Under the pieces are notes generated by a model. The model had not been told where the DNA came from. It saw nothing but the letters and a program-made list of their open reading frames with translations, and did not search any database. A stretch of DNA of 64,000 nucleotides from Frigidibacter albus (GTDB taxonomy: Bacteria; Pseudomonadota; Alphaproteobacteria; Rhodobacterales; Rhodobacteraceae): positions 1-64,000 of the forward strand of contig NZ_JAAAUC010000003.1 of the NCBI RefSeq assembly GCF_009908165.1. The letters run 5' to 3'. This document shows positions 1 to 64,000 of the stretch, in pieces (position 1 is the first letter of the stretch; the number at the start of each line of letters is the position of its first letter). Both the position numbers and the translations under genes were made by a program.

Positions 1-368
<368 letters not shown>

Positions 369-373
369 GCGGG

Positions 374-1216
374 ATGGAAACCCTCTCTGAAACCGGCGCT
401 TTCGGCGGCGTCCAGGGCGTCTATCGCCACGCCTCGGACGCCTGCGGCTGCGACATGACCTTTGCGGTCTACCTGCCGCCCGCCGCCAGGGCCGGCCCGG
501 TGCCGGTGCTGTGGTATCTCTCGGGCCTGACCTGCACCCATGAGAATGCGATGACCAAGGCCGGCGCGCAGGGATGGGCGGCAGAGGCGGGCATCGCGCT
601 GATCTTCCCCGACACCTCGCCGCGCGGCGAGGGCGTGGCAAATGACGAGGCCTATGATCTGGGGCAGGGCGCAGGCTTCTACGTCAACGCGACCGAGGCC
701 CCCTGGGCCCCGCATTTCCGCATGTGGGACTATGTGGTCACCGAACTGCCCGAGCTTGTCTTCGACCGCTTCCCGCTCGACCGGGCGCGTCAGGGCATCA
801 CCGGGCATTCGATGGGCGGGCACGGCGCGCTGACCATCGCCATGACCCATCCCCAAACCTATCGTTCGGTTTCCGCCATCTCGCCCATTGCGCACCCTGC
901 CGCCTCGGACTGGGGCCGCAAGCAGTTCACCGCCTATCTTGGGCCGGACGAGTCCACCTGGGCGCCCCATGACGCGACCCTGCTGATGCGGGATCGAGGC
1001 TACCCGGGGCCGGTGCTGATCGACCAGGGCGCGGCGGACCAGTTCCTGCACCTGCTGACCCCTCAGGCGCTGATCGAGGCCGCCGCCGACCGCGGCCAGC
1101 CCTGCGAATTCCGGATGCTGGCGGGCTATGACCACAGCTATTTCTATGTGTCGAGCGTGATGGAACACCATGTCCGCTGGCATTCGGCGCAGCTGGCGCT
1201 TGTCGCCGTGGCCTGA
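374..1216 (+). CDS. fghA: S-formylglutathione hydrolase
   Basis: 280-aa serine esterase of the esterase D family, normal length. It hydrolyses S-formylglutathione to formate and glutathione, the last step of glutathione-dependent formaldehyde oxidation. The nucleophile is Ser146 in GHSMGGHG. The other triad members are probably Asp222 in DQGAADQFL and His254 in GYDHSYFYV. WYLSGLTCTHENAM near residue 47 is the family's conserved oxyanion region. The ATG at 374 lies 5 bases after the dehydrogenase stop, so the two are almost certainly co-transcribed. The frame stays open upstream to base 83, but there it only shadows the dehydrogenase gene. Confidence 0.95.
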   Translation: METLSETGAFGGVQGVYRHASDACGCDMTFAVYLPPAARAGPVPVLWYLSGLTCTHENAMTKAGAQGWAAEAGIALIFPDTSPRGEGVANDEAYDLGQGAGFYVNATEAPWAPHFRMWDYVVTELPELVFDRFPLDRARQGITGHSMGGHGALTIAMTHPQTYRSVSAISPIAHPAASDWGRKQFTAYLGPDESTWAPHDATLLMRDRGYPGPVLIDQGAADQFLHLLTPQALIEAAADRGQPCEFRMLAGYDHSYFYVSSVMEHHVRWHSAQLALVAVA

Positions 1217-1293
1217 CGCCGTCCCCGCAACGACAGTGCGGCCGCGCCCTGCGGCCCGCTTCGCCGTGCCCACCAATGGCCCCGCCGACCGGA

Positions 1294-1310
1294 CTCATAC
1301 TTTGGGTTGA
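1294..1310 (+). promoter_or_regulatory. xox-locus shared motif, copy 1 (upstream of xoxF)
   Basis: CTCATACTTTGGGTTGA lies in the 261-base gap before xoxF. A 16/17 match lies between the divergent SRPBCC and PQQ-ABC genes (6420-6436, minus strand) and a 14/17 match lies upstream of moxR (24084-24100). Its centre is about 25 bases upstream of the -35 of the best promoter candidate, a plausible activator position. The cognate protein is not known; the LuxR-type regulator at 11715 is the nearest candidate. Confidence 0.55.
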
Positions 1311-1326
1311 AACTCTGCCAACTCCG

Positions 1327-1357
1327 TTGACTCGCCCAAGGCCGGATCGCCAATAAT
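1327..1357 (+). promoter_or_regulatory. Candidate sigma70-like promoter for xoxF
   Basis: TTGACT at 1327-1332 (5/6 to the -35 consensus) and AATAAT at 1352-1357 (5/6 to the -10 consensus) are separated by 19 bases, longer than the ideal 17. That would fit a promoter needing an activator. It leaves a leader of about 115 bases before the xoxF ATG. Based on sequence similarity only. Confidence 0.35.
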
Positions 1358-1477
1358 AAGAGCACAATAAGAAGCCCGCCCGCACCCTTGCCAGACCGGC
1401 AATCCAGCGGCCCGGCCAGCCCGACAGCCTGCAGCCACTGGCTGCGCGCCCGATTTCAGTCTTCAGGGAGGAAGCAC

Positions 1478-3283
1478 ATGAAAAGGTTTACCATCAGTGT
1501 TGTCGCCACATTGCTGCTTGGCACGGCCGCCCCGGTCTTTGCCAATGACAGCGTGCTTGCGGCGACCGGCGATTCAAAGCAATGGGCGGCGCAGCTTGGC
1601 GACTATGCCGGCACCCGCTATTCGGAACTCGACCAGATCACCAACGAGAATGTCGGCGACCTGCAGGTTGCCTGGACCTTCTCGACCGGCGTTCTGCGCG
1701 GCCATGAAGGTGCGCCGCTGGTGATCGGCGATGTCATGTATGTGCACACGCCGTTCCCGAACAACGTCTACGCGCTGGACCTGAACAACGACGGCAAGAT
1801 CCTGTGGCGCTATACCCCGCAGCAAGATGCCGACGTGATCGGCGTGATGTGCTGCGATACCGTCTATCGCGGGCTGGCCTATTCCGACGACACCATCTTC
1901 CTGCATCAGGCCGATACCACGCTGGTGGCGCTCGATGCCACGACCGGCGATGTGAAGTGGAGCGTCGTGAACGGCGATCCGGCCAAGGGTGAGACCAACA
2001 CCGCCACCGTGCTTCCGGTCAACGACAAAGTCCTGGTCGGCATCTCGGGCGGCGAATACGGCGTGCGCGGCCACCTGACCGCCTACAACATCGCCGACGG
2101 CTCGATGGCCTGGCGCGCCTATTCCACCGGCCCGGACGAAGACATGCTGGTCGATCCCGAGAACACCATGGTGCTGGGCAAGCCCGTCGGCGCGAACTCC
2201 TCGCTCGACAGCTGGGAGGGCGACCAGTGGCAGATCGGCGGCGGCACCACCTGGGGCTGGACCACCTATGACCCGGACCTGAACCTGATCTATTACGGCA
2301 CCGGCAACCCCTCGACCTGGAACCCCGCGCAGCGCCCGGGCGACAACAAGTGGTCGATGACGATCATGGCGCGGGATGCCGATACCGGCGTCGCCAAGTG
2401 GATGTACCAGAAGACCCCGCATGACGAGTGGGACTTCGACGGCGTGAACGAGAACATCCTCGTCGATCAGGAAATCGACGGCACCATGCGCAAGCTGCTG
2501 GTAAACTTCGACCGGAACGGCTTTGCCTATACCCTCGACCGCGAAACCGGCGAACTGCTGGTGGCCGAGAAGTATGACCCCGCCGTGAACTGGGCCACCC
2601 ATGTCGAGATGGACCCGGCGTCGGACCAGTATGGCCGCCCGCAGGTCGTGGCCGAATACTCGACCGCGCAGAACGGCGAGGACGTGAACACCACCGGCAT
2701 CTGCCCTGCGGCCCTTGGCACCAAGGACCAGCAGCCCTCGACCTACTCGCCGAAAACCGGCCTGTTCTACGTGCCGACCAACCATGTCTGCATGGATTAC
2801 GAGCCCTTCCGCGTCAGCTATTCGGCCGGCCAGCCCTATGTCGGCGCGACGCTGTCGATGTTCCCGGCGCCGGGCAGCCATGGCGGCATGGGCAACTTCA
2901 TCGCCTGGGACGCCGTCGCGGGCGAGATCAAGTGGTCGCTGCCGGAACAGTTCTCGGTCTGGTCGGGCGCGATGGCGACCGCGGGGGACGTGGTGTTCTA
3001 CGGCACGCTCGAAGGCTACCTGAAGGCGGTTGATGCCGAGACCGGCGAGGAGCTTTACAAGTTCAAGACGCCGTCGGGGATCATCGGCTACGTGATGACC
3101 TACGAACATGGCGGCAAGCAGTATATCGGCGTGCTGTCGGGCGTCGGCGGTTGGGCGGGCATCGGCCTTGCGGCGGGCCTGACCAACGCCAATGACGGGC
3201 TTGGCGCGGTCGGTGGCTATGCGGCGCTGTCGGATTACACCGCGCTTGGCGGCCAGCTGACGGTGTTCGCAATCCCGGACTGA
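1478..3283 (+). CDS. xoxF: Lanthanide-dependent methanol dehydrogenase XoxF
   Basis: 601-aa periplasmic PQQ quinoprotein with an N-terminal signal peptide (cleavage near VFA-ND). It is an eight-bladed propeller that oxidises methanol to formaldehyde and passes electrons to XoxG. By alignment to the family, the metal ligands are Glu193 (GGEYG), Asn277 (GTGNPSTWN) and catalytic Asp319. Asp321, two residues after the catalytic Asp (HDEWDFDG), is the extra carboxylate that separates lanthanide XoxF from calcium MxaF, which has Ala there. The vicinal Cys125-Cys126 pair (VMCCDT) is the family's PQQ-stacking disulfide. The ATG at 1478 has a strong AGGGAGGAA ribosome site; the frame extends to 1388 but lacks a signal there. 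A terminator follows directly. I see no mxaI small subunit. Confidence 0.96.
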
Positions 3284-3335
3284 CGGCCCGGACGGACGGC
3301 CCAGACTGACCGATCGCCACTGCACCACGATGTGA

Positions 3336-3367
3336 ACGCCGCCCCGAGATCCGGGGCGGCGTTTTTC
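3336..3367 (+). terminator. Intrinsic terminator after xoxF
   Basis: A perfect 10-bp GC stem (CGCCGCCCCG, 3337-3346, with CGGGGCGGCG, 3352-3361) and a 5-base loop are followed by TTTTT. It lies about 53 bases after the xoxF stop and before xoxG. It should end or attenuate the xoxF transcript, so xoxG and xoxJ are expressed at a lower level or from their own promoter. Confidence 0.85.
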
Positions 3368-3505
3368 GCTGGTGGGACAGCCCGTTGCGCCGCGACGCTC
3401 ATCCAATCTCTCAACAGGCCAGACTAAAGTGCTAGTCCGCCGCCGGTGACAGCCGATCCCGCGCCGACTAACCTTGAGGGGAACTCTTTGGGAGGAGAGC
3501 CCTGC

Positions 3506-4015
3506 ATGAAACTCACTGTGCCGATTCTGGCGCTGGCGCTGCTGCCCTTTGCGGCGCTGGCCGAAGCGCCTGTCGTTGATGTTGCCGTTGCGTCCGAAGA
3601 CGGGGTGCGCGCCTTCAACGCCGAGGAAATCCCGACCTACAACATCGCCGAGGACGGCACGCTGGACTGGCCGACCTTCTCGGGCTACCGGCGCTATCAC
3701 GCGGAATGCCATGTCTGCCACGGGCCGGATGGCGAGGGGTCGAGCTATGCCCCGGCTCTGAAGGAGTCGGCGCTGCGCATGGATTATTACGACTTCATCG
3801 GCGTCGTGGCTGCCGGGCGCCAGAAGGTCGGCGCCTCGGACAATTCGGTGATGCCCGCCTTTGGCGTGAACCCGAATGTCATGTGCTATATCGACGATAT
3901 CTACATCTACCTGCGCGCCCGCGGCACCGATGCGGTGGACCGTGGCCGCCCGGCCAAGCGCGCCGACAAGTCCGAGGCCTTTGCCGCGGCCGAAGCCGCC
4001 TGCATGGACGGATGA
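3506..4015 (+). CDS. xoxG: Cytochrome c XoxG (cytochrome cL-type electron acceptor)
   Basis: 169-aa secreted class I cytochrome c. A signal peptide (cut near ALA-EAP) is followed by one CxxCH haem site (Cys68, Cys71, His72 in CHVCH). Met116 in SVMPAFG is the likely sixth ligand. It accepts electrons from the PQQ of XoxF in the periplasm and passes them to the oxidase chain. The start at 3506 has GGAGGAG upstream and gives a clean signal peptide. The gene is separated from xoxF by a terminator and overlaps xoxJ. The 3419-3440 stretch contains a short inverted repeat (GACTA...TAGTC) of unknown role. Confidence 0.93.
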   Translation: MKLTVPILALALLPFAALAEAPVVDVAVASEDGVRAFNAEEIPTYNIAEDGTLDWPTFSGYRRYHAECHVCHGPDGEGSSYAPALKESALRMDYYDFIGVVAAGRQKVGASDNSVMPAFGVNPNVMCYIDDIYIYLRARGTDAVDRGRPAKRADKSEAFAAAEAACMDG

Positions 4016-4851
4016 TGGGCCGGGTGCGGGCCACCTTGGGGACCACCGCGCTGGCCTTTGCGCTGGCGGTTGCGGCTGCGCCGGGCTCGGCGCAGGTTGC
4101 GGATCTGGTGGACCGCACCGCCTTTCGCGTCTGCGCCGATCCGGGCAACGCGCCGCTATCGCATCAGGATGGCTCGGGCTTCGAGAACAGGCTGGCGGCG
4201 ATGTTCGGGGAAAAGCTGGGGGTGCCGGTCAGCTATGTCTGGTTCCCGCAGGTCACCGGCTTTGTCCGCAAGACCCTGCAGGCCGGGCGCTGCGATGTGG
4301 TGATCGGCTTCGCGCAGGGCGACGAGCTGGTGCTGAACACCAACCATTATTACGTTTCGACCCATGTGCTGATCGCGCGGGCGGACAGTGACCTTGCCGA
4401 TGTCGACACGCTGACCGATGCGCGGCTGCTGGACAAGCGCATCGGCGTGGTGGCCGGCACGCCGCCGGCGACGCATCTGGCGCGCAACGGGCTGATCGGA
4501 AAGGCCAAGGGCTATGACCTGGTGGTGGACCGGCGGGTGGAGAACCCGGCGGGCGACATGCTGGCGGACCTGGAGGCGGGCGAGATCGACCTCGCGATCC
4601 TCTGGGGGCCGATCGGTGGGCCGCTGGTCAAGGGCAATGATGCGCTGGTGGTGACGCCGCTGCTGAAGGAAGAAGCCACGCCGCGGCTGTTCTACCGCAT
4701 CACGATGGGCGTGCGCGCGGGCGAGGATGAGTGGAAGCGCGAGTTGAATTCGCTGATCCGCCGCAACCAGGCCGAGATCGACGCGATCCTGATCGAGGCG
4801 GGGGTGCCGCTGGTCGATGATTACGGGACCAAGCTGAAGCCCGCAGGTTAG
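4012..4851 (+). CDS. xoxJ: XoxJ, periplasmic binding-protein-like partner of methanol dehydrogenase
   Basis: 279-aa secreted protein of the SBP_bac_3 (bacterial extracellular solute-binding family 3) fold, the MxaJ/XoxJ group. The signal peptide ends near GSAQ. The mature protein begins FRVCADPGNAPLSHQDGSGF, the conserved opening of this family, and the GRCDVVIGF segment near residue 95 is also typical. XoxJ is thought to help activate or mature XoxF rather than transport a solute. The ATG at 4012 overlaps the xoxG stop (ATGATG; 4015 is an alternative start), indicating translational coupling. Its stop overlaps the stop of the opposing propeller gene by 4 bases, so there is no intergenic terminator. 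Confidence 0.9.
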   Translation: MMGRVRATLGTTALAFALAVAAAPGSAQVADLVDRTAFRVCADPGNAPLSHQDGSGFENRLAAMFGEKLGVPVSYVWFPQVTGFVRKTLQAGRCDVVIGFAQGDELVLNTNHYYVSTHVLIARADSDLADVDTLTDARLLDKRIGVVAGTPPATHLARNGLIGKAKGYDLVVDRRVENPAGDMLADLEAGEIDLAILWGPIGGPLVKGNDALVVTPLLKEEATPRLFYRITMGVRAGEDEWKRELNSLIRRNQAEIDAILIEAGVPLVDDYGTKLKPAG

Positions 4852-5798
4852 GGCGGGGTCAGCTCACGGCGCGGTGCCGATGAAGGCGCCAAAGCCGCGG
4901 GGCCTTCGGGCAGCGCAACCTCGCCTTGCAGGGCGAGGCTTTGCGCATCGAGGATGCTGAGCGTGTCGGAGAACCAGTTCGCCACGAGAATGCGGCCCCC
5001 GTCAGCGGTGGTGGCGATGCCTTCGGGGTATTCGCCGACCGTGACCGTCGCCAGCACTTCGAGGCTGCCTGCATCGAACACGCTGACACTTTCGCCATAC
5101 TGGTTGGTGACGAAGCCCTTGCCGGCCGCGAAGGCGATGGCATAGGGCCGCTCGCCCACCGGGATCGTGGCGATCAGGCTGCGGCTGTCCAGATCGACGA
5201 CCGACACGGTATTGCCCATCACATCGGCGGTGAAGGCGCGCCCTGCATGGAGGGTGACGCCAAATGGATGCGCACCCACGGCCACCTGCGCCAGCGTGGC
5301 GCCGGTGGCCGTGTCGATCAGGCCGAGGCTGTCCGCGTCCCGCTCTGCCGTGACCAGCAGCGCGCCATCGTCGCTGACCGCGATGCCCGAAGGCGCGGGG
5401 CCGGTAGCGAAGCGGCGCAGGACTTCGCCCGCGGCGGGGTCGATCTCCAGCAGTTGCGCGGCCTGCCAGTCCGAGACATAGACCAGTCCCGAGACCGGGT
5501 TCACCGCCACCCCGAAGGGCGCGCCGGGCAGGTCCATCACCCGCAGGGTCTGCGCGCTGAGCAGGTCCAGCACATGCAGCCGCCCGGGTTCCACCGCGAC
5601 GACATAGGCGCGCACCCGGGGCCCGTCCACCGCGACCGCCGCGGGCTTGCCGGGCAGGGGCACCGTGGCGCGAATGCTGCCGGTGCCCGCGTCAAGGAAG
5701 CTGACCGCCCCGGCGTTTTGCGACGGGATCACCGCCACCTCTTGCGCCGCTGCGGCGGTTACAGACAAAGCCAGCAGCAGCGCGCAAAGGGGTCTCAC
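4848..5798 (-). CDS. Secreted YVTN-type beta-propeller protein
   Basis: 316-aa exported protein with a signal peptide (cut near AAAAQ) and about seven repeats of the YVTN/lactonase-like blade, for example VYVSDW, LLVTAERDADS, FVTNQYGESVSVFD and ILVANWFSDTLSILD. Similar propellers accompany PQQ alcohol dehydrogenase clusters, but the biochemical role is unknown. It is the second gene of a two-gene minus-strand unit, overlapping the SRPBCC gene by 4 bases. Its stop collides with that of xoxJ. A second, distinct propeller is at 7734. It could be a scaffold or a cofactor chaperone; I have no evidence for enzymatic activity. Confidence 0.75.
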   Translation of the reverse strand: MRPLCALLLALSVTAAAAQEVAVIPSQNAGAVSFLDAGTGSIRATVPLPGKPAAVAVDGPRVRAYVVAVEPGRLHVLDLLSAQTLRVMDLPGAPFGVAVNPVSGLVYVSDWQAAQLLEIDPAAGEVLRRFATGPAPSGIAVSDDGALLVTAERDADSLGLIDTATGATLAQVAVGAHPFGVTLHAGRAFTADVMGNTVSVVDLDSRSLIATIPVGERPYAIAFAAGKGFVTNQYGESVSVFDAGSLEVLATVTVGEYPEGIATTADGGRILVANWFSDTLSILDAQSLALQGEVALPEGPAALAPSSAPRRELTPP

Positions 5799-6343
5799 TC
5801 CGCCGCGCCGAACTGCTCCACCAAGGCGACGAAGCCCGCCTGATAGACCGCATCCACCGCCGCAATCGCCGCCTCGTCATTCAACTCGGGCGGCGGATCG
5901 TTGTTGGGGAAGCCGCGATAGAAGGCGCCGCGCCATTCGACCAGCGCCTTGCCGCCAGCATCCTTCACCGTCAGATGCGAGGAATAGTTGGTGACCGGCA
6001 GCGCCGCCACATTGTCCACCGTCATCCGGTAGGAATAGCTGCGCTTGGCGGCGTCGAACTTGGTCAGCTCCTCGCTGAGCGTCTCGCCGCCCTGCAGGGT
6101 CAGCACCCGGACGGCGCCGATCTCGGCGCCTTCGGGGGCCTCGGTCGCGGTGACGGCGGGGTGCCAGCTCATGTCGGCAAAGTCGCCGATCACCGCCCAG
6201 ACCTCTTCGGGGCTGGCGTTGAGGGTGATTTCCTGCGTGGTCTTCTGCCGCGAGGGGCCATGAGCCTCGGCCGGCGGCGCGGCCAGCGCGAGGCTGGCGA
6301 AAAGGGCTGCTCCGGCAACCAGGGCCCGGACGGTGTTGCGCAT
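5795..6343 (-). CDS. Secreted SRPBCC-fold protein (MxaD-like)
   Basis: 182-aa protein with a signal peptide (cut near AEA-HGP) followed by a START/SRPBCC lipid-binding-like domain. The domain starts QEITLNASPEEVWAVIGDF and has the WHPAV segment typical of the polyketide-cyclase/MxaD group. MxaD is known to improve electron transfer between methanol dehydrogenase and its cytochrome; an equivalent role with XoxF/XoxG is inferred here. It is first in the unit, with AGGAGA before ATG 6343. The shared xox-locus motif lies about 77 bases upstream on the same strand. Confidence 0.8.
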   Translation of the reverse strand: MRNTVRALVAGAALFASLALAAPPAEAHGPSRQKTTQEITLNASPEEVWAVIGDFADMSWHPAVTATEAPEGAEIGAVRVLTLQGGETLSEELTKFDAAKRSYSYRMTVDNVAALPVTNYSSHLTVKDAGGKALVEWRGAFYRGFPNNDPPPELNDEAAIAAVDAVYQAGFVALVEQFGAAE

Positions 6344-6419
6344 TCTGTCTCCTCCGATTCAAGGGCGCCTTGCGGCTGCCCCGACGGGCCAACGATACGG
6401 CGCGGCGCCCCCCCGGCAA

Positions 6420-6436
6420 TCAAACCAAAGTATGAG
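6420..6436 (-). promoter_or_regulatory. xox-locus shared motif, copy 2
   Basis: On the minus strand this reads CTCATACTTTGGTTTGA, 16 of 17 bases identical to the copy before xoxF. It sits between the divergent SRPBCC (6343, minus) and PQQ-ABC binding-protein (6531, plus) genes and could serve either. Confidence 0.6.
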
Positions 6437-6459
6437 TGCCTTTGATATCAGGGACTTAT

Positions 6460-6479
6460 TTTCTTCTTATCAGAAGAAA
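6460..6479. promoter_or_regulatory. 8-bp inverted repeat in the divergent promoter region
   Basis: TTTCTTCT-TATC-AGAAGAAA is a perfect AT-rich palindrome with a 4-base gap, about 50 bases before the ATG at 6531. It lacks a T-run and is not a terminator. It may be an operator or part of an activator site. No matching copy was noticed elsewhere. Confidence 0.4.
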
Positions 6480-6530
6480 GCGTTTTGCCGGGCGGCGCCG
6501 TCATGCCCCAATGCCGGCAGGGAGGACGTG

Positions 6531-7733
6531 ATGGGAAAGACTGGCTTGAGACTGGCCGGCGCGCTGCTGGCTTGCGCCGCGCTGAGTGCCCCGGCACAGG
6601 CGCAGACCGAATACCGCGCCGCGGTTTTGCGGGTGGATACGCCCGGCCCGCTGCCGATCTCGCGGCTGGATCTGCCGCCGGAGGACCTGGGCTTTGCAGG
6701 CGGGGCGCTTGGCACCGCCGACAACGCCACCACCGGCAGCTTCATGAAGCAGACCTTCGTGACCGAGGACGTTCTGGCGACACCCGAAACCGCCGAAGCC
6801 GAGATGCAGCGGCTGCTGGACGGCGGCACGCGGTTCATCGTGGTGCTGGCGGATGAGGCGATGACGGTGCGGCTGGCCGATCTGGCCGGGGACCGCGCGC
6901 TGCTGTTCAACGCGGGCGCCAGCGGCGACGTGCTGCGCAATGCCGACTGCCGGGCCAACCTGCTGCACACCGCGCCCTCGGACGCGATGCTGGCCGATGC
7001 GCTGGCCCAGTTCCTGATCTGGAAGCGGTGGGACGAATGGTTCCTGATCGAGGGCATCCACCCCGAGGATACCGCGCTGGCGGGCGCCTACCGGCGCGCC
7101 GCGACGAAGTTCGGCGCCAAGATCGTGGAAGAGCGGGTGTTCGAGGATACCGGCGGCGCCCGGCGCACCGACAGTGGCCATGTGCAGGTGCAGGCGCAGA
7201 TGCCGGTCTTCACGCAGCGCGCGGCCGAGCATGACGTGGTGGTCGCCGCCGACCATGCCGGCGTGTTCGCCGCCTGGCTGCCGTTCCACACCTGGGAGCC
7301 GCGGCCGGTGGCGGGATCAGGCGGGCTGATGCCGGTCAGCTGGCATCCGGCGCATGAGGCCTGGGGCGCGATGCAATGGCAGACGCGGTTCGAGAAGCAG
7401 AACAACCGCCCCGCCCGGCCCGAGGACTTTCAGGTCTGGATGGCGCTGCGCAGCCTCGGCGAGGCGGCAACGCGCACCACATCGGACGATTTCGACACGC
7501 TGGTGGGGTTCATCACCGGCGACAGCTTCGATCTGGCGGCCTTCAAAGGCCAGAAGCTGACCTATCGCGACTGGGACGGCCAGCTGCGCCAGCCGGTGCT
7601 GCTGAGCATGGGGCCGGTGACCGTCTCCGTCTCACCGCAGGACGGGTTCCTGCATCAGGTGTCGCAGCTTGACACTCTGGGCACCGACCGGGCCGAAACC
7701 GGTTGCACACGCATGACAGCAAGGGAGGACTAG
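6531..7733 (+). CDS. Periplasmic binding protein of the PQQ-alcohol-oxidation ABC system
   Basis: 400-aa exported protein (signal cut near AQAQTE) with the branched-chain-amino-acid receptor (Peripla_BP) fold. The order binding protein, beta-propeller, ATPase, permease next to a quinoprotein matches the conserved 'PQQ-dependent alcohol dehydrogenase system' ABC family. The ligand is unknown. Landmarks are FIVVLADEAMTVRLADLAGD near residue 104 and the HPAHEAWGAMQWQTRFEK region. The ATG at 6531 follows GGGAGGACGTG; upstream in-frame codons lack a signal peptide. The propeller gene begins at the base after its stop. Confidence 0.8.
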   Translation: MGKTGLRLAGALLACAALSAPAQAQTEYRAAVLRVDTPGPLPISRLDLPPEDLGFAGGALGTADNATTGSFMKQTFVTEDVLATPETAEAEMQRLLDGGTRFIVVLADEAMTVRLADLAGDRALLFNAGASGDVLRNADCRANLLHTAPSDAMLADALAQFLIWKRWDEWFLIEGIHPEDTALAGAYRRAATKFGAKIVEERVFEDTGGARRTDSGHVQVQAQMPVFTQRAAEHDVVVAADHAGVFAAWLPFHTWEPRPVAGSGGLMPVSWHPAHEAWGAMQWQTRFEKQNNRPARPEDFQVWMALRSLGEAATRTTSDDFDTLVGFITGDSFDLAAFKGQKLTYRDWDGQLRQPVLLSMGPVTVSVSPQDGFLHQVSQLDTLGTDRAETGCTRMTARED

Positions 7734-8702
7734 GTGACAAGATTTACCGCAGCTTTGGCCTGCGCGGCGCTGACCGCATCCCCGGCGCTTGCCGACAAGA
7801 TCTTTGTCAGCAACGAAAAGGGCAACACCATCACCGTGCTGGATGGCACCAGCTTCGAGGTGATCCACACCTTCAACGGCGGCCAGCGGCCGCGGGGCAT
7901 CACCGCCTCGCCCGATGGCAAGATCCTGTATGTCTGCGCGTCGGATGACGATCTGGTGCGGGTGTTCGATACCGAAACCTATGAGGAGCTGCCCTCGCTG
8001 CCCTCTGGTCCCGACCCGGAACTGTTCGTGCTGCACCCGTCGGGCAACCCGCTTTATATCGCCAACGAGGATGACAACATCGTCACCGTGGTCGATGTGG
8101 AAACCCGGCAGGTGCTGGCCGAGGTGCCGGTGGGGGTGGAGCCCGAGGGGATGGGCGTTCATCCCGATGGGTCCATCGTGGTCAACACGTCAGAGACCAC
8201 CAACATGGCGCATATGATCGACACCACCACCTATGAGATCGTGGCGAATGTGCTGGTCGACAGCCGCCCGCGCTTTGCCCAATACGACAGCGATGGCAGC
8301 CACCTGTTCGTGACCGCCGAGATCGGCGGCACGGTGTCGGTGATCGACGCCGCCAGCTACGAGGTGACCCACAAGATCACCTTCGAGGTGCCGGGCGTAG
8401 TGCCCGAGGCGCTGCAGCCGGTGGGCCTGCGCATCACGGCGGACGACTCGAAAATCTTCGTCGCCCTCGGGCCGGCGAACCGGGTGGCCGTGGTCAATGG
8501 CGAGACCTACGAGGTCGAGGACTACCTGCTGGTCGGCCAGCGGGTCTGGCAACTCGCCTTCTCGCCCGATGGCAAATACCTCTACACCACCAACGGCAAT
8601 TCCAACGACATCTCGATCATCGACGTGGCCAGCAACGAGGTTCTGAAATCGGTGCAGGTCGGCCAGCAGCCCTGGGGTGTGGTGGCGACGAAATCAAACT
8701 GA
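7734..8702 (+). CDS. PQQ-dependent catabolism-associated beta-propeller protein
   Basis: 322-aa secreted protein with a signal peptide (cut near ALA-DKI) and YVTN-family propeller repeats: FVSNEKGNTITVLDG, YIANEDDNIVTVVDV, LFVTAEIGGTVSVID and YTTNGNSNDISIIDV. This family is found only beside PQQ-dependent alcohol oxidation genes, and its molecular role is unknown. Translation starts at GTG 7734, immediately after the TAG of the binding-protein gene, so it is coupled to it. It is a different paralogue from the propeller at 4848. Confidence 0.82.
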   Translation: MTRFTAALACAALTASPALADKIFVSNEKGNTITVLDGTSFEVIHTFNGGQRPRGITASPDGKILYVCASDDDLVRVFDTETYEELPSLPSGPDPELFVLHPSGNPLYIANEDDNIVTVVDVETRQVLAEVPVGVEPEGMGVHPDGSIVVNTSETTNMAHMIDTTTYEIVANVLVDSRPRFAQYDSDGSHLFVTAEIGGTVSVIDAASYEVTHKITFEVPGVVPEALQPVGLRITADDSKIFVALGPANRVAVVNGETYEVEDYLLVGQRVWQLAFSPDGKYLYTTNGNSNDISIIDVASNEVLKSVQVGQQPWGVVATKSN

Positions 8703-8724
8703 GGTCAATCTGGGAGGAGACCTG

Positions 8725-9156
8725 ATGAAACGCATACTTGCCGCCGCTATCCTGGCCGTGGGGGCCGCCATGCCGGCGCTGGCCCATGACTATGGCTTTG
8801 CGGGCCTCTTGTCGAAGGACAACCGCGAGACGCTGGAGCCGCTGACGCTGGGGTCCGGCAAGCCGGTCGCGGCCGCGCCCTATGAGCTGAAATCGGGCAC
8901 CTACTACAAGATGAAGATCGTGGCCGATGGCTCGGCCGAACTGGCGCTGTCGGGGGGGGATTTCTTCCGGGCGATCTGGATCAACGAGATCGTCATCAAC
9001 CAGATCGAGGTGCGTCCGCTGGGCGTGCACTCGCTGGAATTCGATGCCGCGGGCGAGGCGGAGCTGTCCTTCATCGCCATCATCCCCGGCAGCTTTGAGC
9101 TGAAAATCCCCGGCTCGTCCGGGGATACCCAGAAAGCCGTCTTCAACATCCGCTGA
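8725..9156 (+). CDS. Small secreted protein of unknown function in the PQQ-ABC cassette
   Basis: 143 aa with a signal peptide (cut near ALA-HDY). The mature part is predicted all-beta (YELKSGTYYKMKIVADG, AELSFIAIIPGSFELKIPG), suggestive of a cupredoxin-like fold. It has no cysteine and no type 1 copper ligand set, so I do not call it a copper protein. It has a good GGGAGGAG ribosome site 6 bases before ATG 8725 and lies between the propeller and a small PepSY-like gene, so it probably belongs to the same transcript. A run of eight G occurs at 8952-8959. Function not recognised. Confidence 0.65.
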   Translation: MKRILAAAILAVGAAMPALAHDYGFAGLLSKDNRETLEPLTLGSGKPVAAAPYELKSGTYYKMKIVADGSAELALSGGDFFRAIWINEIVINQIEVRPLGVHSLEFDAAGEAELSFIAIIPGSFELKIPGSSGDTQKAVFNIR

Positions 9157-9170
9157 GAGGAGCGACCCTG

Positions 9171-9413
9171 ATGAAACACCTTCTTGCTGCGGCAGCCCTG
9201 GTGCTGCTTGCCGCCCCGGCCTTTGCCGAGGCCACCCCCGAACAGATCGCCGCCATCGATGCCAAGCTGGCCGAGATGCAATGCGAGGTCGATCCCGACA
9301 ACATCGAAATGGAGGATGGCGGCTTCGAGCTCGATGACGCGATCTGCATCGATGGCCAGTATGATATCGTGATGGATGCCGATCTGAACGTCACGGAGCA
9401 GCGCAAGGAATGA
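9171..9413 (+). CDS. Small acidic secreted PepSY-like protein
   Basis: 80 aa with a signal peptide (cut near AFA-EAT), leaving about 61 residues with roughly 20 Asp/Glu and only three Lys/Arg. The C-terminal half (GGFELDDAICIDGQYDIVMDADLNVTEQ) fits a single PepSY-like unit. There are two cysteines, possibly a disulfide. The stretches DPDNIEMED and DADLN resemble metal-binding loops but do not match a full EF-hand. AGAGGAG precedes ATG 9171. The stop overlaps the ATPase gene by 4 bases, which supports a role in the transport or assembly cassette. Confidence 0.6.
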   Translation: MKHLLAAAALVLLAAPAFAEATPEQIAAIDAKLAEMQCEVDPDNIEMEDGGFELDDAICIDGQYDIVMDADLNVTEQRKE

Positions 9414-10180
9414 CCGGAAGCCCGGGCGCGCCCCTCACTTCGGGCGCGCCAGACCTTGCGCCGGCGCTGGTGGTGGCGGATGTCAGCCACAGCTTTGGCG
9501 AGGTGCAGGCGCTGAAGGGCGTGTCCTTCACGGTTGCCCGCGGCGCCTTCACCGCCTTGCTGGGGGTGAACGGCGCTGGCAAGACTACGCTTTTCTCGCT
9601 GATCACCCGGCTCTATGACAGCACCAGCGGCACAATCGCGGTGGCGGGGTTCGATGCCCGCCGCGCGCCGGGCGAGGCGCTGGCGCGGCTGGGGGTGGTG
9701 TTCCAGACCCGCGCGCTGGATACCGACCTGACCCTGCGCCAGAACCTGCGCTATCACGCCGCGCTGCACGGCATTGCCCGCAGGCCCGCCGAGGCGCGGA
9801 TCGCCGAGGTGTTGGCGCTGGTCGATCTGGCGGACCGCATCGACCAGCGCACCGCCGCGCTGTCGGGCGGGCAGCAGCGGCGGGCCGAGATTGCCCGCGC
9901 GCTGCTGCACCGGCCCGAACTGCTGTTGCTGGACGAGGCGACGGCGGGGCTTGACGTCAGGGCGCGGGCAGAGGTGCTGGCGCTGGTGCGGCGGCTGATC
10001 CGGCACGAGAATGTCTCGGCCCTGTTCGCCACGCATGTGATGGATGAGATCGAGCCCGCCGACAATGTGGTGCTGCTGCACCGGGGCGAGGTGCTGGCGC
10101 GCGGCCGCGCGGACAGCATCGCGGCGGCGGGGGGCGATCTGACCTCGGCCTTCCTGTCGTTGACGGGGCAGGCGGCATGA
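9410..10180 (+). CDS. ABC transporter ATP-binding protein, PQQ-alcohol-oxidation system
   Basis: 256-aa ABC ATPase of the ABC-2/DrrA class. The Walker A is GVNGAGKTT, the signature LSGGQQRR, the Walker B LLLLDEAT, and the switch histidine lies in FATHV. The first ~25 residues (GSPGAPLTSGAP) are a low-complexity lead, so translation might begin later, but ATG 9410 overlaps the preceding stop (ATGA) and looks coupled. Together with the permease at 10177 it forms a transporter whose subunit type is usually an exporter, although the operon also encodes a periplasmic binding protein. Confidence 0.88.
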   Translation: MTGSPGAPLTSGAPDLAPALVVADVSHSFGEVQALKGVSFTVARGAFTALLGVNGAGKTTLFSLITRLYDSTSGTIAVAGFDARRAPGEALARLGVVFQTRALDTDLTLRQNLRYHAALHGIARRPAEARIAEVLALVDLADRIDQRTAALSGGQQRRAEIARALLHRPELLLLDEATAGLDVRARAEVLALVRRLIRHENVSALFATHVMDEIEPADNVVLLHRGEVLARGRADSIAAAGGDLTSAFLSLTGQAA

Positions 10181-10974
10181 GAACAGGTTGGACCATCGCC
10201 TTCTCCGGCATCGCGCGCCGCGAGGTGCTGCGCTTTGCCCGCCAGCGCGAACGGTTTCTGGCGGCGCTGGTGCGCCCGCTGGTCTGGCTGTTCATATTTG
10301 CCGCGGGGTTCCGCTCGGTCCTCGGCCTGTCGATCACCGCGCCCTATGAGACCTACGTGCTCTACGAGGTCTATGTGGTGCCCGGCCTCTGCGCGATGAT
10401 CCAGCTGTTCAACGGGATGCAGTCCTCGCTGTCGATGGTCTATGACCGCGAGACCGGGGCGATGCGCACGCTGCTGGTCAGCCCCTATCCGCGCTGGTTC
10501 CTGCTGGGGGCCAAGCTGGTGGCGGGGGTGCTGGTGTCGATCCTGCAGGTCTATGCCTTTCTGGGCATCGCCTGGCTGTGGGGGGTGAAGCCGCCGGCGA
10601 TCGGCTGGGCGGCGGTGCTGCCGGCGCTGCTGCTGGCGGGGGTGATGCTGGGCTCCCTGGGGCTGCTGATTTCGTCGACCATCCGCCAGCTGGAGAATTT
10701 CGCGGGGGTGATGAACTTCGTGATCTTCCCGATGTTCTTCGCCTCCAGCGCGCTTTACCCGCTGTGGCGGATGAAGGAATCGAGCGTGCTGCTGCATGAC
10801 ATCAGTGCGCTGAACCCCTTCACCTCTGCGGTGGAGCTGATCCGGTTCGCGCTCTACGGGCAGGTCAATGTCACCGCCTTGGCGGTCGTGGCTGGCTGCA
10901 CGGTGGTGTTCTTCGGCGGCACCGTTTTCATGTATGATCCGGCCAAGGGCCTGTGGCGCAAGCGCACAGGGTAG
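10177..10974 (+). CDS. ABC-2 type permease, PQQ-alcohol-oxidation system (PedC-like)
   Basis: 265-aa integral membrane protein with about six hydrophobic segments. It has the ABC-2 permease hallmark region around MVYDRETGAMRTLLVSPYP (residues 88-106) and ends in a MYDPAKGLWRKRTG tail. Families like this are consistently adjacent to PQQ alcohol dehydrogenases (the ped/exa type of locus); the substrate is unknown. It overlaps the ATPase gene by 4 bases and is followed 6 bases later by the next gene, so it belongs to the same operon. Confidence 0.85.
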   Translation: MRTGWTIAFSGIARREVLRFARQRERFLAALVRPLVWLFIFAAGFRSVLGLSITAPYETYVLYEVYVVPGLCAMIQLFNGMQSSLSMVYDRETGAMRTLLVSPYPRWFLLGAKLVAGVLVSILQVYAFLGIAWLWGVKPPAIGWAAVLPALLLAGVMLGSLGLLISSTIRQLENFAGVMNFVIFPMFFASSALYPLWRMKESSVLLHDISALNPFTSAVELIRFALYGQVNVTALAVVAGCTVVFFGGTVFMYDPAKGLWRKRTG

Positions 10975-10980
10975 GGAGGT

Positions 10981-11583
10981 ATGTCGATGAAACGTGCGAT
11001 CTTGATGGCGGCGGCGCTGATGCTGGGCGGGGCGGCGCAGGCCGCGGGGCCGGTCGATCCCGACTGGCCCTGCATCCAGCGGCGGGTGCCGCATCTGTCA
11101 TTGGGGCAGGTCTGGGCCGGGCCGTTGCCGGACCCGGCCATCGAGGAGCTGGCGGACACGGCGCCGGTGCAAGGGGTTGCCCGCGCGCTGGCGCTGCGCC
11201 GCACGCCGATGCCGGAGGCCGAGGCGCTGATCGCGGGCTATGCCGAAACCGCCGATGCCGCCGCGCTGACTGCCCTCTTCGTGGCGACGCTGGAGCATAT
11301 CGACGCCAGCCGCGACCGGGTGCTGGTGGGCATCACCCGCTATGCCCACAAGCAGGCCGATCTGGACCAGCACATCGAGGAGGCGCGCCGGGAGTTTGCG
11401 GCGCTGACCGAGGCCGAATCGCAGGATTTCGACCGGCTGGATGCGCTGGAGGCCGATATCGACTGGTCCACCCGCATCTTCCTCGACCGGCAGCAATCGC
11501 TGATCTATGTGTGCGAAACCCCGGTGATTCTGGAGCAGCGGGCCTTTGCACTGGGGCGCGCGGTGATGGCCCATCTGCCGTAG
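10981..11583 (+). CDS. Secreted protein of unknown function, end of the PQQ-ABC cassette
   Basis: 200 aa with a signal peptide (cut near AQAAGP). The mature part begins with a DPDWPCIQRRVPHLS segment and is largely helical, with a long charged helix around residues 115-150 (HKQADLDQHIEEARREF). It has two cysteines, Cys24 in the WPC motif and Cys179 (YVCETP), that could pair. It lies 6 bases after the permease with GGGAGG upstream, so it is the last gene of that operon. I do not recognise a characterised family. Confidence 0.65.
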   Translation: MSMKRAILMAAALMLGGAAQAAGPVDPDWPCIQRRVPHLSLGQVWAGPLPDPAIEELADTAPVQGVARALALRRTPMPEAEALIAGYAETADAAALTALFVATLEHIDASRDRVLVGITRYAHKQADLDQHIEEARREFAALTEAESQDFDRLDALEADIDWSTRIFLDRQQSLIYVCETPVILEQRAFALGRAVMAHLP

Positions 11584-11714
11584 CGCCCGGCATGGCGAAG
11601 CCCTGCTGAAAATGCGGGCAAAATGAAAAAAACCGTTCTCGTCCGCGACATGTCGTCCTACACTGAACCGTCGGCGGGGGTGTGGAGGCTCGCGCCGGCA
11701 TGGGGAGGACTATC

Positions 11715-12419
11715 ATGGAGCTACGCCCGATCCGGGATGTCGCCAGCGACGTCTCGCGTGGAGCCAACGGTCATGCGGTGCAGGATGTCCTGATCGTCGA
11801 TGACCACCCGCTGATCTGCCATGCGCTGTCGGTGACGCTTGGCCATGCCTTCGGGCTGCGCAAGGTGCGCACCGCCACCAGCATCGCCACCGCAATGGCC
11901 AATATCGCTGCCGAGGGGGCGCCCGATGCGGTGGTGCTGGACCTCAACCTGCCGGATGTGGCGGGGGTGGAAGGCGTGATCGTGCTGCGCCAGCATATCG
12001 GCGACGCACCGCTGACCGTGATCTCGGCCGAGCTGGACCCGGGCCGGGTGACGGCGGTGCTGGCCGCCGGGGCGCGCGGCTATGTGACGAAGAGCCTTGC
12101 CCGCAGCAAGATGGTCGAGGCGTTCGAACGGATGTGGGCCGGCGAGGTGGTGACGCCCGAGGGCTATGAGCAGGCCGGGCGCAGCGATGCGGACGAGCTG
12201 GCGGCACTGGCGCGGGATTTCGCCACGCTGACGCCGCAGCAGATGAACATCCTGCGGCTGATCTGCCAGGGTCGGCCCAACAAGCTGATCTCGTACGAGC
12301 TGTCGATCGCCGAGGCAACGGTCAAGACCCACATCGCCGCGATCATGACCAAGATCAATGTGCGCAACCGCACCCAGGCCGCGCTGCTGGCCAGCAGGGC
12401 GCGGATCTTCATGCGCTGA
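11715..12419 (+). CDS. LuxR/NarL-type response regulator (AgmR/FlhR-like)
   Basis: 234-aa two-domain regulator. The receiver domain (residues ~23-140) has the acidic pocket VDDHP, phospho-acceptor Asp76 in VVLDLNLP and conserved Lys in VTKSLARSK. The C-terminal LuxR helix-turn-helix has LTPQQMNILRLICQG and IAEATVKTHIAAIMTKINVRNRTQA in order. Close relatives control PQQ-dependent alcohol oxidation in pseudomonads (AgmR/ErbR) and formaldehyde and methanol genes in Paracoccus (FlhR); assignment to one of these is inference. ATG 11715 has GGGGAGGAC 5 bases upstream. The soluble hybrid kinase at 13602 is the likely phosphodonor. It may bind the shared motif at 1294, 6420 and 24084. Confidence 0.85.
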   Translation: MELRPIRDVASDVSRGANGHAVQDVLIVDDHPLICHALSVTLGHAFGLRKVRTATSIATAMANIAAEGAPDAVVLDLNLPDVAGVEGVIVLRQHIGDAPLTVISAELDPGRVTAVLAAGARGYVTKSLARSKMVEAFERMWAGEVVTPEGYEQAGRSDADELAALARDFATLTPQQMNILRLICQGRPNKLISYELSIAEATVKTHIAAIMTKINVRNRTQAALLASRARIFMR

Positions 12420-12448
12420 CCGCAGATCGAAACCGGGGGAGACAGGCC

Positions 12449-13618
12449 ATGCCGGACATGTCCGCAGGGGCGGCGCTTCCCAAACCGGAACGGCCGCGCG
12501 CCGTGACCGCCCTGGGCAATGCCGCCGAAATCGAGGCGCAGATCGTGGCGGCCTTCGGGGGCGCAGCCCCGGGGCTGGTGCTGGTCTTCGCCTCGGACGG
12601 GTCGCTGATCGCGCCGCTGACCGGGGCGCTGGCGGCGCGCTTTGGCACGGCCTGCCGGGTGGTCGGCTGCTCCTCGGCCGGCGAGTTCGCCTTTGCCGGC
12701 TATGACAATCGCGGCGCCGTCGCCATCGCCTTTCCTGCCGCGCATTTCGAGGGCGAGGCGGTCTGGCTGCGGCGGCTGCGCGACCATGCGGCGCTGGACT
12801 GGATGGCGACGCTGCGCGCCGCCAGCGCCCGGGTCCCGGACCGGCCCGGCCGGGTGCGCTTTGGCATCCTGCTCATCGACGGGCTGAGCAAGCGCGAGGA
12901 GCTGGTGACGGCGACGGTCGAGGCGACGCTGCCCGGCGTGCTGGTGCTGGGGGGATCGGCCGGGGACGGGCTGCGCTTTGGCCGCACCCACCTTGCCATC
13001 GACGGCGAGAGCTGCCCGCAAAGCGCGGTCCTGTGCCTGATGTCCACCGATTACCGGATCGAGGAGGTGGTGTTCGACCATTTCACCCCGGCCGGCCAGC
13101 GGATGGTGGTGACAGAGGCGCTGCCCGAGGAGCGGCTGATCCTTGAGATCAACGCCGAACCCGCGGCCGAGGAATATGCAAGGAGGATCGGCCTGCCGGT
13201 GGCCGATCTCGGCCCCCGCGCCTTTGCCGAGAACCCGCTGCTGGTGCGGATCGGCCGGCGGCATTTCGTGCGCGCGATCCTCGAGGTGACCGAGGGCGGC
13301 GGGCTGCGGATGATGTCGGCGGTGGATGAGGGGGTGATGATGACCCTTGGCCGCGCCGAAGACCTCACGGGCGGCTTCGAGGCGCGGCTGGCGCAGCTGG
13401 CTGGCCCCGCCGCGCTGATCCTGGGGTTCGACTGCATCTTGCGGCGCATCGCGCTGGAACAGGCGGGGTTACAGGAGACGGTGGGCCGCATCTTCCACGA
13501 CTACAACATCGCCGGGTTCAACACCTATGGCGAGCAGCATGGCGGCATCCACGTGAACCAGACCTTCGTGGGGCTGGCGTTCTTGCAAGGTGAGGACGAC
13601 GATGCTGCGCAGCTCTGA
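12449..13618 (+). CDS. FIST-domain sensor protein (NosP-like)
   Basis: 389-aa soluble protein made of a FIST N domain (VGCSSAGEFAFAGY near residue 71) and a FIST C domain (IHVNQTFVGLAFL at the end). The family includes NosP, a haem protein that senses nitric oxide and controls the kinase encoded beside it. Here the stop lies 17 bases inside the following hybrid-kinase gene, the same pairing. Haem binding is not provable from sequence. A GGGGGAGA ribosome site precedes ATG 12449. By context it could signal NO, or another small molecule, to methanol oxidation genes. Confidence 0.82.
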   Translation: MPDMSAGAALPKPERPRAVTALGNAAEIEAQIVAAFGGAAPGLVLVFASDGSLIAPLTGALAARFGTACRVVGCSSAGEFAFAGYDNRGAVAIAFPAAHFEGEAVWLRRLRDHAALDWMATLRAASARVPDRPGRVRFGILLIDGLSKREELVTATVEATLPGVLVLGGSAGDGLRFGRTHLAIDGESCPQSAVLCLMSTDYRIEEVVFDHFTPAGQRMVVTEALPEERLILEINAEPAAEEYARRIGLPVADLGPRAFAENPLLVRIGRRHFVRAILEVTEGGGLRMMSAVDEGVMMTLGRAEDLTGGFEARLAQLAGPAALILGFDCILRRIALEQAGLQETVGRIFHDYNIAGFNTYGEQHGGIHVNQTFVGLAFLQGEDDDAAQL

Positions 13619-14951
13619 CACCGCCGAGCGGCAGATCCAGAAGCTGCAGCGCATCAATGCCGCGCTGATCCGGCGGATGGACATCATCGACGAGGCGCGC
13701 GGGTCCACCCATGCCCTGTCGCAGGCGGCGGCGGTGCTGGAACGCGAGGTGGTGGCGCGGAACCTCGATCTGGAACGGGCGCTGGCCGATCTGGGCGCGA
13801 TCAATGCCGAGCTTGCCTCGGCCCGGGTGGCCGCGGATGAGGCGAACCGCGCCAAGTCGCGCTTTCTGCGCGCGGCCAGCCATGACCTGCTGCAACCGCT
13901 GAGCGCCGCCAAGCTGCTGCTGTCGCATCTGGAGGATGTGACGACCGATCCCGGGCAGGCCGATCTGGTCGGCCGTATCGCCGCCACCTTCGAATCCGCC
14001 GAAGACCTGATCCGCGCGCTGCTGCAGATCGCCCGGCTGGATTCGCAGCGGGTGGAGATGAATGTGGGGCCGGTGTCGCTGGGACGGCTGTTCCAGCGGC
14101 TGTCCATCGACGTGCAGGCGCAGGCCGAGGCGCGGGGGCTGGACCTGCGCTTCGTGCCCTCGTCTGCCGCGGTGCTCAGCGATCCGGTGCATCTGCGCTC
14201 CATCGCGCAAAACCTGATCTCCAACGCCCTGAAATACACGCTGTCCGGCCGGGTTCTGGTCGGGGTGCGGCGGGCGCCGGGCGCGGTGTGGCTGCAGGTG
14301 CATGACACCGGGCCGGGCATCGCCGCCAAGGATCAGGAGCGGATCTTCAACGAATTCGAACGCCTCTCGCACTCCGACCAGCCGGGGACCGGCCTTGGCC
14401 TGACCATCGTGCGCCGCGCTTGCCAGCAGCTTGGCCACAAGCTCGAGGTGCTCAGCGCCCCGGGGCGCGGCTCGCTGTTCCGGGTGCTGCTGCCCTTGGC
14501 CGATGCTGCGTCGCTGGCGCCCAAGGACAAGGTGGCCGATGCGCGCGAGGCACCGGGGCCGGACGCGGCCTTTCACGGGCGCACGGTGTTGGTGGTGGAG
14601 AATGACCCGGCAATGCGGCAGGCGTTTTCCTTCCTGCTGGGGGGCTGGGGCATGACGGTGCTGGCCACCGACGGGATGGAGGGCGTGGGCAGGCTGTTGC
14701 AAGGGCCGCGCCCGCGTCCCGAGATCGTGCTGACCGATTACCGGCTGGATCAGGGCGAGACGGGCGTGCAGGTGATCAGCCAGGTTCATGCCGCGCTTGG
14801 CCGCGCGGTGCCGGCGCTGATCGTCAGCGCGGAATGCGCCGAGACGATTGGGGCCGCGTCTTCTCATCTCGGCGCCGGGGTTCTGGAAAAGCCTGTGGCC
14901 GAGGCGGAGCTGCGGCAGATGATGCGCGCCCTGCTGGGGGCCGCGCCATGA
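13602..14951 (+). CDS. Soluble hybrid histidine kinase (HisKA-HATPase-REC), NahK/ErcS'-like
   Basis: 449 aa with no membrane segment. Domain order: N-terminal coiled coil (10-85), HisKA with His94 in ASHDLLQPLSAAK, HATPase (N-box QNLISNALKY, G1 DTGPGI, G2 GTGLGLTI), then a receiver domain with Asp379 in LTDYRLD and Lys in VLEKPV. ATG 13602 is chosen over GTG 13590 because AGGTGAGG sits at proper spacing before it. The gene overlaps the FIST gene by 17 bases, arguing that the FIST protein is its sensory input. The lack of a separate output domain suggests phosphotransfer to the LuxR-type regulator at 11715. Confidence 0.88.
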   Translation: MLRSSDTAERQIQKLQRINAALIRRMDIIDEARGSTHALSQAAAVLEREVVARNLDLERALADLGAINAELASARVAADEANRAKSRFLRAASHDLLQPLSAAKLLLSHLEDVTTDPGQADLVGRIAATFESAEDLIRALLQIARLDSQRVEMNVGPVSLGRLFQRLSIDVQAQAEARGLDLRFVPSSAAVLSDPVHLRSIAQNLISNALKYTLSGRVLVGVRRAPGAVWLQVHDTGPGIAAKDQERIFNEFERLSHSDQPGTGLGLTIVRRACQQLGHKLEVLSAPGRGSLFRVLLPLADAASLAPKDKVADAREAPGPDAAFHGRTVLVVENDPAMRQAFSFLLGGWGMTVLATDGMEGVGRLLQGPRPRPEIVLTDYRLDQGETGVQVISQVHAALGRAVPALIVSAECAETIGAASSHLGAGVLEKPVAEAELRQMMRALLGAAP

Positions 14952-16459
14952 GCCGCGGCGCCCCGAACCTGCGGCAGAAATTCGCGCTGGCGGCGCTGCT
15001 GCTGGCGGCACTGGCGGTGCTGGCCGCGGGCATCGCCGTCCATGGCCTGTCGCGCACCCAGCGGCACGCGGCCGAGGCGATGGCGGCGCAGCAGCGGATC
15101 GAGGGCTATGGCGCGCTGTCGGCGCGGGTGAACGAGTGGATGCTGGGCTGGCTGTCGCCGGTCGCGCAGCAGGGCGCTGCGCCAGACAGCTTTCCGGTGA
15201 CGGCGACCTTCGGGCTGATGGACCGGCTGGTGGCCGAGGATGTGGAGGTGGCGCCGAACGCGACCGAAACCGCCACCCGCGCCCGGCAGGGCATCACGCT
15301 GGCGCGGGTGCGCGGGCAATTCACCCGGCTGGAGCGGAGCCTGGCGCAATCGCCGCCCGGCACTCCCGCGGGCGAAGCGGCGCTGGCGGTCTACGGCGCG
15401 CAGGTGCCGGGGCTGATCGCGGCGCAGATCCATCAGGAGACGCGGCGGCGCGAGGCGGCGCTGGCGGCGATGGCCGACTTGCGCGGCCCGCTGCATGCGC
15501 TGGCGCTGGCGATTGCCATCGGCGCGCCGCTGTTGCTGATTGTCCTCTATCTGGTGCTGCTGCGCCCGGTATTCCGGCGGCTGGCAGCGGGCGGCGAGGG
15601 CGCGCCGGTGCATGACGAGCTTGGCCTGCTGTTCGCGCGGGTGCGGCAGATGACGGCGCGGCTGGACCGCCGGGCGCGCCGCCTTGCCGCGGACCGTGCC
15701 CGGCTGGAGGCGTTGGTGGCCGAGCGCACCGAAGATCTCAGCGCCGCCAATGCCCGCCTGTCGCGGGTGGATGCCGAGCGGCGCCGGTTCTTCGCCGATG
15801 TCGGGCATGAGCTGCGCACACCGCTGACGGTGATCCTTGGCGAGGCGGAACTGGGCGAGCGGCATGACGACCCCGCGCTGCGCGCCAGTTTCCGCACCAT
15901 CCACAGCCGCGCGCTGCGGCTGGCGCGGCGGATCGAGGATCTGTTGCGGATTGCCCGGTCCGACAGCGGTAGGCTGGATCTGGACTGTCAGCCCGTCGAT
16001 CTGGCGGCGGCGGCGCAGGCGGCCCTTGGCGACATGGCTGTGCTGCTGCGCCGCGCGGGGGTGGAGGCGGAGCTGGACTTTGACGGCGACCTGCAGGTGG
16101 CCGGCGATGCCGACTGGCTGCGGCAGGTGTTTTCCGGCCTGCTGGAGAATGCCGCGAAATATGCGGGGCGGGGGGCGACTGTCCGGATCAGGGGGCAGTC
16201 CCTCGGGGCATGGGCGCGCGCCGAGGTCACCGATACCGGGCCGGGCATCGCGCCCGCCCTGCTGGAACCGGCGCTGGCCCGCTTTGGGCGAGGGGATACG
16301 CGCGAGGCCGGCTTCGGCGTCGGCCTTGCGCTGGCGCGGTGGGTGGTCGAGGCTCAGGGCGGACGGCTGACGGCGATCAGCCCGGTGATCCAAGGCCGCG
16401 GGCTGACGATTCGTATCGATTTGCCGCGTGCGGCCGGGGCGGAAAGCGAGGTTGCGTGA
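14948..16459 (+). CDS. Membrane-bound sensor histidine kinase
   Basis: 503 aa. Transmembrane segments near residues 11-33 and 183-205 enclose a ~150-residue periplasmic, mostly helical sensor region. A linker coiled coil (235-280), HisKA with His287 in FADVGHELRTPLT, and HATPase (LLENAAKYAG, DTGPGIAP, GFGVGLALAR) follow. It is coupled to the upstream hybrid kinase (ATGA overlap) and to the OmpR regulator downstream (GTGA overlap). The signal is unknown; a periplasmic cue linked to methanol, metal or PQQ is an inference from location. Confidence 0.88.
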   Translation: MSRGAPNLRQKFALAALLLAALAVLAAGIAVHGLSRTQRHAAEAMAAQQRIEGYGALSARVNEWMLGWLSPVAQQGAAPDSFPVTATFGLMDRLVAEDVEVAPNATETATRARQGITLARVRGQFTRLERSLAQSPPGTPAGEAALAVYGAQVPGLIAAQIHQETRRREAALAAMADLRGPLHALALAIAIGAPLLLIVLYLVLLRPVFRRLAAGGEGAPVHDELGLLFARVRQMTARLDRRARRLAADRARLEALVAERTEDLSAANARLSRVDAERRRFFADVGHELRTPLTVILGEAELGERHDDPALRASFRTIHSRALRLARRIEDLLRIARSDSGRLDLDCQPVDLAAAAQAALGDMAVLLRRAGVEAELDFDGDLQVAGDADWLRQVFSGLLENAAKYAGRGATVRIRGQSLGAWARAEVTDTGPGIAPALLEPALARFGRGDTREAGFGVGLALARWVVEAQGGRLTAISPVIQGRGLTIRIDLPRAAGAESEVA

Positions 16460-17136
16460 AACAGGTGCTGATCGTCGAGGATGATCCCGACATCGCCTCG
16501 CTTTTGCAACGCGGGCTGGGGGCGGCGGGCTATGGCACGGTCTGGGAGGCGGCGGGCGAGCCGGCGCTGGCGCGGCTGCGGCATCAGGCTTTCGATGCCG
16601 CGATCATCGACATGATGCTGGGCGAGGAGAGCGGCGCCGAGCTGCTGGCCGAGATGCGTGCCCGCGGCCACCGGATGCCGGCCATCGTGCTCAGCGCCCT
16701 GTCGCGGGTCGAGGACCGGGCCGAGGGGCTGGATGCCGGCGCGCAGGATTATGTGGTCAAGCCCTTCCAGCTGGGAGAGCTGATCGCGCGGCTGGAGGTG
16801 CAGCTGGTGCGCGGCGCGGCCCCTGTGCCCGCTCTGGCGCTTGGCGGGCTGCGCTATGACCCGGCAGACCGCACCGTCAGCGGCGCCGGCCGCAAGGTGG
16901 TGCTGACCGAGCGCGAGGGCGAGCTGCTGGCGCATCTGATCGCCCGCCCCGGGCAGGTGCTGACCCGCGGCGAGATCTTCGATGCGCTGTGGGCGCCGCA
17001 TGGCGGATCGACCGAGAATGTCGTCGATGTCTATCTGGGATACCTGCGGCGCAAGCTGTCGGACCTGTCGCCCTATGGGCTGGCCCTGCGCACCCTGCGC
17101 GGGCGCGGCTTTGTCCTGACGCTGGAGGAAAGCTGA
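16456..17136 (+). CDS. OmpR-family response regulator
   Basis: 226 aa, GTG start overlapping the kinase stop by 4 bases. The receiver has the acidic pair EDDP, phospho-acceptor Asp52 in AIIDMMLG and Lys102 in VVKPFQ. The winged-helix output domain carries LTEREGELLAHLIARPGQVLTR and VVDVYLGYLRRKL. It is the cognate partner of the kinase at 14948. The next gene starts inside its stop codon (TGATG), so the regulator and two secreted proteins form one operon. Its targets are unknown. Confidence 0.9.
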   Translation: MKQVLIVEDDPDIASLLQRGLGAAGYGTVWEAAGEPALARLRHQAFDAAIIDMMLGEESGAELLAEMRARGHRMPAIVLSALSRVEDRAEGLDAGAQDYVVKPFQLGELIARLEVQLVRGAAPVPALALGGLRYDPADRTVSGAGRKVVLTEREGELLAHLIARPGQVLTRGEIFDALWAPHGGSTENVVDVYLGYLRRKLSDLSPYGLALRTLRGRGFVLTLEES

Positions 17137-17780
17137 TGACCCGAGTTGTTGCCTGTGCGCTGGCGCTGCTGGTGGCGGCGGGGCCCGCCGCCGCGGGGCC
17201 GCTGTCGGACCTGATCTTCGCGCCGGGGGCGGCTGCGGCGAGCGCGGCGGAGGTGTCCTATGCCCATGAGCGCAGGGTGCCGGCGGATTTGCCCGAGGAT
17301 GCCGCGCTGCCCAAGCCGGTCAGCGATGAGGTGCTGACGTTGGCCCAGACCAGTGGCGAGGTGCCGCGCAGGGTGCTGACGCGGCAGGGGCCGGGCACCC
17401 CGGGGCCTGCGCCGGTGTCGGAGTTCCCGCTGGCGGGGCCGGACCCGGTGCTGCTGTTCTTCCTCGAATCCACCGCGCGCAACATGGCCGCGCTGACCGG
17501 CGGCAGCCCGTTCTACATCCGCAACCGCATCCGCGAGGCGCTTGGGCAGGCCGATCTGGGCACCGAAGTCACACTCGGCGATACGCCCGCCCGGCAGATA
17601 GTGTTGCAGCCCTTCGCCGCCGACCCGAACCGCGCCAGCATGGGGGCCTTTGCCGAGCTGGCGCTGACGCTGGTGGTGGAGACCGAAGGGGCCCCGCGCT
17701 TCCTCAGCCTTTCGGCCGATACCGCTGCGGCGAAGGGCGGTTATCATGAAAGCCTGACCCTGATGCCGGAGGAGGAATGA
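17136..17780 (+). CDS. Secreted protein of unknown function downstream of the two-component system
   Basis: 214 aa with a signal peptide (cut near AAAGPL). The mature part has a proline-rich linker (PGTPGPAPVSEFPLAGPDP, residues ~87-105) followed by a folded region with RNMAALTGGSPFYIRNRI. That region ends in a short acidic tail. It overlaps the OmpR regulator stop by one base and the next gene by 4, so its translation is coupled to both. I recognise no family; it may be a periplasmic accessory of methanol oxidation or of the adjacent kinase's sensing. Confidence 0.6.
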   Translation: MTRVVACALALLVAAGPAAAGPLSDLIFAPGAAAASAAEVSYAHERRVPADLPEDAALPKPVSDEVLTLAQTSGEVPRRVLTRQGPGTPGPAPVSEFPLAGPDPVLLFFLESTARNMAALTGGSPFYIRNRIREALGQADLGTEVTLGDTPARQIVLQPFAADPNRASMGAFAELALTLVVETEGAPRFLSLSADTAAAKGGYHESLTLMPEEE

Positions 17781-18139
17781 TGCGCGCGATAGTCCTGGCG
17801 GGCGCGGTGATGGCTGGGCTTGTGGGTGCGGCCCTTGCGGCCGATCCGGCCCTGCCGCCGGTGCTGAACGACTACCCCACCGAAGCGCGGGCGGAATATG
17901 TCTTCGCCTGCATGGCCGCGAACGGGCAGACGCGGGATGCGCTGACGCGCTGTTCGTGCTCGATAGACCAGATCGCGGCGATCCTGCCCTATGACGGATA
18001 TGTCGCGGGGGAAACCGTGCTGATGCTGCGGCAGACCACGGGCGAGCGGTCGGCGCTGTTCCGCGGCACCGCCGCGACTACGGCGGTGGTGGCAGAGCTG
18101 CGGCGGGCGCAGGCCGAGGCCGAGATCCTGTGCTTTTGA
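17777..18139 (+). CDS. Small secreted Cys-containing protein of unknown function
   Basis: 120 aa with a signal peptide (cut near ALA-ADP). The mature part contains FACMAANG and RCSCSID (four cysteines including the C-terminal one), suggesting disulfides or a metal/thiol site. ATG 17777 overlaps the previous stop (ATGA). The final 62 bases overlap the 3' end of the convergent batD gene; both frames look genuine. Function not recognised. Co-occurrence with the xox/Bat locus suggests an envelope role. Confidence 0.6.
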   Translation: MMRAIVLAGAVMAGLVGAALAADPALPPVLNDYPTEARAEYVFACMAANGQTRDALTRCSCSIDQIAAILPYDGYVAGETVLMLRQTTGERSALFRGTAATTAVVAELRRAQAEAEILCF

Positions 18140-19316
18140 CCCCGCTCCGCGCGGCCCGCCGCAAGTCGGCGACAAAGCGCGCCGTGTCGAACTCAGCTGC
18201 CCGCCGCCCGTAGATCGCGGCATCCAGCCGCGCCAGAGCCGCGCGGCGCAGGGCCGGGTCCGCGGCTTCCTCGGGGCGCAGATAGGCCTCGGCCGCCCCC
18301 CGCAACGCCAGCAGATCGCCTGACCGCGCCGCCTGCCGCAGGTGCCAGCGCGGCAAGGGCGACCAGTGCCGCGCGAGGCGCGCCGCCGCCAGCCGCGCCC
18401 GATCCGGCCGATACCAGCGCGCCATCACCGCCGCCCCGAGCGCGAGGCCCGCGGCAAAGGTGGCAGCCAGCAGCCAGCGGCTGCCCGCGCTGATCCGCCC
18501 GGCATCCACCTGATTGTCCCTGAAGCTGGCATAGCCGATCGGCAGTGCCGGGATCTCCACCTGCGCCATCTGCCGGGTCTTCGTGTCGAAATACGGGATC
18601 ACCACCGGCTCCAGCACCCCCGGCTCGCCGGTTTCCGGCCGGAACTGCCAGGTCCAGATCACGCTGGCCACCGGGCCATCGGGCGTCAGCTCCAGCGTCC
18701 GCTGCACCGGCGCCGCGAAGGTGATCAGCCAGTTTTCCGAGACCACGGGCCGCGGCGGCAGCATTTCCGGCAGCACGCCATGCGCCCGCAGCGTGACGGT
18801 GCGGGTGACGGTGGCGCCATCCTGCAGGGCGGCGGGGTCGGTGCTGAGCGCGTCTTGCAGCGTCACGTCCGAGGCGGCGAAGTGCCAGCCCCGATCCGTC
18901 GGGAAGCTCCCCACCGACAGCTCCATCGGGGACGATCGCACCAGCGCCTCGGCCCGCTGGCTGGCGGTGGTAATGATGGTCAGGCTGTGTTCGGCCGGCC
19001 CGAACCGCCCCGGCCCGGCCCGCTTGGGGAACAGCGCCAGCTTGCGCTCCATCACCATGTAGCTGCGCCCGTCGATCCTCTCGCGGTGCCAGTCGTCCTG
19101 CGCCAGCTGGATCCAGTCGAAGGCATCGGTGGGGGCGATCACCAGATCCTCGCGCGCGATGGAGCGTTCGTAGACGCCGCGGAGGGTGACGGGAACCATC
19201 TCGCCGACCACGATTTCCCTGTGGGTGGGGTGGGGGATGATGTCCAGCTCCAGCCGGCCCTCGGCGAGGGCGGGGAGCGGCAGAAGCAGCAGGCACAGGG
19301 CGAAGCGTATCACCAC
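18078..19316 (-). CDS. batD: BatD-like membrane-anchored protein
   Basis: 412 aa. A signal peptide (cut near ALAEG) is followed by a large periplasmic beta-rich region (EIVVGEMVPVTLRGVYERS, then LPEMLPPRPVVSENWLITF), a transmembrane helix near residue 285 (WLLAATFAAGLALGAAVMA) and a cytoplasmic helical tail ending in a Pro/Ala-rich run. It is the last gene of a MoxR-DUF58-DUF4381-BatA-B-C-D operon. GTG 19316 or 19313 both fit; each overlaps the batC stop. The Pro-rich end is the part that overlaps the convergent gene at 17777. A chaperone-like role for periplasmic enzymes is known for such operons only in general terms. Confidence 0.7.
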   Translation of the reverse strand: MVIRFALCLLLLPLPALAEGRLELDIIPHPTHREIVVGEMVPVTLRGVYERSIAREDLVIAPTDAFDWIQLAQDDWHRERIDGRSYMVMERKLALFPKRAGPGRFGPAEHSLTIITTASQRAEALVRSSPMELSVGSFPTDRGWHFAASDVTLQDALSTDPAALQDGATVTRTVTLRAHGVLPEMLPPRPVVSENWLITFAAPVQRTLELTPDGPVASVIWTWQFRPETGEPGVLEPVVIPYFDTKTRQMAQVEIPALPIGYASFRDNQVDAGRISAGSRWLLAATFAAGLALGAAVMARWYRPDRARLAAARLARHWSPLPRWHLRQAARSGDLLALRGAAEAYLRPEEAADPALRRAALARLDAAIYGRRAAEFDTARFVADLRRAARSGVKSTGSRPRPAPAAALPPPP

Positions 19317-19912
19317 GGGTCGCCCTCCTCTGGCGGGGTCAGGCCGATGGACAGGCGGCGCAGATGCTCATCGGCCAGCCGCAGCCGCAGGAATTCGCCC
19401 GGATCATCGGGCAGCGCCTCCAGCCAGGCGGCATCGGCGACGCGGCGGCCTGCGTCCAGCGGTTTGCCAAGCACGTTGAACTTTTCCACCGGCGGGCCGT
19501 CCGGCGGGGTGACGGGAGTCACGGCGATGCGGCCGGCCTCGTTGCCCGCGCCCATCACCGGCGGGATCAGGGCATGCACCACGGCGCGGTTGTCGCGCGC
19601 CTCGGAATCCGCCGGGTTGGCGAACAGCACCGCATCGAAATAGGCGCGGGCGAGGGGGTAGTTGCCGGTGGCGGCCAGCGACAGGCCGCGGTTGTAGGTG
19701 GCGCTGCGGCCCGCCGCGCGGAAGGCGAGGTCGGCGGCGGCATGGTCCCCGGCGCGGTAGAGCGCCACGCCGCGGATCTGCGGATCCTCGATGAGCCGCG
19801 CCGCGGGGCCGGGCAGCCCTGCGACCAGTGCCAGCTTGCCGATGCCCTCCCGCCCCGCCAGCGCCAGGGCCAGCAGCGCGCAACCGGCAAGGATCAGGGC
19901 GGCGCGGGTCAT
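19310..19912 (-). CDS. batC: BatC-like TPR protein with N-terminal membrane helix
   Basis: 200 aa. An N-terminal hydrophobic helix (ALILAGCALLALALAG) is followed by a tetratricopeptide-like helical region (YRAGDHAAADLAFRAAG, YNRGLSLAATGNYPLARAYF) that probably faces the periplasm. It resembles BatC/MxaK-type accessory proteins. ATG 19912 overlaps the batB stop by 4 bases. The reading frame runs much further upstream, but that part is only a shadow of batA and batB. Protein-protein scaffolding for the VWA partners is inferred. Confidence 0.7.
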   Translation of the reverse strand: MTRAALILAGCALLALALAGREGIGKLALVAGLPGPAARLIEDPQIRGVALYRAGDHAAADLAFRAAGRSATYNRGLSLAATGNYPLARAYFDAVLFANPADSEARDNRAVVHALIPPVMGAGNEAGRIAVTPVTPPDGPPVEKFNVLGKPLDAGRRVADAAWLEALPDDPGEFLRLRLADEHLRRLSIGLTPPEEGDPW

Positions 19913-20832
19913 GCCCGCCTCCGCATCAGGGCGAGGGCAGGCATCAGCGCCGCCAGCAGCAGCCAGCGGCCGAGGTCGTCGAAGGCCATCGCGGCGCGTT
20001 CGCTGCGGGCGAGGGCGGTCAGCCGCGCCGCCTCGATCTGCGCCAGCAGCGGGCGGGGGGCACTGGCGGGGGCATGGGCACCGCCAGCCGCAGCGGCGAG
20101 GCTTGCCAGCGCCTCGGAGTCGGGGGGCGGGGCGCCCTCGGCCGGGGCGGAGGACAGCCCCAGCGTCCACAGCCGCGCGCCCGCCTCGGCCAGCCGCTGC
20201 GCCTCCTCCAGCGCCGGGGGGCTGACGCCGCCGCCGTCGGAGATCAGGATCAGGTCTACCCCGCCCACGCCGGGATGCCCTTCGCGCAAGAACAGATCGC
20301 GGGCGCTGGCCAGCGCGATGTCGGGCCGGCTGCCCTGCACCGGCATGGTCTGCGCATCCAGCACCGCGATCAGGCTTTCCAGCGTCGCCGCATCGCTGGT
20401 GGGCGCGCTGGCGAGATAGGCATCGGCGGCATAGAGCATCAGCCCCACGGGCCGCCCCTGCGCCGATTGCAGCACCAGCGCCGCCGCCGCCTGCGCATCG
20501 GCCAGCGCCGGGCCGCGCGTGATCGAGGGCGAGAGGTCGAGGATCAGCACCACGGGGTCCATCGGCGCGAAGGCGGTGGCCGAGGCGCTGAGGCGCGCCG
20601 GGCCGGCGAGCGCCAGTGCCAGCAGCGCGGCCAGCACGAAGGGTGCGAGCCGAGGTGCGCCCCCCATGCCGACAAGCCCAAGCGCCTGCATCCGGCGCAG
20701 CAAGGGCGGATCGACCAGCCGCTCCCACCCGCCGCCCGCCGCGCGGCGCCGCAGCCAGAGGGCCGCCAAGGCGACGGGCAGCAGCGCCAGCAGCCATAGA
20801 GGGCGCAACAGGACCAGATCGCCGGGGCTCAT
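19909..20832 (-). CDS. batB: BatB-like von Willebrand factor A protein (MxaL-like)
   Basis: 307 aa. Two N-terminal hydrophobic helices (WLLALLPVALAALWL and APFVLAALLALALAG) are followed by a VWA domain with the MIDAS motif DLSPSI and a C-terminal membrane helix. The metal-ion-dependent adhesion site looks intact, so it probably binds a divalent metal and a protein partner. It is coupled by 4-base overlaps to batA and batC. Related genes in mxa operons (mxaC, mxaL) are needed to insert metal into methanol dehydrogenase; a similar role for XoxF here is inference. Confidence 0.78.
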   Translation of the reverse strand: MSPGDLVLLRPLWLLALLPVALAALWLRRRAAGGGWERLVDPPLLRRMQALGLVGMGGAPRLAPFVLAALLALALAGPARLSASATAFAPMDPVVLILDLSPSITRGPALADAQAAAALVLQSAQGRPVGLMLYAADAYLASAPTSDAATLESLIAVLDAQTMPVQGSRPDIALASARDLFLREGHPGVGGVDLILISDGGGVSPPALEEAQRLAEAGARLWTLGLSSAPAEGAPPPDSEALASLAAAAGGAHAPASAPRPLLAQIEAARLTALARSERAAMAFDDLGRWLLLAALMPALALMRRRA

Positions 20833-21800
20833 GCCGCCCCCCTCGGGTCAAGGCCAAGCCCAAGCGCCGCCAGCAGCGCCACCATCGCCGGCCAGATCCA
20901 CATCGGCTGCGGCACCAGCACCGGCGGGCGGCGCGAGGGGTTGGGCTCCAGCCGGTCCAGATCCGCCGCCATCGCCGCAAGGTCGGCCATGTCGCGCACC
21001 CGGTAACTGGTGCCGCCGCTGGCCGCCGCAATCTCGCGCAGCAAGGCGATATCCACGGCATCGCGGCTGGCGGGGCGGGTTTCCAGATCGTCGGGGCCAA
21101 GCGCGATGGTGTGAACGCGCACACCGCGTTCGGCAGCCAGCGCCGCGACCTGCCGCGCATCCATCCGCGCGCCGGTCTCCTTGCCATCCGACAGCAGCAC
21201 GATCACCTGCCCCTCCGCCGCCCCCGCCACCACCCGTTTCAGCGCGAGCCCCAGCCCTTCCGCGATGGCGGTGGACCGGCCGGTGATGCCGATCCCCGCC
21301 TCCTCGATGGCGCGGGACACGGCGGCAAGGTCATGGGTCAGCGGGGCCGCGACATAGGCGCGGTCAGCGAACAGCACCAGCCCGATGCGGTCACCAGCGC
21401 GCGAGGCGACGAAGCCTTGCGCCACCTGCTTGACGGCATCGAGGCGCGAGATGCGCTGCCCGTCCAGATCAAAATCCTCGATGGCCATGCTGCCCGACAG
21501 GTCCAGCGACAGCAGGATGTCTCGGCCCGAGGCGCTGGTATCGGCGGTGGCGACCAGCCGCGCCGGGCCGGAAAGGGCCAGCACCAGCGCGCACCACAGC
21601 AGCGCTTTCAGGGCCCGGGTGCGGGTGACGGTGCGGCGCTGCGCGTCTGCGGGGAGGGCCGCCGCGCCGATGGCGCCGGGCAGGCGCATCGCGGCCAGCT
21701 GCGCAGGCTGCGGTGGCAGCAGGCGGAGCGCCAGCAGCGGCAACGGCAACAGCAGCAGCGCGAGGGGGGCGGCGAGGATGAGGGTGCCGAGGTCAGGCAT
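20829..21800 (-). CDS. batA: BatA-like von Willebrand factor A protein (MxaC-like)
   Basis: 323 aa. N-terminal hydrophobic helices (residues 7-28 and 64-78) are followed by a VWA domain with a canonical MIDAS, DLSGSM (Asp100, Ser102, Ser104), the conserved Thr (GRSTAI) and Asp (LLSDGKETG), and a C-terminal transmembrane helix. It is the first of two tandem VWA proteins in the Bat operon. It overlaps the DUF4381 gene by 8 bases and batB by 4. Confidence 0.8.
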   Translation of the reverse strand: MPDLGTLILAAPLALLLLPLPLLALRLLPPQPAQLAAMRLPGAIGAAALPADAQRRTVTRTRALKALLWCALVLALSGPARLVATADTSASGRDILLSLDLSGSMAIEDFDLDGQRISRLDAVKQVAQGFVASRAGDRIGLVLFADRAYVAAPLTHDLAAVSRAIEEAGIGITGRSTAIAEGLGLALKRVVAGAAEGQVIVLLSDGKETGARMDARQVAALAAERGVRVHTIALGPDDLETRPASRDAVDIALLREIAAASGGTSYRVRDMADLAAMAADLDRLEPNPSRRPPVLVPQPMWIWPAMVALLAALGLGLDPRGAA

Positions 21801-22158
21801 GTCTGGCGCCTCGCGCGGCGGCGCGGATCAGCGGCTCCAGCGTAGGGTTGTCCGGCACCGCGGCACCATAGAGCGCGGGGCGCAGGTCGGGCGGGACCGT
21901 GCCGCCATAGTGCGCCAGCAGCGCCGCCTGTGCCAGCAGCCGGTCCTGCGGCGGCAGGGGGCGGAGGTCGGCCAGCGCCGCCTCCAGCGCCTCGGCGGGC
22001 GGGCGGCGGCGGTGCAGGGCGGGGCGCAGCAGGGCCATCAGCGCGAGGGCCGCAAGCAGGCCGAGGCCGAGGGCGGCCAGCACTTCGGGTGGGCCAAGCT
22101 GCACATAATCCAGCGGCAGGCGCGGCGGGTGCAGGTCCTGCACGATCTGCGGGGTCAT
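21793..22158 (-). CDS. DUF4381-like small membrane protein
   Basis: 121 aa. A short periplasmic lead (PPRLPLDYVQLGPPE) is followed by one transmembrane helix (residues ~26-45) and a basic cytoplasmic region with RPPAEALEAALADLRPLPPQD. Its size, topology and position between DUF58 and BatA match the DUF4381 member of MoxR/Bat operons; the mxa counterpart in this position is mxaA. It overlaps both neighbours by a few bases. The biochemical function is unknown. Confidence 0.65.
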   Translation of the reverse strand: MTPQIVQDLHPPRLPLDYVQLGPPEVLAALGLGLLAALALMALLRPALHRRRPPAEALEAALADLRPLPPQDRLLAQAALLAHYGGTVPPDLRPALYGAAVPDNPTLEPLIRAAARGARHA

Positions 22159-23018
22159 GGCGCGGGCTCCAGTGCCAGCGGCGCGTCGGTCGCCAGCCGC
22201 TCCACCTGCGCGCCGAGTTGTTCCAGCCGCCGGACCAGATCGGCGCGGCGCGCGGGCAGGGCGGTGAAGTCACCGAGGCGGGCGGGGCCGGTGCCGATCC
22301 GGTAGGGCAGGGCACCAGCGGGAGGGCTCAGCTCGAAGCGGTCTTCGGTCAGCTCGATGCGCAGCGGGCCGCGGCGCAGGATGCCGGCCAGCACCTGCTC
22401 GATGCCCTCGCCTGGATCGTCGAAGCCGGTCGCCAGCACCACCGCCGCCCCGCGCGGGGCGAGGCGGGCGGCCCCGGCCAGCATCTGCGCAAGGTCGGGC
22501 ACGGCCGCTTCCGGAGCCTCCAGCGCCGCGGCGTGCGCCCGCGCGAGGCATCCCGCCACCCGCGCCATGCCGCGGGCGCGGGCCGCCGCGCGCTCCGCCA
22601 CCAGCCCACTGGCTGTCAGCGCCACCACGCCGGCACTGCCGCCCGCCAGCACCGCTTGCCAGCCCGCCACCGCCAACGCCTCGGCGGCGGCAATCGAGCG
22701 GAAGCGCCCCCGCGTGCCCCACAGCATCGGCGGGCAGAAATCGGCGATCAGCATCACGCTGCGGTCGCGGTCTTCCTGAAAGCTGCGCACCTGAAGGCTG
22801 CCGCTGCGCGCTGTGGCCGCGGCATCGAGATGGCGCAGGTCGTCGCCCTCGGTATAGGGGCGGATCTCGCGGATCTCATGGCCCTGCCCGCGCAGGCGGG
22901 TGGCGGTGACCCCGGCGCGGCGGGTGATCTGCACCGCGCCGCGCCCCGGCCGCCCCAGCCGGGCGCCGATGGCCAGCAGATCCTCGGCGCGCAGGTCGGT
23001 AATGGCGGGGGCAAGCAT
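22155..23018 (-). CDS. DUF58 domain protein (MxaS-like)
   Basis: 287-aa soluble protein. The DUF58 hallmark RRAGVTATRLRGQGHEIREI and YTEGDDLRHLDAAATARSG occurs near residues 33-70, followed by a VWA-like half (DRSVMLIADF). It lacks membrane segments. DUF58 proteins nearly always accompany a MoxR ATPase, as here: moxR ends 10 bases upstream. ATG 23018 is chosen because it begins the conserved region. The frame stays open to 23243, but that overlaps moxR. Confidence 0.82.
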   Translation of the reverse strand: MLAPAITDLRAEDLLAIGARLGRPGRGAVQITRRAGVTATRLRGQGHEIREIRPYTEGDDLRHLDAAATARSGSLQVRSFQEDRDRSVMLIADFCPPMLWGTRGRFRSIAAAEALAVAGWQAVLAGGSAGVVALTASGLVAERAAARARGMARVAGCLARAHAAALEAPEAAVPDLAQMLAGAARLAPRGAAVVLATGFDDPGEGIEQVLAGILRRGPLRIELTEDRFELSPPAGALPYRIGTGPARLGDFTALPARRADLVRRLEQLGAQVERLATDAPLALEPAP

Positions 23019-23028
23019 GGGCGGCCCC

Positions 23029-24012
23029 TCAATACGGCCGGACCTGCGCCAGCAGGCGGGCCACGATGTCCCGCGCCGACAGCCCTTCGGACGTCGCACG
23101 CCAGCTTGGCACCAGCCGGTGCGCCAGCGCATCGGGGGCCAGCGCTTCCACATCCTCGGGCAGGGCATGGTCGCGCCCGGCCAGCGCCGCCCGCGCCCGC
23201 GCCGCGGCGGCCAGCGCCAGCGTGCCGCGGGGCGAGACGGCATGCTCGATCAGCCCGGCCAGCGGCGCATCCTCGCCCACCGCGCGCGTGCCCATCACCA
23301 GCCGCACGATGAAATCCTTCAGTGCCGGCGCAAGATGCACCGCCGCCACCGCCGCGCGGGCGGCGTGGAGCCGGTCATGCCCCAGACGCGGGCCTTCGGG
23401 CAGGGGCGGCGCCCGCAGCTCCCCTTCCACCAGATCGAGGATCGCGCGTTCCGCCTCGGCCCCCGGCAGCGCCAGCTGGACATGCAGCAAGAAGCGGTCC
23501 AGCTGCGCCTCGGGCAGCGGGAAGGTGCCTTCGTGCTCAATGGAGTTCTGGGTGGCGATCACCATGAACGGGTCGGGCAGCGGCCTTGTGCTGCCGCCCA
23601 CCGTCACCTGATGCTCGGCCATCGCTTCCAGCAACGCCGATTGCACCTTGGGCGGGGCGCGATTGATCTCATCCACCAGCACCAGCGAGTGGAACAGCGG
23701 CCCGGGCGCGAACTCGAAGCTTTCGGACGCGCGGCGGAACAGCTGGGTGCCGATCATGTCGGACGGCATCAGGTCGGGCGTACACTGGATGCGGGCGAAG
23801 CTGCCGTCGAGGCCCGCCGCCAGCCGCTTGACGGCGCGGGTCTTGGCGAGGCCCGGCGGCCCCTCGATCAGCACATGACCGTCGGCCAGAAGGGCGATCA
23901 CCAGACGCTCGACCAGATGGTCATGCCCGATCAGCCCCGCGGCCATTGCTGCCGTCAGCTCTGCAATCTCGGCGGCCGCAGACGGCGCCGGAACGCTTTC
24001 CAAAAGTGCCAC
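23029..24012 (-). CDS. moxR: MoxR-type AAA+ ATPase
   Basis: 327-aa AAA_3 ATPase: Walker A GPPGLAKT (51-58), Walker B SLVLVDEIN (108-116), sensor 1 in MVIATQNSIEHEGTFPLPEAQLDRF, and a C-terminal AAA lid. It is the first gene of the minus-strand Bat operon. MoxR/MxaR ATPases are chaperones for metal insertion or maturation; the family was named from methanol oxidation mutants of Paracoccus. The xox locus on the other side strongly suggests it matures XoxF. A third copy of the shared motif lies about 72 bases upstream. Confidence 0.93.
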   Translation of the reverse strand: MALLESVPAPSAAAEIAELTAAMAAGLIGHDHLVERLVIALLADGHVLIEGPPGLAKTRAVKRLAAGLDGSFARIQCTPDLMPSDMIGTQLFRRASESFEFAPGPLFHSLVLVDEINRAPPKVQSALLEAMAEHQVTVGGSTRPLPDPFMVIATQNSIEHEGTFPLPEAQLDRFLLHVQLALPGAEAERAILDLVEGELRAPPLPEGPRLGHDRLHAARAAVAAVHLAPALKDFIVRLVMGTRAVGEDAPLAGLIEHAVSPRGTLALAAAARARAALAGRDHALPEDVEALAPDALAHRLVPSWRATSEGLSARDIVARLLAQVRPY

Positions 24013-24083
24013 GCCTCACCTCCCCGATCGGCCATGTCCGGGGCAGAGTGGCAGAGGAACGCGCTCCCCGCCACCGCCCGCGC

Positions 24084-24100
24084 CTCATACTTGCGGATGA
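24084..24100 (+). promoter_or_regulatory. xox-locus shared motif, copy 3 (moxR upstream region)
   Basis: CTCATACTTGCGGATGA matches the xoxF-upstream copy at 14 of 17 positions including the first nine. It lies between moxR (minus) and the unknown membrane gene (plus), oriented towards the latter. If functional for moxR, it works in the opposite orientation to the xoxF copy. Confidence 0.4.
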
Positions 24101-24232
24101 CGGGGGGCGGGGCGCTCGCCGATGTCGGGTGGGCGTTGGCGGTGGGGTGTCGCTCCCCTATATCATGCGCAGGGGCGGTGTGCGGTGACCGGCAGCGCGA
24201 CTGGTGCGGACATGGTCCAGGTGGGAAAGCCG

Positions 24233-25201
24233 ATGTTGAAGGCGCTGTATCTGAGACGTCGGATTGCCTCGGAGCCCGCTGGGGCGGAGGGCACGGCAGA
24301 GGGCGCGCGGCGGGCCAAGGTGGATGCCTTCGTGCGCCGCCATTTCACATGGCCCGGCACCTTGCGGCTGCACGGGGCGGCGCTTGGCTTCGATATCCTG
24401 CGGGCGCCGATCAATGTCATGCTGTCGCCGATCCTGCTGCTGGCCAGGGCGGGCGCGTGGATCTGCCGGAAGCTGCGCTGGGGACGGGCCGCGGACTGGC
24501 TGGCGGACCGGCGCCTGCTGCTGCGCACGGCGGTTTCGGCGCGGGTCGAGGCCGCGATCCTCGGCGAGCTGCTGGACGTGCCGCCGGCCCCGGGCAAAGC
24601 CATCCCGGACCGCGCCGCGATGTCGCGCGCCATCCTTGCCGCGCCGCAGTTTCGCGCGATGATCCGCAGCCAGGGCTCGGTGGCCGGTGCGCAGGCGCTG
24701 GCCGACCGGATCACTGGCGCGATCGGGGATTACACCGGCACGCGGTCCTCCATTGCCGAGTTCACCACCGGCCTCGTCACCCTCGCCATCGGCGCCATCG
24801 TGTTTCAGGCGTTGACCCCCGGCATGATCTCGATGGCCCCCGGTGTCGCGGGGGCGGTGTCGCGAGGCACTGCCGTTGCCGAGTTTCCGCTTGGCGCCAC
24901 GCTCGGCGGGGTCTGGTATGGCGTCTTTGCAGTCGGACCGTCCCCCGCGCTGATTGTCGCCACGGTCGCGGGCCTCATGCTGCTGGGGTCGGTCATCGCC
25001 GCCTTTGCCGGCGTCATCGCCGATCCGGTGCAGGTGCGGCTTGGAATCCACCGCCGCAGGCTGATGCGGCTTCTGGACACGCTCGACGCGGAAATCGGCG
25101 GCAGCCGGGACAGGCCGTTCGCTGCGCGCGAACATGCGCTGGCCCGGGTCTTCGACCTCTGGGATGCGGCCGTGTCGGTTTTCCGGGCGTTTCGGGGCTA
25201 G
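24233..25201 (+). CDS. Membrane protein of unknown function
   Basis: About 322 aa. The N-terminal third is basic (LYLRRRIA, RRAKVDAFVRRHF), followed by a hydrophobic hairpin near APINVMLSPILLLARAGAWI. Later come a conserved-looking TGTRSSIAEFTTG segment and two or more hydrophobic stretches (LVTLAIGAIVFQAL and ALIVATVAGLMLLGSVIAAF). It resembles DUF6635-type proteins but I am not certain. ATG 24233 is preferred because GGTGGGAAAG lies just before it; GTG 24185 and ATG 24122 are possible earlier starts. The stop overlaps the convergent FecE-type ATPase by 4 bases. Confidence 0.6.
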   Translation: MLKALYLRRRIASEPAGAEGTAEGARRAKVDAFVRRHFTWPGTLRLHGAALGFDILRAPINVMLSPILLLARAGAWICRKLRWGRAADWLADRRLLLRTAVSARVEAAILGELLDVPPAPGKAIPDRAAMSRAILAAPQFRAMIRSQGSVAGAQALADRITGAIGDYTGTRSSIAEFTTGLVTLAIGAIVFQALTPGMISMAPGVAGAVSRGTAVAEFPLGATLGGVWYGVFAVGPSPALIVATVAGLMLLGSVIAAFAGVIADPVQVRLGIHRRRLMRLLDTLDAEIGGSRDRPFAAREHALARVFDLWDAAVSVFRAFRG

Positions 25202-25962
25202 CCCGCCCGGAAGCGGATATGCGGGCGGGCAGGATCGGCAGACAGGCTCACCTCTGCCTCGACCCGGAACACTTGGCGCAGCAGGTCTTCGGTCAGCACC
25301 TCGCCGGGGCTGCCACAGGCCACGACGCGGCCGGCGTGCAGCACCAGGATACGGTCGCAGAACATCGCGGCAAGGTTCAGGTCATGCAGGGCGACGATGC
25401 TGGTCAGGTCCAGATCCCGCACCAGCCGCAGGATTTCTATCTGATGCTGGATGTCGAGATGGTTGGTGGGCTCGTCGAGGAACATCACGCGCGGGGCCTG
25501 TGCCAGCGCCCGCGCGATATGGACACGCTGACGCTCGCCGCCCGACAGGGTTTGCCAGGCCTGCGCCGAATGGCCGGACATGCCCACAGCGGCGAGCGCG
25601 CCGGTCACCGCCGCCTCGTCCGCCGCAGACCAGCCCGACAGGGCAGAGCGGTGCGGCGTGCGCCCCAGCCGCAGCACATCGCGGACCGAGACATTGGTGT
25701 CGGTCGCGGCGTTCTGCTGCACGAAGGCCACCTGCTGCGCCAGCTTGCGGCGCGGCACAGTGGCGATGTCCTGCCCGTTGATCAGCGCCCGGCCCGACTG
25801 CGGCCGCTTCAGCCCGGCCAGCAGCCGCAGCAGCGAGGATTTGCCCGACCCGTTCGGGCCGATCAGCCCCAGCGTTTCACCCTGCGCGACGGACAGCGAC
25901 ACATCGGACAGGATGGTCTTGCGCCGCACGCCCCAGACCAGATTGCTGGCGACGACACTCAT
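25198..25962 (-). CDS. FecE/BtuD-type ABC transporter ATP-binding protein
   Basis: 254 aa. Walker A GPNGSGKSS, Q-loop FVQQNAATDTNVSVRDVL, signature LSGGERQRVHIARAL, Walker B VMFLDEPTNHLD and switch ALHDLNLA, typical of iron-siderophore, haem and cobalamin importers. It is the last gene of a three-gene minus-strand operon (binding protein, permease, ATPase). The substrate cannot be set from sequence; no TonB-dependent receptor is in the window. Confidence 0.9.
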   Translation of the reverse strand: MSVVASNLVWGVRRKTILSDVSLSVAQGETLGLIGPNGSGKSSLLRLLAGLKRPQSGRALINGQDIATVPRRKLAQQVAFVQQNAATDTNVSVRDVLRLGRTPHRSALSGWSAADEAAVTGALAAVGMSGHSAQAWQTLSGGERQRVHIARALAQAPRVMFLDEPTNHLDIQHQIEILRLVRDLDLTSIVALHDLNLAAMFCDRILVLHAGRVVACGSPGEVLTEDLLRQVFRVEAEVSLSADPARPHIRFRAG

Positions 25963-25972
25963 GGGCGGGGGC

Positions 25973-27013
25973 TCATGTCTGGGGCCTCGAGCGGTAGAGG
26001 ATGAGGGCGAAGAACGGCACGCCCACCAGCGCCGTCACCACGCCGATGGGCACGGTCTGCTGCGCCACGATCACCCGCGAGACGATATCGGCCAGCACCA
26101 TGAACACCGCCCCGACCGCCGCGCAGGCCGGAAGCAGGCGCATGTGCATGGGGCCGACGACATAGTGCGCCGCATGGGGCACCACGAGGCCGACGAAGCC
26201 GATGGCACCGACCATGCTGACGATGGTCGCCGTCAGCATCGCCGTCACCCCGAACAGGATCAGGCGGATGCGCGCCACCGGCACCCCAAGCGCCGCCGCA
26301 TCCTCATCCCCGAAGGTGAAGGCATCGAGCGAGCGGGCCATCCACAGGCAGATGCCAAGGCTTGCCGCTACGACAAGCACCAGAAGCGAGACATCGGGCC
26401 AGCGCACGCCGCCAAAGCTGCCAAGCAGCCAGAACATCACGTCGCGCGCCTGCTGGGCATTGCCCGAGGTGGTGACGATGTAGGAGGTCAGCGCGTTGAA
26501 CAGCTGCGAGGCGGCGACCCCGGCAAGGATCGTGTGGTTGGGGCCGCTTGTGGCCCCGTTCGACAGCAGCGCGACGAGGGCGAAGGCCGCGAAGGCGCCC
26601 GCAAAGGCGCCCATCGACAGCGATAGCCCGCCCGCGCCGATGCCAAGCACGATCACGCAGACCGCGCCGGTCGAGGCGCCCGCCGACACGCCAAGCACGA
26701 AGGGCTCGGCCAGCGCGTTGCGCAGCAGCGCCTGCAGGATCGCCCCGCAAAGCGCGAGGCCGGCCCCGGCCAGGGCTGCGACCAGTGCCCGGCTGAGGCG
26801 CAGGTCCCACACGATGCTGGCCTCGATGGGCGGGATCTCGGCCCCGGTCAGGCCAAGCCCGTTGGTGACCGCCAGAAAGACGGTGCCAAGGCCGATCCTG
26901 TAATCGCCAATCGCGGTCGCAAGGGCGACCGCGAAGGCAAGGACGACAAGGGCCAGCGCCAGGAAGAGGGCGAGCCAGCCGGCCCCGCCCCCTGCGTCAT
27001 CGGTGCGTGTCAC
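25973..27013 (-). CDS. FecCD-family ABC permease
   Basis: 346 aa with about ten transmembrane helices and the FecCD landmarks: DLRLSRALVAALAGAGLALCGAILQ-like region near residue 67 (read as separate helices), FVLGVSAGASTGA, and VGAIGFVGLVVPHAAHYVVG near the coupling helix. It forms the channel of a metal-chelate or corrinoid importer. It overlaps the binding-protein gene by 4 bases and is 10 bases from the ATPase gene. Confidence 0.9.
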   Translation of the reverse strand: MTRTDDAGGGAGWLALFLALALVVLAFAVALATAIGDYRIGLGTVFLAVTNGLGLTGAEIPPIEASIVWDLRLSRALVAALAGAGLALCGAILQALLRNALAEPFVLGVSAGASTGAVCVIVLGIGAGGLSLSMGAFAGAFAAFALVALLSNGATSGPNHTILAGVAASQLFNALTSYIVTTSGNAQQARDVMFWLLGSFGGVRWPDVSLLVLVVAASLGICLWMARSLDAFTFGDEDAAALGVPVARIRLILFGVTAMLTATIVSMVGAIGFVGLVVPHAAHYVVGPMHMRLLPACAAVGAVFMVLADIVSRVIVAQQTVPIGVVTALVGVPFFALILYRSRPQT

Positions 27014-28032
27014 GGCAGGTCAAGCGCCTTCAGTTGCTCGGCGATCTGCTCGGCGCCATAGAGCGTGCGGATGCTTGGGTTCATCGCGGCCCCGCTCATC
27101 TCCACGATCCGCCCGGCTTTCACCGCCTCCATCTGGCTGACCGTCGGGTCCGAGGTCAGATAGGCGATCTTCGCCGCGGCATTGTCCAGATCCCAGCGGT
27201 TGCGGTCCACCTGCGCGGCCACGAAGACGGTGGGGTTGGCGGCCATGATGCCTTCCCAGCCAAGCGTCGGCCATTCCGCCTCGGTCTCGACCGCGTTCGA
27301 CCCGCCAAGGATGTCCGCGATATAGCCCGACGGGCCGTTGCCGCCGCCAAGATAGGCGTCATCGGCGGGCGAGGGGCTGGAGAACCAGAACAGGAAGGTC
27401 ACGTCTTCGCTTTGGGCGAACTCGGCCCGCAGCGCCGCCTCGCGGGCCTTGAACTCCGCGACCAGCGCCTGCCCGCGATCCGCGACGTCGAAGATCTGCG
27501 CGAGGTCTTCGATTTCCTTGTAGAGCAGGTCCATCGTCCACAGGTCGCCCCGGCTGCCATAGGCATCGCCCGCGGTCAGCGCGGTAGAGCAGGCACTGGG
27601 CGAGAGATAGGTCGGGATCCCGAGCGCCTCGAAATCCTCGCGCTTGGCGACCTTGCTGTCGGGGCCCATCAGCGTGACCAGCATCGCCGGCACGAAGTCA
27701 GGCTGCTTGGACAGCACCGCCTCCAGCGTCGGGAATTCGACGGTCAGGACCTCGACCTTGCTGTTGGCGGCCTCCAGTTCGGGCAGGACCTTGTTCGGCC
27801 AGAAGGCGGTGGCGGCCATCCGGTCCTCGAGCCCCAGCAGCAACAGGATCTCGGCGCTGTTCTGTCCCAGTGGCACCGCCCGTTCGGGCGCCATGGTGAA
27901 GGTGACCTGCTGGCCGCAATTCTCGAGCGTCAGGGGATAGGTGGTCGGCGCGGCCTGCACGGCGGCACACAGACAGGTTCCCATGACGGCGCCCAGCACC
28001 CCAAGGCCCTTGTTCCACATGATGGAGTCCAT
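27010..28032 (-). CDS. FecB/BtuF-type periplasmic binding protein
   Basis: 340 aa with a signal peptide (cut near VQAAPT). The cluster-A-type fold starts with the TMAPERAVPLGQNSAEILLLLGL segment (two short strands and a helix) and a later WPTLGWEGIMAANPTVFVAA segment, both diagnostic of metal-chelate or B12 receptors. It is the first gene of the importer operon, divergent from the LacI gene at 28220. The ligand is unknown. Given the lanthanide enzyme nearby, a metallophore-bound metal is a reasonable but untested idea; iron-siderophore is the default. Confidence 0.85.
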   Translation of the reverse strand: MDSIMWNKGLGVLGAVMGTCLCAAVQAAPTTYPLTLENCGQQVTFTMAPERAVPLGQNSAEILLLLGLEDRMAATAFWPNKVLPELEAANSKVEVLTVEFPTLEAVLSKQPDFVPAMLVTLMGPDSKVAKREDFEALGIPTYLSPSACSTALTAGDAYGSRGDLWTMDLLYKEIEDLAQIFDVADRGQALVAEFKAREAALRAEFAQSEDVTFLFWFSSPSPADDAYLGGGNGPSGYIADILGGSNAVETEAEWPTLGWEGIMAANPTVFVAAQVDRNRWDLDNAAAKIAYLTSDPTVSQMEAVKAGRIVEMSGAAMNPSIRTLYGAEQIAEQLKALDLP

Positions 28033-28191
28033 TTTTCCGACGAAAAGAGTCTGGCTCTCTTAGCGGCGGCCTTGGGGGATAACAAGAGCGTTTCAGTCGG
28101 AAATCAGGGCATAGAGAGCGGCTGGCGGCGATGGGTCCCGGCCAGGGCGCTGCATGTCATAATCCTGTGCAGATTCGGACGCTACAAGCCA

Positions 28192-28205
28192 TGGAAACGT
28201 TTCCA
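28192..28205. promoter_or_regulatory. LacI-type operator, autoregulatory
   Basis: TGGAAACGTTTCCA is a perfect 14-bp palindrome with the central CG typical of LacI/GalR-family operators. It lies 14 bases before the start codon of the LacI regulator at 28220, so it would block that promoter and the downstream ABC operon. Confidence 0.75.
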
Positions 28206-28219
28206 CAGGCCCGAAACCC

Positions 28220-29305
28220 ATGACCCACAAATCCGCCATCACCATCAAGGACGTCGCGCAGGCGGCGGGCTGCGGTGTGGCGACGGCCAGCCGGGTGCTG
28301 AACAATTCCGGCTCCGCCAGCGCCGATGTGCGCGAGCGGGTCGAGACGGCGGCGCGCGACCTGGGGTTCAGCTTCTCGGCCATCGGCCGCGCCCTGCAAA
28401 GCCGCCGGTCGATGACCATCGGCTGCCTTGTGCCCTCGCTGGCCAACCCGGTCTTTGCGGAAGCGGTGCAGGGCGTGCAGGCAGAGCTTCAGGGGTCTGG
28501 ATACCAGCTGCTCATCTCCTGCTCCAACTACGACGAGGCGGCCGACGACGCCGCCCTCGAGATGCTGCTGTCGAAAGACACCGACGCCCTGATCGCCACG
28601 ATGGTCGCACCCGAGCGCAGCGCGGCCCTGCAACTGGCGGGCCGGCGCGGCATCCCGGTGGCGCTGATGTTCCACGATCCGATGGAGGGCTTCGTCACCT
28701 CCTACGTGGACAATGTGGAGGCCGCCCGCGAGGTGGCGCGGCAGTTCGCCCGGCTTGGCCACCGGCGCACCGGGTTTCTTGCGCTGCGCTTCTCGACCTC
28801 GGACCGTTCGCGCAACCGCTATGCCGGGTTTCTGGCCGAATGCCGGGCCGGGGGCCTGCCCGACCCGGCATTGATCGAGATCGGCGAGGCCGAGGCGCGC
28901 CAGCCTGACCGCCTTGCCGTGATCCTCGGCCAGCACCCTGGGCTGACGGCGATCTTCGCCTCGAACGACTTCCTCGCCATCGCCCTGCAAAATGCCGCAC
29001 GCCTTTTGGGCTGGCGCGTGCCGCAGGACATGTCGGTTGCCGGGTTCGACGGGATCGAGATCGGGCGGTTGCTCGAGGTGCCCTTAGCCACCATCGAAAC
29101 CTCGCCCGAGGCAATGGGCCGTCAGGCCGCCCGGCTGCTGCTTGAAAGACTGCAGGGCGGCGCGCCCGTTCAGCCGCCGGCCCTGTCCTTCCATTTCCGG
29201 GCCGGGGCGACGCTTGCCCCGCCGACCCCGGGAAAAGGTGACGACGGTCGGGTTGCAGCCCAACCGCCGTCCGCTCCCCCTGCCGAAACCGCTCAACAAG
29301 GATGA
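28220..29305 (+). CDS. LacI-family transcriptional regulator (ABC/phosphoesterase operon)
   Basis: 361 aa. The N-terminal HTH (TIKDVAQAAGCGVATASRVLNNSGSAS) is followed by a periplasmic-binding-like sensor domain (IGCLVPSLANPVFAEAVQGV). It ends with an unusual ~30-residue Pro/Ala/Gln tail (TPGKGDDGRVAAQPPSAPPA). The binding-protein gene starts 4 bases after its stop, so regulator and transporter share a transcript. The palindrome TGGAAACGTTTCCA just upstream is its likely own operator. The effector is probably the transported compound or its hydrolysis product. Confidence 0.9.
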   Translation: MTHKSAITIKDVAQAAGCGVATASRVLNNSGSASADVRERVETAARDLGFSFSAIGRALQSRRSMTIGCLVPSLANPVFAEAVQGVQAELQGSGYQLLISCSNYDEAADDAALEMLLSKDTDALIATMVAPERSAALQLAGRRGIPVALMFHDPMEGFVTSYVDNVEAAREVARQFARLGHRRTGFLALRFSTSDRSRNRYAGFLAECRAGGLPDPALIEIGEAEARQPDRLAVILGQHPGLTAIFASNDFLAIALQNAARLLGWRVPQDMSVAGFDGIEIGRLLEVPLATIETSPEAMGRQAARLLLERLQGGAPVQPPALSFHFRAGATLAPPTPGKGDDGRVAAQPPSAPPAETAQQG

Positions 29306-29309
29306 ACCG

Positions 29310-30320
29310 ATGAAACATACCGTTCTTGCCGTTCTCTTCGCAACGGCCATTGCCGCGCCGGCCTTCACCACGGAGGCCTTTGCCGAAGACGCCGTCTGCT
29401 ACAACTGCCCGCCGGAATGGGCGGACTGGGCCTCGATGCTGAAGGCGCTGGACGAACAGGCCGGCATCACCATGCCCCATGACAACAAGAACTCGGGCCA
29501 GGCGCTGAGCCAGATGATCGCCGAAAAGGCCTCGCCCGTGGCCGACGTCGCCTATTACGGCGTGACCACCGGCATTCAGGCGATCAAGGAGGGCGTCGTC
29601 CAGCCCTACAAGCCCGCCGGCTTCGACGAGATCCCGGACGGGCTGAAAGACCCCGAGGGCAACTGGTTTGCCGTGCATTACGGCACGCTGGGGATGTTCG
29701 TGAACGTGGATGCGCTGGCCGGCGCGCCGGTGCCGCAATGCTGGGCCGACCTGGCCAAGCCCGAATACAAGGCGATGGTGGGTTATCTCGACCCGGCTTC
29801 CGCCTTCGTCGGCTATGCCGGCGCGGTTGCCGTGAACCAGGCGTTCGGCGGCGATCTGACCAACTTCGGCCCGGCGATCAAGTATTTCAACGACCTGGCC
29901 GCCAACAGCCCGCTGGTGCCCAAGCAGACCTCTTATGCCCGCGTCGTTTCGGGTGAGATCCCGATCCTGTTCGACTATGACTTCAACGCCTACCGCGCCA
30001 AGTACAACGAGGGCGGCAACTACGAATTCGTGCTGCCCTGCGAAGGCACGATCCGCGTGCCTTATGTCATGAGCCTGGTGGCGAACGCACCGCATCCTGA
30101 AACCGCCAAGAAGGCGCTGGACTTCATCCTGTCGGATGAAGGCCAGGCGATCTGGACCAATGCCTATCTCAAGCCCGCCCGCCCGGTGGAACTGCCCGCC
30201 GATGTCGCCGGCCGCTTCCTGCCCGACAGCGATTATGAGCGGGCCGTGGCCGTGGACTATGCGGCGATGGCCGCGGCGCAGGCTGCCTTTGGCGAGCGCT
30301 ACCTGTCCGAAGTGAAGTAA
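29310..30320 (+). CDS. ABC transporter periplasmic binding protein (Fbp/PhnS/PotD-like)
   Basis: 336 aa with a signal peptide (cut near AFAEDA). Type II binding fold with NWFAVHYGTLGMFVNVDAL, FDYDFNAYRAKY and SLVANAPHPETAKKALDFILSDEGQ, as in iron(III), polyamine and 2-aminoethylphosphonate receptors. An uncommon CYNCPPEW pair of cysteines opens the mature protein. ATG 29310 has AAGGATG upstream; the LacI stop is 4 bases away. The presence of a phosphoesterase in the operon favours an organophosphate ligand over iron. Confidence 0.85.
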   Translation: MKHTVLAVLFATAIAAPAFTTEAFAEDAVCYNCPPEWADWASMLKALDEQAGITMPHDNKNSGQALSQMIAEKASPVADVAYYGVTTGIQAIKEGVVQPYKPAGFDEIPDGLKDPEGNWFAVHYGTLGMFVNVDALAGAPVPQCWADLAKPEYKAMVGYLDPASAFVGYAGAVAVNQAFGGDLTNFGPAIKYFNDLAANSPLVPKQTSYARVVSGEIPILFDYDFNAYRAKYNEGGNYEFVLPCEGTIRVPYVMSLVANAPHPETAKKALDFILSDEGQAIWTNAYLKPARPVELPADVAGRFLPDSDYERAVAVDYAAMAAAQAAFGERYLSEVK

Positions 30321-30329
30321 CGCGCGGCA

Positions 30330-30353
30330 GGGCAGGGCGCTCGCGCCCTGCCC
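30330..30353 (+). terminator. Stem-loop between binding-protein and permease genes (attenuator or 3' stabiliser)
   Basis: GGGCAGGGCG and CGCCCTGCCC form a perfect 10-bp stem with loop CTCG, ten bases after the binding-protein stop. No T-run follows, so it is more likely an mRNA-stabilising or attenuating hairpin than a full terminator. It would raise the binding protein relative to the membrane subunits. Confidence 0.6.
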
Positions 30354-30375
30354 ATCCCAATCCAAGGAATCCCCC

Positions 30376-31179
30376 ATGTCCACCCGGCAGTTCGTTGCCC
30401 TGTGCCTTGTGCCGCTTGCCATCTTCGCGCTGACCTTTCTGGCGCTGCCGCTGGTGCGGCTGGTCCTTGCCTCGGGCGAGGGCGAAGCAGGCTGGGGCAT
30501 CTACTGGCAGATCCTGCACACGCCCCGCTACCTGACGACGCTGGTGCAGACGGTTCTGGTCTCGGTCAGCGTCACCATTGCCGCGCTGGCGGTGTCCACC
30601 ACCGCCGGGCTGTTCCTGACCCGAAACCGCTTTCGCGGGCGGGCGGTGCTGCTGTCGATCCTGACGCTGCCGCTGGCCTTTCCGGGCGTGGTCGTGGGCT
30701 TCATGATCATCTTGCTGGGCGGGCGGCAGGGGCTGTTCAACGCGATCTTCCCCGGTCACGGGGTCTTTGCCTATTCGATCTTCGGGCTGTTCCTGGGATA
30801 CCTCTATTTCTCGATCCCCCGCGTGCTGCTGACCGTGATGGCGGCGGCCGAAAAGATCGACCCGGCGCTGGAAGAGGCGGCCCGCACTCTGGGGGCCCCG
30901 TCGCACCGGGTGCTGCGCGATGTGCTGATCCCGGCGCTGGCCCCGGCGTTGGTCGCCGCGGGCGCAATTGCCTTTGCGACCGCGATGGGGGCTTTCGGCA
31001 CCGCCTTCACGCTGGCCACCAATATCGATGTTCTGCCCATGGTGATCTACACGGAGTTCACGCTGTCGGCGAATATCGCCATGGCCGCGGCCCTGTCGGT
31101 CCTGCTGGGCATCGTCACCTGGGGAATGCTGTTCCTGGCGCGCAGCTTCTCGGGCTCCACCATCGCGGCGGGGGGCTGA
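30376..31179 (+). CDS. ABC transporter permease 1 (PotB/PhnU-type)
   Basis: 267 aa with six transmembrane helices. The EAA-type cytoplasmic loop is EEAARTLGAPSHRVLRDVLIPALAPAL near residue 175. It pairs with the permease 4 bases downstream. The upstream hairpin separates it from the binding-protein gene. It belongs to the inner-membrane importer of this LacI-controlled operon. Confidence 0.88.
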   Translation: MSTRQFVALCLVPLAIFALTFLALPLVRLVLASGEGEAGWGIYWQILHTPRYLTTLVQTVLVSVSVTIAALAVSTTAGLFLTRNRFRGRAVLLSILTLPLAFPGVVVGFMIILLGGRQGLFNAIFPGHGVFAYSIFGLFLGYLYFSIPRVLLTVMAAAEKIDPALEEAARTLGAPSHRVLRDVLIPALAPALVAAGAIAFATAMGAFGTAFTLATNIDVLPMVIYTEFTLSANIAMAAALSVLLGIVTWGMLFLARSFSGSTIAAGG

Positions 31180-31183
31180 GGCC

Positions 31184-31969
31184 ATGCGGATCGGCAAAGC
31201 CCTGCAACTGGCGGTGACGCTGCTGGCCGCCGCCTTCCTGCTGGTGCCGACGATCCAGTCGGTGCTGGCGGGCGTGACGGTGAACTACTTCCAGGGCATC
31301 CGCTCTGGCCTCACGCTGGAGTGGATCGCGGTGGTGTGGGAGCTTTACGCCTCCTCCATCTTCCTGTCGCTTGGCATCGCGCTGGCCTGCCTGTGCGTGA
31401 CGCTGGTGATCGGCGTGCCCGCCGCCTATGCGCTGGCCCGCAGCCCCGGCCGCCTGTCGCGCGCGGTCGAGGAGTTCATCTCGCTGCCGCTGGCCATTCC
31501 CGGCCTCGCGCTGGCGCTGGCGCTGCTGCAGCTTTACGGCAGCTACAAGGGCTTCCGGATGAGCCCGGCCTTCATCCTTGTCGGCCATGTGCTCTACACG
31601 CTGCCCTTCATGGTGCGCTCCGTGCAATCGGTGCTGGCCGCCATTGACTTGAGGACGCTGGAGGAGGGCGCGGCAACCCTTGGCGCGGGCCCGGTGCGGC
31701 GGTTCTTCGATGTGGTGGTGCCGAACGCGCTGCCCGGCATTCTGGCGGGGGCGCTGACCGTCGTCACCCTGTCGATCGGCGAATTCAACCTGACCTGGAT
31801 GCTGCACACACCCTTCCTGAAAACCCTGCCGGTGGGGCTGGCCGACAGCTATGCCTCGATGCGGCTGGAAATTGCCTCGGCCTATACCCTGATCTTCTTC
31901 GTGATGATCGTGCCGCTGCTGCTTGCCATGCAATGGGCCAGCGCCCGTGCCCAAAGGATGTCGCAATGA
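31184..31969 (+). CDS. ABC transporter permease 2 (PotC/PhnV-type)
   Basis: 261 aa with six transmembrane helices and the EAA loop LEEGAATLGAGPVRRFFDVVVPNALPG near residue 158. It overlaps the ATPase gene by 4 bases. With the first permease it forms a heterodimeric channel, the usual layout in iron, polyamine and aminoethylphosphonate importers. Confidence 0.88.
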   Translation: MRIGKALQLAVTLLAAAFLLVPTIQSVLAGVTVNYFQGIRSGLTLEWIAVVWELYASSIFLSLGIALACLCVTLVIGVPAAYALARSPGRLSRAVEEFISLPLAIPGLALALALLQLYGSYKGFRMSPAFILVGHVLYTLPFMVRSVQSVLAAIDLRTLEEGAATLGAGPVRRFFDVVVPNALPGILAGALTVVTLSIGEFNLTWMLHTPFLKTLPVGLADSYASMRLEIASAYTLIFFVMIVPLLLAMQWASARAQRMSQ

Positions 31970-33000
31970 CCCTGACCCTTCGCAACATCGCCAAGACCTA
32001 TCCCGGCGGCACCCGCGCGCTGCTGCCCACCGACCTTGATATCGCCGAGGGCGAGATCGTGTCGTTGCTTGGCCCCTCGGGCTGCGGCAAGACCACGCTG
32101 CTGCGGATCATCGCGGGGCTGGAGACGGCCGATGCCGGGGCCGAGATCCGCTTCAAGGACGATGACATCACCCATCAGCCGGTAGAGCGGCGGAAGGTGG
32201 GGATGGTGTTCCAGTCCTACGCGCTGTTCCCCAACATGTCGGTGCGCGGCAATATCGGCTACGGGCTGAAGATGCAGGGCCTGCCGCGCGCGCAGATCGA
32301 CGCAAGGGTGGACGAGGTGATCGCGCTGTGCCGGCTGGAACCTTATGCAGGGCGGGCGATCACCGCGCTGTCGGGCGGGCAGCGGCAACGGGTGGCGCTG
32401 GCCCGCGCCTTCGCGCCGCGCCCGCGCCTGCTGCTGCTGGACGAGCCGCTGTCGGCGCTCGACGCCGCCCTGCGCGGGCAGTTGCGCGACGAGCTGGCGG
32501 CCCTGCTGCGCCAGTTCGGCATCACCGCGATCTTCGTGACCCATGACCAGGATGAGGCGATGGCGATTGCCGACCGCGTTGCAGTGATGAGCCAGGGCCG
32601 CGTCGCCCAGATCGGCACGCCCGAGGCGCTGTACCGGGCGCCGCAAACCGCCTTCGTCGCCCGCTTCGTCGGCAATTCGATGCCGCTTGGCGGCCGGATC
32701 GAGGGCAGCCAGCTGCATCTGCCGGGCGGTACGCTGGCACTGACTGCCCCCTCGGACGGCAAGGCCGCCTTCGTGCGGGCCGAGGATGTGCGGCTTGCCG
32801 AGCACGGCCCGCTGACCGCCCGCGTCACAGCCGTTACCTTCCTTGGCACCCATTACCGCATCGCCCTGAGCGGCGCGACGGAGGACACCCTGTTCTGCCT
32901 GCATCAGGGCCAGTCTGCCCCGAAGCCGGGCGAGACGGTGCGCCTTGCCATCGCGCCGCAGTCGATCTTGATCCTGAGCCCAGAGAAAGCCGCTGCCTGA
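31966..33000 (+). CDS. ABC transporter ATP-binding protein (PotA/PhnT-type)
   Basis: 344 aa. Walker A GPSGCGKTT, Q-loop MVFQSYALFPNMSV, signature LSGGQRQRVALARAF, Walker B LLLLDEPLSALD and switch FVTHDQDEAM, then a C-terminal TOBE domain (residues ~255-335) that usually carries regulatory or substrate-related contacts. ATG 31966 overlaps the permease stop. The phosphoesterase gene begins at the base after its stop. Confidence 0.92.
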   Translation: MTLTLRNIAKTYPGGTRALLPTDLDIAEGEIVSLLGPSGCGKTTLLRIIAGLETADAGAEIRFKDDDITHQPVERRKVGMVFQSYALFPNMSVRGNIGYGLKMQGLPRAQIDARVDEVIALCRLEPYAGRAITALSGGQRQRVALARAFAPRPRLLLLDEPLSALDAALRGQLRDELAALLRQFGITAIFVTHDQDEAMAIADRVAVMSQGRVAQIGTPEALYRAPQTAFVARFVGNSMPLGGRIEGSQLHLPGGTLALTAPSDGKAAFVRAEDVRLAEHGPLTARVTAVTFLGTHYRIALSGATEDTLFCLHQGQSAPKPGETVRLAIAPQSILILSPEKAAA

Positions 33001-33840
33001 ATGCCCGCCCCCATCATGCCCACCTTCACCATGCCCACCTTCATCCAGATCAGCGATCCCCATGTCGTGCCCAAGGGCCAGCTTGTCTGCGGCCATTCCG
33101 ACACCGCCGCCGCGCTGCGCAGCGCCGTGGCCGCGATCAATGCCCGCCTGCCCGCGCTCGGCCCCGTCGACTGTGCCATCGTCACCGGCGATCTGACCGA
33201 CCATGGCACGGCCGAGGAATATGCCCATTTCATCGAGATCATGGCCGATCTGGCGCTGCCCTGGCGGGCGATCCCCGGCAACCACGACAGCCGCGAGGGC
33301 ATGCGCGGCGCCTTTGCCGGGCAGGACTGGATGCCCGCCCGTGGCCCGGTCCACTGGCTGCGTGATTTCGGCCCCTTCGCCGTTATCGGCCTCGACACGC
33401 TTCTGGAGGGCGCGCATCACGGTTGGCTGGCGGAGGAGGGGTTTGCCTTCCTGAGCCAGTCGCTTGCCGACCTTGGCGGCCATCCGGTTGTGGTGGCGAC
33501 ACATCATCCCTGGCTGCATTGCGGCATCCCTGCGATGGATGCCGACAACCTGCGCAACGGCGCGGCCCTGATGGACCTGCTGGAAGCCTATCCCGGCCCC
33601 GCCCGGATGATTTCCGGCCATGTCCACCGCGCCATCACCGGGCAGATCGGCCGTGTCGGCTGCATGATCGCCCCCTCGACCGCCCATGCTGTCAACCGCG
33701 ACCTGCGCGCGGATGCGGTTCATGCGCTGGCGCTGGAGCCGGGGGCTGTGGTCCTGCACAGTTGGCTCGGAACACAACCGGGGCTGATCTCCGATGTGCT
33801 GCCCGTAACCCTGAACCCGGCCCTGTGGCCCTTCGACTGA
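33001..33840 (+). CDS. Calcineurin-like phosphoesterase (CpdA/GpdQ-type)
   Basis: 279 aa class III phosphodiesterase with all dimetal motifs in order: DPH (QISDPHVV), GDLTDHG, GNHD (PGNHDSREG), THH (VVATHHPWLHCG) and GHVH (ISGHVHRAI). These enzymes hydrolyse phosphodiesters such as glycerophosphodiesters or cyclic nucleotides. No signal peptide is seen, so it acts in the cytosol. It starts at the base after the ATPase stop and ends the LacI-ABC operon, implying that it hydrolyses the imported substrate. The exact substrate is unknown. Confidence 0.85.
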   Translation: MPAPIMPTFTMPTFIQISDPHVVPKGQLVCGHSDTAAALRSAVAAINARLPALGPVDCAIVTGDLTDHGTAEEYAHFIEIMADLALPWRAIPGNHDSREGMRGAFAGQDWMPARGPVHWLRDFGPFAVIGLDTLLEGAHHGWLAEEGFAFLSQSLADLGGHPVVVATHHPWLHCGIPAMDADNLRNGAALMDLLEAYPGPARMISGHVHRAITGQIGRVGCMIAPSTAHAVNRDLRADAVHALALEPGAVVLHSWLGTQPGLISDVLPVTLNPALWPFD

Positions 33841-33963
33841 CGCCCTGATCGGTTGAAACACGCCGGTTTCGCCGCGCCCCCCCCCCCGCGCGGGCCAAGC
33901 CCCGATTGCGACCGCGGGGCGTTTCTCTATGCTGGCTGCAAAGATCAGCCAAGGAGGGCAGAC

Positions 33964-35091
33964 ATGTCGATCAACAGGCGGCACTTCGGCCTTGGGCTCG
34001 GAGCCCTCGGGCTGGCGGCTTGCGCAGGGCCCCGCAATCTTGGCGGCGCGTCGGCGCCGGCCGGCATCCCGGACGATCTGCGCCCGGTGCCGAATGCGGG
34101 CTATGATGCCTGGGTCGCCTCGTTCAAGGGCCGGGCCGCGGGGCAGGGAATTTCGGAAGGAACGCTGTCCTCGGCCTTCCGCTCGGCCGGTTTCGTGCCC
34201 GGCGCGGTGACACGGGATCGCAACCAACCCGAATCCAACCGCACGCTGGAGGATTACCTGTCCATCGCCGTGTCGGATGAACGGGTGGCCAAGGGCCGCG
34301 CCGCCTATGCCCGCCAGCGCCCGACGCTGGCTGCGCTGGAAGCGCGCTATGGCGTAGATGCCTCTATCATCACCGCGGTCTGGGGGCTGGAAAGTTTCTA
34401 TGGCGAGCGGCGCGGCGACGTGCCGGTGATCTCGGCAACCTCGACCCTGGCCTATGACGGGCGCCGCGCGGCGTTCTTCGAACAGCAGCTGGTCGCGGCT
34501 CTGCGCATCTTGCAGCGCGGCGACGTGACGCCGGAACGCATGGTCGGAAGCTGGGCCGGGGCAATGGGGCATACCCAGTTCATCCCGACCTCCTATCTGG
34601 AATATGCCGTGGATTTCACCGGCGACGGGCGGCGCGACATCTGGTCGGACGATCCGACCGACTCGCTTGCCTCGACCGCGGCCTACCTGTCGCGCAGCGG
34701 CTGGACCCGGGGTGTGCGTTGGGGGAACGAGGCCGCGGATGGCGCGCTGCAGCCGCAGCCGGGCGGGCCGCGGTTTTCCGTCACCGGCAACTTCCGCGCG
34801 ATCAAGCGCTACAACAACTCCGACCTTTACGCGATCGGCGTGGGCCATCTGGCCGACCGGATTGCCGGCGGAGGGCCGCTGCGCGGCAGCTTCCCGCCCG
34901 ATGCCAATGGCCTGACCAAGGACGACCGCATCCGCTTGCAACAGCGGCTGACCGCGCGAGGCTTCGACACCGGCGGCGCGGACGGGGTGCTGGGACCGAA
35001 GAGCCGCAGCGCGATCAGTGCCTATCAGGGCAGCATCGGGCAGGCGGCGACCGGCGTGCCCTCGGTGGCCCTGCTGCGCAGTCTCGGCTAA
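33964..35091 (+). CDS. Lytic murein transglycosylase (MltB family) with peptidoglycan-binding domain
   Basis: 375 aa. An N-terminal twin-arginine-like start (RRHFGLGLGALGLAAC) ends in a lipobox (LAAC), so a lipoprotein is likely. The catalytic SLT_2 domain has AVWGLESFYGER, with the expected catalytic Glu, plus AGAMGHTQFIPTSYLEYAVDF. A PG_binding_1 domain lies at the C terminus (RIRLQQRLTARGFDTGGADG). It cleaves peptidoglycan glycan strands to 1,6-anhydro products. AAGGAGGG precedes ATG 33964. The leader contains a run of eleven C at 33877-33887. Confidence 0.92.
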   Translation: MSINRRHFGLGLGALGLAACAGPRNLGGASAPAGIPDDLRPVPNAGYDAWVASFKGRAAGQGISEGTLSSAFRSAGFVPGAVTRDRNQPESNRTLEDYLSIAVSDERVAKGRAAYARQRPTLAALEARYGVDASIITAVWGLESFYGERRGDVPVISATSTLAYDGRRAAFFEQQLVAALRILQRGDVTPERMVGSWAGAMGHTQFIPTSYLEYAVDFTGDGRRDIWSDDPTDSLASTAAYLSRSGWTRGVRWGNEAADGALQPQPGGPRFSVTGNFRAIKRYNNSDLYAIGVGHLADRIAGGGPLRGSFPPDANGLTKDDRIRLQQRLTARGFDTGGADGVLGPKSRSAISAYQGSIGQAATGVPSVALLRSLG

Positions 35092-35098
35092 CGGGATT

Positions 35099-35121
35099 GG
35101 GCGGGGGCTTGGCCCCCGGCC
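35099..35121. terminator. Candidate bidirectional hairpin between convergent genes
   Basis: A GGGGGC/GCCCCC stem with a 3-base loop (35103-35117), extendable by a C-G pair and two further pairs across one mismatch, fills most of the 33-base gap between the transglycosylase and eamA stops. No T-run is seen on either strand, so termination efficiency is doubtful. Confidence 0.4.
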
Positions 35122-35124
35122 CGT

Positions 35125-36024
35125 TCACGGCGCTGCGCTGCGTTCCTTTTGGTCTGCGGCGAAGATCATCAGGCCGGACACCACAATGATCGCCGCGCCC
35201 GCCAGCATGGTCGCGGTCGGCAGGTCGCCGAAGAACATCCAGCCCATCAGCACCGCCCAGGGCAGCAGCGTGTACTGGAACGGCGCCACCGTTGCCGCAT
35301 CGGCCAGCTTCACCGCGCGGTTCACGCAGATATGGCCCAGCATGGCGACCACGCCGAGCGTGCCCAGAAGCAGCAGGTCAGGGCCGCTCGGGGTCACCCA
35401 ACCGACCGGGGCGAGGACCAGCCCCGCCGCCAGCGCGCCGAGGATCTGGAAGAAGACCAACACCGTATCGGGCGTGCCGCGCAGGCTGCGGCCGGTCAGC
35501 ATCATCAGCGCGAAGGCGAGGGTGCCTATGACCGACACGGCGATGGCGAAGGGATGCACTTCGCCCGAGGGCGTCAGCGCGACCAGCACCCCGACGAAGC
35601 CGAGCGCGATGGCCGCCCACCGCAACGCGCCCACCTTCTCGCCCAGCAAGAAGGGCGACAGCGCCGCCACATAGATCGGTGCGGCCAGCCAATAGGTCAT
35701 CACATCGGCCAGCGGCAGGTAATAGACGGCCCAGTAGAAGCAGAACACCTCGGCGGTGGAGAAGACCACGCGGGCGAGTTGCAGCAGCGGGCGTTGCACC
35801 CGGCGGATCGGCGCCAGCCCCATGCGCCACAGGAAGGGTGCAAGGATCAGCAGCGCGACGGCAGAGCGCAGCAGCAGCACCTGCCCGACCGAATAGGTCG
35901 AGACCAGCCATTTGCCCATCGCGTCATTGGCGACGAACAGGAACATCGCCAGCAGCATCACGATCATGCCAAGCCGGGCCGGGCTGATCGCCGTGCCGCG
36001 AAAGGTGGTTCCGGGAAGGTTCAT
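35125..36024 (-). CDS. EamA/DMT-superfamily transporter
   Basis: 299 aa with ten predicted transmembrane helices and two EamA repeats (first from LGMIVMLLAMFLFVANDAMGK, second ending WMFFGDLPTATMLAGAAIIV). Such proteins usually export metabolites or amino acids; the substrate is unknown. It follows the TRAP transporter 1 genes on the same strand but is separated from dctP by a terminator hairpin, so it may be transcribed separately. Confidence 0.88.
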   Translation of the reverse strand: MNLPGTTFRGTAISPARLGMIVMLLAMFLFVANDAMGKWLVSTYSVGQVLLLRSAVALLILAPFLWRMGLAPIRRVQRPLLQLARVVFSTAEVFCFYWAVYYLPLADVMTYWLAAPIYVAALSPFLLGEKVGALRWAAIALGFVGVLVALTPSGEVHPFAIAVSVIGTLAFALMMLTGRSLRGTPDTVLVFFQILGALAAGLVLAPVGWVTPSGPDLLLLGTLGVVAMLGHICVNRAVKLADAATVAPFQYTLLPWAVLMGWMFFGDLPTATMLAGAAIIVVSGLMIFAADQKERSAAP

Positions 36025-36102
36025 GTCTTGGCGTCCGTCATGGGCGGTATCGGGGGCCCGGCGCCGTGGCGGGCGCCGACTTCATGGGGGGCCTGCACCA
36101 AA

Positions 36103-36127
36103 GGGCCGGGGCACATGGCCCCGGCCC
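36103..36127 (-). terminator. Terminator after TRAP transporter 1 operon
   Basis: A 10-bp perfect GC stem (GGGCCGGGGC with GCCCCGGCCC) and a 5-base loop are followed on the minus strand by TTTGG. It lies 21 bases after the dctP stop. The T-run is short, so it may be partly leaky into eamA. Confidence 0.65.
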
Positions 36128-36147
36128 CTCTGTTCAACGGGCCAGAG

Positions 36148-37155
36148 TTACTGGCCGCGGATGGTGGCCAGCTCGGCCTGGACCTGCTCGATGACATCGG
36201 CGCCGATCGAGTCTGCGCCGCGCTCATAGACGCCGGCAACCGCTTCGCGGATTTCGGTCATCGCCTCTTCCGAGATGTCGTTCACTTCCAGCCCGGCATC
36301 CTTGATCCGCTGCAGCGATTCTTCCGAAAGCGAACGGCTGGAGTCGCGCTGCGCGGTTTGACCGGTCGCGGTGCAGTCCATCAGGATCTGCTGCTCTTCA
36401 GCCGAATAGGTGTCGAAGATCGGCTTGGAGAACAGGACCATGAACGGCGTGTAGGCGTGGCGGGTGTTCGACACGTAGTCCTGCACTTCGTAGAAGCGCG
36501 AGGTGTCGATGGTCACATAGGGGTTTTCCTGCGCGTCGATGGCGCCGGTTTCGAGCGCGGTGAACACCTCGCCAAAGGCCATCGGCGTCGCGTTGGTGCC
36601 GAGCGTTTCGAACGTATCGAGGAAGATGTTGTTCTGCATGACGCGCACGCGCATGCCGTTGAAGTCCTCGAGCGTTTCGACCGGGCGCAGCGAGTTCGAC
36701 AGGTTGCGGAACCCGTTCTCCCAGAACGAGAGGTTCACAAGGTTATGCGCCTGCATCTTGTCGGACATCATTTTGCCGAACTCGCCGTCCAGCAGCGCGT
36801 CGGCCTCTGCCTCGCTCGAGATCAGGAAGGGCAGGTCGAACACGCCAAGCGCCGGTTCGATGGCGACCAGCGGCGAGGTCGAGGAGACGACCATTTCCAG
36901 CGTGCCCGAGCGCAGCGACTGCGCCGATTGCAGGTCATCGCCGAGCGACGAGCTCCAGAACGCGTTGATGGTCCAGGCGCCGCCGGTGCGTTCCTCGACG
37001 CAGGCCTGCATCGCTTCGACGCCGTCGCCGACCGGGTGATCCTCGGCCACGCCATTGGCGATGCGGATGGTGCGTTCGGAAATCTCGGCGCTGGCCGGGA
37101 TGGCGACGGTAAGGGCCAGGACGGCGGCCACCGAGGTGGTGATAAGGGTCTTCAT
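36148..37155 (-). CDS. TRAP transporter 1 substrate-binding protein (DctP family)
   Basis: 335 aa with a signal peptide (cut near ASAEIS). DctP fold: RIANGVAEDHPVGDGVEAM at the start, the ligand-binding Arg in FNGMRVRVMQNN, and ALETGAIDAQENPYVTI. The arginine implies a carboxylate ligand, probably a sugar acid given the neighbours. ATG 37155 is preceded by GGAGGAG; the longer frame to 37203 overlaps dctM and has no signal peptide. It lies last in the order dctQ-dctM-dctP. Confidence 0.92.
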   Translation of the reverse strand: MKTLITTSVAAVLALTVAIPASAEISERTIRIANGVAEDHPVGDGVEAMQACVEERTGGAWTINAFWSSSLGDDLQSAQSLRSGTLEMVVSSTSPLVAIEPALGVFDLPFLISSEAEADALLDGEFGKMMSDKMQAHNLVNLSFWENGFRNLSNSLRPVETLEDFNGMRVRVMQNNIFLDTFETLGTNATPMAFGEVFTALETGAIDAQENPYVTIDTSRFYEVQDYVSNTRHAYTPFMVLFSKPIFDTYSAEEQQILMDCTATGQTAQRDSSRSLSEESLQRIKDAGLEVNDISEEAMTEIREAVAGVYERGADSIGADVIEQVQAELATIRGQ

Positions 37156-37199
37156 ATGCAAACTCCTCCGATTTTGCGGGTTATTTTGACAGTGTCGGG

Positions 37200-38477
37200 T
37201 CACCGCATCCAGGCCAGCGGGGCCAGCACGATCTGCGGGAAGGCAAGAAGCAGGGCGAGCACGACAAGCTGAGAAGCGATAAAGGGCAACACGCCCTGCG
37301 CCACCTTGCCGAATGGCACCCGTGACACACCGCTGACCACGTTGAGCACGACGCCGACCGGCGGGGTGATCAGCGAGATGCAGGTGGTCATCACGAAGAT
37401 GATGCCGAAATAGACCGGGTCGATATCGGCGGCCCGGGTGACCGGCATCAGGACGGGGGCGAAGATCAGGATGGTCGGGGCAAGGTCAAGGACCATGCCC
37501 ACGACCAGCAGCAGGGCGACGATGCCAAGCATCAGCAGCTGCGGACTTTCGATCAGCGGCTCGACCAGCCCGATCAGGTCGTTGGGAATGTTGGCCGAGG
37601 TGATCAGCCAGGAGGTCACCAGCGCCGAGGCGACAAGGAACATCACGATGGCCGTGGTCTTCGCGGCGTTGACGAAGACGCGGTAGAGGCTGTTCCAGGT
37701 CAGCTCGCGGTAGATCACGCCGCCGACGAAGAGGGCATAGACCGCTGCGACCACCGCCGCCTCGGTCGGGGTGAAGATGCCGAAGCGGATCCCGGCCAGG
37801 ATGATCACCGGCATGAACAGCGCCCAGATCGCGGCGCCCCCCGCCTGCAGACGCTCCTTGCCAGAGCGGCGCGGCAGCGGGATGACGGTTTCCTTGCGGG
37901 CGACGAAGCTCCACATCAGCGCCAGCGCCGCGCCCATCATCAGGCCGGGGACGATGCCACCCAGGAACAGCCCGGTGATCGACACGTTCGCGGCAACCCC
38001 GAAGATGATATAAGCCAGCGAGGGCGGCAGCACCGGCGCGATAATGCCGCCGGCGGCCATCAGGCCGGCCGCGCGCGGCACGTTGTAGCCGGCATCGCGC
38101 ATCATCGGCACCAGGATGGCGGCCAGCGCGGCGGAGTCGGCCGCGGCAGAGCCGGACATCGAGGCCATGATGATCGCCGCCATGATGGCGACATAGCCGA
38201 GCCCGCCCTTGATATGGCCGCAGCAGGTGACCGCAAAGTCCACGATCCGGCGCGACAGGCCGCCTGCGTTCATCAACTCGCCCGCCAACAGAAAGAAAGG
38301 CACCGCCAGCAGGGTGAAGGTGTTGGCGCCGGTGATCATCTGCTGCGCGATGATCTGGGTGTTGAAGATGCCCATGTAGGACATCAGCACGATGCCCGTG
38401 GCCATCAGCGCGAAGGCCACGGGAACACCGATGGCAAGGGTGGCAAACAGCGTGCCGAGGAAGACGAGAATGGTCAC
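37200..38477 (-). CDS. TRAP transporter 1 large membrane subunit (DctM family)
   Basis: 425 aa with about twelve transmembrane segments and the family's MSGSAAADSAALAAILVPMM and PPSLAYIIFGV motifs. It carries out sodium-driven import together with DctQ and DctP. It overlaps dctQ by 4 bases; dctP follows 44 bases later with its own strong ribosome site. Expression is probably controlled by the divergent LacI regulator at 39207. Confidence 0.93.
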   Translation of the reverse strand: MTILVFLGTLFATLAIGVPVAFALMATGIVLMSYMGIFNTQIIAQQMITGANTFTLLAVPFFLLAGELMNAGGLSRRIVDFAVTCCGHIKGGLGYVAIMAAIIMASMSGSAAADSAALAAILVPMMRDAGYNVPRAAGLMAAGGIIAPVLPPSLAYIIFGVAANVSITGLFLGGIVPGLMMGAALALMWSFVARKETVIPLPRRSGKERLQAGGAAIWALFMPVIILAGIRFGIFTPTEAAVVAAVYALFVGGVIYRELTWNSLYRVFVNAAKTTAIVMFLVASALVTSWLITSANIPNDLIGLVEPLIESPQLLMLGIVALLLVVGMVLDLAPTILIFAPVLMPVTRAADIDPVYFGIIFVMTTCISLITPPVGVVLNVVSGVSRVPFGKVAQGVLPFIASQLVVLALLLAFPQIVLAPLAWMR

Positions 38478-39007
38478 GATGCGCGCCCTTCAGAAGTGGG
38501 TTCTTCGTATTCGCCCACGAAGCGGGCGATCTCGGCCTCGGTCACGCGGCCCGTAAGGATCTGGATGATGCGCATCAGCGCGATCAGGGCCACGCCGCCT
38601 CCGGTGAAATAGCCGATGCCGTAGACCCAGATCATCGACAGATCGATCACCGCCGCGCTCATCGTCGCATTGATCGGGTGCTGGACCCAGGTGCCGTGGA
38701 AGAACGCGCCCGCGCAGCCCAGGATGATCAGGTTCGAGATGAACATGCAGATCACGCGGCCGCGGCGGCCGAACAGCCGCACGATGGTCTCGACGCCGAT
38801 ATGACCGTGCTCCTTGAAGGCCAGCACGGCACCGATGAAGGTCAGCCAGACGAAGAAATAGCGGGACATTTCTTCCGAGAAGGTTATGCCGCTGTTGAAC
38901 CCGTAGCGAAGCACGACATTGGTCGCCACCATCAGCACCATGCCCGCCAGCAAGGCGGCGAGCACGAGCTCGACAAGCTTCACGGCGATGTCGGAAAATC
39001 TGGTCAT
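38474..39007 (-). CDS. TRAP transporter 1 small membrane subunit (DctQ family)
   Basis: 177 aa with four transmembrane helices and the typical SRYFFVWLTFIGAVLAFKEHGHIGVE segment. It is first in the operon. ATG 39007 is the likely start; GTG 39040 is an alternative. The only strong ribosome site (GGGAGGAG, 39051-39058) precedes a 12-codon ORF (39042-39004, MCLALWTEGVRA) whose stop overlaps ATG 39007, so translation may be coupled through that leader. Confidence 0.87.
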   Translation of the reverse strand: MTRFSDIAVKLVELVLAALLAGMVLMVATNVVLRYGFNSGITFSEEMSRYFFVWLTFIGAVLAFKEHGHIGVETIVRLFGRRGRVICMFISNLIILGCAGAFFHGTWVQHPINATMSAAVIDLSMIWVYGIGYFTGGGVALIALMRIIQILTGRVTEAEIARFVGEYEEPTSEGRAS

Positions 39008-39206
39008 GCGCGAACACCTTCTGTCCAGAGCGCCAGGCACATGATCGAGTCTCCTCCCGCAAGGGGTATCGCGGCATGGGTGCGGCGATTGATCCGGATA
39101 TCGGAAGGTCTCCTCCCTTGCCGATGTCCCTTGGCTGGTTCATATTTGGTAACGTATAACATTGTCAACCACTCGCGTCGTTACTTCCGCAGGGAATGGG
39201 GGTAGA

Positions 39207-40256
39207 ATGAAGAAAATAGTTAGTGATTACAGGTCTGTAACCCTGAAGGACGTCGCCGCGCTTGCCGATGTTAGCGTTATGACGGCATCCCGCGCCCTGC
39301 GCACGCCCGACCGGGTGTCCGCCAAGATGCGCGCGCGGGTTTCCGAGGCGGTTCAGGCCCTTGGCTATGCCCCGAACGAGGCAGCGCGGGCGCTTGTCTC
39401 GGCCACCAGCTCGACCATCGGGGTGCTGATTCCCTCGATCTCGAACCTGGTGTTTGTGGATGTGCTGCGCGGGATCTACGATGCCGCCGAACAGACGCCC
39501 TACCAGGTGCAGATCGCCAACACCCGCTACCGGGACAGCAAGGAGCAGGAGCTGCTGAAGGTCTTCGCCGCGCAACGCCCGGCGGGCCTGATCGTGACCG
39601 GTGTCGACCAATCCCCCGAGACGCGGGCGATCCTGTCGGGCCTTGGCTGCCCCGTGGTGCAGATCATGGATGTCAGCGCCGACCCGGTGGACATGATGAT
39701 CGGCTTCGACCATCGCCGCGCGGCCTATGCGGCGACGCGGCATCTGGTCGATCAGGGCTATCGCCGCATCGGCTTCATCGGCGCGCGGATGGACCCCCGC
39801 AGCCAGAAGCGGCTGGATGGCTATATCGACGCGCTGACCGAGGCGGACCTGTTCGACGACGCGCTGATCCTCACCTCGCCGCAGCCCACCTCCGTCGCGC
39901 TTGGCAGCCGGATGTTCGGCGAGTTTCTGGCGATGGCGCCCGATGCCGATGCCGTGTTCTGCAACAACGACGACATGGCGCTTGGCGCGCTGTTCGAATG
40001 CCAGCGCCGGCATATCCGGGTGCCGGGGCAGTTCGGCATCATGGGCTACAACAATATCGAATATGCCGCCGCCAGCGCGCCCTCGCTCTCGTCCATCAAG
40101 ACGCCCTGCTACGAGATGGGGCAGGGCGCCGTGCAGATGATCGCGGCGGCGGCGCGGGGGCAGAGGCCCGAGCCGGGCAATGTCGATCTGGGCTGCCAGC
40201 TGATGCCGCGCGAGAGCACGGATCGCGGCGCAGGCCGGGTCCGCGCGGCGGGCTGA
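39207..40256 (+). CDS. LacI-family regulator of TRAP transporter 1 region
   Basis: 349 aa. HTH VTLKDVAALADVSVMTASRALRTPDRVS, hinge helix AARALVSATSS, then a sensor domain (IGVLIPSISNLVFVDVLRGI). It resembles the GntR/GclR-type gluconate branch of the family. It is divergent from dctQ with a ~199-base AT-richer gap; on the minus strand TTGACA-17-ATATGA (about 39145-39173) is a fair promoter for the TRAP genes. The start at ATG 39207 has only a weak GGGGG ribosome site. The effector is inferred to be a sugar acid. Confidence 0.88.
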   Translation: MKKIVSDYRSVTLKDVAALADVSVMTASRALRTPDRVSAKMRARVSEAVQALGYAPNEAARALVSATSSTIGVLIPSISNLVFVDVLRGIYDAAEQTPYQVQIANTRYRDSKEQELLKVFAAQRPAGLIVTGVDQSPETRAILSGLGCPVVQIMDVSADPVDMMIGFDHRRAAYAATRHLVDQGYRRIGFIGARMDPRSQKRLDGYIDALTEADLFDDALILTSPQPTSVALGSRMFGEFLAMAPDADAVFCNNDDMALGALFECQRRHIRVPGQFGIMGYNNIEYAAASAPSLSSIKTPCYEMGQGAVQMIAAAARGQRPEPGNVDLGCQLMPRESTDRGAGRVRAAG

Positions 40257-40300
40257 GCTGCTGTTGTCGGCCATGACTCCTCCCTCCCTTCGATAGCGGT

Positions 40301-41470
40301 TCAACCGGCGCGCAGAACTCCGCGCCGGGCAAGGTTGGCCATCAGCGCGCCGATGCCGAAGGTCCATTCCGGGCACTCGTCGGTGCGGCGGACCCAGTTC
40401 ACCAGGCGGCCAAGGCGGGGCGAGGAAATCTCGACCCGGTCGCCGATCTCATGCGTGAAGCCGAGGCCGGGGCCGCGGCGGTCCTTGGTCGGCGCGAACA
40501 TCGTGCCAAGGAACAGCACCGCGCCGTCGGGATATTGATGGTTGCGGTTCAGCAACTGCCCGGCAAGGTCTTCGGGGCTGCGGCTGATCGCGCGCATCGG
40601 GCTGAGCCCGTCCAGCGCGAAGCCGTCTTCGCCCGTAACCCGCAGCGCGATCTCGGCGCCCTTCATGTCGTCCAGCGTGAAGTCCGCATCGAACAGCCGG
40701 ATGAACGGGCCAAGGGCGCAAGAGGCGTTGTTGTCCTTGGCCTTGGACAGCAGCAGGGCCGAGCGGCCTTCGAAATCGCGCAGGTTGACGTCATTGCCAA
40801 GCGTCGCGCCGACGATCCGGCCATCCGAAGTGATCGCCAGCACCATCTCCGGCTCGGGGTTGTTCCATTCGGATTTGGGATGGATGCCGATATCGGCGCC
40901 GCAGCCGACCGAGGACATCGGCTGGGCCTTGGTGAAGATCTCGGCGTCGGGGCCGATGCCGACCTCCAGATACTGCGACCACAGGCCAAGCCCCTGCAGC
41001 AGCATCTTGACCTCGGCCGCCTTGGCAGACCCGGCCTCGACCCCGCGCAGGCTCTCGCCCAGAACGGGGGCAAGGCGCGCGCGGATTTCCTGCGCGCGGC
41101 CGGCATCGCCCTTGGCGTGCTCCTCCACCACCCGCTCCAGCATGCTGCCCGCAAAGGTCACGCCGGCGGCCTTCACGGCCTGCAGATCGACGGGGGCCAG
41201 CAGCTGCCCGGCAGCGCCGGACAGGAAGTCATCCAGCGCGCCAAGCTCGGCGCAGCCCTGGGCAAGGCGGGCGATATCAGGCAGACCCGGAAGCTCCAGC
41301 ACGGCCGAGAGCGTCGGCGCGAGGCCAGTCAGGTCAAGAACGCGGCTGCCTTGCAGCAACACCGGGCAGGGGCCGCCCGCAGCGTTCGACCAGACGCGGC
41401 CGACCAGCAGCGCAGTGGCGCTGTCCTGCGGCAGGATCTCGCGGGCGGTCAGTCTCTGCGTCTCGGCCAT
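40301..41470 (-). CDS. xylX: FAH-family 2-keto-3-deoxy-pentonate dehydratase (XylX-like)
   Basis: 389 aa of the fumarylacetoacetate hydrolase superfamily. The C-terminal two-thirds closely follow Caulobacter XylX as I remember it: GLWSQYLEVGIGPDAEIFTK, SEWNNPEPE, GNDVNLRDFEGRSALLLSK and KDNNASCALGPF. XylX converts 2-keto-3-deoxy-D-xylonate to alpha-ketoglutarate semialdehyde. Metal ligands are expected in the EPE and following acidic positions. It sits downstream of the GntR gene on the same strand, with a GntR-type operator just before its start. The dehydrogenase for the semialdehyde is not in the window. Confidence 0.8.
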   Translation of the reverse strand: MAETQRLTAREILPQDSATALLVGRVWSNAAGGPCPVLLQGSRVLDLTGLAPTLSAVLELPGLPDIARLAQGCAELGALDDFLSGAAGQLLAPVDLQAVKAAGVTFAGSMLERVVEEHAKGDAGRAQEIRARLAPVLGESLRGVEAGSAKAAEVKMLLQGLGLWSQYLEVGIGPDAEIFTKAQPMSSVGCGADIGIHPKSEWNNPEPEMVLAITSDGRIVGATLGNDVNLRDFEGRSALLLSKAKDNNASCALGPFIRLFDADFTLDDMKGAEIALRVTGEDGFALDGLSPMRAISRSPEDLAGQLLNRNHQYPDGAVLFLGTMFAPTKDRRGPGLGFTHEIGDRVEISSPRLGRLVNWVRRTDECPEWTFGIGALMANLARRGVLRAG

Positions 41471-41492
41471 GCATTCCTCCCCAGAAACCTGC

Positions 41493-41510
41493 TTGTCGGA
41501 TGTCTGACAA
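41493..41510 (-). promoter_or_regulatory. GntR/FCD operator upstream of xylX-like gene
   Basis: On the minus strand TTGTCAGACATCCGACAA, with TTGTC/GACAA arms, 23 bases before the xylX-like ATG. The core TTGTCAGACA resembles the usual FCD-GntR consensus and recurs at 42426 with one difference. Confidence 0.65.
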
Positions 41511-41581
41511 CTGAATCCATGAAAATGTCTATACCGGCGCCGCGCGGACCTGTCCAGCGCTTCGGCATAGGGCGTGCAGGG

Positions 41582-42298
41582 TCAGCTGGTTTCGAGCGTG
41601 ATCCCCAGCCGGGCCGCCGAATTGATCAGGTGCTGGCGCATCGCCTCGCCAGCGCGCGGCGCATCGCCCGCAACCACCGCGCCATGGATCGCCGCATGTT
41701 CGCCGATGGTGACCTTGACGATCTCGGCCCCCATCTCGCGCGGGAAAGAGGTGTTGATGCTCGTGCTGGTCTTCTCGGCGATATAGCCCAGGAAGATGGC
41801 ATAGAATTCGTTCTGCGTGGCCGCCGCCAAAGCGCGGTGGAAGGCAAGGTCGGCCTTCACCCCCTCGTCCAGCCAGTCGCGCGCCTGCACCATGCCGTCG
41901 AGCGCCGCGTCCAGCGCCGCGATCTCGGCGGGGGTGCGGTGCCGGGCGGCAAGGCGCGCCGCCTCGACCTCCAGCGGCAGGCGCAGCTGGAAGAAGTTGC
42001 GCAGGCTGACCGGGTCGGCAAGGCTTGCTTGCTCCACCCGGATCGTGGCGCGGCGCTGCGGGTCGGTGACGAAGGCGCCGACGCCCTGACGGGTCTCCAC
42101 CATGCCCTCGTTGCGCAACTGCGCGATGGCCTCGCGCACGACCGACCGGCTGACGCCGAAGGTCTGGGCCAGGATGTGTTCCGTCGGCAGCTTGTCCCCC
42201 GATGCAAACCGCCCGCCGGCGATGCCGCGGCCGATCTCTTCGGCAATGCGCTTGGGCAGATGCTCGGTGCGCGACAGCTGCTGGAACGACGACATCAC
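41582..42298 (-). CDS. GntR-family (FCD) regulator of the pentonate module
   Basis: 238 aa. Winged HTH (KLPTEHILAQTFGVSRSVVREAIAQLRNEGMVETRQGVG) followed by an FCD effector domain with the metal/ligand histidines spread over residues ~135-215 (DLAFHRALAAAT, EHAAIHGAV). It lies between the xylX-like gene (same strand) and the divergent denD-ltnD-xylD operon. Matching TTGTCAGACA and TTATCAGACAA sites occur before both, so it probably represses both and is released by a sugar-acid intermediate. Confidence 0.88.
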   Translation of the reverse strand: MMSSFQQLSRTEHLPKRIAEEIGRGIAGGRFASGDKLPTEHILAQTFGVSRSVVREAIAQLRNEGMVETRQGVGAFVTDPQRRATIRVEQASLADPVSLRNFFQLRLPLEVEAARLAARHRTPAEIAALDAALDGMVQARDWLDEGVKADLAFHRALAAATQNEFYAIFLGYIAEKTSTSINTSFPREMGAEIVKVTIGEHAAIHGAVVAGDAPRAGEAMRQHLINSAARLGITLETS

Positions 42299-42425
42299 AT
42301 ATCCTTCTTGAACGGGTCACAGCTTCGCGACATCGCCCCGATCTGGCAACCGGGATCTGGCGGGTGGTCGCTGCCGCCCCACGGGCGCTTCCGCAGTTTC
42401 CTGTTTTCAAACCATCGATACACGG

Positions 42426-42436
42426 TTATCAGACAA
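42426..42436 (+). promoter_or_regulatory. GntR/FCD operator upstream of denD operon
   Basis: TTATCAGACAA differs at one base from the TTGTCAGACAA family consensus and pairs with the copy at 41493-41510. It lies 60 bases before the denD-like start in the divergent gntR/denD gap. Confidence 0.55.
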
Positions 42437-42495
42437 CCCTACAAGTTGTTTCGAGGCGGCCGGCAAGGCAGCCTCGCCCGTGGGAGGGGATGCGA

Positions 42496-43476
42496 ATGCA
42501 TGTAGCCATAATCGGCGCCGCCGGAATGCTGGGGCGCAAGCTTACCCAGCGGATCGTGGCAGAGGGCGCCATTCAGGGGCGCGCGGTCGACCGGCTGACG
42601 TTGCTCGATGTGATCGCGCCCGAGGCCCCGAAGTTCGCCGGCCATGTCGACCTCCGGGCCGCCGACCTCTCGACCCCCGGCGAGGCCGAGGCGCTGGTCG
42701 CTGCCCGCCCCGACATGATCTTCCATCTGGCGGCCATCGTCTCGGCCGAGGCTGAGCTGGATTTCGACAAGGGCTACCGCATCAATCTTGATGGCACCCG
42801 CCTCCTGTTCGACGCGGTCCGCCTTGCGTCGCAGCAAGACGGCTACCGCCCGCGGGTGGTGTTCGCGTCCTCCATCGCGGTGTTCGGCGCGCCCTTGCCC
42901 TACCCGATCCCCGACGACTTCCACACCACGCCGCTTACCAGCTATGGCACGCAGAAGGCCATCGGCGAGCTGCTGCTGTCCGACTATTCGCGCCGCGGGT
43001 TCTTTGACGGCATCGGCATCCGCCTGCCCACGGTCTGCATCCGGCCGGGCAAGCCGAACAAGGCGGCGTCGGGCTTCTTCTCGAACATCCTGCGCGAGCC
43101 GCTGGTGGGGCAAGAGGCCGTGCTGCCGGTGCCCGATACGGTGCGCCACTGGCATGTCTCTCCGCGCTCGGCGGTCGGCTTCCTGCTGCACGCGGCGACG
43201 ATTGACGTTGACGCGGTCGGCCCGCGCCGCAACCTGTCCATGCCGGGCCTGTCAGCGACGGTGGGCGAGCAGATCGAGGCGCTCCGCCGCGTGGCCGGCG
43301 ACAAGGCGGTTGCGCTGATCCGGCGCGAGCCGGACGCGATGATTACCCGTATGTGCGACGGCTGGGCCCCGGGGTTCGAGGCGACACGCGCCCTCGCGCT
43401 TGGCTTCACCGCGGAAGCCAGCTTTGACGAGATCATCCGCGTCCATATCGAGGACGAGCTTGGGGGAACGCTGTGA
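42496..43476 (+). CDS. denD: NAD-dependent epimerase/dehydratase family, D-erythronate dehydrogenase-like
   Basis: 326-aa extended SDR. Rossmann motif GAAGMLG near residue 8, NAG-type segment FHLAAIVSAEAELDFDKGYRIN, Ser-Tyr-Lys catalytic set (FASSIAVFG, then SYGTQK). It resembles DenD, which oxidises D-erythronate at C2, and more distantly uronate dehydrogenases. ATG 42496 is chosen since GGGAGGGG lies directly against the earlier ATG 42490. The usual DenD partners (OtnC, OtnI, OtnK) are absent; a XylD-type dehydratase is present instead, so the real substrate may be another aldonate or aldose. Confidence 0.72.
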   Translation: MHVAIIGAAGMLGRKLTQRIVAEGAIQGRAVDRLTLLDVIAPEAPKFAGHVDLRAADLSTPGEAEALVAARPDMIFHLAAIVSAEAELDFDKGYRINLDGTRLLFDAVRLASQQDGYRPRVVFASSIAVFGAPLPYPIPDDFHTTPLTSYGTQKAIGELLLSDYSRRGFFDGIGIRLPTVCIRPGKPNKAASGFFSNILREPLVGQEAVLPVPDTVRHWHVSPRSAVGFLLHAATIDVDAVGPRRNLSMPGLSATVGEQIEALRRVAGDKAVALIRREPDAMITRMCDGWAPGFEATRALALGFTAEASFDEIIRVHIEDELGGTL

Positions 43477-44354
43477 CCCGCGCCATCGCCTTCCTGGGCA
43501 CCGGCCTGATGGGCGCGCCGATGGTGCGCCGGTTGCTGGGGGCAGGTTTTGCGGTGACTGTTTGGAACCGCGACAGCAGCAAGGCGGAGGCGCTTGCCGT
43601 GGACGGTGCCAAGGTCGCGGCGACGGCGGCCGAGGCGGTGCGGGGCGCGGACATTGTCTTCACCATGCTGAGTGATGGCAATGCGGTCGGTGACGTGCTG
43701 TTCGCGCAGAGCGCTGCCGATGCGCTGAAGGCGGGCGCCGTGGTCGTCGACACCTCCTCCATCGCGCCGAAGCTGGCCCGCGCGCACGCTGAAAAGCTGG
43801 CCGCAGTCGGCATCGCCCATCTGGATGCGCCGGTCTCCGGCGGCACGGTGGGCGCCGAGGCCGGCACCTTGGCGATCATGGCCGGCGGGGATGCAGCGGT
43901 TGTGGACAGCCTCGCCGATGTCTTCGCCGCCCTTGGCCGCGTCACCCATGTCGGGCCAAGCGGGGCCGGGCAGGTCTGCAAGCTGGCCAACCAGCAGATC
44001 GTCGCCGTCACCATCGGCGCGCTGGCCGAGGCGATGGTGCTGGTCGAAGCCGGCGGCGCCTCGCGCGCGGCCTTCCGCGATGCCATCCGCGGCGGCTTTG
44101 CCGAAAGCCGCATCCTCGATCTGCACGGTGCGCGGATGGTGGAACGGCGGTTCGAACCGGGCGGGCCCTCGCGGCTGCAGCTCAAAGACCTCGACACGGC
44201 ACTGGCTGTTGCGGCAGACCTTGGCCTGACCCTTCCGCTGACCCAAGACGTGCGCGAGGCCTTCGCGGATTTCGTCGCCACCGGCGGCGCGGAGATGGAT
44301 CACAGTGCGCTTCTGCTTCACCTTGAAGCGCAGAACCCGAAAACCGGAGCGTAG
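43473..44354 (+). CDS. 3-hydroxyisobutyrate/tartronate-semialdehyde reductase family dehydrogenase
   Basis: 293-aa beta-hydroxyacid dehydrogenase. Cofactor loop FLGTGLMGAPM with WNRDSSKAEAL (Arg at the NADP-selective position), substrate loop DAPVSGGTVGAEAGTL, and catalytic Lys in GQVCKLANQQI. Candidates are L-threonate dehydrogenase (LtnD), tartronate-semialdehyde reductase or 3-hydroxyisobutyrate dehydrogenase. GTG 43473 overlaps the denD-like stop, and xylD follows 3 bases after its stop, so all three are translationally linked. Confidence 0.82.
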   Translation: MTRAIAFLGTGLMGAPMVRRLLGAGFAVTVWNRDSSKAEALAVDGAKVAATAAEAVRGADIVFTMLSDGNAVGDVLFAQSAADALKAGAVVVDTSSIAPKLARAHAEKLAAVGIAHLDAPVSGGTVGAEAGTLAIMAGGDAAVVDSLADVFAALGRVTHVGPSGAGQVCKLANQQIVAVTIGALAEAMVLVEAGGASRAAFRDAIRGGFAESRILDLHGARMVERRFEPGGPSRLQLKDLDTALAVAADLGLTLPLTQDVREAFADFVATGGAEMDHSALLLHLEAQNPKTGA

Positions 44355-44357
44355 ATC

Positions 44358-46136
44358 ATGGCCGACACCCCCAAACGCCGTCTGCGCTCGCAGGACTGGT
44401 TCGACAATCCCGACCATCTCGACATGACCGCGCTCTATCTCGAACGGTTCATGAACTACGGGATCACGCCCGAGGAATTGCGGTCGGGCAAGCCAGTGAT
44501 CGGCATCGCGCAAAGCGGCAGCGACCTGACGCCCTGCAACCGGGTGCATATGGATCTGGTGACGCGGGTGCGCGACGGCATCCGCGATGCGGGCGGCATT
44601 CCGATCGTGTTCCCGACCCATCCGATCTTCGAGAACTGCAAGCGCCCGACCGCGGCGCTGGACCGCAACCTGGCCTATCTGGGGCTGGTGGAAGTGCTGT
44701 TCGGCTATCCGCTGGACGGGGTCGTGCTGACCACCGGCTGCGACAAGACCACCCCCTCGGCGCTGATGGCAGCCTCCACCGTCGATATTCCGGCCATCGT
44801 GCTGTCGGGCGGGCCGATGCTGGATGGCTGGCATGATGGCGATCTGGTCGGTTCGGGCACCGTGATCTGGCGGATGCGGCGCAAATATGCGGCCGGAGAG
44901 ATCGACCGCGAGGAATTCCTGCAGGCCGCGCTGGAATCCGCGCCCTCGGTCGGCCATTGCAACACCATGGGCACCGCTTCGACCATGAACGCGCTGGCCG
45001 AGGCGCTTGGCATGTCGCTGACCGGCTGCGGCGCGATCCCGGCCCCCTACCGCGAGCGGGGGCAGATGGCCTATCGCACCGGGCGCCGGGCGGTAGAGAT
45101 CGTGTGGGAAGACCTCAAGCCCTCGGACATCCTGACCCGCGAGGCGTTCCTGAACGCCATCCGCGTGAACTCCGCCATCGGCGGGTCCACCAACGCGCAG
45201 CCGCATCTGGCGGCCATGGCGAAACATGCGGGGGTGGAACTGCATCCCGAAGACTGGCAGCTGCACGGCCTCGACATCCCGCTGCTGGCGAATGTCCAGC
45301 CGGCGGGCGCCTATCTCGGCGAGCGCTATCACCGCGCCGGCGGCACGCCCGCGGTGATGTGGGAGCTGCTGCAGGCGGGGCTGATCGAGCCCTCTTGCCG
45401 CACGGTGACCGGGCAGAGCATGGGCGAGAACCTGCAAGGGCGCGAGGCTACGGACCGCGAGGTGATCCGCCCCTTCGCGCAGCCGCTGCGCGAGCGGGCG
45501 GGGTTCCTGGTGCTCAGCGGCAACCTCTTTGACTTCGCCATCATGAAGATGAGCGTCGTGTCGGACGGGTTCCGCGACCGCTATCTCAGCGAGCCGGGCA
45601 ATGAGGGCGTGTTCGAGGGCAAGGCGGTGGTGTTCGACGGCTCCGAGGACTACCACGCCCGCATCAACGACCCGGACCTCGGCGTCGACGAGCGCACCAT
45701 CCTGGTGATCCGCGGCGCCGGGCCCGTGGGCTGGCCCGGTTCGGCCGAGGTCGTGAACATGCAGCCGCCTGACGCTTTGCTGAAGCGGGGAATCCAGTCG
45801 CTGCCCACCATCGGCGACGGGCGGCAATCGGGTACGGCGGACAGTCCCTCGATCCTCAACGCCTCACCCGAAAGCGCGGTGGGCGGTGGCCTGTCGCTGC
45901 TGCGCAGCGGCGATGTGATCCGCATCGACTTCAACAAGGGCCGTTGCGACATGCTGGTCGATGATACCGAGATCGCCCGGCGCAAGACCGAGCCTGCCCC
46001 GCCGATTCCGGCAGATGCGACCCCGTGGCAGCGCCTCTATCGCCAAACGGTGACGCAGCTGTCGGATGGCGCGATCATTGAGGGCGCCGACGATTTCCGC
46101 GGCATTTCGCGCACCCTGCCGCGGCACAACCACTAG
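44358..46136 (+). CDS. xylD: IlvD/Edd-family pentonate dehydratase (XylD/AraC-type, [2Fe-2S])
   Basis: 592 aa, the length of D-xylonate and L-arabinonate dehydratases. Cys60 (DLTPC), Cys128 (TTGCDKTT) and Cys201 (VGHCNTMG) match the three [2Fe-2S] ligands of the sugar-acid branch of this family. AIGGSTNAQPHL and GRQSGTADSPSILNASPE are in place. It dehydrates an aldonate to a 2-keto-3-deoxy acid, the substrate expected by the XylX-like enzyme at 40301. Last gene of the denD operon. The actual pentonate (xylonate, arabinonate or other) is unproven. Confidence 0.87.
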   Translation: MADTPKRRLRSQDWFDNPDHLDMTALYLERFMNYGITPEELRSGKPVIGIAQSGSDLTPCNRVHMDLVTRVRDGIRDAGGIPIVFPTHPIFENCKRPTAALDRNLAYLGLVEVLFGYPLDGVVLTTGCDKTTPSALMAASTVDIPAIVLSGGPMLDGWHDGDLVGSGTVIWRMRRKYAAGEIDREEFLQAALESAPSVGHCNTMGTASTMNALAEALGMSLTGCGAIPAPYRERGQMAYRTGRRAVEIVWEDLKPSDILTREAFLNAIRVNSAIGGSTNAQPHLAAMAKHAGVELHPEDWQLHGLDIPLLANVQPAGAYLGERYHRAGGTPAVMWELLQAGLIEPSCRTVTGQSMGENLQGREATDREVIRPFAQPLRERAGFLVLSGNLFDFAIMKMSVVSDGFRDRYLSEPGNEGVFEGKAVVFDGSEDYHARINDPDLGVDERTILVIRGAGPVGWPGSAEVVNMQPPDALLKRGIQSLPTIGDGRQSGTADSPSILNASPESAVGGGLSLLRSGDVIRIDFNKGRCDMLVDDTEIARRKTEPAPPIPADATPWQRLYRQTVTQLSDGAIIEGADDFRGISRTLPRHNH

Positions 46137-46182
46137 CCAGACGGAGCCGCCCGCGGCGCGCGGGAGGTCCTGCTGCGGCAGA

Positions 46183-46220
46183 ATGATAGACGTCTGTCAA
46201 AACTGATTGACGTCTATCAT
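46183..46220. promoter_or_regulatory. Tandem LacI-type operators with 12-bp inverted arms
   Basis: ATGATAGACGTC (46183-46194) and GACGTCTATCAT (46209-46220) are perfect inverted repeats. Each is half of a 16-bp pseudo-palindrome, TGATAGACGTCTGTCA and TGATTGACGTCTATCA, whose centres are exactly 20 bases apart, two helix turns. They lie 34 bases before the LacI gene at 46254 and probably cover its promoter. Confidence 0.85.
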
Positions 46221-46253
46221 CTCCTCTGTGAGGCTCTTCGTGGGAGGAGAATC

Positions 46254-47300
46254 ATGAGAAGCCCCACGCTGCATGATGTAGCGCGGTCAGCAGGTGTCAG
46301 TTATTCGACAGCTGATCGCGTCTTGAATGGTCGGGGCGGTGTCGCGGAGAAATCCGCGCAGCGTGTCCAGCGCGCCATCGAGGAATTGGGCTACCGGCGC
46401 GACATTCACGCCGCCAACCTGTCGCGGCGCCGCAACTACCGCTTCCTCTTTCTTCTGCCGCGGGGCGATCACGGCTTCTTCACCGTCCTGCGCGAGGCGC
46501 TTGCGCGCGAAACCGTCCGGCGCATGGTGGACCGGCTGGTGATCACCCACCGCGAGGTCCCGGCCTTCGACGCAGAGGCGCTCGCGGCGGAACTCGACGC
46601 GACCAATCCCGAGGATTACGACTGTGTCGCGCTGATCGGTGTGGACTCGGCGGCGCTGGATACGGCGATCCGTCGGCTGGTCGAGAACCGGCTGCCGGTC
46701 ATCACCCTCGTCTCCGACAGCGCCAGCGATCTGCGCCAGTCCTATATCGGCATCGACAACGTCATCGCCGGCCGCACCGCGGGCCGCCTGATGCGCCTGA
46801 CCCATCTGGGCCGGACGGGGAAGGTCCAGCCGATCCTGGGCACCCTTGGCGTGCGCGACCACCGCGACCGCCTGCAGGGCGCGACCGAAGTGATTGCGGC
46901 CGCCGGGTCCGGCCTTCAGATCCTGCCGCCCATCGAGGTGCAGGACCGGCCCGAGATCATGCTGGGCCGCCTCAGCGACATCTTGCAGGGCGATCCCGGC
47001 ATCACCGGGATCTACTCGATCGGCGGCGGCAACCGCGGGCTGATCGAGCTGCTGGACCGGATCACCGGCCCGCGCCCCGTGGCCGTGCTGCACGAGTTGA
47101 CCCCGCACAGCCGTGCCGCGTTGGAGCGGGGGGTGATCGACGCGGTCATCGACCAGAAGCCGGCCGAAGAAATCAGCCGCGCCATCGACGCGATGCGCGC
47201 CATTGCCGACGACATGCCTGCCCCGGACAGCCGCGTCGTCCCGACAATCTACCTGGCAGACAACCTGCCTGACCAAAATGCCAATGGAGGATGGACGTGA
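46254..47300 (+). CDS. LacI-family regulator of the xylA operon
   Basis: 348 aa. [30 protein letters not shown] has Asp where most LacI proteins have Ser (TADRVLN against TVSRVLN), which may suit its ACGTC-containing operators. A LacI/RbsB-like sensor domain follows ([36 protein letters not shown]), of the type that binds monosaccharides. GGGAGGAG precedes ATG 46254. The xylA start lies inside its 3' end, so it heads the operon it controls. Confidence 0.92.
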
Positions 47301-48601
47301 GCGACTATTTCAGAAAAATCGCCCCGCTGAGCTTTGCACCGGACAGCGAGAACCTTGCGTTCCGTCACTACGATGCGGACGAGATCGTCCTTGGCAAACC
47401 GATGAAGGACCACCTGCGCTTTGCCGTCGCCTATTGGCACAGCTTCGGCTGGGAAGGCGGCGATCCCTTTGGCGGGCGCACCTTCGAGCGGCCCTGGTTC
47501 CCCGCCGACACGATGGCACTGGCCGAGGCGCGGGCGGAGGCGGCCTTCGACTTCTTCCGCATCCTCGGCGCGCCCTATTACTGCTTCCACGACCATGACG
47601 TGCGCCCCGAAGGCGCCAGCCTGGCCGAAAGCCGCGACCGGCTGAACCGAATCGCCGACATCTTCCAGCAGAAGATGGAGGCGGGCGGGCCCAAGCTGCT
47701 GTGGGGCACCGCCAACCTCTTCTCCAACCGCCGCTACATGTCGGGCGCGGCGACGAACCCCGACCCGGATGTCTTCGCCTATGCCGCCGCGACGGTGCGC
47801 GACTGCCTCGACGTGACCCAGCGGCTGGGGGGCGAGAATTACGTGCTTTGGGGCGGGCGCGAGGGCTATGAGACGCTGCTGAACACCGATCTGGGGAAGG
47901 AGCTGGACCAGATGGGCCGGTTCCTGTCGATGGTCGTGGACTACAAGCACCGCATCGGCTTCAAGGGCGCGATCCTGATCGAGCCGAAGCCGCAGGAACC
48001 GACCAAGCACCAGTATGATTACGACGTCGCCACCGTCTATGGCTTCCTGCGCCGCTATGGGCTGGAGGAGGAGGTGAAGGTGAATATCGAGCAGGGCCAC
48101 GCGATCCTTGCGGGCCACAGCTTCGAGCATGAGATCGCGCTGGCCAATGCGCTTGGCATCTTCGGATCGATCGACATGAACCGCAATGACCAGCAATCGG
48201 GCTGGGATACCGACCAGTTCCCGAGCAACGTGCCCGAAGTGGCGCTGGCCTATTACGAGATCCTCAGGGGCGGCGGCTTCACCACCGGCGGCACCAATTT
48301 CGACGCCAAGATCCGTCGCCAGTCGCTGGACGCCGAGGATCTGGTCGCCGCCCATGCCGGCGCGATGGATGTCTGCGCCCGCGGTCTGAAGGCCGCGGCG
48401 AAGATGCTGGAAGAAGGCCGCTTGGAAGCCGCGCGCGATGCTCGCTATGCCGGCTGGCAAAGCGAGGCGGCGCAGGCCATGCTGGCCCCGGGCGCGCGGC
48501 TGGATCAGATCGCCGACGCCGCCGTGGCGCGCGGGCTCGATCCGCAGCCGGTGTCGGGCCGGCAAGAGCAGCTTGAAAACCTCGTGAACCGTTACGTCTG
48601 A
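47297..48601 (+). CDS. xylA: Xylose isomerase
   Basis: 434-aa TIM-barrel isomerase, normal length for the long class. Key motifs: [10 protein letters not shown] (active-site His), [31 protein letters not shown] (metal Glu), [17 protein letters not shown] (metal ligands), [20 protein letters not shown]. It converts D-xylose to D-xylulose, though these enzymes also act on other aldoses. GTG 47297 is preferred; ATG 47291 directly abuts its GGAGG. No xylulokinase gene is near. Confidence 0.93.
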
Positions 48602-48612
48602 AGGGGGGAGCC

Positions 48613-49665
48613 ATGAAGACGATCAAGGGACCGGCGCTGTTTCTGGCGCAATTCGCAGGCGATGGCGCGCCGTTCAACTCGTGGGACAGCATCACCAGAT
48701 GGGCCGCGGACTGCGGCTACAAGGGCGTGCAGGTGCCCAGCTGGGATGCGCGGCTGATCGACCTGGCCAAGGCCGCGGACAGCAAGGATTACTGCGACGA
48801 GTTCAAGGGCGTCGCCGCCGCCAACGGCGTGGAGGTGACGGAGCTGTCCACCCACCTTCAGGGCCAATTGGTCGCCGTCCACCCCGCCTATGACGAGGCC
48901 TTCGACGGCTTTGCCGACCCTTCCGTGCGCGGCAACCCCAAGGCCCGGCAGGACTGGGCGGTGGATCAGGTCAAGAAGGCCCTCACCGCCTCGCGCAACA
49001 TGGGCATCGACGCCCACGCGACCTTCTCGGGCGCGCTGGCATGGCCCTTCGTCTACCCTTGGCCGCAGCGCCCGGCGGGTCTGGTGGAAGCCGCCTTTGA
49101 CGAGCTGGCGCGGCGGTGGGTGCCGATCCTGAACCATGCCGAGGACTGCGGGGTCGATGTCTGCTATGAAATCCATCCCGGCGAAGACCTGCATGACGGC
49201 GACAGCTATGAGATGTTCCTGGAGCGGACGGGCAACCACGCGCGGGCCTGCATGCTGTACGACCCCTCGCACTACGTCCTGCAATGCCTTGATTACCTGG
49301 ACAATATCGACATCTACAAGGACCGCATCCGCATGTTCCACGTCAAGGATGCGGAATTCAACCCGACCGGGCGCAAGGGTGTCTATGGCGGCTATCAGGG
49401 TTGGACGAACCGCGCCGGGCGCTTCCGCAGCCTTGGCGACGGGCAGGTGGATTTCGGGGCGGTGTTTTCCAAGATGGCAGCGAACGACTTTGCCGGCTGG
49501 GCCGTGGTCGAATGGGAATGCTGCCTCAAGCACCCCGAAGACGGGGCGCGCGAGGGGGCGGAGTTCGTGAAGTCGCACATCATCCGCGTCACCGAAAAGG
49601 CCTTTGACGATTTCGCGGGCGGCGGCGCCGACGATGCCGCCAACCGCCGTATGCTGGGGATCTGA
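48613..49665 (+). CDS. Sugar phosphate isomerase/epimerase family protein (AP endonuclease 2-like TIM barrel)
   Basis: 350 aa. Xylose-isomerase-like TIM barrel with metal-site segments VCYEIHPGEDLHDG, YDPSHYVLQ, RIRMFHVKDAEFNPTG and WAVVEWEC. Relatives are sugar epimerases, inosose dehydratases and 3-keto-sugar enzymes. It lies 11 bases after xylA and 3 before the Gfo/Idh gene, the common pairing in which an oxidoreductase makes a keto-sugar and the barrel enzyme isomerises it. The exact reaction is unknown. Confidence 0.85.
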   Translation: MKTIKGPALFLAQFAGDGAPFNSWDSITRWAADCGYKGVQVPSWDARLIDLAKAADSKDYCDEFKGVAAANGVEVTELSTHLQGQLVAVHPAYDEAFDGFADPSVRGNPKARQDWAVDQVKKALTASRNMGIDAHATFSGALAWPFVYPWPQRPAGLVEAAFDELARRWVPILNHAEDCGVDVCYEIHPGEDLHDGDSYEMFLERTGNHARACMLYDPSHYVLQCLDYLDNIDIYKDRIRMFHVKDAEFNPTGRKGVYGGYQGWTNRAGRFRSLGDGQVDFGAVFSKMAANDFAGWAVVEWECCLKHPEDGAREGAEFVKSHIIRVTEKAFDDFAGGGADDAANRRMLGI

Positions 49666-49668
49666 GCG

Positions 49669-50811
49669 ATGGAAAAGATCAGGCTGGGCATGGTCGGCGG
49701 CGGCAAGGACGCCTTCATCGGCGCCGTCCACCGCATCGCGGCGCGGATCGACGGCGATTATGATCTGGTGGCGGGGGCACTGTCCTCCACGCCGGACAAG
49801 GCGCGCGAAAGCGGGCTGGCGCTCGGCCTTGCGCCGGACCGTTGCTATGGCAGCTTCGAGGAGATGGCAGAGCGCGAGGCGGCGCGGCCCGACGGCATTC
49901 AGGCGGTGTCGATCGTCACGCCGAACCACATGCACGCGGCCCCAGCCATCGCCTTCCTGAGGCGCGGCATCCATGTGATCTGCGACAAGCCGCTGACCGC
50001 GACGATGGAGCAGGCGGAGGAACTGGCGGCGGCGGTGCGCGGCTCGCAGGCGCTGTTCATCCTGACGCACAATTACACCGGCTACCCGATGATCCGTCAG
50101 GCGCGCGAGATGGTGGCGGCGGGCGATCTGGGCCGCATCCGCGTGGTGCAGGTGGAATACCCGCAGGACTGGCTGACCGAGGCGTCGGAGGCGACCGGCA
50201 GCAACAAGCAGGCCGAATGGCGCACCGACCCCGAACGCTCGGGCGCGGGCGGCTCCATCGGCGACATCGGCACCCATGCGCATAACCTGGCCTGTTTCGT
50301 CACCGGGCTGCAGGTGGAAAAGCTGGCCGCCGACCTGCAGTCTTTCGTGCCGGGGCGGCGGGTGGATGACAATGCGCATATCCTGCTGCGGTTTGCGGGC
50401 GGGGCGCGGGGCAGCCTCTGGTGCAGCCAGGTCGCGCCCGGGAACGAGAATGCCCTGCGCCTGCGCGTCTATGGCGAGAAGGGCGGGCTCGACTGGGCGC
50501 AGGAGGATCCGAACTACCTGTGGCACATGCCCTTCGGCCAGCCCAAGCGGCTGCTGACGCGGGGCGGGGCAGGGGCCTCGGCGGCGGCGGGCGCCGTCAG
50601 CCGCACGCCGGGCGGCCACCCCGAGGGCTATCTGGAGGGCTTCGCCAACATCTATGCCGGCGCCGCGCAGGCGATCCGCGCTTCGGCGAAGGGAGAGCGG
50701 GCGGCGGTGCTGGACCTGCTGCCGGGCCTCGATGCCGGCCTTGCCGGGATGCGCTTCATCGCCGCCGCCGTCGCCTCCTCGCAGGACGATGCCGCCTGGG
50801 TGGCGCTGTGA
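49669..50811 (+). CDS. Gfo/Idh/MocA family oxidoreductase
   Basis: 380 aa. N-terminal Rossmann domain (LGMVGGGKDAFIGAVHRIAA), the EKP-like catalytic segment as CDKPLTATMEQAEEL, and the C-terminal dimerisation domain with GGSIGDIGTHAHNLACFVTG, where the active-site Asp and His reside. It is an NAD(P)-dependent sugar or inositol dehydrogenase. The last residues overlap the ABC ATPase start (GTGA), so the sugar enzymes and transporter are one operon. Confidence 0.9.
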   Translation: MEKIRLGMVGGGKDAFIGAVHRIAARIDGDYDLVAGALSSTPDKARESGLALGLAPDRCYGSFEEMAEREAARPDGIQAVSIVTPNHMHAAPAIAFLRRGIHVICDKPLTATMEQAEELAAAVRGSQALFILTHNYTGYPMIRQAREMVAAGDLGRIRVVQVEYPQDWLTEASEATGSNKQAEWRTDPERSGAGGSIGDIGTHAHNLACFVTGLQVEKLAADLQSFVPGRRVDDNAHILLRFAGGARGSLWCSQVAPGNENALRLRVYGEKGGLDWAQEDPNYLWHMPFGQPKRLLTRGGAGASAAAGAVSRTPGGHPEGYLEGFANIYAGAAQAIRASAKGERAAVLDLLPGLDAGLAGMRFIAAAVASSQDDAAWVAL

Positions 50812-52316
50812 CGGACCCCGTGCTGGCCCTGTCCAATGTCAGCCGCAGCTTCGGGCCCATCGAGGTGCTGCACGGCGTCAGCATGGCGCTGCGCCCCGGC
50901 CGCGTCCATGCGCTGATCGGCGAGAACGGGGCGGGCAAATCGACCACCATGAAGATCATGGCCGGCTATCAGCCCCCCAGCTCCGGCACCGTCCATGTGG
51001 ACGGGCGCGAGACCGCCTTTGCCTCTCTGGGCGAGGCCGAAGCGCTTGGCATTTCGCTGATCCACCAGGAATTCAACCTGGCGGAGCAGCTGACCGCCGA
51101 GCAGAACATCTTCCTGGGGCAGGAGCTGAAGCGCGGGTTGCTGCTGGACAAGCGCGCGATGCGCGCCAGGACGCGAGAGTTGCTGGACCGCCTCGATTGC
51201 CGTGTGCCGGCGGACCGCGTGGTCTCGCAGATGTCGAACTCCGACAAGCAGATGGTGGAGATCGCCAAGGCGTTGCTGCGCGACACCCGGGTGCTGATCA
51301 TGGACGAACCCACCGCCGTGCTGACCAAATCGGAAACCGCGGTGCTGATGCGGCAGGTGCGCGCGTTGCGCGACAAGGGCACGGCAGTGCTGTTCACCTC
51401 GCACAAGCTGGATGAAGTGCGCGAGATTGCCGATGACCTGACCATCATGCGCGACGGGGCGGTGGTGTTCTCCGGCCCCGCCGAGGGAATGGACGAACGC
51501 GCCATGGCCACCGCGATGGTCGGGCGCGAGATGTCGGACCTGTTCCCCGCCAAGACCGGCCGCTTTGGCGACATGGCGCTGGAGGTGCGGGGGCTGACGG
51601 TGCCCGGCTTTGCCGAGGATATCAGCTTCACCCTGCGGCGCGGCGAGATCCTCGGCATCGCCGGGCTGATCGGATCGGGCCGCACCGAAACCTTCGAAGG
51701 GCTCTGCGGCCTGCGCCCCGCCACGGGCGAGGTGCGGATCAAGGGTCAGCCGGTGACCATTCGCCACCCGTGGGAGGCCTTGGACCTTGGCATGTGCTAC
51801 CTGACCGAGGATCGCAAGACCCGCGGGTTGCTGCTGCAAAAGGGCATGCGCGAGAACCTGACCCTGCAGGCGCTGCACAGCTTTGCCCGCGGGCTGATCG
51901 ACAAGGGTGCGGAAGAAACAGCCCTCACCAGGGCCATCGCCGAGTTCGACATCCGCGGCAGCCGCGCGGTGCGGGTCGGCAACCTGTCGGGCGGCAACCA
52001 GCAAAAGCTGCTGTTTGCCAAGACCATGCTGTCCAGCCCCGAGATCGTCATCATCGACGAGCCCACGCGCGGCATCGACATCGGCACCAAGCAGCAGATG
52101 TATGGCTTCATTCGCGGGCTGGCCGATCAGGGCCGCGCCATCGTGGTGATCTCATCGGAAATGCAAGAGGTGATCGGCCTCGCCGACCGCGTTCTGGTGA
52201 TGCGCCAGGGGCGCATCGCCGGCGAGGTACAGGGCGCGTCGCTCACCGAAGATGCCATCGTCCAATTGGCGATGGGTGTGGGGCAACGCGCCCCGGTACT
52301 GGAGACTGCGCAATGA
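50808..52316 (+). CDS. Sugar ABC transporter ATP-binding protein, double domain (RbsA/XylG-type)
   Basis: 502 aa with two ABC domains. Domain 1: Walker A GENGAGKST, Q-loop LIHQEFNLAEQLTAEQN, signature replaced by MSNSDKQM, Walker B VLIMDEPT. Domain 2: degenerate Walker A GLIGSGRTE, intact signature LSGGNQQK, Walker B IVIIDEPTRGIDIGT. A weak second site is normal in this family; loss of the signature glycine in domain 1 also means one composite site is probably non-hydrolytic. GTG 50808 overlaps the Gfo/Idh stop. Binds RbsC-like permease. Confidence 0.93.
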   Translation: MTDPVLALSNVSRSFGPIEVLHGVSMALRPGRVHALIGENGAGKSTTMKIMAGYQPPSSGTVHVDGRETAFASLGEAEALGISLIHQEFNLAEQLTAEQNIFLGQELKRGLLLDKRAMRARTRELLDRLDCRVPADRVVSQMSNSDKQMVEIAKALLRDTRVLIMDEPTAVLTKSETAVLMRQVRALRDKGTAVLFTSHKLDEVREIADDLTIMRDGAVVFSGPAEGMDERAMATAMVGREMSDLFPAKTGRFGDMALEVRGLTVPGFAEDISFTLRRGEILGIAGLIGSGRTETFEGLCGLRPATGEVRIKGQPVTIRHPWEALDLGMCYLTEDRKTRGLLLQKGMRENLTLQALHSFARGLIDKGAEETALTRAIAEFDIRGSRAVRVGNLSGGNQQKLLFAKTMLSSPEIVIIDEPTRGIDIGTKQQMYGFIRGLADQGRAIVVISSEMQEVIGLADRVLVMRQGRIAGEVQGASLTEDAIVQLAMGVGQRAPVLETAQ

Positions 52317-53299
52317 CCGTCAAGCCTCAGGCCCGACCCAAGGTGTCGATGTCCGTGATCGGCCCGATCGCGGCGCTGATCGCGCTGATCGTGATGGGCG
52401 CGCTGATGAACCCCAACTTCCTTGGCCCCGACAATATCAGCAACGTGCTGTCCCGCTCGGCCTTCATCGGGATCATCGCCGTCGGCATGACCTTCGTGAT
52501 CACCGCCGGTGGGCTCGATCTGTCTGTCGGCTCCATGGCCGCTTTCGTGGCAGGCCTCATGATCCTGGTGATGAACGCGGCGCTGCCCTCGCTGGGGATC
52601 GGCGTGCCGATCATCCTGCTGGGCATGGCGACGGCGCTGGTGGCAGGGCTGATCGCGGGCTGGCTGAACGGCTTCCTGATCACCGTGCTGGGGATCGAGG
52701 CGTTCATCGTGACGCTGGGGTCCATGGGCATCTACCGCAGCCTGGTGACCTGGCTGGCCGATGGCGGCACGCTCAGCCTCGATTTCGGGCTGCGCACCTT
52801 CTACCAGCCGGTGTTCTATGGCGGCATCCTTGGCATCAGCTGGCCGATCATCGTGTTTGCCGTGGTGGTGATCCTGGGCGAGATCGCCATGCGCTCCTCG
52901 GTCTTCGGCCGCCATTGCGCCGCCATCGGCTCCAACGACCAGGTCGCCAAATATTCCAGCGTCCGGGTGGGCCGGGTGCGGATGGCGACCTATGTGATGC
53001 TGGGCCTGCTCGTGGGCGTCGCCACCATCATGTATGTGCCTCGGCTTGGCTCTGCCTCCTCCTCCACCGGCGTGCTGTGGGAGCTGGAGGCGATTGCCGC
53101 CGTGATCATCGGGGGCACCTTGCTCAAGGGCGGCTTCGGCCGGGTCTGGGGCACGGTGATCGGTGTGCTGATCCTCACGCTGATCGGCAACATCCTGAAC
53201 CTGACGGATTTCGTATCGCCCTACCTGAACGGAGCAATCCAGGGGCTGATCATCGTTCTCGCTGTGGTCTTGCAGCGCGAAAGCAAACCGGGGGCCTGA
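52313..53299 (+). CDS. Sugar ABC transporter permease (RbsC/XylH-type)
   Basis: 328 aa with about nine transmembrane helices. The BPD_transp_2 hallmarks are FVITAGGLDLSVGSMAAF and AIAAVIIGGTLLKGGFGRVWGTVIG. ATG 52313 overlaps the ATPase stop by 4 bases; the binding-protein gene follows 27 bases downstream. It imports a monosaccharide with the neighbouring subunits. Confidence 0.93.
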   Translation: MTVKPQARPKVSMSVIGPIAALIALIVMGALMNPNFLGPDNISNVLSRSAFIGIIAVGMTFVITAGGLDLSVGSMAAFVAGLMILVMNAALPSLGIGVPIILLGMATALVAGLIAGWLNGFLITVLGIEAFIVTLGSMGIYRSLVTWLADGGTLSLDFGLRTFYQPVFYGGILGISWPIIVFAVVVILGEIAMRSSVFGRHCAAIGSNDQVAKYSSVRVGRVRMATYVMLGLLVGVATIMYVPRLGSASSSTGVLWELEAIAAVIIGGTLLKGGFGRVWGTVIGVLILTLIGNILNLTDFVSPYLNGAIQGLIIVLAVVLQRESKPGA

Positions 53300-53326
53300 C
53301 CCCGGCATCTAGGGAGGAGTAATCTA

Positions 53327-54268
53327 ATGAAACATCTCGTATCGGGGCTTGCCCTGTCGGTTGCGCTGGCGGTGCCGGCCCTCGCGCAGGACACCAAGGT
53401 GATCGGCGTGTCGATCCCGGCCGCGACCCATGGCTGGGCGGGCGGCATGAACTACTTTGCCCAGGCCGCCATCGACCGGCTGGAAGAGGCCTATCCCGAG
53501 CTCGACTTCGTGCTCGCCACGGCGTCCGACCCGGGCAAGCAGGTGAACGACATCGAGGACATGGTCGCCACCCGCAACATCGACGCGCTGGTGGTGCTGC
53601 CGTTTGAATCAGAGCCGCTGACCGGCCCGGTGCAGAACGTCAAGGCCTCGGGCGCGTGGATCACGGTCGTGGACCGCGGCCTGTCGGTGCCCGGCATCGA
53701 AGACCTCTATGTCGCAGGCGACAACCCCGGCTTTGGCCGCGTGTCGGGCGAATACATGGCCTCGGCGATGCCAGATGGCGGCAAGATCGTCGTGCTGCGC
53801 GGCATTCCGACCACCATCGACAATGAGCGTGTGGAAGGCTTCGAGGCGGCCATCGAAGGCAAGAACATCGAAGTCATCGGCATGGAGCATGGCAACTGGA
53901 ACCGCGATGACAGCTTCACCGTCATGCAGGATTTCCTGTCCCGGCATCCCCAGATCGACGCGGTCTGGGCGTCGGACGATGACATGGCGGTCGGCGTGCT
54001 GGCGGCCATCGAGGCGGCGGGGCGCGATGACGTCAAGTTCGTGCTCGGCGGCGCCGGCATGAAAGAGATGGTCAAGCGAGTGATGGACGGCGACACGATG
54101 ATCCCGGCGAACGTGACCTATCCGCCGTCGATGATCGCCACCGCCATTGAAATCACCGCCGTCGGCCTTGTGTCGCAGGCGCCGGTTTCTGGCAACTTCA
54201 TCATCGGCTCGGTTCTGGTGACGCCGGAGAATGCCGAGACGTTCTACTACCCCGACAGCCCGTTCTGA
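53327..54268 (+). CDS. Sugar ABC transporter periplasmic binding protein (RbsB-type)
   Basis: 313 aa with a signal peptide (cut near ALAQDT). Type I monosaccharide-binding fold: VIGVSIPAATHGWAGGMNYF at the start, AIDRLEEAYPELDF, WASDDDMAVGVLAAIEAAG near residue 215. It probably binds the sugar acted on by XylA and the Gfo/epimerase pair. GGGAGGAG precedes ATG 53327. It is the final gene of the LacI-xylA operon and is followed by a strong hairpin. Confidence 0.92.
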   Translation: MKHLVSGLALSVALAVPALAQDTKVIGVSIPAATHGWAGGMNYFAQAAIDRLEEAYPELDFVLATASDPGKQVNDIEDMVATRNIDALVVLPFESEPLTGPVQNVKASGAWITVVDRGLSVPGIEDLYVAGDNPGFGRVSGEYMASAMPDGGKIVVLRGIPTTIDNERVEGFEAAIEGKNIEVIGMEHGNWNRDDSFTVMQDFLSRHPQIDAVWASDDDMAVGVLAAIEAAGRDDVKFVLGGAGMKEMVKRVMDGDTMIPANVTYPPSMIATAIEITAVGLVSQAPVSGNFIIGSVLVTPENAETFYYPDSPF

Positions 54269-54305
54269 TCGGTCCCGGCGCGGCGCGCCGGTTCAAACTG
54301 CGACC

Positions 54306-54333
54306 TTGCGCCGGGCACCAAAGCCCGGCGCAA
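54306..54333. terminator. Bidirectional hairpin between the xylA-ABC operon and uxaC
   Basis: TTGCGCCGGGC (54306-54316) and GCCCGGCGCAA (54323-54333) form a perfect 11-bp stem with a 6-base loop between two convergent genes. No T-run is present. A second palindrome, CCGGCGCG-G-CGCGCCGG, lies just upstream near 54278-54296. Confidence 0.65.
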
Positions 54334-54344
54334 TCATGTGGGGG

Positions 54345-55733
54345 CTAAAGCCGATACCCGTCCCTGGCCAGCCCGCCTGCCAGCAGCGGTGCCAGCTCGA
54401 ACGCCTCCGCCTCATCAAGGCGATGCGAGATCACCAACTCCGCCAGAAACGCCGAATCCACCCGGCGGCTGACATCATGCCGCGCCGGGATCGAGCACAG
54501 CGCGCGGGTGTCGTCATTGAAGCCCACGGTGTTCAGGAAGCCCGCGGTTTCCGTCGCCAGCTCGCGGAAGCGGCGGATGCCCTCGAAGCTGTCGTTGAAC
54601 CACCAGGGCGGGCCAAGCCGCAGCGCAGGATAGGCCCCGGCCAGCGGCGCCAGTTCGCGCGCATAGGTCGTCTCGTCCAGCGTGAACAGGATCAGCCGCA
54701 TCCGCGGGTCCATCCCCACCACGTCCAGCAGCGGTTTCAGCGCCGCGGTAAAGCTGATCGGCACCGGAATGTCGAAGCCGCGGTCGCGGCCATAGCGTGC
54801 CAGCACATCAGGGCTGTGGCTGCGGAACGATCCGGGATGCAACTGCATCACCAGCCCGTCCTCGACCGACATCTTCGCCATCTCTGTCAGCATCTGCGCG
54901 CGGAACAGCTCGGCATCCGCCGCCGAGGCATTGCCCGCCCGCACCCGGCCAAACAGCCGCGCCGCCTCGCCCTCCGCAAGTTTCGCGGTCTGCGCCGTCG
55001 CATGGCCGTGGTCGGTCGCCGTTGCGCCCATGGACCGGAAGAACGCCCGCCGCGCCCGGTGCGCATCCAGATACCCCTGCCAGTCGCCGGTATCGCAGCC
55101 GGTGATCTCTGCCAGCCGGTCCAGGTTCTGGGCGAAACCCTCCGCCTCGGGGTCGATCACCGCATCGGGCCGGTACGTCGGCACGACCCGCCCCGTCCAG
55201 CCGCTCTCCTGCGCCATCCGGTGCCAGGCCAAATCGTCCAGCGCGCTGTCGGTGGTGGCGATCACCTCGATCCCGAACCGGTCATACAGCGCCCGCGGCC
55301 GGTAGGCCGGGTCCGCCAGATGCCCGGCGATCACGTCATACTGCGCATCGGCATTCGCAGCCGACAGCCGCTCGGTCAGGCCGAACACCTCGGACAGCGC
55401 ATGGTCGAACCACAGCCGCGAGGGCGTGCCTCGGAACAGGTGGTAGTGTTCCGCAAAGGTTCGCCAGATCGCCCGCGGATCGGCCTCGGCCCCCGCGCCG
55501 ATGCCAAGCGCCTCATAGGGCACGCCCTGGCTGATCAGCATCCGCACGACATAGTGGTCGGGGATCACCAGCAGCTCTGCCGGATTGGCGAAGGCGGCAT
55601 TCTCGCCCCACCAGCGCGGATCGGTATGGCCATGGGGCGAGACGATGCCTTGCCCTGCAACCGCGGCGTAAAGCTCGCGCGCAAGGGCGCGAGTCGCCGG
55701 GTCGGCCGGGAACAGCCGGTCGGGATGCAGCAT
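54345..55733 (-). CDS. uxaC: Glucuronate/uronate isomerase
   Basis: 462-aa amidohydrolase-fold isomerase, normal length. Metal-site motif SPHGHTDPRWWGENAAF near residue 32, then VMQLHPGSFRSHSP and NTVGFNDDTRALCSIPARHDVSRR near the end, all diagnostic. It converts D-glucuronate to D-fructuronate (or galacturonate to tagaturonate). ATG 55733 follows a GTG at 55736 that could also start. It is the distal gene of the TRAP transporter 2 strand; the stop faces the xylA operon. Confidence 0.94.
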   Translation of the reverse strand: MLHPDRLFPADPATRALARELYAAVAGQGIVSPHGHTDPRWWGENAAFANPAELLVIPDHYVVRMLISQGVPYEALGIGAGAEADPRAIWRTFAEHYHLFRGTPSRLWFDHALSEVFGLTERLSAANADAQYDVIAGHLADPAYRPRALYDRFGIEVIATTDSALDDLAWHRMAQESGWTGRVVPTYRPDAVIDPEAEGFAQNLDRLAEITGCDTGDWQGYLDAHRARRAFFRSMGATATDHGHATAQTAKLAEGEAARLFGRVRAGNASAADAELFRAQMLTEMAKMSVEDGLVMQLHPGSFRSHSPDVLARYGRDRGFDIPVPISFTAALKPLLDVVGMDPRMRLILFTLDETTYARELAPLAGAYPALRLGPPWWFNDSFEGIRRFRELATETAGFLNTVGFNDDTRALCSIPARHDVSRRVDSAFLAELVISHRLDEAEAFELAPLLAGGLARDGYRL

Positions 55734-55737
55734 CACC

Positions 55738-57030
55738 TCAGTTCCCCATCATCAGGTTGGGCAGGAACAGCACGACCTGCGGGAAGACGATGATGATGCA
55801 CACCACGCTCAGCACCGCGATGGCCAGCGGGATCAGCTCTCTGGTGTAGTCCTTGTAGGAACAGTTCAGGATGCCGCAGACCGTGAACATCGACACGCCG
55901 ACCGGCGGGGTCATGCCGCCAAAGGTGACCAGCGTCATCATGATCAGGCCGAAATGCACCGGGTCCACCCCGGCGGCAGTGATCACCGGCACCAGGATCG
56001 GGGTCAGCAGCATCACGATCACCGTCGCCTCGACCAGCATCCCGAAGATCAGCAGGAAGGCCGAGATGGCGAACAGCAGGGCGATCTTCGATGTGAACAG
56101 GCCCGTGGTGATCTCGGCCAGTGTCTGCGGCACCCTTTCGAAGGTGATGACATAGCCAAAGGCGCCGGACAGCAGGATGATCAGCATGATCATCCCGATG
56201 TCGCGCACCGAGAGCAGCAGCGCATCGACGATGGCGGCAAAGTTTAGCTCGCGGTAGATCAGCACGCCGACGATCAGTGCATAGGCGACGGCGAAGGCCC
56301 CCGCCTCGGAGGGGGTGAAGATGCCAAAGCGGATGCCGACGATCAGCCAGACCGGGAACAGGATCGCCCAGAAGGCGGTCTTTACCGCCGCGCCAACCTC
56401 GCGCCAGGTGGGGGCGCGGTCATTGACCGGCTTGTAGTCGCGTTTCTTCGAGATCCAGGCGGTGGCGATCATCAGCGCGATGGTCAGGAACACGCCCGGC
56501 ATGATGCCGGCGATGAACAGCCGGCCGATGGAGACCTCGCCCAGAAAGCCGTAGAGGATCAGGCCAAGGCTGGGCGGAATGGTCGCGGTGATCAGCCCGC
56601 CCACCGACAGCAGCGCCGCGGTGAAGCCCTTGGAGTATCCCTCCTTGATCATCGGCCCGCCCAGGATGCGCGACTGCATCGCGGCATCTGCGACGGCAGA
56701 GCCAGAGATCCCGCCCATCAGCGCCGACAGCAGCAGGCTGACCTGCGCCAGCCCGCCGCGCATCCAGCCCGCGAGGGTCGAGGCAAGGGTCATCATCCGC
56801 GGGGTGATCCCCGATCCGTTCATCAGGTGGCCGACCAGAATGAACAGCGGCACCGCCAGCAGCGGGAAGGATTGGCTGGCCGCCACGATGCGCTGCACCG
56901 CGGTGATGTCGGGCATGAAGGTCGAGGGCAGCAGGAAATACAGAACGCTCGACACGCCGATGGCGAAGGCGACCGGCATGCCGATGACCATGAAGCCAAG
57001 CGCGAGGCACAGGAGGAGGAAGGAAATCAC
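55738..57030 (-). CDS. TRAP transporter 2 large membrane subunit (DctM family)
   Basis: 430 aa with about twelve transmembrane helices and GGISGSAVADAAMQSRILGGPM and PPSLGLILYGF motifs. The GTG start at 57030 overlaps the dctQ stop by 4 bases. The frame is open to 57645, but that extension is dctQ in another frame. uxaC starts 5 bases after its stop. With DctP and DctQ it likely imports hexuronates. Confidence 0.93.
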   Translation of the reverse strand: MISFLLLCLALGFMVIGMPVAFAIGVSSVLYFLLPSTFMPDITAVQRIVAASQSFPLLAVPLFILVGHLMNGSGITPRMMTLASTLAGWMRGGLAQVSLLLSALMGGISGSAVADAAMQSRILGGPMIKEGYSKGFTAALLSVGGLITATIPPSLGLILYGFLGEVSIGRLFIAGIMPGVFLTIALMIATAWISKKRDYKPVNDRAPTWREVGAAVKTAFWAILFPVWLIVGIRFGIFTPSEAGAFAVAYALIVGVLIYRELNFAAIVDALLLSVRDIGMIMLIILLSGAFGYVITFERVPQTLAEITTGLFTSKIALLFAISAFLLIFGMLVEATVIVMLLTPILVPVITAAGVDPVHFGLIMMTLVTFGGMTPPVGVSMFTVCGILNCSYKDYTRELIPLAIAVLSVVCIIIVFPQVVLFLPNLMMGN

Positions 57031-57518
57031 AGCAGTTGCTCCCGGCCGCGGGTTTCGGATTCGATCGAGAACAGCAGCCCATGCTCGAAGATCCGCCGGA
57101 CCATCGAGATCATCATCAGTGCGCAGCCCACTGGGAAGGCCAGCGTCACCCAGCCATAGGACAGGCCCGATGCGCCCATCTCGCGCGCCCAGTTCGACGT
57201 GGCCAGAAGCCAGCCGAGCCAGCCGCAATAGCCCAGGAACCCCATGATGCAGATCACGCAGATCAGGTGCAGCAGGCGGCGGCCATTGGGCGGCAGCGCA
57301 TCGGGCAGGGCCGAGATGCGGATATGCTCGCCGCGCTTCAGCACCAGATCGGCGCCGAACATGCAGGTCCAGATCAGCAGCAGCTGCGCGATCTCGGGGC
57401 CTGCGGGAAAGGGATATCCGACGGACCGGCCGATGGCCCCCGCCAGCACGGCCGCCACCGTTCCGATCAGAAGCAGAACGGCCATGTATTCCTCGGCGCG
57501 GTCCAGCAGTTTCAACAT
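57027..57518 (-). CDS. TRAP transporter 2 small membrane subunit (DctQ family)
   Basis: 163 aa with four transmembrane helices and AQLLLIWTCMFGADLVLKRGEHIRI, the typical mid-protein segment. ATG 57518 is preferred; a TTG at 57539 is in frame but lies in the tail of the upstream hairpin. No strong ribosome site precedes the ATG, consistent with low expression relative to DctP. Confidence 0.85.
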   Translation of the reverse strand: MLKLLDRAEEYMAVLLLIGTVAAVLAGAIGRSVGYPFPAGPEIAQLLLIWTCMFGADLVLKRGEHIRISALPDALPPNGRRLLHLICVICIMGFLGYCGWLGWLLATSNWAREMGASGLSYGWVTLAFPVGCALMMISMVRRIFEHGLLFSIESETRGREQLL

Positions 57519-57544
57519 GGAGGGGATCCCGGTGTTCAAGAAAA

Positions 57545-57568
57545 GGGCGCGGCAAGGCTGCCGCGCCC
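57545..57568 (-). terminator. Intrinsic terminator/attenuator between dctP and dctQ of TRAP transporter 2
   Basis: On the minus strand GGGCGCGGCA-GCCT-TGCCGCGCCC is a perfect 10-bp stem followed by TTTTCTT, nine bases after the dctP stop. It fits partial termination that yields abundant binding protein and less membrane complex. Confidence 0.85.
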
Positions 57569-57577
57569 GGGTGCAGA

Positions 57578-58555
57578 TCAGGGTTTTGCCGCGTCGATGA
57601 ACGGCTGCAGCGCCGCCCGGGCTTCTTCCAGCCCCAGTTCGGCATAGACGCCGGCGGTCAGCTCGCGGAACTCCTCGGGGTCGACCTCGTTCACGGTCAT
57701 GCCGCCGGCCTTCATCTCGGCCAGCACTTCCTCGCCCTTGGCAACGGTCGCGGCCGAAGCATCGTCGCCCGCCTGGGCCAGTTCCTCGGACACGATGGCC
57801 TGCTGTTCCGGGGTCAGGCCGCTGAACCAGGCCTCGGAGGTGGTCAGCCCGGTTACCAGCTGCACATGGTTGGTGAAGGCAAGGTTGCCGGTCACTTCAT
57901 GCAGCTTGATCCCGTATGCGCCGGTCAGTTGCGCCTCGGCCCCGTCGATGGCGCCCAGTTGCAGCGCCGAATAGACCTCGGACCACGCCATCGGCACCGC
58001 CGTCGCGCCCATCGCGTTCACCGTCGCCAGCCAGCCCGGCGCGTCGATGGTGCGCACGCGCACGCCGGCAAGATCGGCCGCGCTGGTCACCGGATTGGTG
58101 GTGAACATCTGCCGCGTGCCCTGGAACCAGTTGTAGTTCAGCAGGCGCAGGCCCGAGGTGTCGGCCAGATCCTCGACCCATTCCAGATAGGGCTCGGAGG
58201 CGGTGATGGCGGCGTACTGGGTCCAGTCTTCCACCAGATAGGGGGCCGACAGGATGCCAAGCTCTTGCTTGAACGGCGCAAGGCGGCCCGCATCCACCAG
58301 CACCGCAATCGCGGCGCCGTTGCGGATCTGTTCGAGCACGTCATTGTCCGAGCCAAGCTGCGAGGACGGATAGACCGTCACATCGATCTCGCCATTGGTG
58401 CGTTCCTCGATGCGGACCGCGGCTTCTTCCATGGCAATCGCCAGCGGATCGGTCGCGTTCTGCGAGGTGGACAGGGCGAATTTGACCTCGGCCAGCGCGC
58501 CTGTGGCGGTTGTCGCCAGCAGGGCGGCGGCAAGTCCGAGTGTCTTGATGGTCAT
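57578..58555 (-). CDS. TRAP transporter 2 substrate-binding protein (DctP family)
   Basis: 325 aa with a signal peptide (cut near ALAEVK). DctP fold with KFALSTSQNATDPLAIAMEEA at the start, ligand Arg in AGVRVRTIDAPG, and LQLGAIDGAEAQL. The ligand is probably a hexuronate because uxaC, uxuA and uxuB are adjacent. ATG 58555 has AAGGAGGAG upstream; the frame to 58615 lacks a signal there. It is followed by an attenuator hairpin. Confidence 0.92.
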   Translation of the reverse strand: MTIKTLGLAAALLATTATGALAEVKFALSTSQNATDPLAIAMEEAAVRIEERTNGEIDVTVYPSSQLGSDNDVLEQIRNGAAIAVLVDAGRLAPFKQELGILSAPYLVEDWTQYAAITASEPYLEWVEDLADTSGLRLLNYNWFQGTRQMFTTNPVTSAADLAGVRVRTIDAPGWLATVNAMGATAVPMAWSEVYSALQLGAIDGAEAQLTGAYGIKLHEVTGNLAFTNHVQLVTGLTTSEAWFSGLTPEQQAIVSEELAQAGDDASAATVAKGEEVLAEMKAGGMTVNEVDPEEFRELTAGVYAELGLEEARAALQPFIDAAKP

Positions 58556-58580
58556 GGTGATTCTCCTCCTTGAAAATCGT

Positions 58581-59807
58581 TCAGCGCCGGGGAAGTCCCG
58601 GCCAGAGCCCGGCACGCGCGCCTTCGGTCAGCGCGAGTGCAACGTGGTAGAGCAGGCGCGAGGGCGCCTCGGACCACAGGCTTTCGCCCGCGGCGTCCAG
58701 CTGGTTCACGAAGGACTTGCGCCCCGCGAACCAGCCTTCGAACATCAGGCACAGCAGCGCGCGCGCGCGGGTCCCCGCCGCGGCCTCCCCGGCCCTGTGG
58801 CGCAAGGTAAGCGCCTTGATCGCCTCGGTCTGCGGCCAGAGCAGGAAGCTGTGCTCCATCACCGCGCCGTCTGCCGCTACAGCATCAAACGCCGCGCCCT
58901 GCAGCGGACCGGCGCCGGAAAACCCGCAACGATCGGCAAAGGCCATCAGCGTGGCGGCGGTGCCGCGCAGCGCCGGATCGCCGCCAAGCTCTGCCTCGCG
59001 CCCCAGCAGCCAGGCCCATTCGCATTGGTGCCCGGGCTCGCGGCGCAGCCCGGCCGCGCCGGGCAGGGGGCCGAGGTCCGGCGCCCGGAACTCGGCGATG
59101 CTGCCGGTCCCGGTGTCGAGGAAATGCTGCAGGCCCAAGGCCCGCAGCGACGCGGCGCGCGTCTGCCACAGGTCATTGCCAGTCATCTCGAAGGCCTGCA
59201 GGCAAGCCTCATACAGATGCATATGCGGGTTCTGCGCGCGCAGCGGCGCGTCCGGCGCGGCGGGGTCGGTGACGCTGTCATCCTCCAGCAGCAGCCCGGT
59301 CGCGGGATCGGTCAGCGTGGTGGCAAGCGCCGTCCAGCAGGCGTCGATCTCTGCCGCCGTCCCCTCGCGGGGCGCAAGGCGGTTCCAGGTCGCCAGCGCG
59401 AGGATGACGAAGCTCTGGTCATAGCTGCGCGCGACCTCATCGCCGGCAAGGCCGGTCACGCTGCCATCGCGGCGCAGGGCGCGTCGGTAGAGGCCGGGCG
59501 CCTTGCGGAACCGCGGCAGGAAACTGGCCTGGTGATCCGCAGCGGCGAGCATCGCCGGATCGCCGGACAGAAGCGCCAGATGCGACAGGGTGAACAGCAC
59601 ACGCGCCTGCGCCAGCACGGTCTTTTCCGCCGCTAGCACCGGCCGGCCATCGGCACCCAGCATGTCGAACACACCGCCCTGCTCGTCGTGAACCCGGGCC
59701 AGCCAACCCGTCAAGAATTCCGCCCAGAACCACGAAGCCCAATCGTCCGCGCCGCTGACCGGCCCGCCTGCACCCTGTGCAAAGCCGGACTCCAGCACCG
59801 CGCTCAT
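58581..59807 (-). CDS. AGE-family sugar epimerase/isomerase
   Basis: 408-aa alpha/alpha-barrel enzyme of the N-acylglucosamine 2-epimerase family. Active-site histidine segments NPHMHLYEACLQAF, REPGHQCEWAWLL and VMEHSFLLWPQTEAIKA are all in place. Members interconvert GlcNAc/ManNAc, mannose/fructose or similar pairs without phosphate. It overlaps the GntR gene by 4 bases and precedes the TRAP genes by 26 bases, so it is part of the uronate operon. Mannose or mannuronate-related isomerisation is one possibility, untested. Confidence 0.85.
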   Translation of the reverse strand: MSAVLESGFAQGAGGPVSGADDWASWFWAEFLTGWLARVHDEQGGVFDMLGADGRPVLAAEKTVLAQARVLFTLSHLALLSGDPAMLAAADHQASFLPRFRKAPGLYRRALRRDGSVTGLAGDEVARSYDQSFVILALATWNRLAPREGTAAEIDACWTALATTLTDPATGLLLEDDSVTDPAAPDAPLRAQNPHMHLYEACLQAFEMTGNDLWQTRAASLRALGLQHFLDTGTGSIAEFRAPDLGPLPGAAGLRREPGHQCEWAWLLGREAELGGDPALRGTAATLMAFADRCGFSGAGPLQGAAFDAVAADGAVMEHSFLLWPQTEAIKALTLRHRAGEAAAGTRARALLCLMFEGWFAGRKSFVNQLDAAGESLWSEAPSRLLYHVALALTEGARAGLWPGLPRR

Positions 59808-60532
59808 GCCACGGACCCGGCGGAGGGTGTTCCGGACGGTGTTCCGGCAAAGAACTCCGGCTGTGCGGCCACGATGCCGGGCAGGTCCGCCACGATCTCG
59901 CGCAGATGCAGGCGCATCGCCGCATCGGCCCGGGCCGGGTCATGGCTGCGGATCGCCTCCACCACATCGGAATGCTGGTCGATCAGCCGCTCGCGCGACA
60001 GCTGCCGGGCGCTGATATGGCGCACGCGGTTCATGTGGATCTTCAGCTCTTCAAGGTGGTCGGCAACCGCGGCCTCGCCGGCGATCTCGGCCAGCGCGCG
60101 GTGGAAATCCTCATCCAGCCGCATGAACTCTTCGCCGGTGGCGGTGGGGCCGAGCGCGCGTTGCTGCGCCATCCGGTCATCTAGCAGCGCCATCGCCGTG
60201 GCATCGGCGCGTTCGGCGACGCGGCGGACAACGTCGGCCTCGACCGCCTCGCGGATGAACCGTGCCGTCATCACCGCCGAGACAGAGATCAGGCTGACGA
60301 AGGTGCCGCGCTGCGGGCGAACCTCGACCAGGGCCTCTTCAGCAAGCTTGATGAACGCCTCACGCACCGGCTGACGCGACACGGCATAGGCATTGGCGAT
60401 CTCGGTCTCGGAAATGCGGGCGCCGGGCGCGATATGACCGCGGATGATCCGGTCGCGCAGCATCCGGTGCAGCTGCGGCCCGACGGCCGCGCTTTGCTCC
60501 AGAAGCTGAACCTGCACAAGATTCGCGTCCAT
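59804..60532 (-). CDS. GntR-family (FCD) regulator of hexuronate genes (UxuR/ExuR-like)
   Basis: 242 aa. Winged HTH (RIIRGHIAPGARISETEIANAYAVSRQPVREAFIKLAEE) and FCD domain with ligand-site histidines (LDEDFHRALAEIAGE, DQHSDVVEAI). Divergent from uxuA over 102 bases; the gap holds repeated CCATACT (CCATACTTCCATACT, 60562-60576) and the palindrome GGCTATAGCC (60550-60559), possible operators. It probably represses both uronate units. Confidence 0.88.
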   Translation of the reverse strand: MDANLVQVQLLEQSAAVGPQLHRMLRDRIIRGHIAPGARISETEIANAYAVSRQPVREAFIKLAEEALVEVRPQRGTFVSLISVSAVMTARFIREAVEADVVRRVAERADATAMALLDDRMAQQRALGPTATGEEFMRLDEDFHRALAEIAGEAAVADHLEELKIHMNRVRHISARQLSRERLIDQHSDVVEAIRSHDPARADAAMRLHLREIVADLPGIVAAQPEFFAGTPSGTPSAGSVA

Positions 60533-60634
60533 GGCCGTCCTCCCTGCAAAAAGGCTATAGCCATACTTCCATACTAGTCAACAATTTTGCTACATGCTAA
60601 ACCGGCCATGACAGGCACGAGGAGGAGTGGGTCC

Positions 60635-61849
60635 ATGCGGCAAACCTGGCGTTGGTTCGGGCCAAAGGATCTGTGTTCGATCAATGACATGCGGCAGGCT
60701 GGGGTAGAGGGCGTCGTTTCGGCCCTGCATCACATCCCCACCGGCGCTGTCTGGTCGCCCGCGGAGATTGCGCGCCGGCAGGATGAAATCGGCCGGATGA
60801 AGGACGGCAGCCCGTCGCATCTGGCGTGGGAGGTGGTCGAAAGCCTTCCGGTGTCCGAAGACATCAAGAAGCAGAAGGGTGACTGGCGCGCGCATCTGGA
60901 GACCTGGAAAACCTCGATGCGCAACCTGCGCGAGGCCGGGATCGAGGTCATCTGCTACAACTTCATGCCGGTGCTGGACTGGACGCGCACCGATCTAGCC
61001 TGGCGGCTGCCGACGGGCGGCACCTGCATGCGCTTTGACCTGATCGACTTCGCCGCCTTCGACATACACATCCTTGCCAGGCCCGGCGCCGCCGAGGACT
61101 TCACCCCCGAGGTGACCGAAGAGGCGAATCGCCGCTTTGCGGACATGTCCGAGGACCGGAAGCTGGCGCTGGCCAGGAATGTGGTCTTCGGTCTGCCCGG
61201 TGCCGCCGAGAATTTCAGCCTCGAGGATGTGCGCCGCCATCTGGCCGAATATGCCTCGGTTTCCGCCGACCGCCTGCGCGGCCATCTGGTCGATTTCCTG
61301 GCCGAGGTGACGCCGCTCGCGCAAGACCTTGGCGTGCGGCTGTGCTGCCATCCCGATGACCCGCCGTTCCCGCTGCTGGGGCTGCCGCGGGTGATGTCGC
61401 TCGAGGCCGATTACCGCGCGGTGATGCAGGCGGTGGACATCCCGGCGAACGGCATCACGCTGTGCTCCGGCTCGCTTGGCGCCCGGCCCGACAATGACCT
61501 GCCGGGCATGATGGACCGGCTGGGGGACCGCGTGCATTTCTTGCACCTGCGCAATGTGCTGCGCGAAAGCGCCGATGTGAAGGGCAGCTTCCACGAGGCC
61601 GAGCATCTGGGGGGGGGCACCGACATGGTGGCCCTGATCGCCGCCGTGCTGCGCGAGGAGCGGCGCCGCAAGGCCGCGGGCCGTGCCGACGTGTCGATCC
61701 CGATGCGCCCCGATCACGGGCAGGACATCCTCGATGACCTTGGCCGTCAGGCGCAGCCCGGCTACCCCTCCATCGGGCGGCTGAAGGGTCTGGCGGAACT
61801 GCGCGGCATCATGACGGCGCTGGAGCATCCGGTCGAGGGATTGCGGTGA
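60635..61849 (+). CDS. uxuA: Mannonate dehydratase
   Basis: 404 aa, normal length. Conserved start RQTWRWFGPKDLCSINDMRQAG, then CCHPDDPPFPLLGLPR (metal ligands), CSGSLGARPDNDLPGM, HFLHLRNVLRE and MRPDHGQDILDD near the end. It dehydrates D-mannonate to 2-keto-3-deoxy-D-gluconate. ATG 60635 follows GAGGAGGAG; the longer frame to 60587 has no ribosome site. A run of nine G at 61609-61617 encodes the LGGGTD segment. Overlaps uxuB by 4 bases. Confidence 0.95.
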   Translation: MRQTWRWFGPKDLCSINDMRQAGVEGVVSALHHIPTGAVWSPAEIARRQDEIGRMKDGSPSHLAWEVVESLPVSEDIKKQKGDWRAHLETWKTSMRNLREAGIEVICYNFMPVLDWTRTDLAWRLPTGGTCMRFDLIDFAAFDIHILARPGAAEDFTPEVTEEANRRFADMSEDRKLALARNVVFGLPGAAENFSLEDVRRHLAEYASVSADRLRGHLVDFLAEVTPLAQDLGVRLCCHPDDPPFPLLGLPRVMSLEADYRAVMQAVDIPANGITLCSGSLGARPDNDLPGMMDRLGDRVHFLHLRNVLRESADVKGSFHEAEHLGGGTDMVALIAAVLREERRRKAAGRADVSIPMRPDHGQDILDDLGRQAQPGYPSIGRLKGLAELRGIMTALEHPVEGLR

Positions 61850-63309
61850 CCCGCCTCGCCTCGTTGGCAGACATCACCGGCCTGGCGGCCCGGCCCGGCT
61901 ATGATCCGGCGGCGCATGGCCGCGGGATCGTCCATCTGGGCATCGGCGCCTTCCACCGCGCCCATCAGGCGGTGATGACTGATACCGCGATGGCGGTTGC
62001 GGGCGGGGACTGGCGGATCACCGGCGTCAGCCTGCGCTCCACCGAGATCGCCGAGGCGATGGGGCCGCAGAACGGGCTCTACACGCTGATCGAGCGCGGC
62101 GCGGACGGCACATCGGCGCGCGTGATCGCGTCGATCCGCGATGTCATCGCCGCCAACCCGGCCGCGACCCTTGCCGCGCTGGCCGATCCGGCGGTGCGGA
62201 TCGTGACGCTGACGGTGACAGAGAAGGGTTATGGCATCGACCGCGCCACCCATGCGCCCGATCCCGCGCACCCCGCGGTGCGCGCCGACCTCGCCAAGCC
62301 GGAGGCGCCGGTAGGCGTGCTGGGGCTGCTCGTGGCCGCGCTGCGCCTGCGCCGCGCTGCGGGCGCCGCGCCGTTCACCGTGCTGTCCTGCGACAACCTG
62401 CCCGAGAATGGCGCGCTGCTGCGCAGCGGCGTCATCGGTTTCGCCCGCCATGTCGATCCGGCGCTGGCAGACTGGATCGCGGCCGAGGTCGCTTTCCCTT
62501 CGTCGATGGTGGACCGCATCACCCCGGCGACCACGCAAGCCACGCTGGCCGAGGCCGAACGCCAGGCCGGCTGCACCGATCTTGCCGCGGTCGAGACCGA
62601 GCCCTTCGTGCAATGGGTGATCGAGGATCACTTCCCGCAGGGCCGCCCCGCCTGGGAAGCCGCCGGCGCCATCTTCGTCACCGATGTCGCACCCTATGAG
62701 CGGATGAAGCTGACCATGCTCAATGGCAGCCATTCGATGCTTGCCTATGCCGGCTTCCTGTCGGGCCACCGCTATGTGCGGGACGTCATGGGCGATCCGG
62801 CGCTGTCGGTTCTGGTCGCCCGCCACCTGCAGGCCGCAGCCGCGGTGATGCCGCCGCTGGAGGGGATCGACCTTGCCGCTTATGCCGAGGCGCTGGCAGA
62901 TCGGTTCCGCAACCCGGCCATCGCGCATGAAACCTTCCAGATCGCCATGGACGGCACCCAGAAGCTGCCGCAGCGTATCTTCCAGCCTGCGCTGACCGCG
63001 TTGGAGCGGGGGCAACCCTTGGCCCCCTTCGCCTTCGCCACCGCGGCCTGGATGCGCTACACGCTCGGCCAGACCGATGACGGCCAGACCTACGCCCTGC
63101 GCGACCCGCGCGAGGACGAGATCCGTGCCGTGCTTGCGGATGTCCCGCGCGAGGCGGGGGCAATCCATGACGCACTTGCCGCCCTGCCGGGGCTGATCCC
63201 TGCCGCGCTGAGCGGGGCGCCCGCCTGGCGCGCGGCGGTGACCGGCAGCCTTGACCCCATGCTGTCGCAAGGTATGGTCGCCGCGGTGCGCGAGGAGGCC
63301 CTACGATGA
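61846..63309 (+). CDS. uxuB: Mannitol dehydrogenase family, D-mannonate oxidoreductase (fructuronate reductase)
   Basis: 487 aa long-chain dehydrogenase. The N terminus holds GIVHLGIGAFHRAHQAVMTD; catalytic Lys lies in YERMKLTMLNGSHSMLAY, the family signature. It reduces D-fructuronate to D-mannonate with NADH; mannitol dehydrogenase is the alternative, but the uxuA/uxaC context favours UxuB. GTG 61846 overlaps the uxuA stop, and kdgK overlaps its stop by 4 bases. Confidence 0.88.
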   Translation: MTRLASLADITGLAARPGYDPAAHGRGIVHLGIGAFHRAHQAVMTDTAMAVAGGDWRITGVSLRSTEIAEAMGPQNGLYTLIERGADGTSARVIASIRDVIAANPAATLAALADPAVRIVTLTVTEKGYGIDRATHAPDPAHPAVRADLAKPEAPVGVLGLLVAALRLRRAAGAAPFTVLSCDNLPENGALLRSGVIGFARHVDPALADWIAAEVAFPSSMVDRITPATTQATLAEAERQAGCTDLAAVETEPFVQWVIEDHFPQGRPAWEAAGAIFVTDVAPYERMKLTMLNGSHSMLAYAGFLSGHRYVRDVMGDPALSVLVARHLQAAAAVMPPLEGIDLAAYAEALADRFRNPAIAHETFQIAMDGTQKLPQRIFQPALTALERGQPLAPFAFATAAWMRYTLGQTDDGQTYALRDPREDEIRAVLADVPREAGAIHDALAALPGLIPAALSGAPAWRAAVTGSLDPMLSQGMVAAVREEALR

Positions 63310-64000
63310 CCCTGTTCCTGTCCATTGGCGAGGCGATGGTCGAGCTGTCGCGCGCCCCCGAAAGCGCCGATCTGTGGCGCCTCGGCTTTGCCGGCGATAC
63401 GCTCAACACCGCCTGGTATGCCCGCGCCTGCCTGCCCGAAAGCTGGCAGGTCGAATACCTGACGCGGCTGGGACAGGATCCGTTCTCGCCCAGGATGCTG
63501 GAGTTTCTGGGCAAAAGCCGCATCGGCACCACCCATGTGACGATCGACCCGGCGCGGTCGGTCGGGCTCTATTCCATCGAGCTTCATGACGGCGAGCGCA
63601 GCTTTGCCTATTGGCGCGGCCAGTCCGCCGCTCGGCATCTGGCCGAAGATACGGATGCGCTGGACCGGGCCTTTGCCGCGGCGGATGCGATCTACCTGTC
63701 GGGGATCACGCTGGCGATCCTGCCCGAGGCGGGGCGCGAGGCGCTGATTGCGCGGCTGATCGCGGCGCGGGCCGAAGGCAAGGTGACGGCCTTCGACCCC
63801 AACCTGCGCCCCAAGCTGTGGGAAAGCGCGGACGCGATGCGCCACTGGCTGACCGCGGCCGGCGAGGGCTCGCAGATCCTGCTGCCGAGTTACGAGGATG
63901 AGGCGGAGTGGTTCGGCGATACCTCGCTGCGGGCCTGCGCGGACCGCTGGCTGGAAGCTGGTGCCGGCGAAGTGATCGTCAAGAACGGCGGCGGCGCGAT
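63306..64000 (+). CDS. kdgK: 2-keto-3-deoxygluconate kinase, N-terminal part (runs off window)
   Basis: ATG 63306, open to the window end (231 residues seen). PfkB sugar kinase: N-terminal SIGEAMVEL and FAGDTLNTAWYAR, ligand segment YWRGQSAAR, strand YLSGITLAIL and FDPNLRPKLW. It phosphorylates KDG to KDPG, continuing directly from the uxuA product. ATGA overlap with uxuB. The C-terminal DTxGAGD catalytic motif and any kdgA aldolase lie outside the window. Confidence 0.92.
   Translation, partial: MTLFLSIGEAMVELSRAPESADLWRLGFAGDTLNTAWYARACLPESWQVEYLTRLGQDPFSPRMLEFLGKSRIGTTHVTIDPARSVGLYSIELHDGERSFAYWRGQSAARHLAEDTDALDRAFAAADAIYLSGITLAILPEAGREALIARLIAARAEGKVTAFDPNLRPKLWESADAMRHWLTAAGEGSQILLPSYEDEAEWFGDTSLRACADRWLEAGAGEVIVKNGGGA

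Follow-up and report, generated by a model that had tools for sequence, protein, structure and literature searches.

A LuxR-FIST-hybrid kinase module of probable FlhR-ORF2-FlhS type in a methanol-oxidation locus of Frigidibacter albus

A 64,000-nucleotide stretch of the Frigidibacter albus genome (contig NZ_JAAAUC010000003.1, positions 1 to 64,000; here called the window) carries in succession genes for a LuxR-type response regulator, a FIST-domain protein and a soluble hybrid histidine kinase. This triad is probably a module of the FlhR-ORF2-FlhS (AfdRTS) type that regulates methanol and formaldehyde oxidation, with the FIST protein gating the kinase. What is shown directly is the gene content, the orthology and order of the genes, the absence of a PAS domain, a fusion of the same parts elsewhere and co-occurrence with PQQ dehydrogenases; the contact between FIST protein and kinase, the phosphotransfer route, the targets and the signal are deduced from these. 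The combination is already known as the FlhR-ORF2-FlhS, AfdRTS or RfdRTS arrangement and its novelty is modest. FlhRS and AfdRS have been known as formaldehyde and methanol regulators for two decades, and their middle gene is now recognised as encoding a NosP-type FIST protein. This recognition joins the FlhRS/AfdRS and NosP literatures, which were kept apart in the papers searched. It also turns an old question, how formaldehyde is sensed, into a choice between named residues: His211 for NO and haem, or Cys329 and Glu362 for aldehyde. Paracoccus and Rhodobacter are non-pathogenic, genetically tractable hosts for both competing signals.

Gene content of the locus

The triad lies in a methanol-oxidation locus. 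Upstream of it are fghA, xoxF, genes for a methanol-related cytochrome and a MoxJ-like protein (xoxJ), and a PQQ-associated ABC system (Table 1). In its EWDFD motif the dehydrogenase has an extra Asp two residues past the catalytic Asp, which we take to be the mark of a lanthanide-type XoxF. An earlier note on this DNA had described a FIST protein and a soluble hybrid kinase encoded by overlapping genes, beside a LuxR regulator and within a methanol-oxidation locus. This anatomy was borne out by Pfam, NCBIfam and gene order. FIST_N and FIST_C were the sole Pfam domains of the FIST protein. Its gene overlaps the kinase gene by 17 bases, given the ATG start of the kinase; an alternative GTG start lies at 13590. 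Because of this overlap, and because a second two-component pair begins at the hybrid-kinase stop codon, the five genes reaching to 17136 probably form one operon.

Table 1. Features of the methanol-oxidation locus and candidate residues of the FIST protein, in window coordinates.
Feature	Position	Strand	Remarks
fghA, S-formylglutathione hydrolase (formaldehyde pathway)	83..1216	+	
XoxF-type PQQ methanol dehydrogenase, likely target system	1388..3283	+	EWDFD motif
PQQ-associated ABC binding protein, beta-propeller, ABC ATPase and PedC-type permease	6333..10974	+	
LuxR-type (NarL family) response regulator, FlhR/AfdR-type, REC + HTH	11715..12419	+	Pfam Response_reg 2.8e-19, GerE 1.3e-19
FIST_N/FIST_C protein, predicted P. 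denitrificans ORF2 orthologue, AfdT/RfdT-like	12449..13618	+	389 residues; Pfam FIST 2.4e-36, FIST_C 2.4e-21
FIST His211 codon, candidate haem ligand	13079..13081	+	common to NosP, absent in generic FIST
FIST Cys329 codon	13433..13435	+	motif equivalent of aldehyde-reactive FBXO22 Cys326 (PMC13316043, PMC11208438)
FIST Glu362 codon	13532..13534	+	motif equivalent of FBXO22 Glu362 (PMC13316043)
FlhS/AfdS-type soluble hybrid kinase	13602..14951	+	449 residues; HisKA, HATPase_c and C-terminal Response_reg (Pfam)
Second, separate histidine kinase	14948..16459	+	HisKA/HATPase_c; start overlaps hybrid-kinase stop
OmpR/PhoB-family response regulator, paired with second kinase	16399..17136	+	start codon not fixed

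The kinase of the second pair is also present in close xoxF-linked loci. It had no close relative in the Paracoccus, C. changlensis and S. meliloti records searched, and the pair was therefore rejected as a component of the FlhRS system and read as a local addition. A palindrome, GACATGTC, lies 68 bases 5' of the LuxR gene. It was dropped as an operator because, of the 14 loci compared, just those of the window and its closest relative carry it ahead of the LuxR gene, and because the window holds five copies of it.

Family placement and orthology

The only NCBIfam match of the FIST protein was NosP (NF041558, 9.7e-89), with a score of 298 bits, below the curated equivalog cut-off of 450. A tree was built from 131 FIST proteins, including 25 passing the NosP cut-off. 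These 25 fell together on one side of a branch with support of 100. Another branch, also with support of 100, split off the window protein with 80 relatives, mostly Rhodobacterales, and the window protein thus lies outside the NosP grouping. Judged by model scores and tree, the protein is best classed as NosP-type, related to NosP but not a member.

The best NCBIfam matches of the hybrid kinase belonged to the NahK/ErcS family (NF041831, NF041832; 3.7e-97). The core of the family model was aligned end to end at 325.7 bits versus a cut-off of 400, and the SHDLLQPL motif of the family is present. The N-terminus is a segment of about 80 residues without a Pfam domain. By Pfam, neither the window kinase nor its P. 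denitrificans counterpart has a PAS domain, which is present in the S. meliloti and Roseivivax relatives and in a Pseudomonas-like NahK. The best model for the LuxR regulator was ErdR (NF041830), with 143.9 bits against a cut-off of 390; NarL-type models were likewise under cut-off.

The earlier note had also proposed a NosP-NahK pair. The resemblance held, as the FIST protein is NosP-like and the kinase best matches the NahK/ErcS family. The identity did not, since the FIST protein misses the NosP cut-off and belongs to its own clade and the kinase is PAS-less. At the NosP-NahK locus of Pseudomonas aeruginosa (PA1975-PA1976/ErcS'), as in the window, the FIST gene neighbours those of a NahK/ErcS-like hybrid kinase and a LuxR regulator, and the surrounding region serves PQQ alcohol oxidation. 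The two loci differ in the clade of the FIST protein and its NosP score (298 bits in the window, against the cut-off of 450), in the PAS-less kinase of the window and in the output, for which the window has an adjacent regulator whereas P. aeruginosa uses an HptB/RsmA route. The P. aeruginosa nosP-nahK genes (nahK = ercS') lie within the PQQ ethanol-oxidation region (PMC12997753), so that the tie of this type of pair to PQQ alcohol oxidation is general.

A closer counterpart is found in Paracoccus denitrificans. This species has a single FIST gene, which lies within a LuxR-FIST-kinase triad (locus L090). Its product scored 277.5 bits against the NosP model NF041558 and fell inside the window's clade with support of 100. 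The published flhR-orf2-flhS genes of P. denitrificans and afdRTS/rfdRTS genes of R. sphaeroides have the layout regulator, middle gene, kinase (PMC4776306). Locus L090 was assigned as flhR-orf2-flhS from this layout and the single copy, independently of the published sequence. On gene order, the tree and the single P. denitrificans FIST gene, the window triad is predicted to be the orthologue of flhR-orf2-flhS. The two share gene order, FIST clade, a PAS-less hybrid kinase (50% identical) and the LuxR regulator (62% identical). They differ in that the window triad is inside an xoxF/PQQ-ABC locus and is followed by the extra two-component pair, whereas P. denitrificans has no xoxF homologue within 10 kb of its triad.

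The AfdRTS/RfdRTS systems of Rhodobacter (Cereibacter) sphaeroides are similar in having regulator, middle gene and kinase in one operon, and they control formaldehyde genes there. The window triad was matched to the two R. sphaeroides sets jointly, one of which is thought to be a repressor. Three Cereibacter-group genomes had two FIST genes each, one of them in the window's clade. FlhRS is required for growth on methanol, and AfdRS activates adhI with formaldehyde; the route by which AfdRS and RfdRS sense formaldehyde was stated to be unknown, and the middle gene had no clear role (PMC4776306). The lead "GfdT" gave nothing useful in the literature past the Pseudomonas ped review.

The LuxR-FIST-kinase order was kept almost throughout a set of 80 related loci. 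The same PQQ/xox locus hosts the triad in many close relatives, in Frigidibacter, Cereibacter, Xinfangfangia, Amaricoccus, Neomegalonema and Loktanella. Most Paracoccus loci have the triad elsewhere and not adjoining xoxF, and in S. meliloti about 10 kb separate it from fghA-xoxF. The FIST gene of Paroceanicella adjoins gfa, a formaldehyde gene.

Co-occurrence was counted across the family with one genome per genus, 151 in all. A PQQ alcohol dehydrogenase was present in 40 of the 57 genomes with FIST and in 5 of the 94 without (odds ratio 42, p 1e-17), counts that cover all NosP-type FIST proteins, only about four of them in the window's clade, and are uncorrected for phylogeny. Nearly half of the FIST genes (34 of 69) lay within 20 kb of a PQQ alcohol dehydrogenase gene. 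Four points were counted against the module explanation: the silent rfdT mutant of R. sphaeroides described below, the position of most Paracoccus triads away from xoxF, the lack of phylogenetic correction in the co-occurrence counts together with their origin mostly in other clades, and the assignment of L090 from layout and copy number.

Proposed mechanism

We infer a route from signal to genes as follows. The soluble FIST protein would bind the PAS-less N-terminal part of the hybrid kinase and set its autophosphorylation, by analogy with the NosP-NosK pair of another species, in which NosP binds and inhibits its soluble kinase (PMC12570481). The kinase could then pass phosphate to the LuxR regulator, either directly or via its own REC domain and an unlinked Hpt protein. 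Three Hpt matches were found in the genome, none on the contig of the triad. The regulator would activate the xox, PQQ-ABC and glutathione-formaldehyde genes.

With no PAS domain in the clade kinases examined, no sensor other than the FIST protein can be recognised in the clade. A natural FIST-PAS-HisKA-HATPase-REC fusion occurs in another proteobacterium (L171) and is good evidence that FIST protein and kinase act as one unit. A second apparent fusion (G577) was rejected, being two abutting genes with a stop codon between them.

Candidate signals

Most likely the module responds to a product of alcohol oxidation, for example formaldehyde. How the FIST protein would take part was weighed in three ways. 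Sensing of NO through haem and sensing of aldehyde were weighted alike, and a role as sensor of another ligand or as pure scaffold was placed somewhat above either. The comparative evidence points toward aldehydes at least as much as toward NO.

It is quite possible, though held tentatively, that the FIST protein acts as a scaffold or senses something else, such as labile haem, another small molecule like an alcohol, or the redox state, and that formaldehyde acts elsewhere in the module. Haem itself reportedly elicits a response from CdpA, a FIST protein of V. cholerae, and from a FIST protein of B. thailandensis. In Pseudomonas, the auxiliary partner suggested for a similar kinase is a different protein, YiaY. 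The rfdT mutant of R. sphaeroides is silent, its adhI expression with formaldehyde being unaltered (PMC4776306), which is consistent with formaldehyde acting elsewhere. However, no particular ligand was positively supported here.

A less likely possibility is that the FIST protein senses aldehydes, in which case Cys329, activated by Glu362, would form a reversible hemithioacetal with formaldehyde and so switch the kinase. The predicted structure of the protein had a pLDDT of 91 and a pTM of 0.89. Its top match among solved folds was human FBXO22, over the FIST domain (E 2e-8, TM-score about 0.5). This match surfaced by fold comparison alone; searching the Protein Data Bank by sequence, with the FIST protein and two profiles, gave no useful solved homologue, and the FIST model had no match in a viral structure library at E 0.001. 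Aldehydes are attacked by FBXO22 Cys326 to give a hemithioacetal, and the E362A change loses function (PMC13316043, PMC11208438). The CxxR and GFxxxGE motifs that hold both residues are common to the two proteins. In FBXO22 the motifs read CVGR (Cys326) and GFFGNGE (Glu362), and in the window protein CILR (Cys329) and GFNTYGE (Glu362). The FBXO22 motifs were queried with a 46-residue fragment, which was matched in full by the Protein Data Bank copy. Cys329 was found in 130 and Glu362 in all 131 of the FIST proteins, generic FIST included, and FlhRS and AfdRS respond to formaldehyde. However, near-invariance across the whole FIST family may reflect a structural role or a different chemistry, and the reactivity shown for FBXO22 concerns larger aldehydes, not formaldehyde. 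FBXO22 is also a subunit of a ubiquitin ligase, a eukaryotic F-box protein whose sequence is very distant from that of the window protein although the fold and the Cys/Glu motifs are alike, and the equivalence rests on those motifs and a fold match with a TM-score of about 0.5. The lack of effect of the rfdT mutant on adhI argues against aldehyde sensing by the middle protein, although redundancy with afdT may account for it. Cys35 and Cys184 of the LuxR regulator and Cys274 of the kinase are conserved in the window's clade as well, a further point against this reading. A review's statement that regulator and kinase hold no conserved cysteine is false for this clade.

A wider form of the aldehyde proposal is more doubtful still. 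It holds that ORF2, AfdT, RfdT, the window protein and perhaps NosP are all aldehyde sensors, in which an FBXO22-like Cys-Glu pair would capture formaldehyde and gate the kinase. If true, it would explain both the detection of formaldehyde by FlhRS and AfdRS and the place of nosP-nahK in an ethanol-oxidation cluster.

It is also rather unlikely, to the same degree as for the narrower aldehyde proposal, that the FIST protein has the function of NosP, a true haem-based NO sensor through which methanol oxidation would follow NO or the respiratory state, as the earlier note suggested. NosP is its sole NCBIfam match, but the score below the cut-off and the separate clade argue against this function. 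His211 is a reasonable candidate for the haem ligand. It is present in 25 of 25 above-cut-off NosP proteins and in 98% of the proteins in the window's clade; ten generic FIST proteins have Gly at this position and two multidomain ones have Asn. Against this, two Loktanella proteins have Pro instead, and the gene for at least one of them (L037) lies in an xoxF locus that is otherwise intact. The haem ligand of NosP was not named in the accessible literature searched. A CP haem-regulatory motif at Cys189 was ruled out as its Cys varies among relatives.

The source organism has nirK. In the 151 genomes FIST was weakly associated with the cd1-type nirS (odds ratio 2.4, p 0.04), but it tracked neither nirK (odds ratio 0.67, p 0.62) nor nitrite reductases overall (p 0.16). 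Together with the PQQ alcohol dehydrogenase counts, these results, although compatible with NO as an input, fit an alcohol-oxidation regulator better than one dedicated to denitrification.

FIST proteins and the haem hypothesis

A natural fusion in another proteobacterium (L171:3500-7054, minus strand) encodes a single 1185-residue chain with the domain order FIST_N-FIST_C-PAS-HisKA-HATPase_c-REC. The protein is a NosP-like and a NahK-like part joined in one chain. The FIST proteins of two Loktanella loci, L037 and L039, have proline in place of the NosP-type histidine (His211), and the L037 FIST gene lies within an otherwise intact xoxF (methanol dehydrogenase) locus. These two proteins are natural test cases for the reading of the window-type FIST protein as a haem-based NO sensor. 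NO of endogenous origin is possible in the window organism because nirK, encoding a copper nitrite reductase, is present on the same contig (G000:C33:354681-355655).

In Paroceanicella profunda (L020:13151-19924) the FIST gene adjoins gfa, and the kinase and regulator genes are approximately 2 kb away on the opposite strand.

Other genes of the locus

Other features of the xoxF locus
Feature	Position	Strand	Remark
PQQ-associated-type beta-propeller protein	4848-5798	-	
PQQ-associated-type beta-propeller protein	7734-8702		
200-residue protein	10981-11583		No Pfam or NCBIfam match
Second two-component pair (HisKA kinase, OmpR-type regulator)	14948-17136		Start on stop of hybrid kinase

Only one of the two beta-propeller proteins, both in one locus, passed the family cut-off. 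The second two-component pair was retained in the closest xoxF-linked loci, and no close relative of it was found in the Paracoccus genomes searched. The 200-residue protein is a candidate uncharacterised PQQ/methanol accessory protein. Its place beside xoxF or the regulator-FIST-kinase triad is conserved even in Neomegalonema and in S. meliloti, whose copy is 43% identical.

Follow-up and report, generated by a model that had tools for sequence, protein, structure and literature searches.

A 38-bp element upstream of a sugar operon of Frigidibacter albus is probably the autoregulatory region of the operon's own LacI-family repressor, at which two adjacent repressor dimers would block the promoter, probably in a cooperative manner. 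The element lies in the 64,000-nucleotide stretch of DNA that was analysed here (the window) and consists of two LacI-type palindromes, the second of which holds a putative −35 box (Table 1). Comparison of related loci separates three constraints on the 37-bp element, namely the repressor contacts (TGA, ACGT), the embedded −35 box in the proximal inner half, and an unexplained coupling of the outer halves across dimers.

We propose that two homodimers of the LacI/Peripla_BP_4 regulator occupy neighbouring sites some two helical turns from each other, and thus the same face of the DNA. The proximal dimer would cover the −35 box, itself part of one half-site, and the distal site just upstream would probably aid the cooperative filling of this compromised proximal site. 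Once bound, the dimers would keep RNA polymerase from the promoter of the lacI-xylA-iolE-like-gfo/idh-ABC transporter genes, until a sugar inducer, which may be D-xylose or a related pentose or polyol, releases the repressor.

Table 1. Features of the double operator and the downstream operon.
Feature	Coordinates	Strand	Basis or remark
Whole 38-bp quasi-palindrome	46183-46220	n/a	Perfect 12-bp outer arms; relatives show outer-arm covariation
Distal operator TGATAGACGTCTGTCA	46184-46199	+	LacI-type 16-bp palindrome; genus-mate G001 has TGACATACGTCTGTCA at the same position
A-rich linker AAAC between operators	46200-46203	+	In relatives, AAAAA or GAAAA commonest
Proximal operator TGATTGACGTCTATCA	46204-46219	+	LacI-type 16-bp palindrome; G001 copy identical
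Putative −35 hexamer TTGACG, in left half of proximal operator	46207-46212	+	Column profile of 45 distinct loci
Putative weak −10 hexamer GAGGCT, 17-bp spacer	46230-46235	+	Same 45-locus profile
LacI-family regulator, recognition helix YSTADRVLN	46254-47300	+	HTH PF00356 and Peripla_BP_4 PF13407
Xylose isomerase xylA	47291-48601	+	TIGR02630, above cut-off
Xylose-isomerase-like TIM-barrel protein (IolE-like)	48613-49665	+	IolE model matched below cut-off
Gfo/Idh/MocA oxidoreductase	49669-50811	+	Family match
Sugar ABC transporter ATP-binding protein	50793-52316	+	Start codon picked by eye
Permease, after the ATP-binding gene	end 53299		Named by eye from sequence
Periplasmic binding protein, after the permease	53327-54268		Named by eye from sequence

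The double operator and its regulator

The two operators are offset by 20 bp, measured from start to start. Their outer arms, ATGATAGACGTC (46183-46194) and GACGTCTATCAT (46209-46220), form an inverted repeat of 12 bp without a mismatch, and the inner halves match imperfectly, just as the sequence-only reading of the window had placed and described them. The element is intergenic, with a dehydratase gene (44358-46136) upstream and the ATG of the regulator gene 33 bp downstream. In the 4.19 Mb of the organism's own genome, TGATNGACGTCNATCA has no further match with at most one mismatch, which argues against a chance origin of the double operator. With a looser operator pattern, the sole other one-mismatch place in this genome falls within a 367-aa open frame, and the operator scans found no regulon outside the sugar operon here. 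Zero-mismatch operator matches far from the regulator were seen in genomes G010, G433 and G324.

The regulator combines an N-terminal LacI helix-turn-helix (PF00356, E 7.6e-15, over the gathering score) with a ligand domain that resembles periplasmic binding proteins (PF13407, Peripla_BP_4, E 7.2e-31). These two domains, and an even palindrome with a central CG near its own gene, assign the protein to the LacI family. LacI proper carries a C-terminal tetramerisation helix built of leucine heptads. In the regulator, the Pfam ligand domain ends at residue 319 of 348, and no leucine-heptad helix was seen by eye in the remaining tail of about 29 residues. Thus, of the two forms of cooperative binding put forward in the sequence-only reading, we dropped the tetramer, a by-eye judgement, and kept the pair of dimers, which the comparison of loci suggests. 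A second LacI-family regulator, of the Peripla_BP_3 class and with a T-A-S-R helix, is encoded about 6 kb upstream (39162-40256) near sugar-acid genes.

Recognition-helix classes and their operators

Homologues were collected in two protein searches, one of 101 genomes, 26 of which gave a match at E 1e-20, and one of 390 genomes from the order, 102 of which gave a match at E 1e-50. From the 46 rows of the first set, 16 without a locus were left out, as was L011, a split gene of genome G003; from the 108 rows of the second, two near contig ends were left out (G102:C18 and G245:C93). The 130 loci scanned (29 + 28 + 73) were all found by similarity to the window regulator. Over the 200 bp that precede the regulators of these 130 loci, TGANNNACGTNNNTCA with all 10 fixed bases is present at 74 of 24,050 positions; it is present at none of 130,608 genic positions and none of the 50,050 positions lying 201–600 bp upstream.

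The TADRVLN helix, regarded as atypical from the window sequence, turned out to be the mark of a subfamily, since all 130 of the similarity-selected homologues have Asp in the recognition helix, at a position that we take to correspond to Ser21 of E. coli LacI (LacI numbering). Among these Asp-bearing relatives, ACGTC operators accompany Tyr at the first helix position rather than Leu or Arg. In the Tyr class (Tyr17; 25 loci) the half-site is TGATAGAC, the Leu-Ala class has mostly a single asymmetric site, TGATTGACGTACCTCA, and the Arg class has TGANNCAC (2 loci). Many of the 86 Leu-Ala loci have no upstream site, and their sites with 9 or 10 of the 10 fixed bases total 41. As the helix classes are also clades, the relation between residue and operator is an association and does not prove a contact. 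No Tyr17 locus lacks a site: each of the 25 has one or more that keep 9 or 10 of the 10 fixed bases and fall no further than about 100 bp from the aligned start. In the 1.5 kb downstream, 19 of them, the window included, carry a xylA homologue, and the other six carry another homologue of the window operon. At G133:C6:231341-233648 (L051, L068), head-to-head paralogous regulators of the Tyr and Leu-Ser classes are separated by operators that differ and make up a natural specificity pair.

The association resembles that described by Camas et al. 2010 (PMC2978694), in which the variable operator bases correlate with the residues that open the recognition helix. The code of that study covers only the TVSR set (1490 of 2639 domains; AA-17 to AA-20), with the backbone (T)G-A-CG-T-C(A). 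Here, by contrast, the helix is T[V/A]DR (T-A-D-R in the window), and the half-site TGANNNAC is one base longer than that backbone. The Tyr, Leu and Arg classes of the Asp-bearing helix could thus provide an entry to the recognition code of a set outside the published one.

Spacing of the operator pairs

Two sites are present at 13 of the 25 protein-found Tyr17 loci, five times at 20 bp and eight times at 21 bp, so that the two-turn, same-face spacing first noticed in the window recurs in 13 of 13 pairs. Single recognisable sites are found at the other 12 loci, seven of the distal type without TTGAC inside (L012, L047, L049, L051, L052, L054 and L059) and five of the proximal type (L039-L041, L062 and L066); the pair is therefore not obligatory. 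These single-site loci favour an alternative in which a single operator works at a time and the other, a spare, comes and goes freely, without cooperativity. A spare site would need no fixed phasing, however, and the 20 or 21 bp found in all 13 of these pairs and in every Tyr17 pair of the scan described below argues against it, so that we regard this alternative as improbable.

The scan left the spacing free (0–30 bp between two sites) and covered the genomes of about 85,000 species, in which it found 56 stretches with 63 pairs. Thirty-four pairs lie within 1.5 kb of a LacI helix-turn-helix, 20 at 21 bp, four at 20 bp, nine at 30 bp and one at 44 bp; this neighbour count comes from a regular expression that can miss LacI genes, and it includes a case, L208, whose helix lies 1,049 bp away. 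Hence 33 of the 34 are spaced by 20, 21 or 30 bp, and the 44-bp pair adjoins a protein of the TVSR type. The 29 pairs with no LacI helix-turn-helix detected nearby are spread over 13 spacings (5 at 30 bp, 2 at 21 bp).

Other arrangements were seen in the same data. Arg-class regulators (L166, L175, L180, L185, L189, L201, L217 and L218) have operator pairs at a spacing of 30 bp. Thermoanaerobaculia bacterium Chersky.31_28 has tandem palindromes, for example TGATTGACGTCAATCA and TGATCGACGTCAATCA, at 42-bp spacing on three contigs (L174, L195 and L196); no LacI helix was found within 1.5 kb of them, and they are perhaps a dispersed repeat family. In Odoribacteraceae bacterium Im510_bin68 (L164, L182), each of two contigs has three TGATTAACGTTGATCA-like palindromes at 23-bp spacing, and a LacI helix was not found nearby.

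Tandem sites of this sort have been described before. Ravcheev et al. 2014 (PMC4052901) found tandem sites of LacI-family transcription factors upstream of 1118 operons, with distance peaks at 13, 22 and 32 bp, interpreted the 22- and 32-bp peaks as cooperative binding, and counted autoregulation in 72%. Among the groups described there as having double sites only, RafR of Enterobacteriales and ScrR of Burkholderiales are the closest in design, with two even central-CG palindromes about two turns apart that were read as cooperative dimers. The pairs studied here differ from these in four ways: the spacing is 20–21 bp, and 30 bp in paralogues, instead of 21–22 bp; 12 of 25 members have a single recognisable site; most pairs appear to hold a −35 box in the proximal site; and the half-site exceeds the canonical LacI one by one base pair.

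The −35 box in the proximal operator

TTGAC is present in 22 of 27 proximal-left halves and in only 2 of 81 other halves of distinct Tyr pairs (Fisher P 4e-16, uncorrected for relatedness); L044-L046, L183 and L212 are the five pairs that lack it in the proximal site. Given this enrichment, the operator seems to incorporate a −35 box that makes the proximal site asymmetric, which likely explains the imperfect inner half of that site in the window. A profile was drawn from 45 distinct Tyr- and Leu-class loci, picked for GATTGAC and aligned on TTGACG. In it, the hexamer exactly 17 bp downstream has A at position 2 in 58% and T at position 6 in 64% of loci. A consensus promoter scan of the window did not report the weak −10 GAGGCT.

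The genus-mate G003, in which the regulator is interrupted, has an intact distal site and a degraded right half of the proximal site (TGATTGACCTCTACCG), with TTGAC kept. As a single case, this pattern is no more than suggestive of the proposed arrangement. The orthologous regulator gene of this genome (L067, G003:C1:3041000-3055000) is split just past the part encoding the helix-turn-helix by an insert of about 11 kb, whose frames resemble, by eye, transposase and cellulose-synthase genes; seven window positions are present in both flanking pieces.

Covariation of the outer half-sites

Merging the 93 Tyr records with identical first 200 residues left 57 distinct ones, 43 of which have a pair; the 14 without include L067, which is the piece from G003, and L068, which has an overlap with L051. 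L221, L227 and L235, in which the expression found no Tyr helix, were left out of the tests. Thirteen of the 43 pairs come from patterns that fix the spacing at 21 bp and carry no weight on spacing. We compared the four half-sites (distal-left, distal-right, proximal-left and proximal-right) in 42 of the 43 pairs, omitting one with a protein piece of less than 60 residues. The distal-left half equals the proximal-right half in 20 of 42 loci, against 6.0 expected by shuffling, and in these loci the remaining five comparisons show no significant excess. The excess holds when loci are clustered by protein identity at 90% (15.0 of 37 against 4.3), 80% (12.3 of 30 against 3.6) and 70% (7.0 of 22 against 2.9, P 0.0005), and is no longer significant at 60% (2.7 of 12 clusters against 1.6, P 0.19). 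It is seen in each source of loci, although these share descent: the protein search (7/13, P 0.003), the spacing-free scan (9/17, P 0.0004) and the 37-mer pattern (5/13, P 0.004).

Among 35 distinct 21-bp pairs, the outer arms have 15 cells in which both sides changed, against 5.6 in shuffled sets, of which 0 of 500 reach 15; for the operators' own dyads (4 cells against 7.5) and the inner arms (2 against 2.3) no covariation was found. The half-sites of different dimers thus seem to covary, and those of the same dimer do not. Treating the whole 38 bp as one larger inverted repeat, as the sequence-only reading had done, is therefore more than a description.

Covarying arms would also be produced by an RNA or DNA hairpin, acting as a terminator or insulator after the dehydratase gene, in place of two operators, and the 38-nt strand does fold stably (−12.9 kcal/mol, against a shuffle mean of −2.4). 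This explanation is very improbable. The inner arms do not covary, the base sequence itself is conserved (TGA, ACGT, TCA), the single-site loci are unable to form the hairpin, and the element is upstream of the inferred transcription start. Moreover, no terminator-like site was found at 46100-46300, which together with the inner arms speaks against a terminator in particular.

Origin of the outer-arm matching

Tentatively, we hypothesise that the 37-bp double operator, and not the single operator, is the evolving unit, and that template switching during replication, with the conserved inner arms and their A-rich loop of 4–5 nt as primer, rewrites one outer half-site from the other. Were the inner arms to prime it, the switch would affect the outer ones. 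Repressor binding and the embedded −35 box would keep the inner arms from changing, and a mutational mechanism would in this way keep the outer contacts of adjoining repressor dimers alike. Template switching at quasipalindromes is known to make their arms alike (PMC7202029), and PMC8604942, which cites the conservation of short repeats in proteobacterial non-coding DNA, describes the inversion of spacers. Our proposal shares with this correction the copying of one arm of a near-palindrome onto the other across a small loop (PMC7202029, PMC8604942). The matched passages document the process in lacZ reporters of E. coli, at mutation hot spots and in genes of yeast, and for paired repressor operators it is here proposed and not proven.

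The arm identity above chance that was observed, specific to the outer arms of the larger repeat, is what template switching would give, although it loses significance at 60% clustering. In a tree-based count, same-state co-changes number 2.7, against 0–0.7 in controls, whereas the total of co-changes is 8.0 against 8.6 (P 0.73). Copy tracts that run past the operator were not found, as flank positions 1–8 have no excess complementarity in the 43 loci, flank complementarity is no higher in matched than in unmatched loci (1.38 against 1.91 of 5), and the matching flanks of matched loci are no longer either. A TTTT and a TTTTT linker were each seen in one of the 43 pairs, the rest being mostly A-rich; spacer inversion would produce such linkers, but with two cases this is no proof.

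Because the flanks and the total of co-changes speak against template switching, we keep it as a tentative reading beside a rival, selection for a symmetric complex of two dimers whose outer subunits read DNA unlike the inner ones. Such selection would account for matching that stops at the operator edge, for matched loci that are no richer in flank complementarity and for total co-changes that are not in excess. We regard it as nearly as likely as template switching, and each of the two as less likely than not. Two findings speak against such selection. L186 and L222 are sister loci with the same recognition helix and hinge, yet their outer arms have come to differ on both sides at the same two positions (TGAT/TGCC), so that in this clearest case a change of protein specificity is unlikely to be the cause. 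Furthermore, the 12 distinct 30-bp pairs, taken over all classes, show no clear outer matching (3/12 against 1.7 expected, P 0.24).

Should the coupling be mutational, models of operator evolution that treat half-sites as independent would be wrong for closely spaced sites. Two-turn tandem LacI operators are known, and the coupling of the outer arms is the new part, among the matches listed in our literature searches. No earlier account of the operator or of outer-arm coupling was among these matches, in which the Ravcheev and Camas papers come nearest; the motif may stand in their supplements or in RegPrecise. Likewise, the matches listed included no LacI-operator paper in a text search with the operator letters, and no paper on repressor operators evolving by template switching.

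The 30-bp pairs match in another manner, as direct repeats, with distal-left equal to proximal-left in 4 of 12 (P 0.013) and distal-right equal to proximal-right in 5 of 12 (P 0.001), a pattern that the 20–21-bp pairs do not share.
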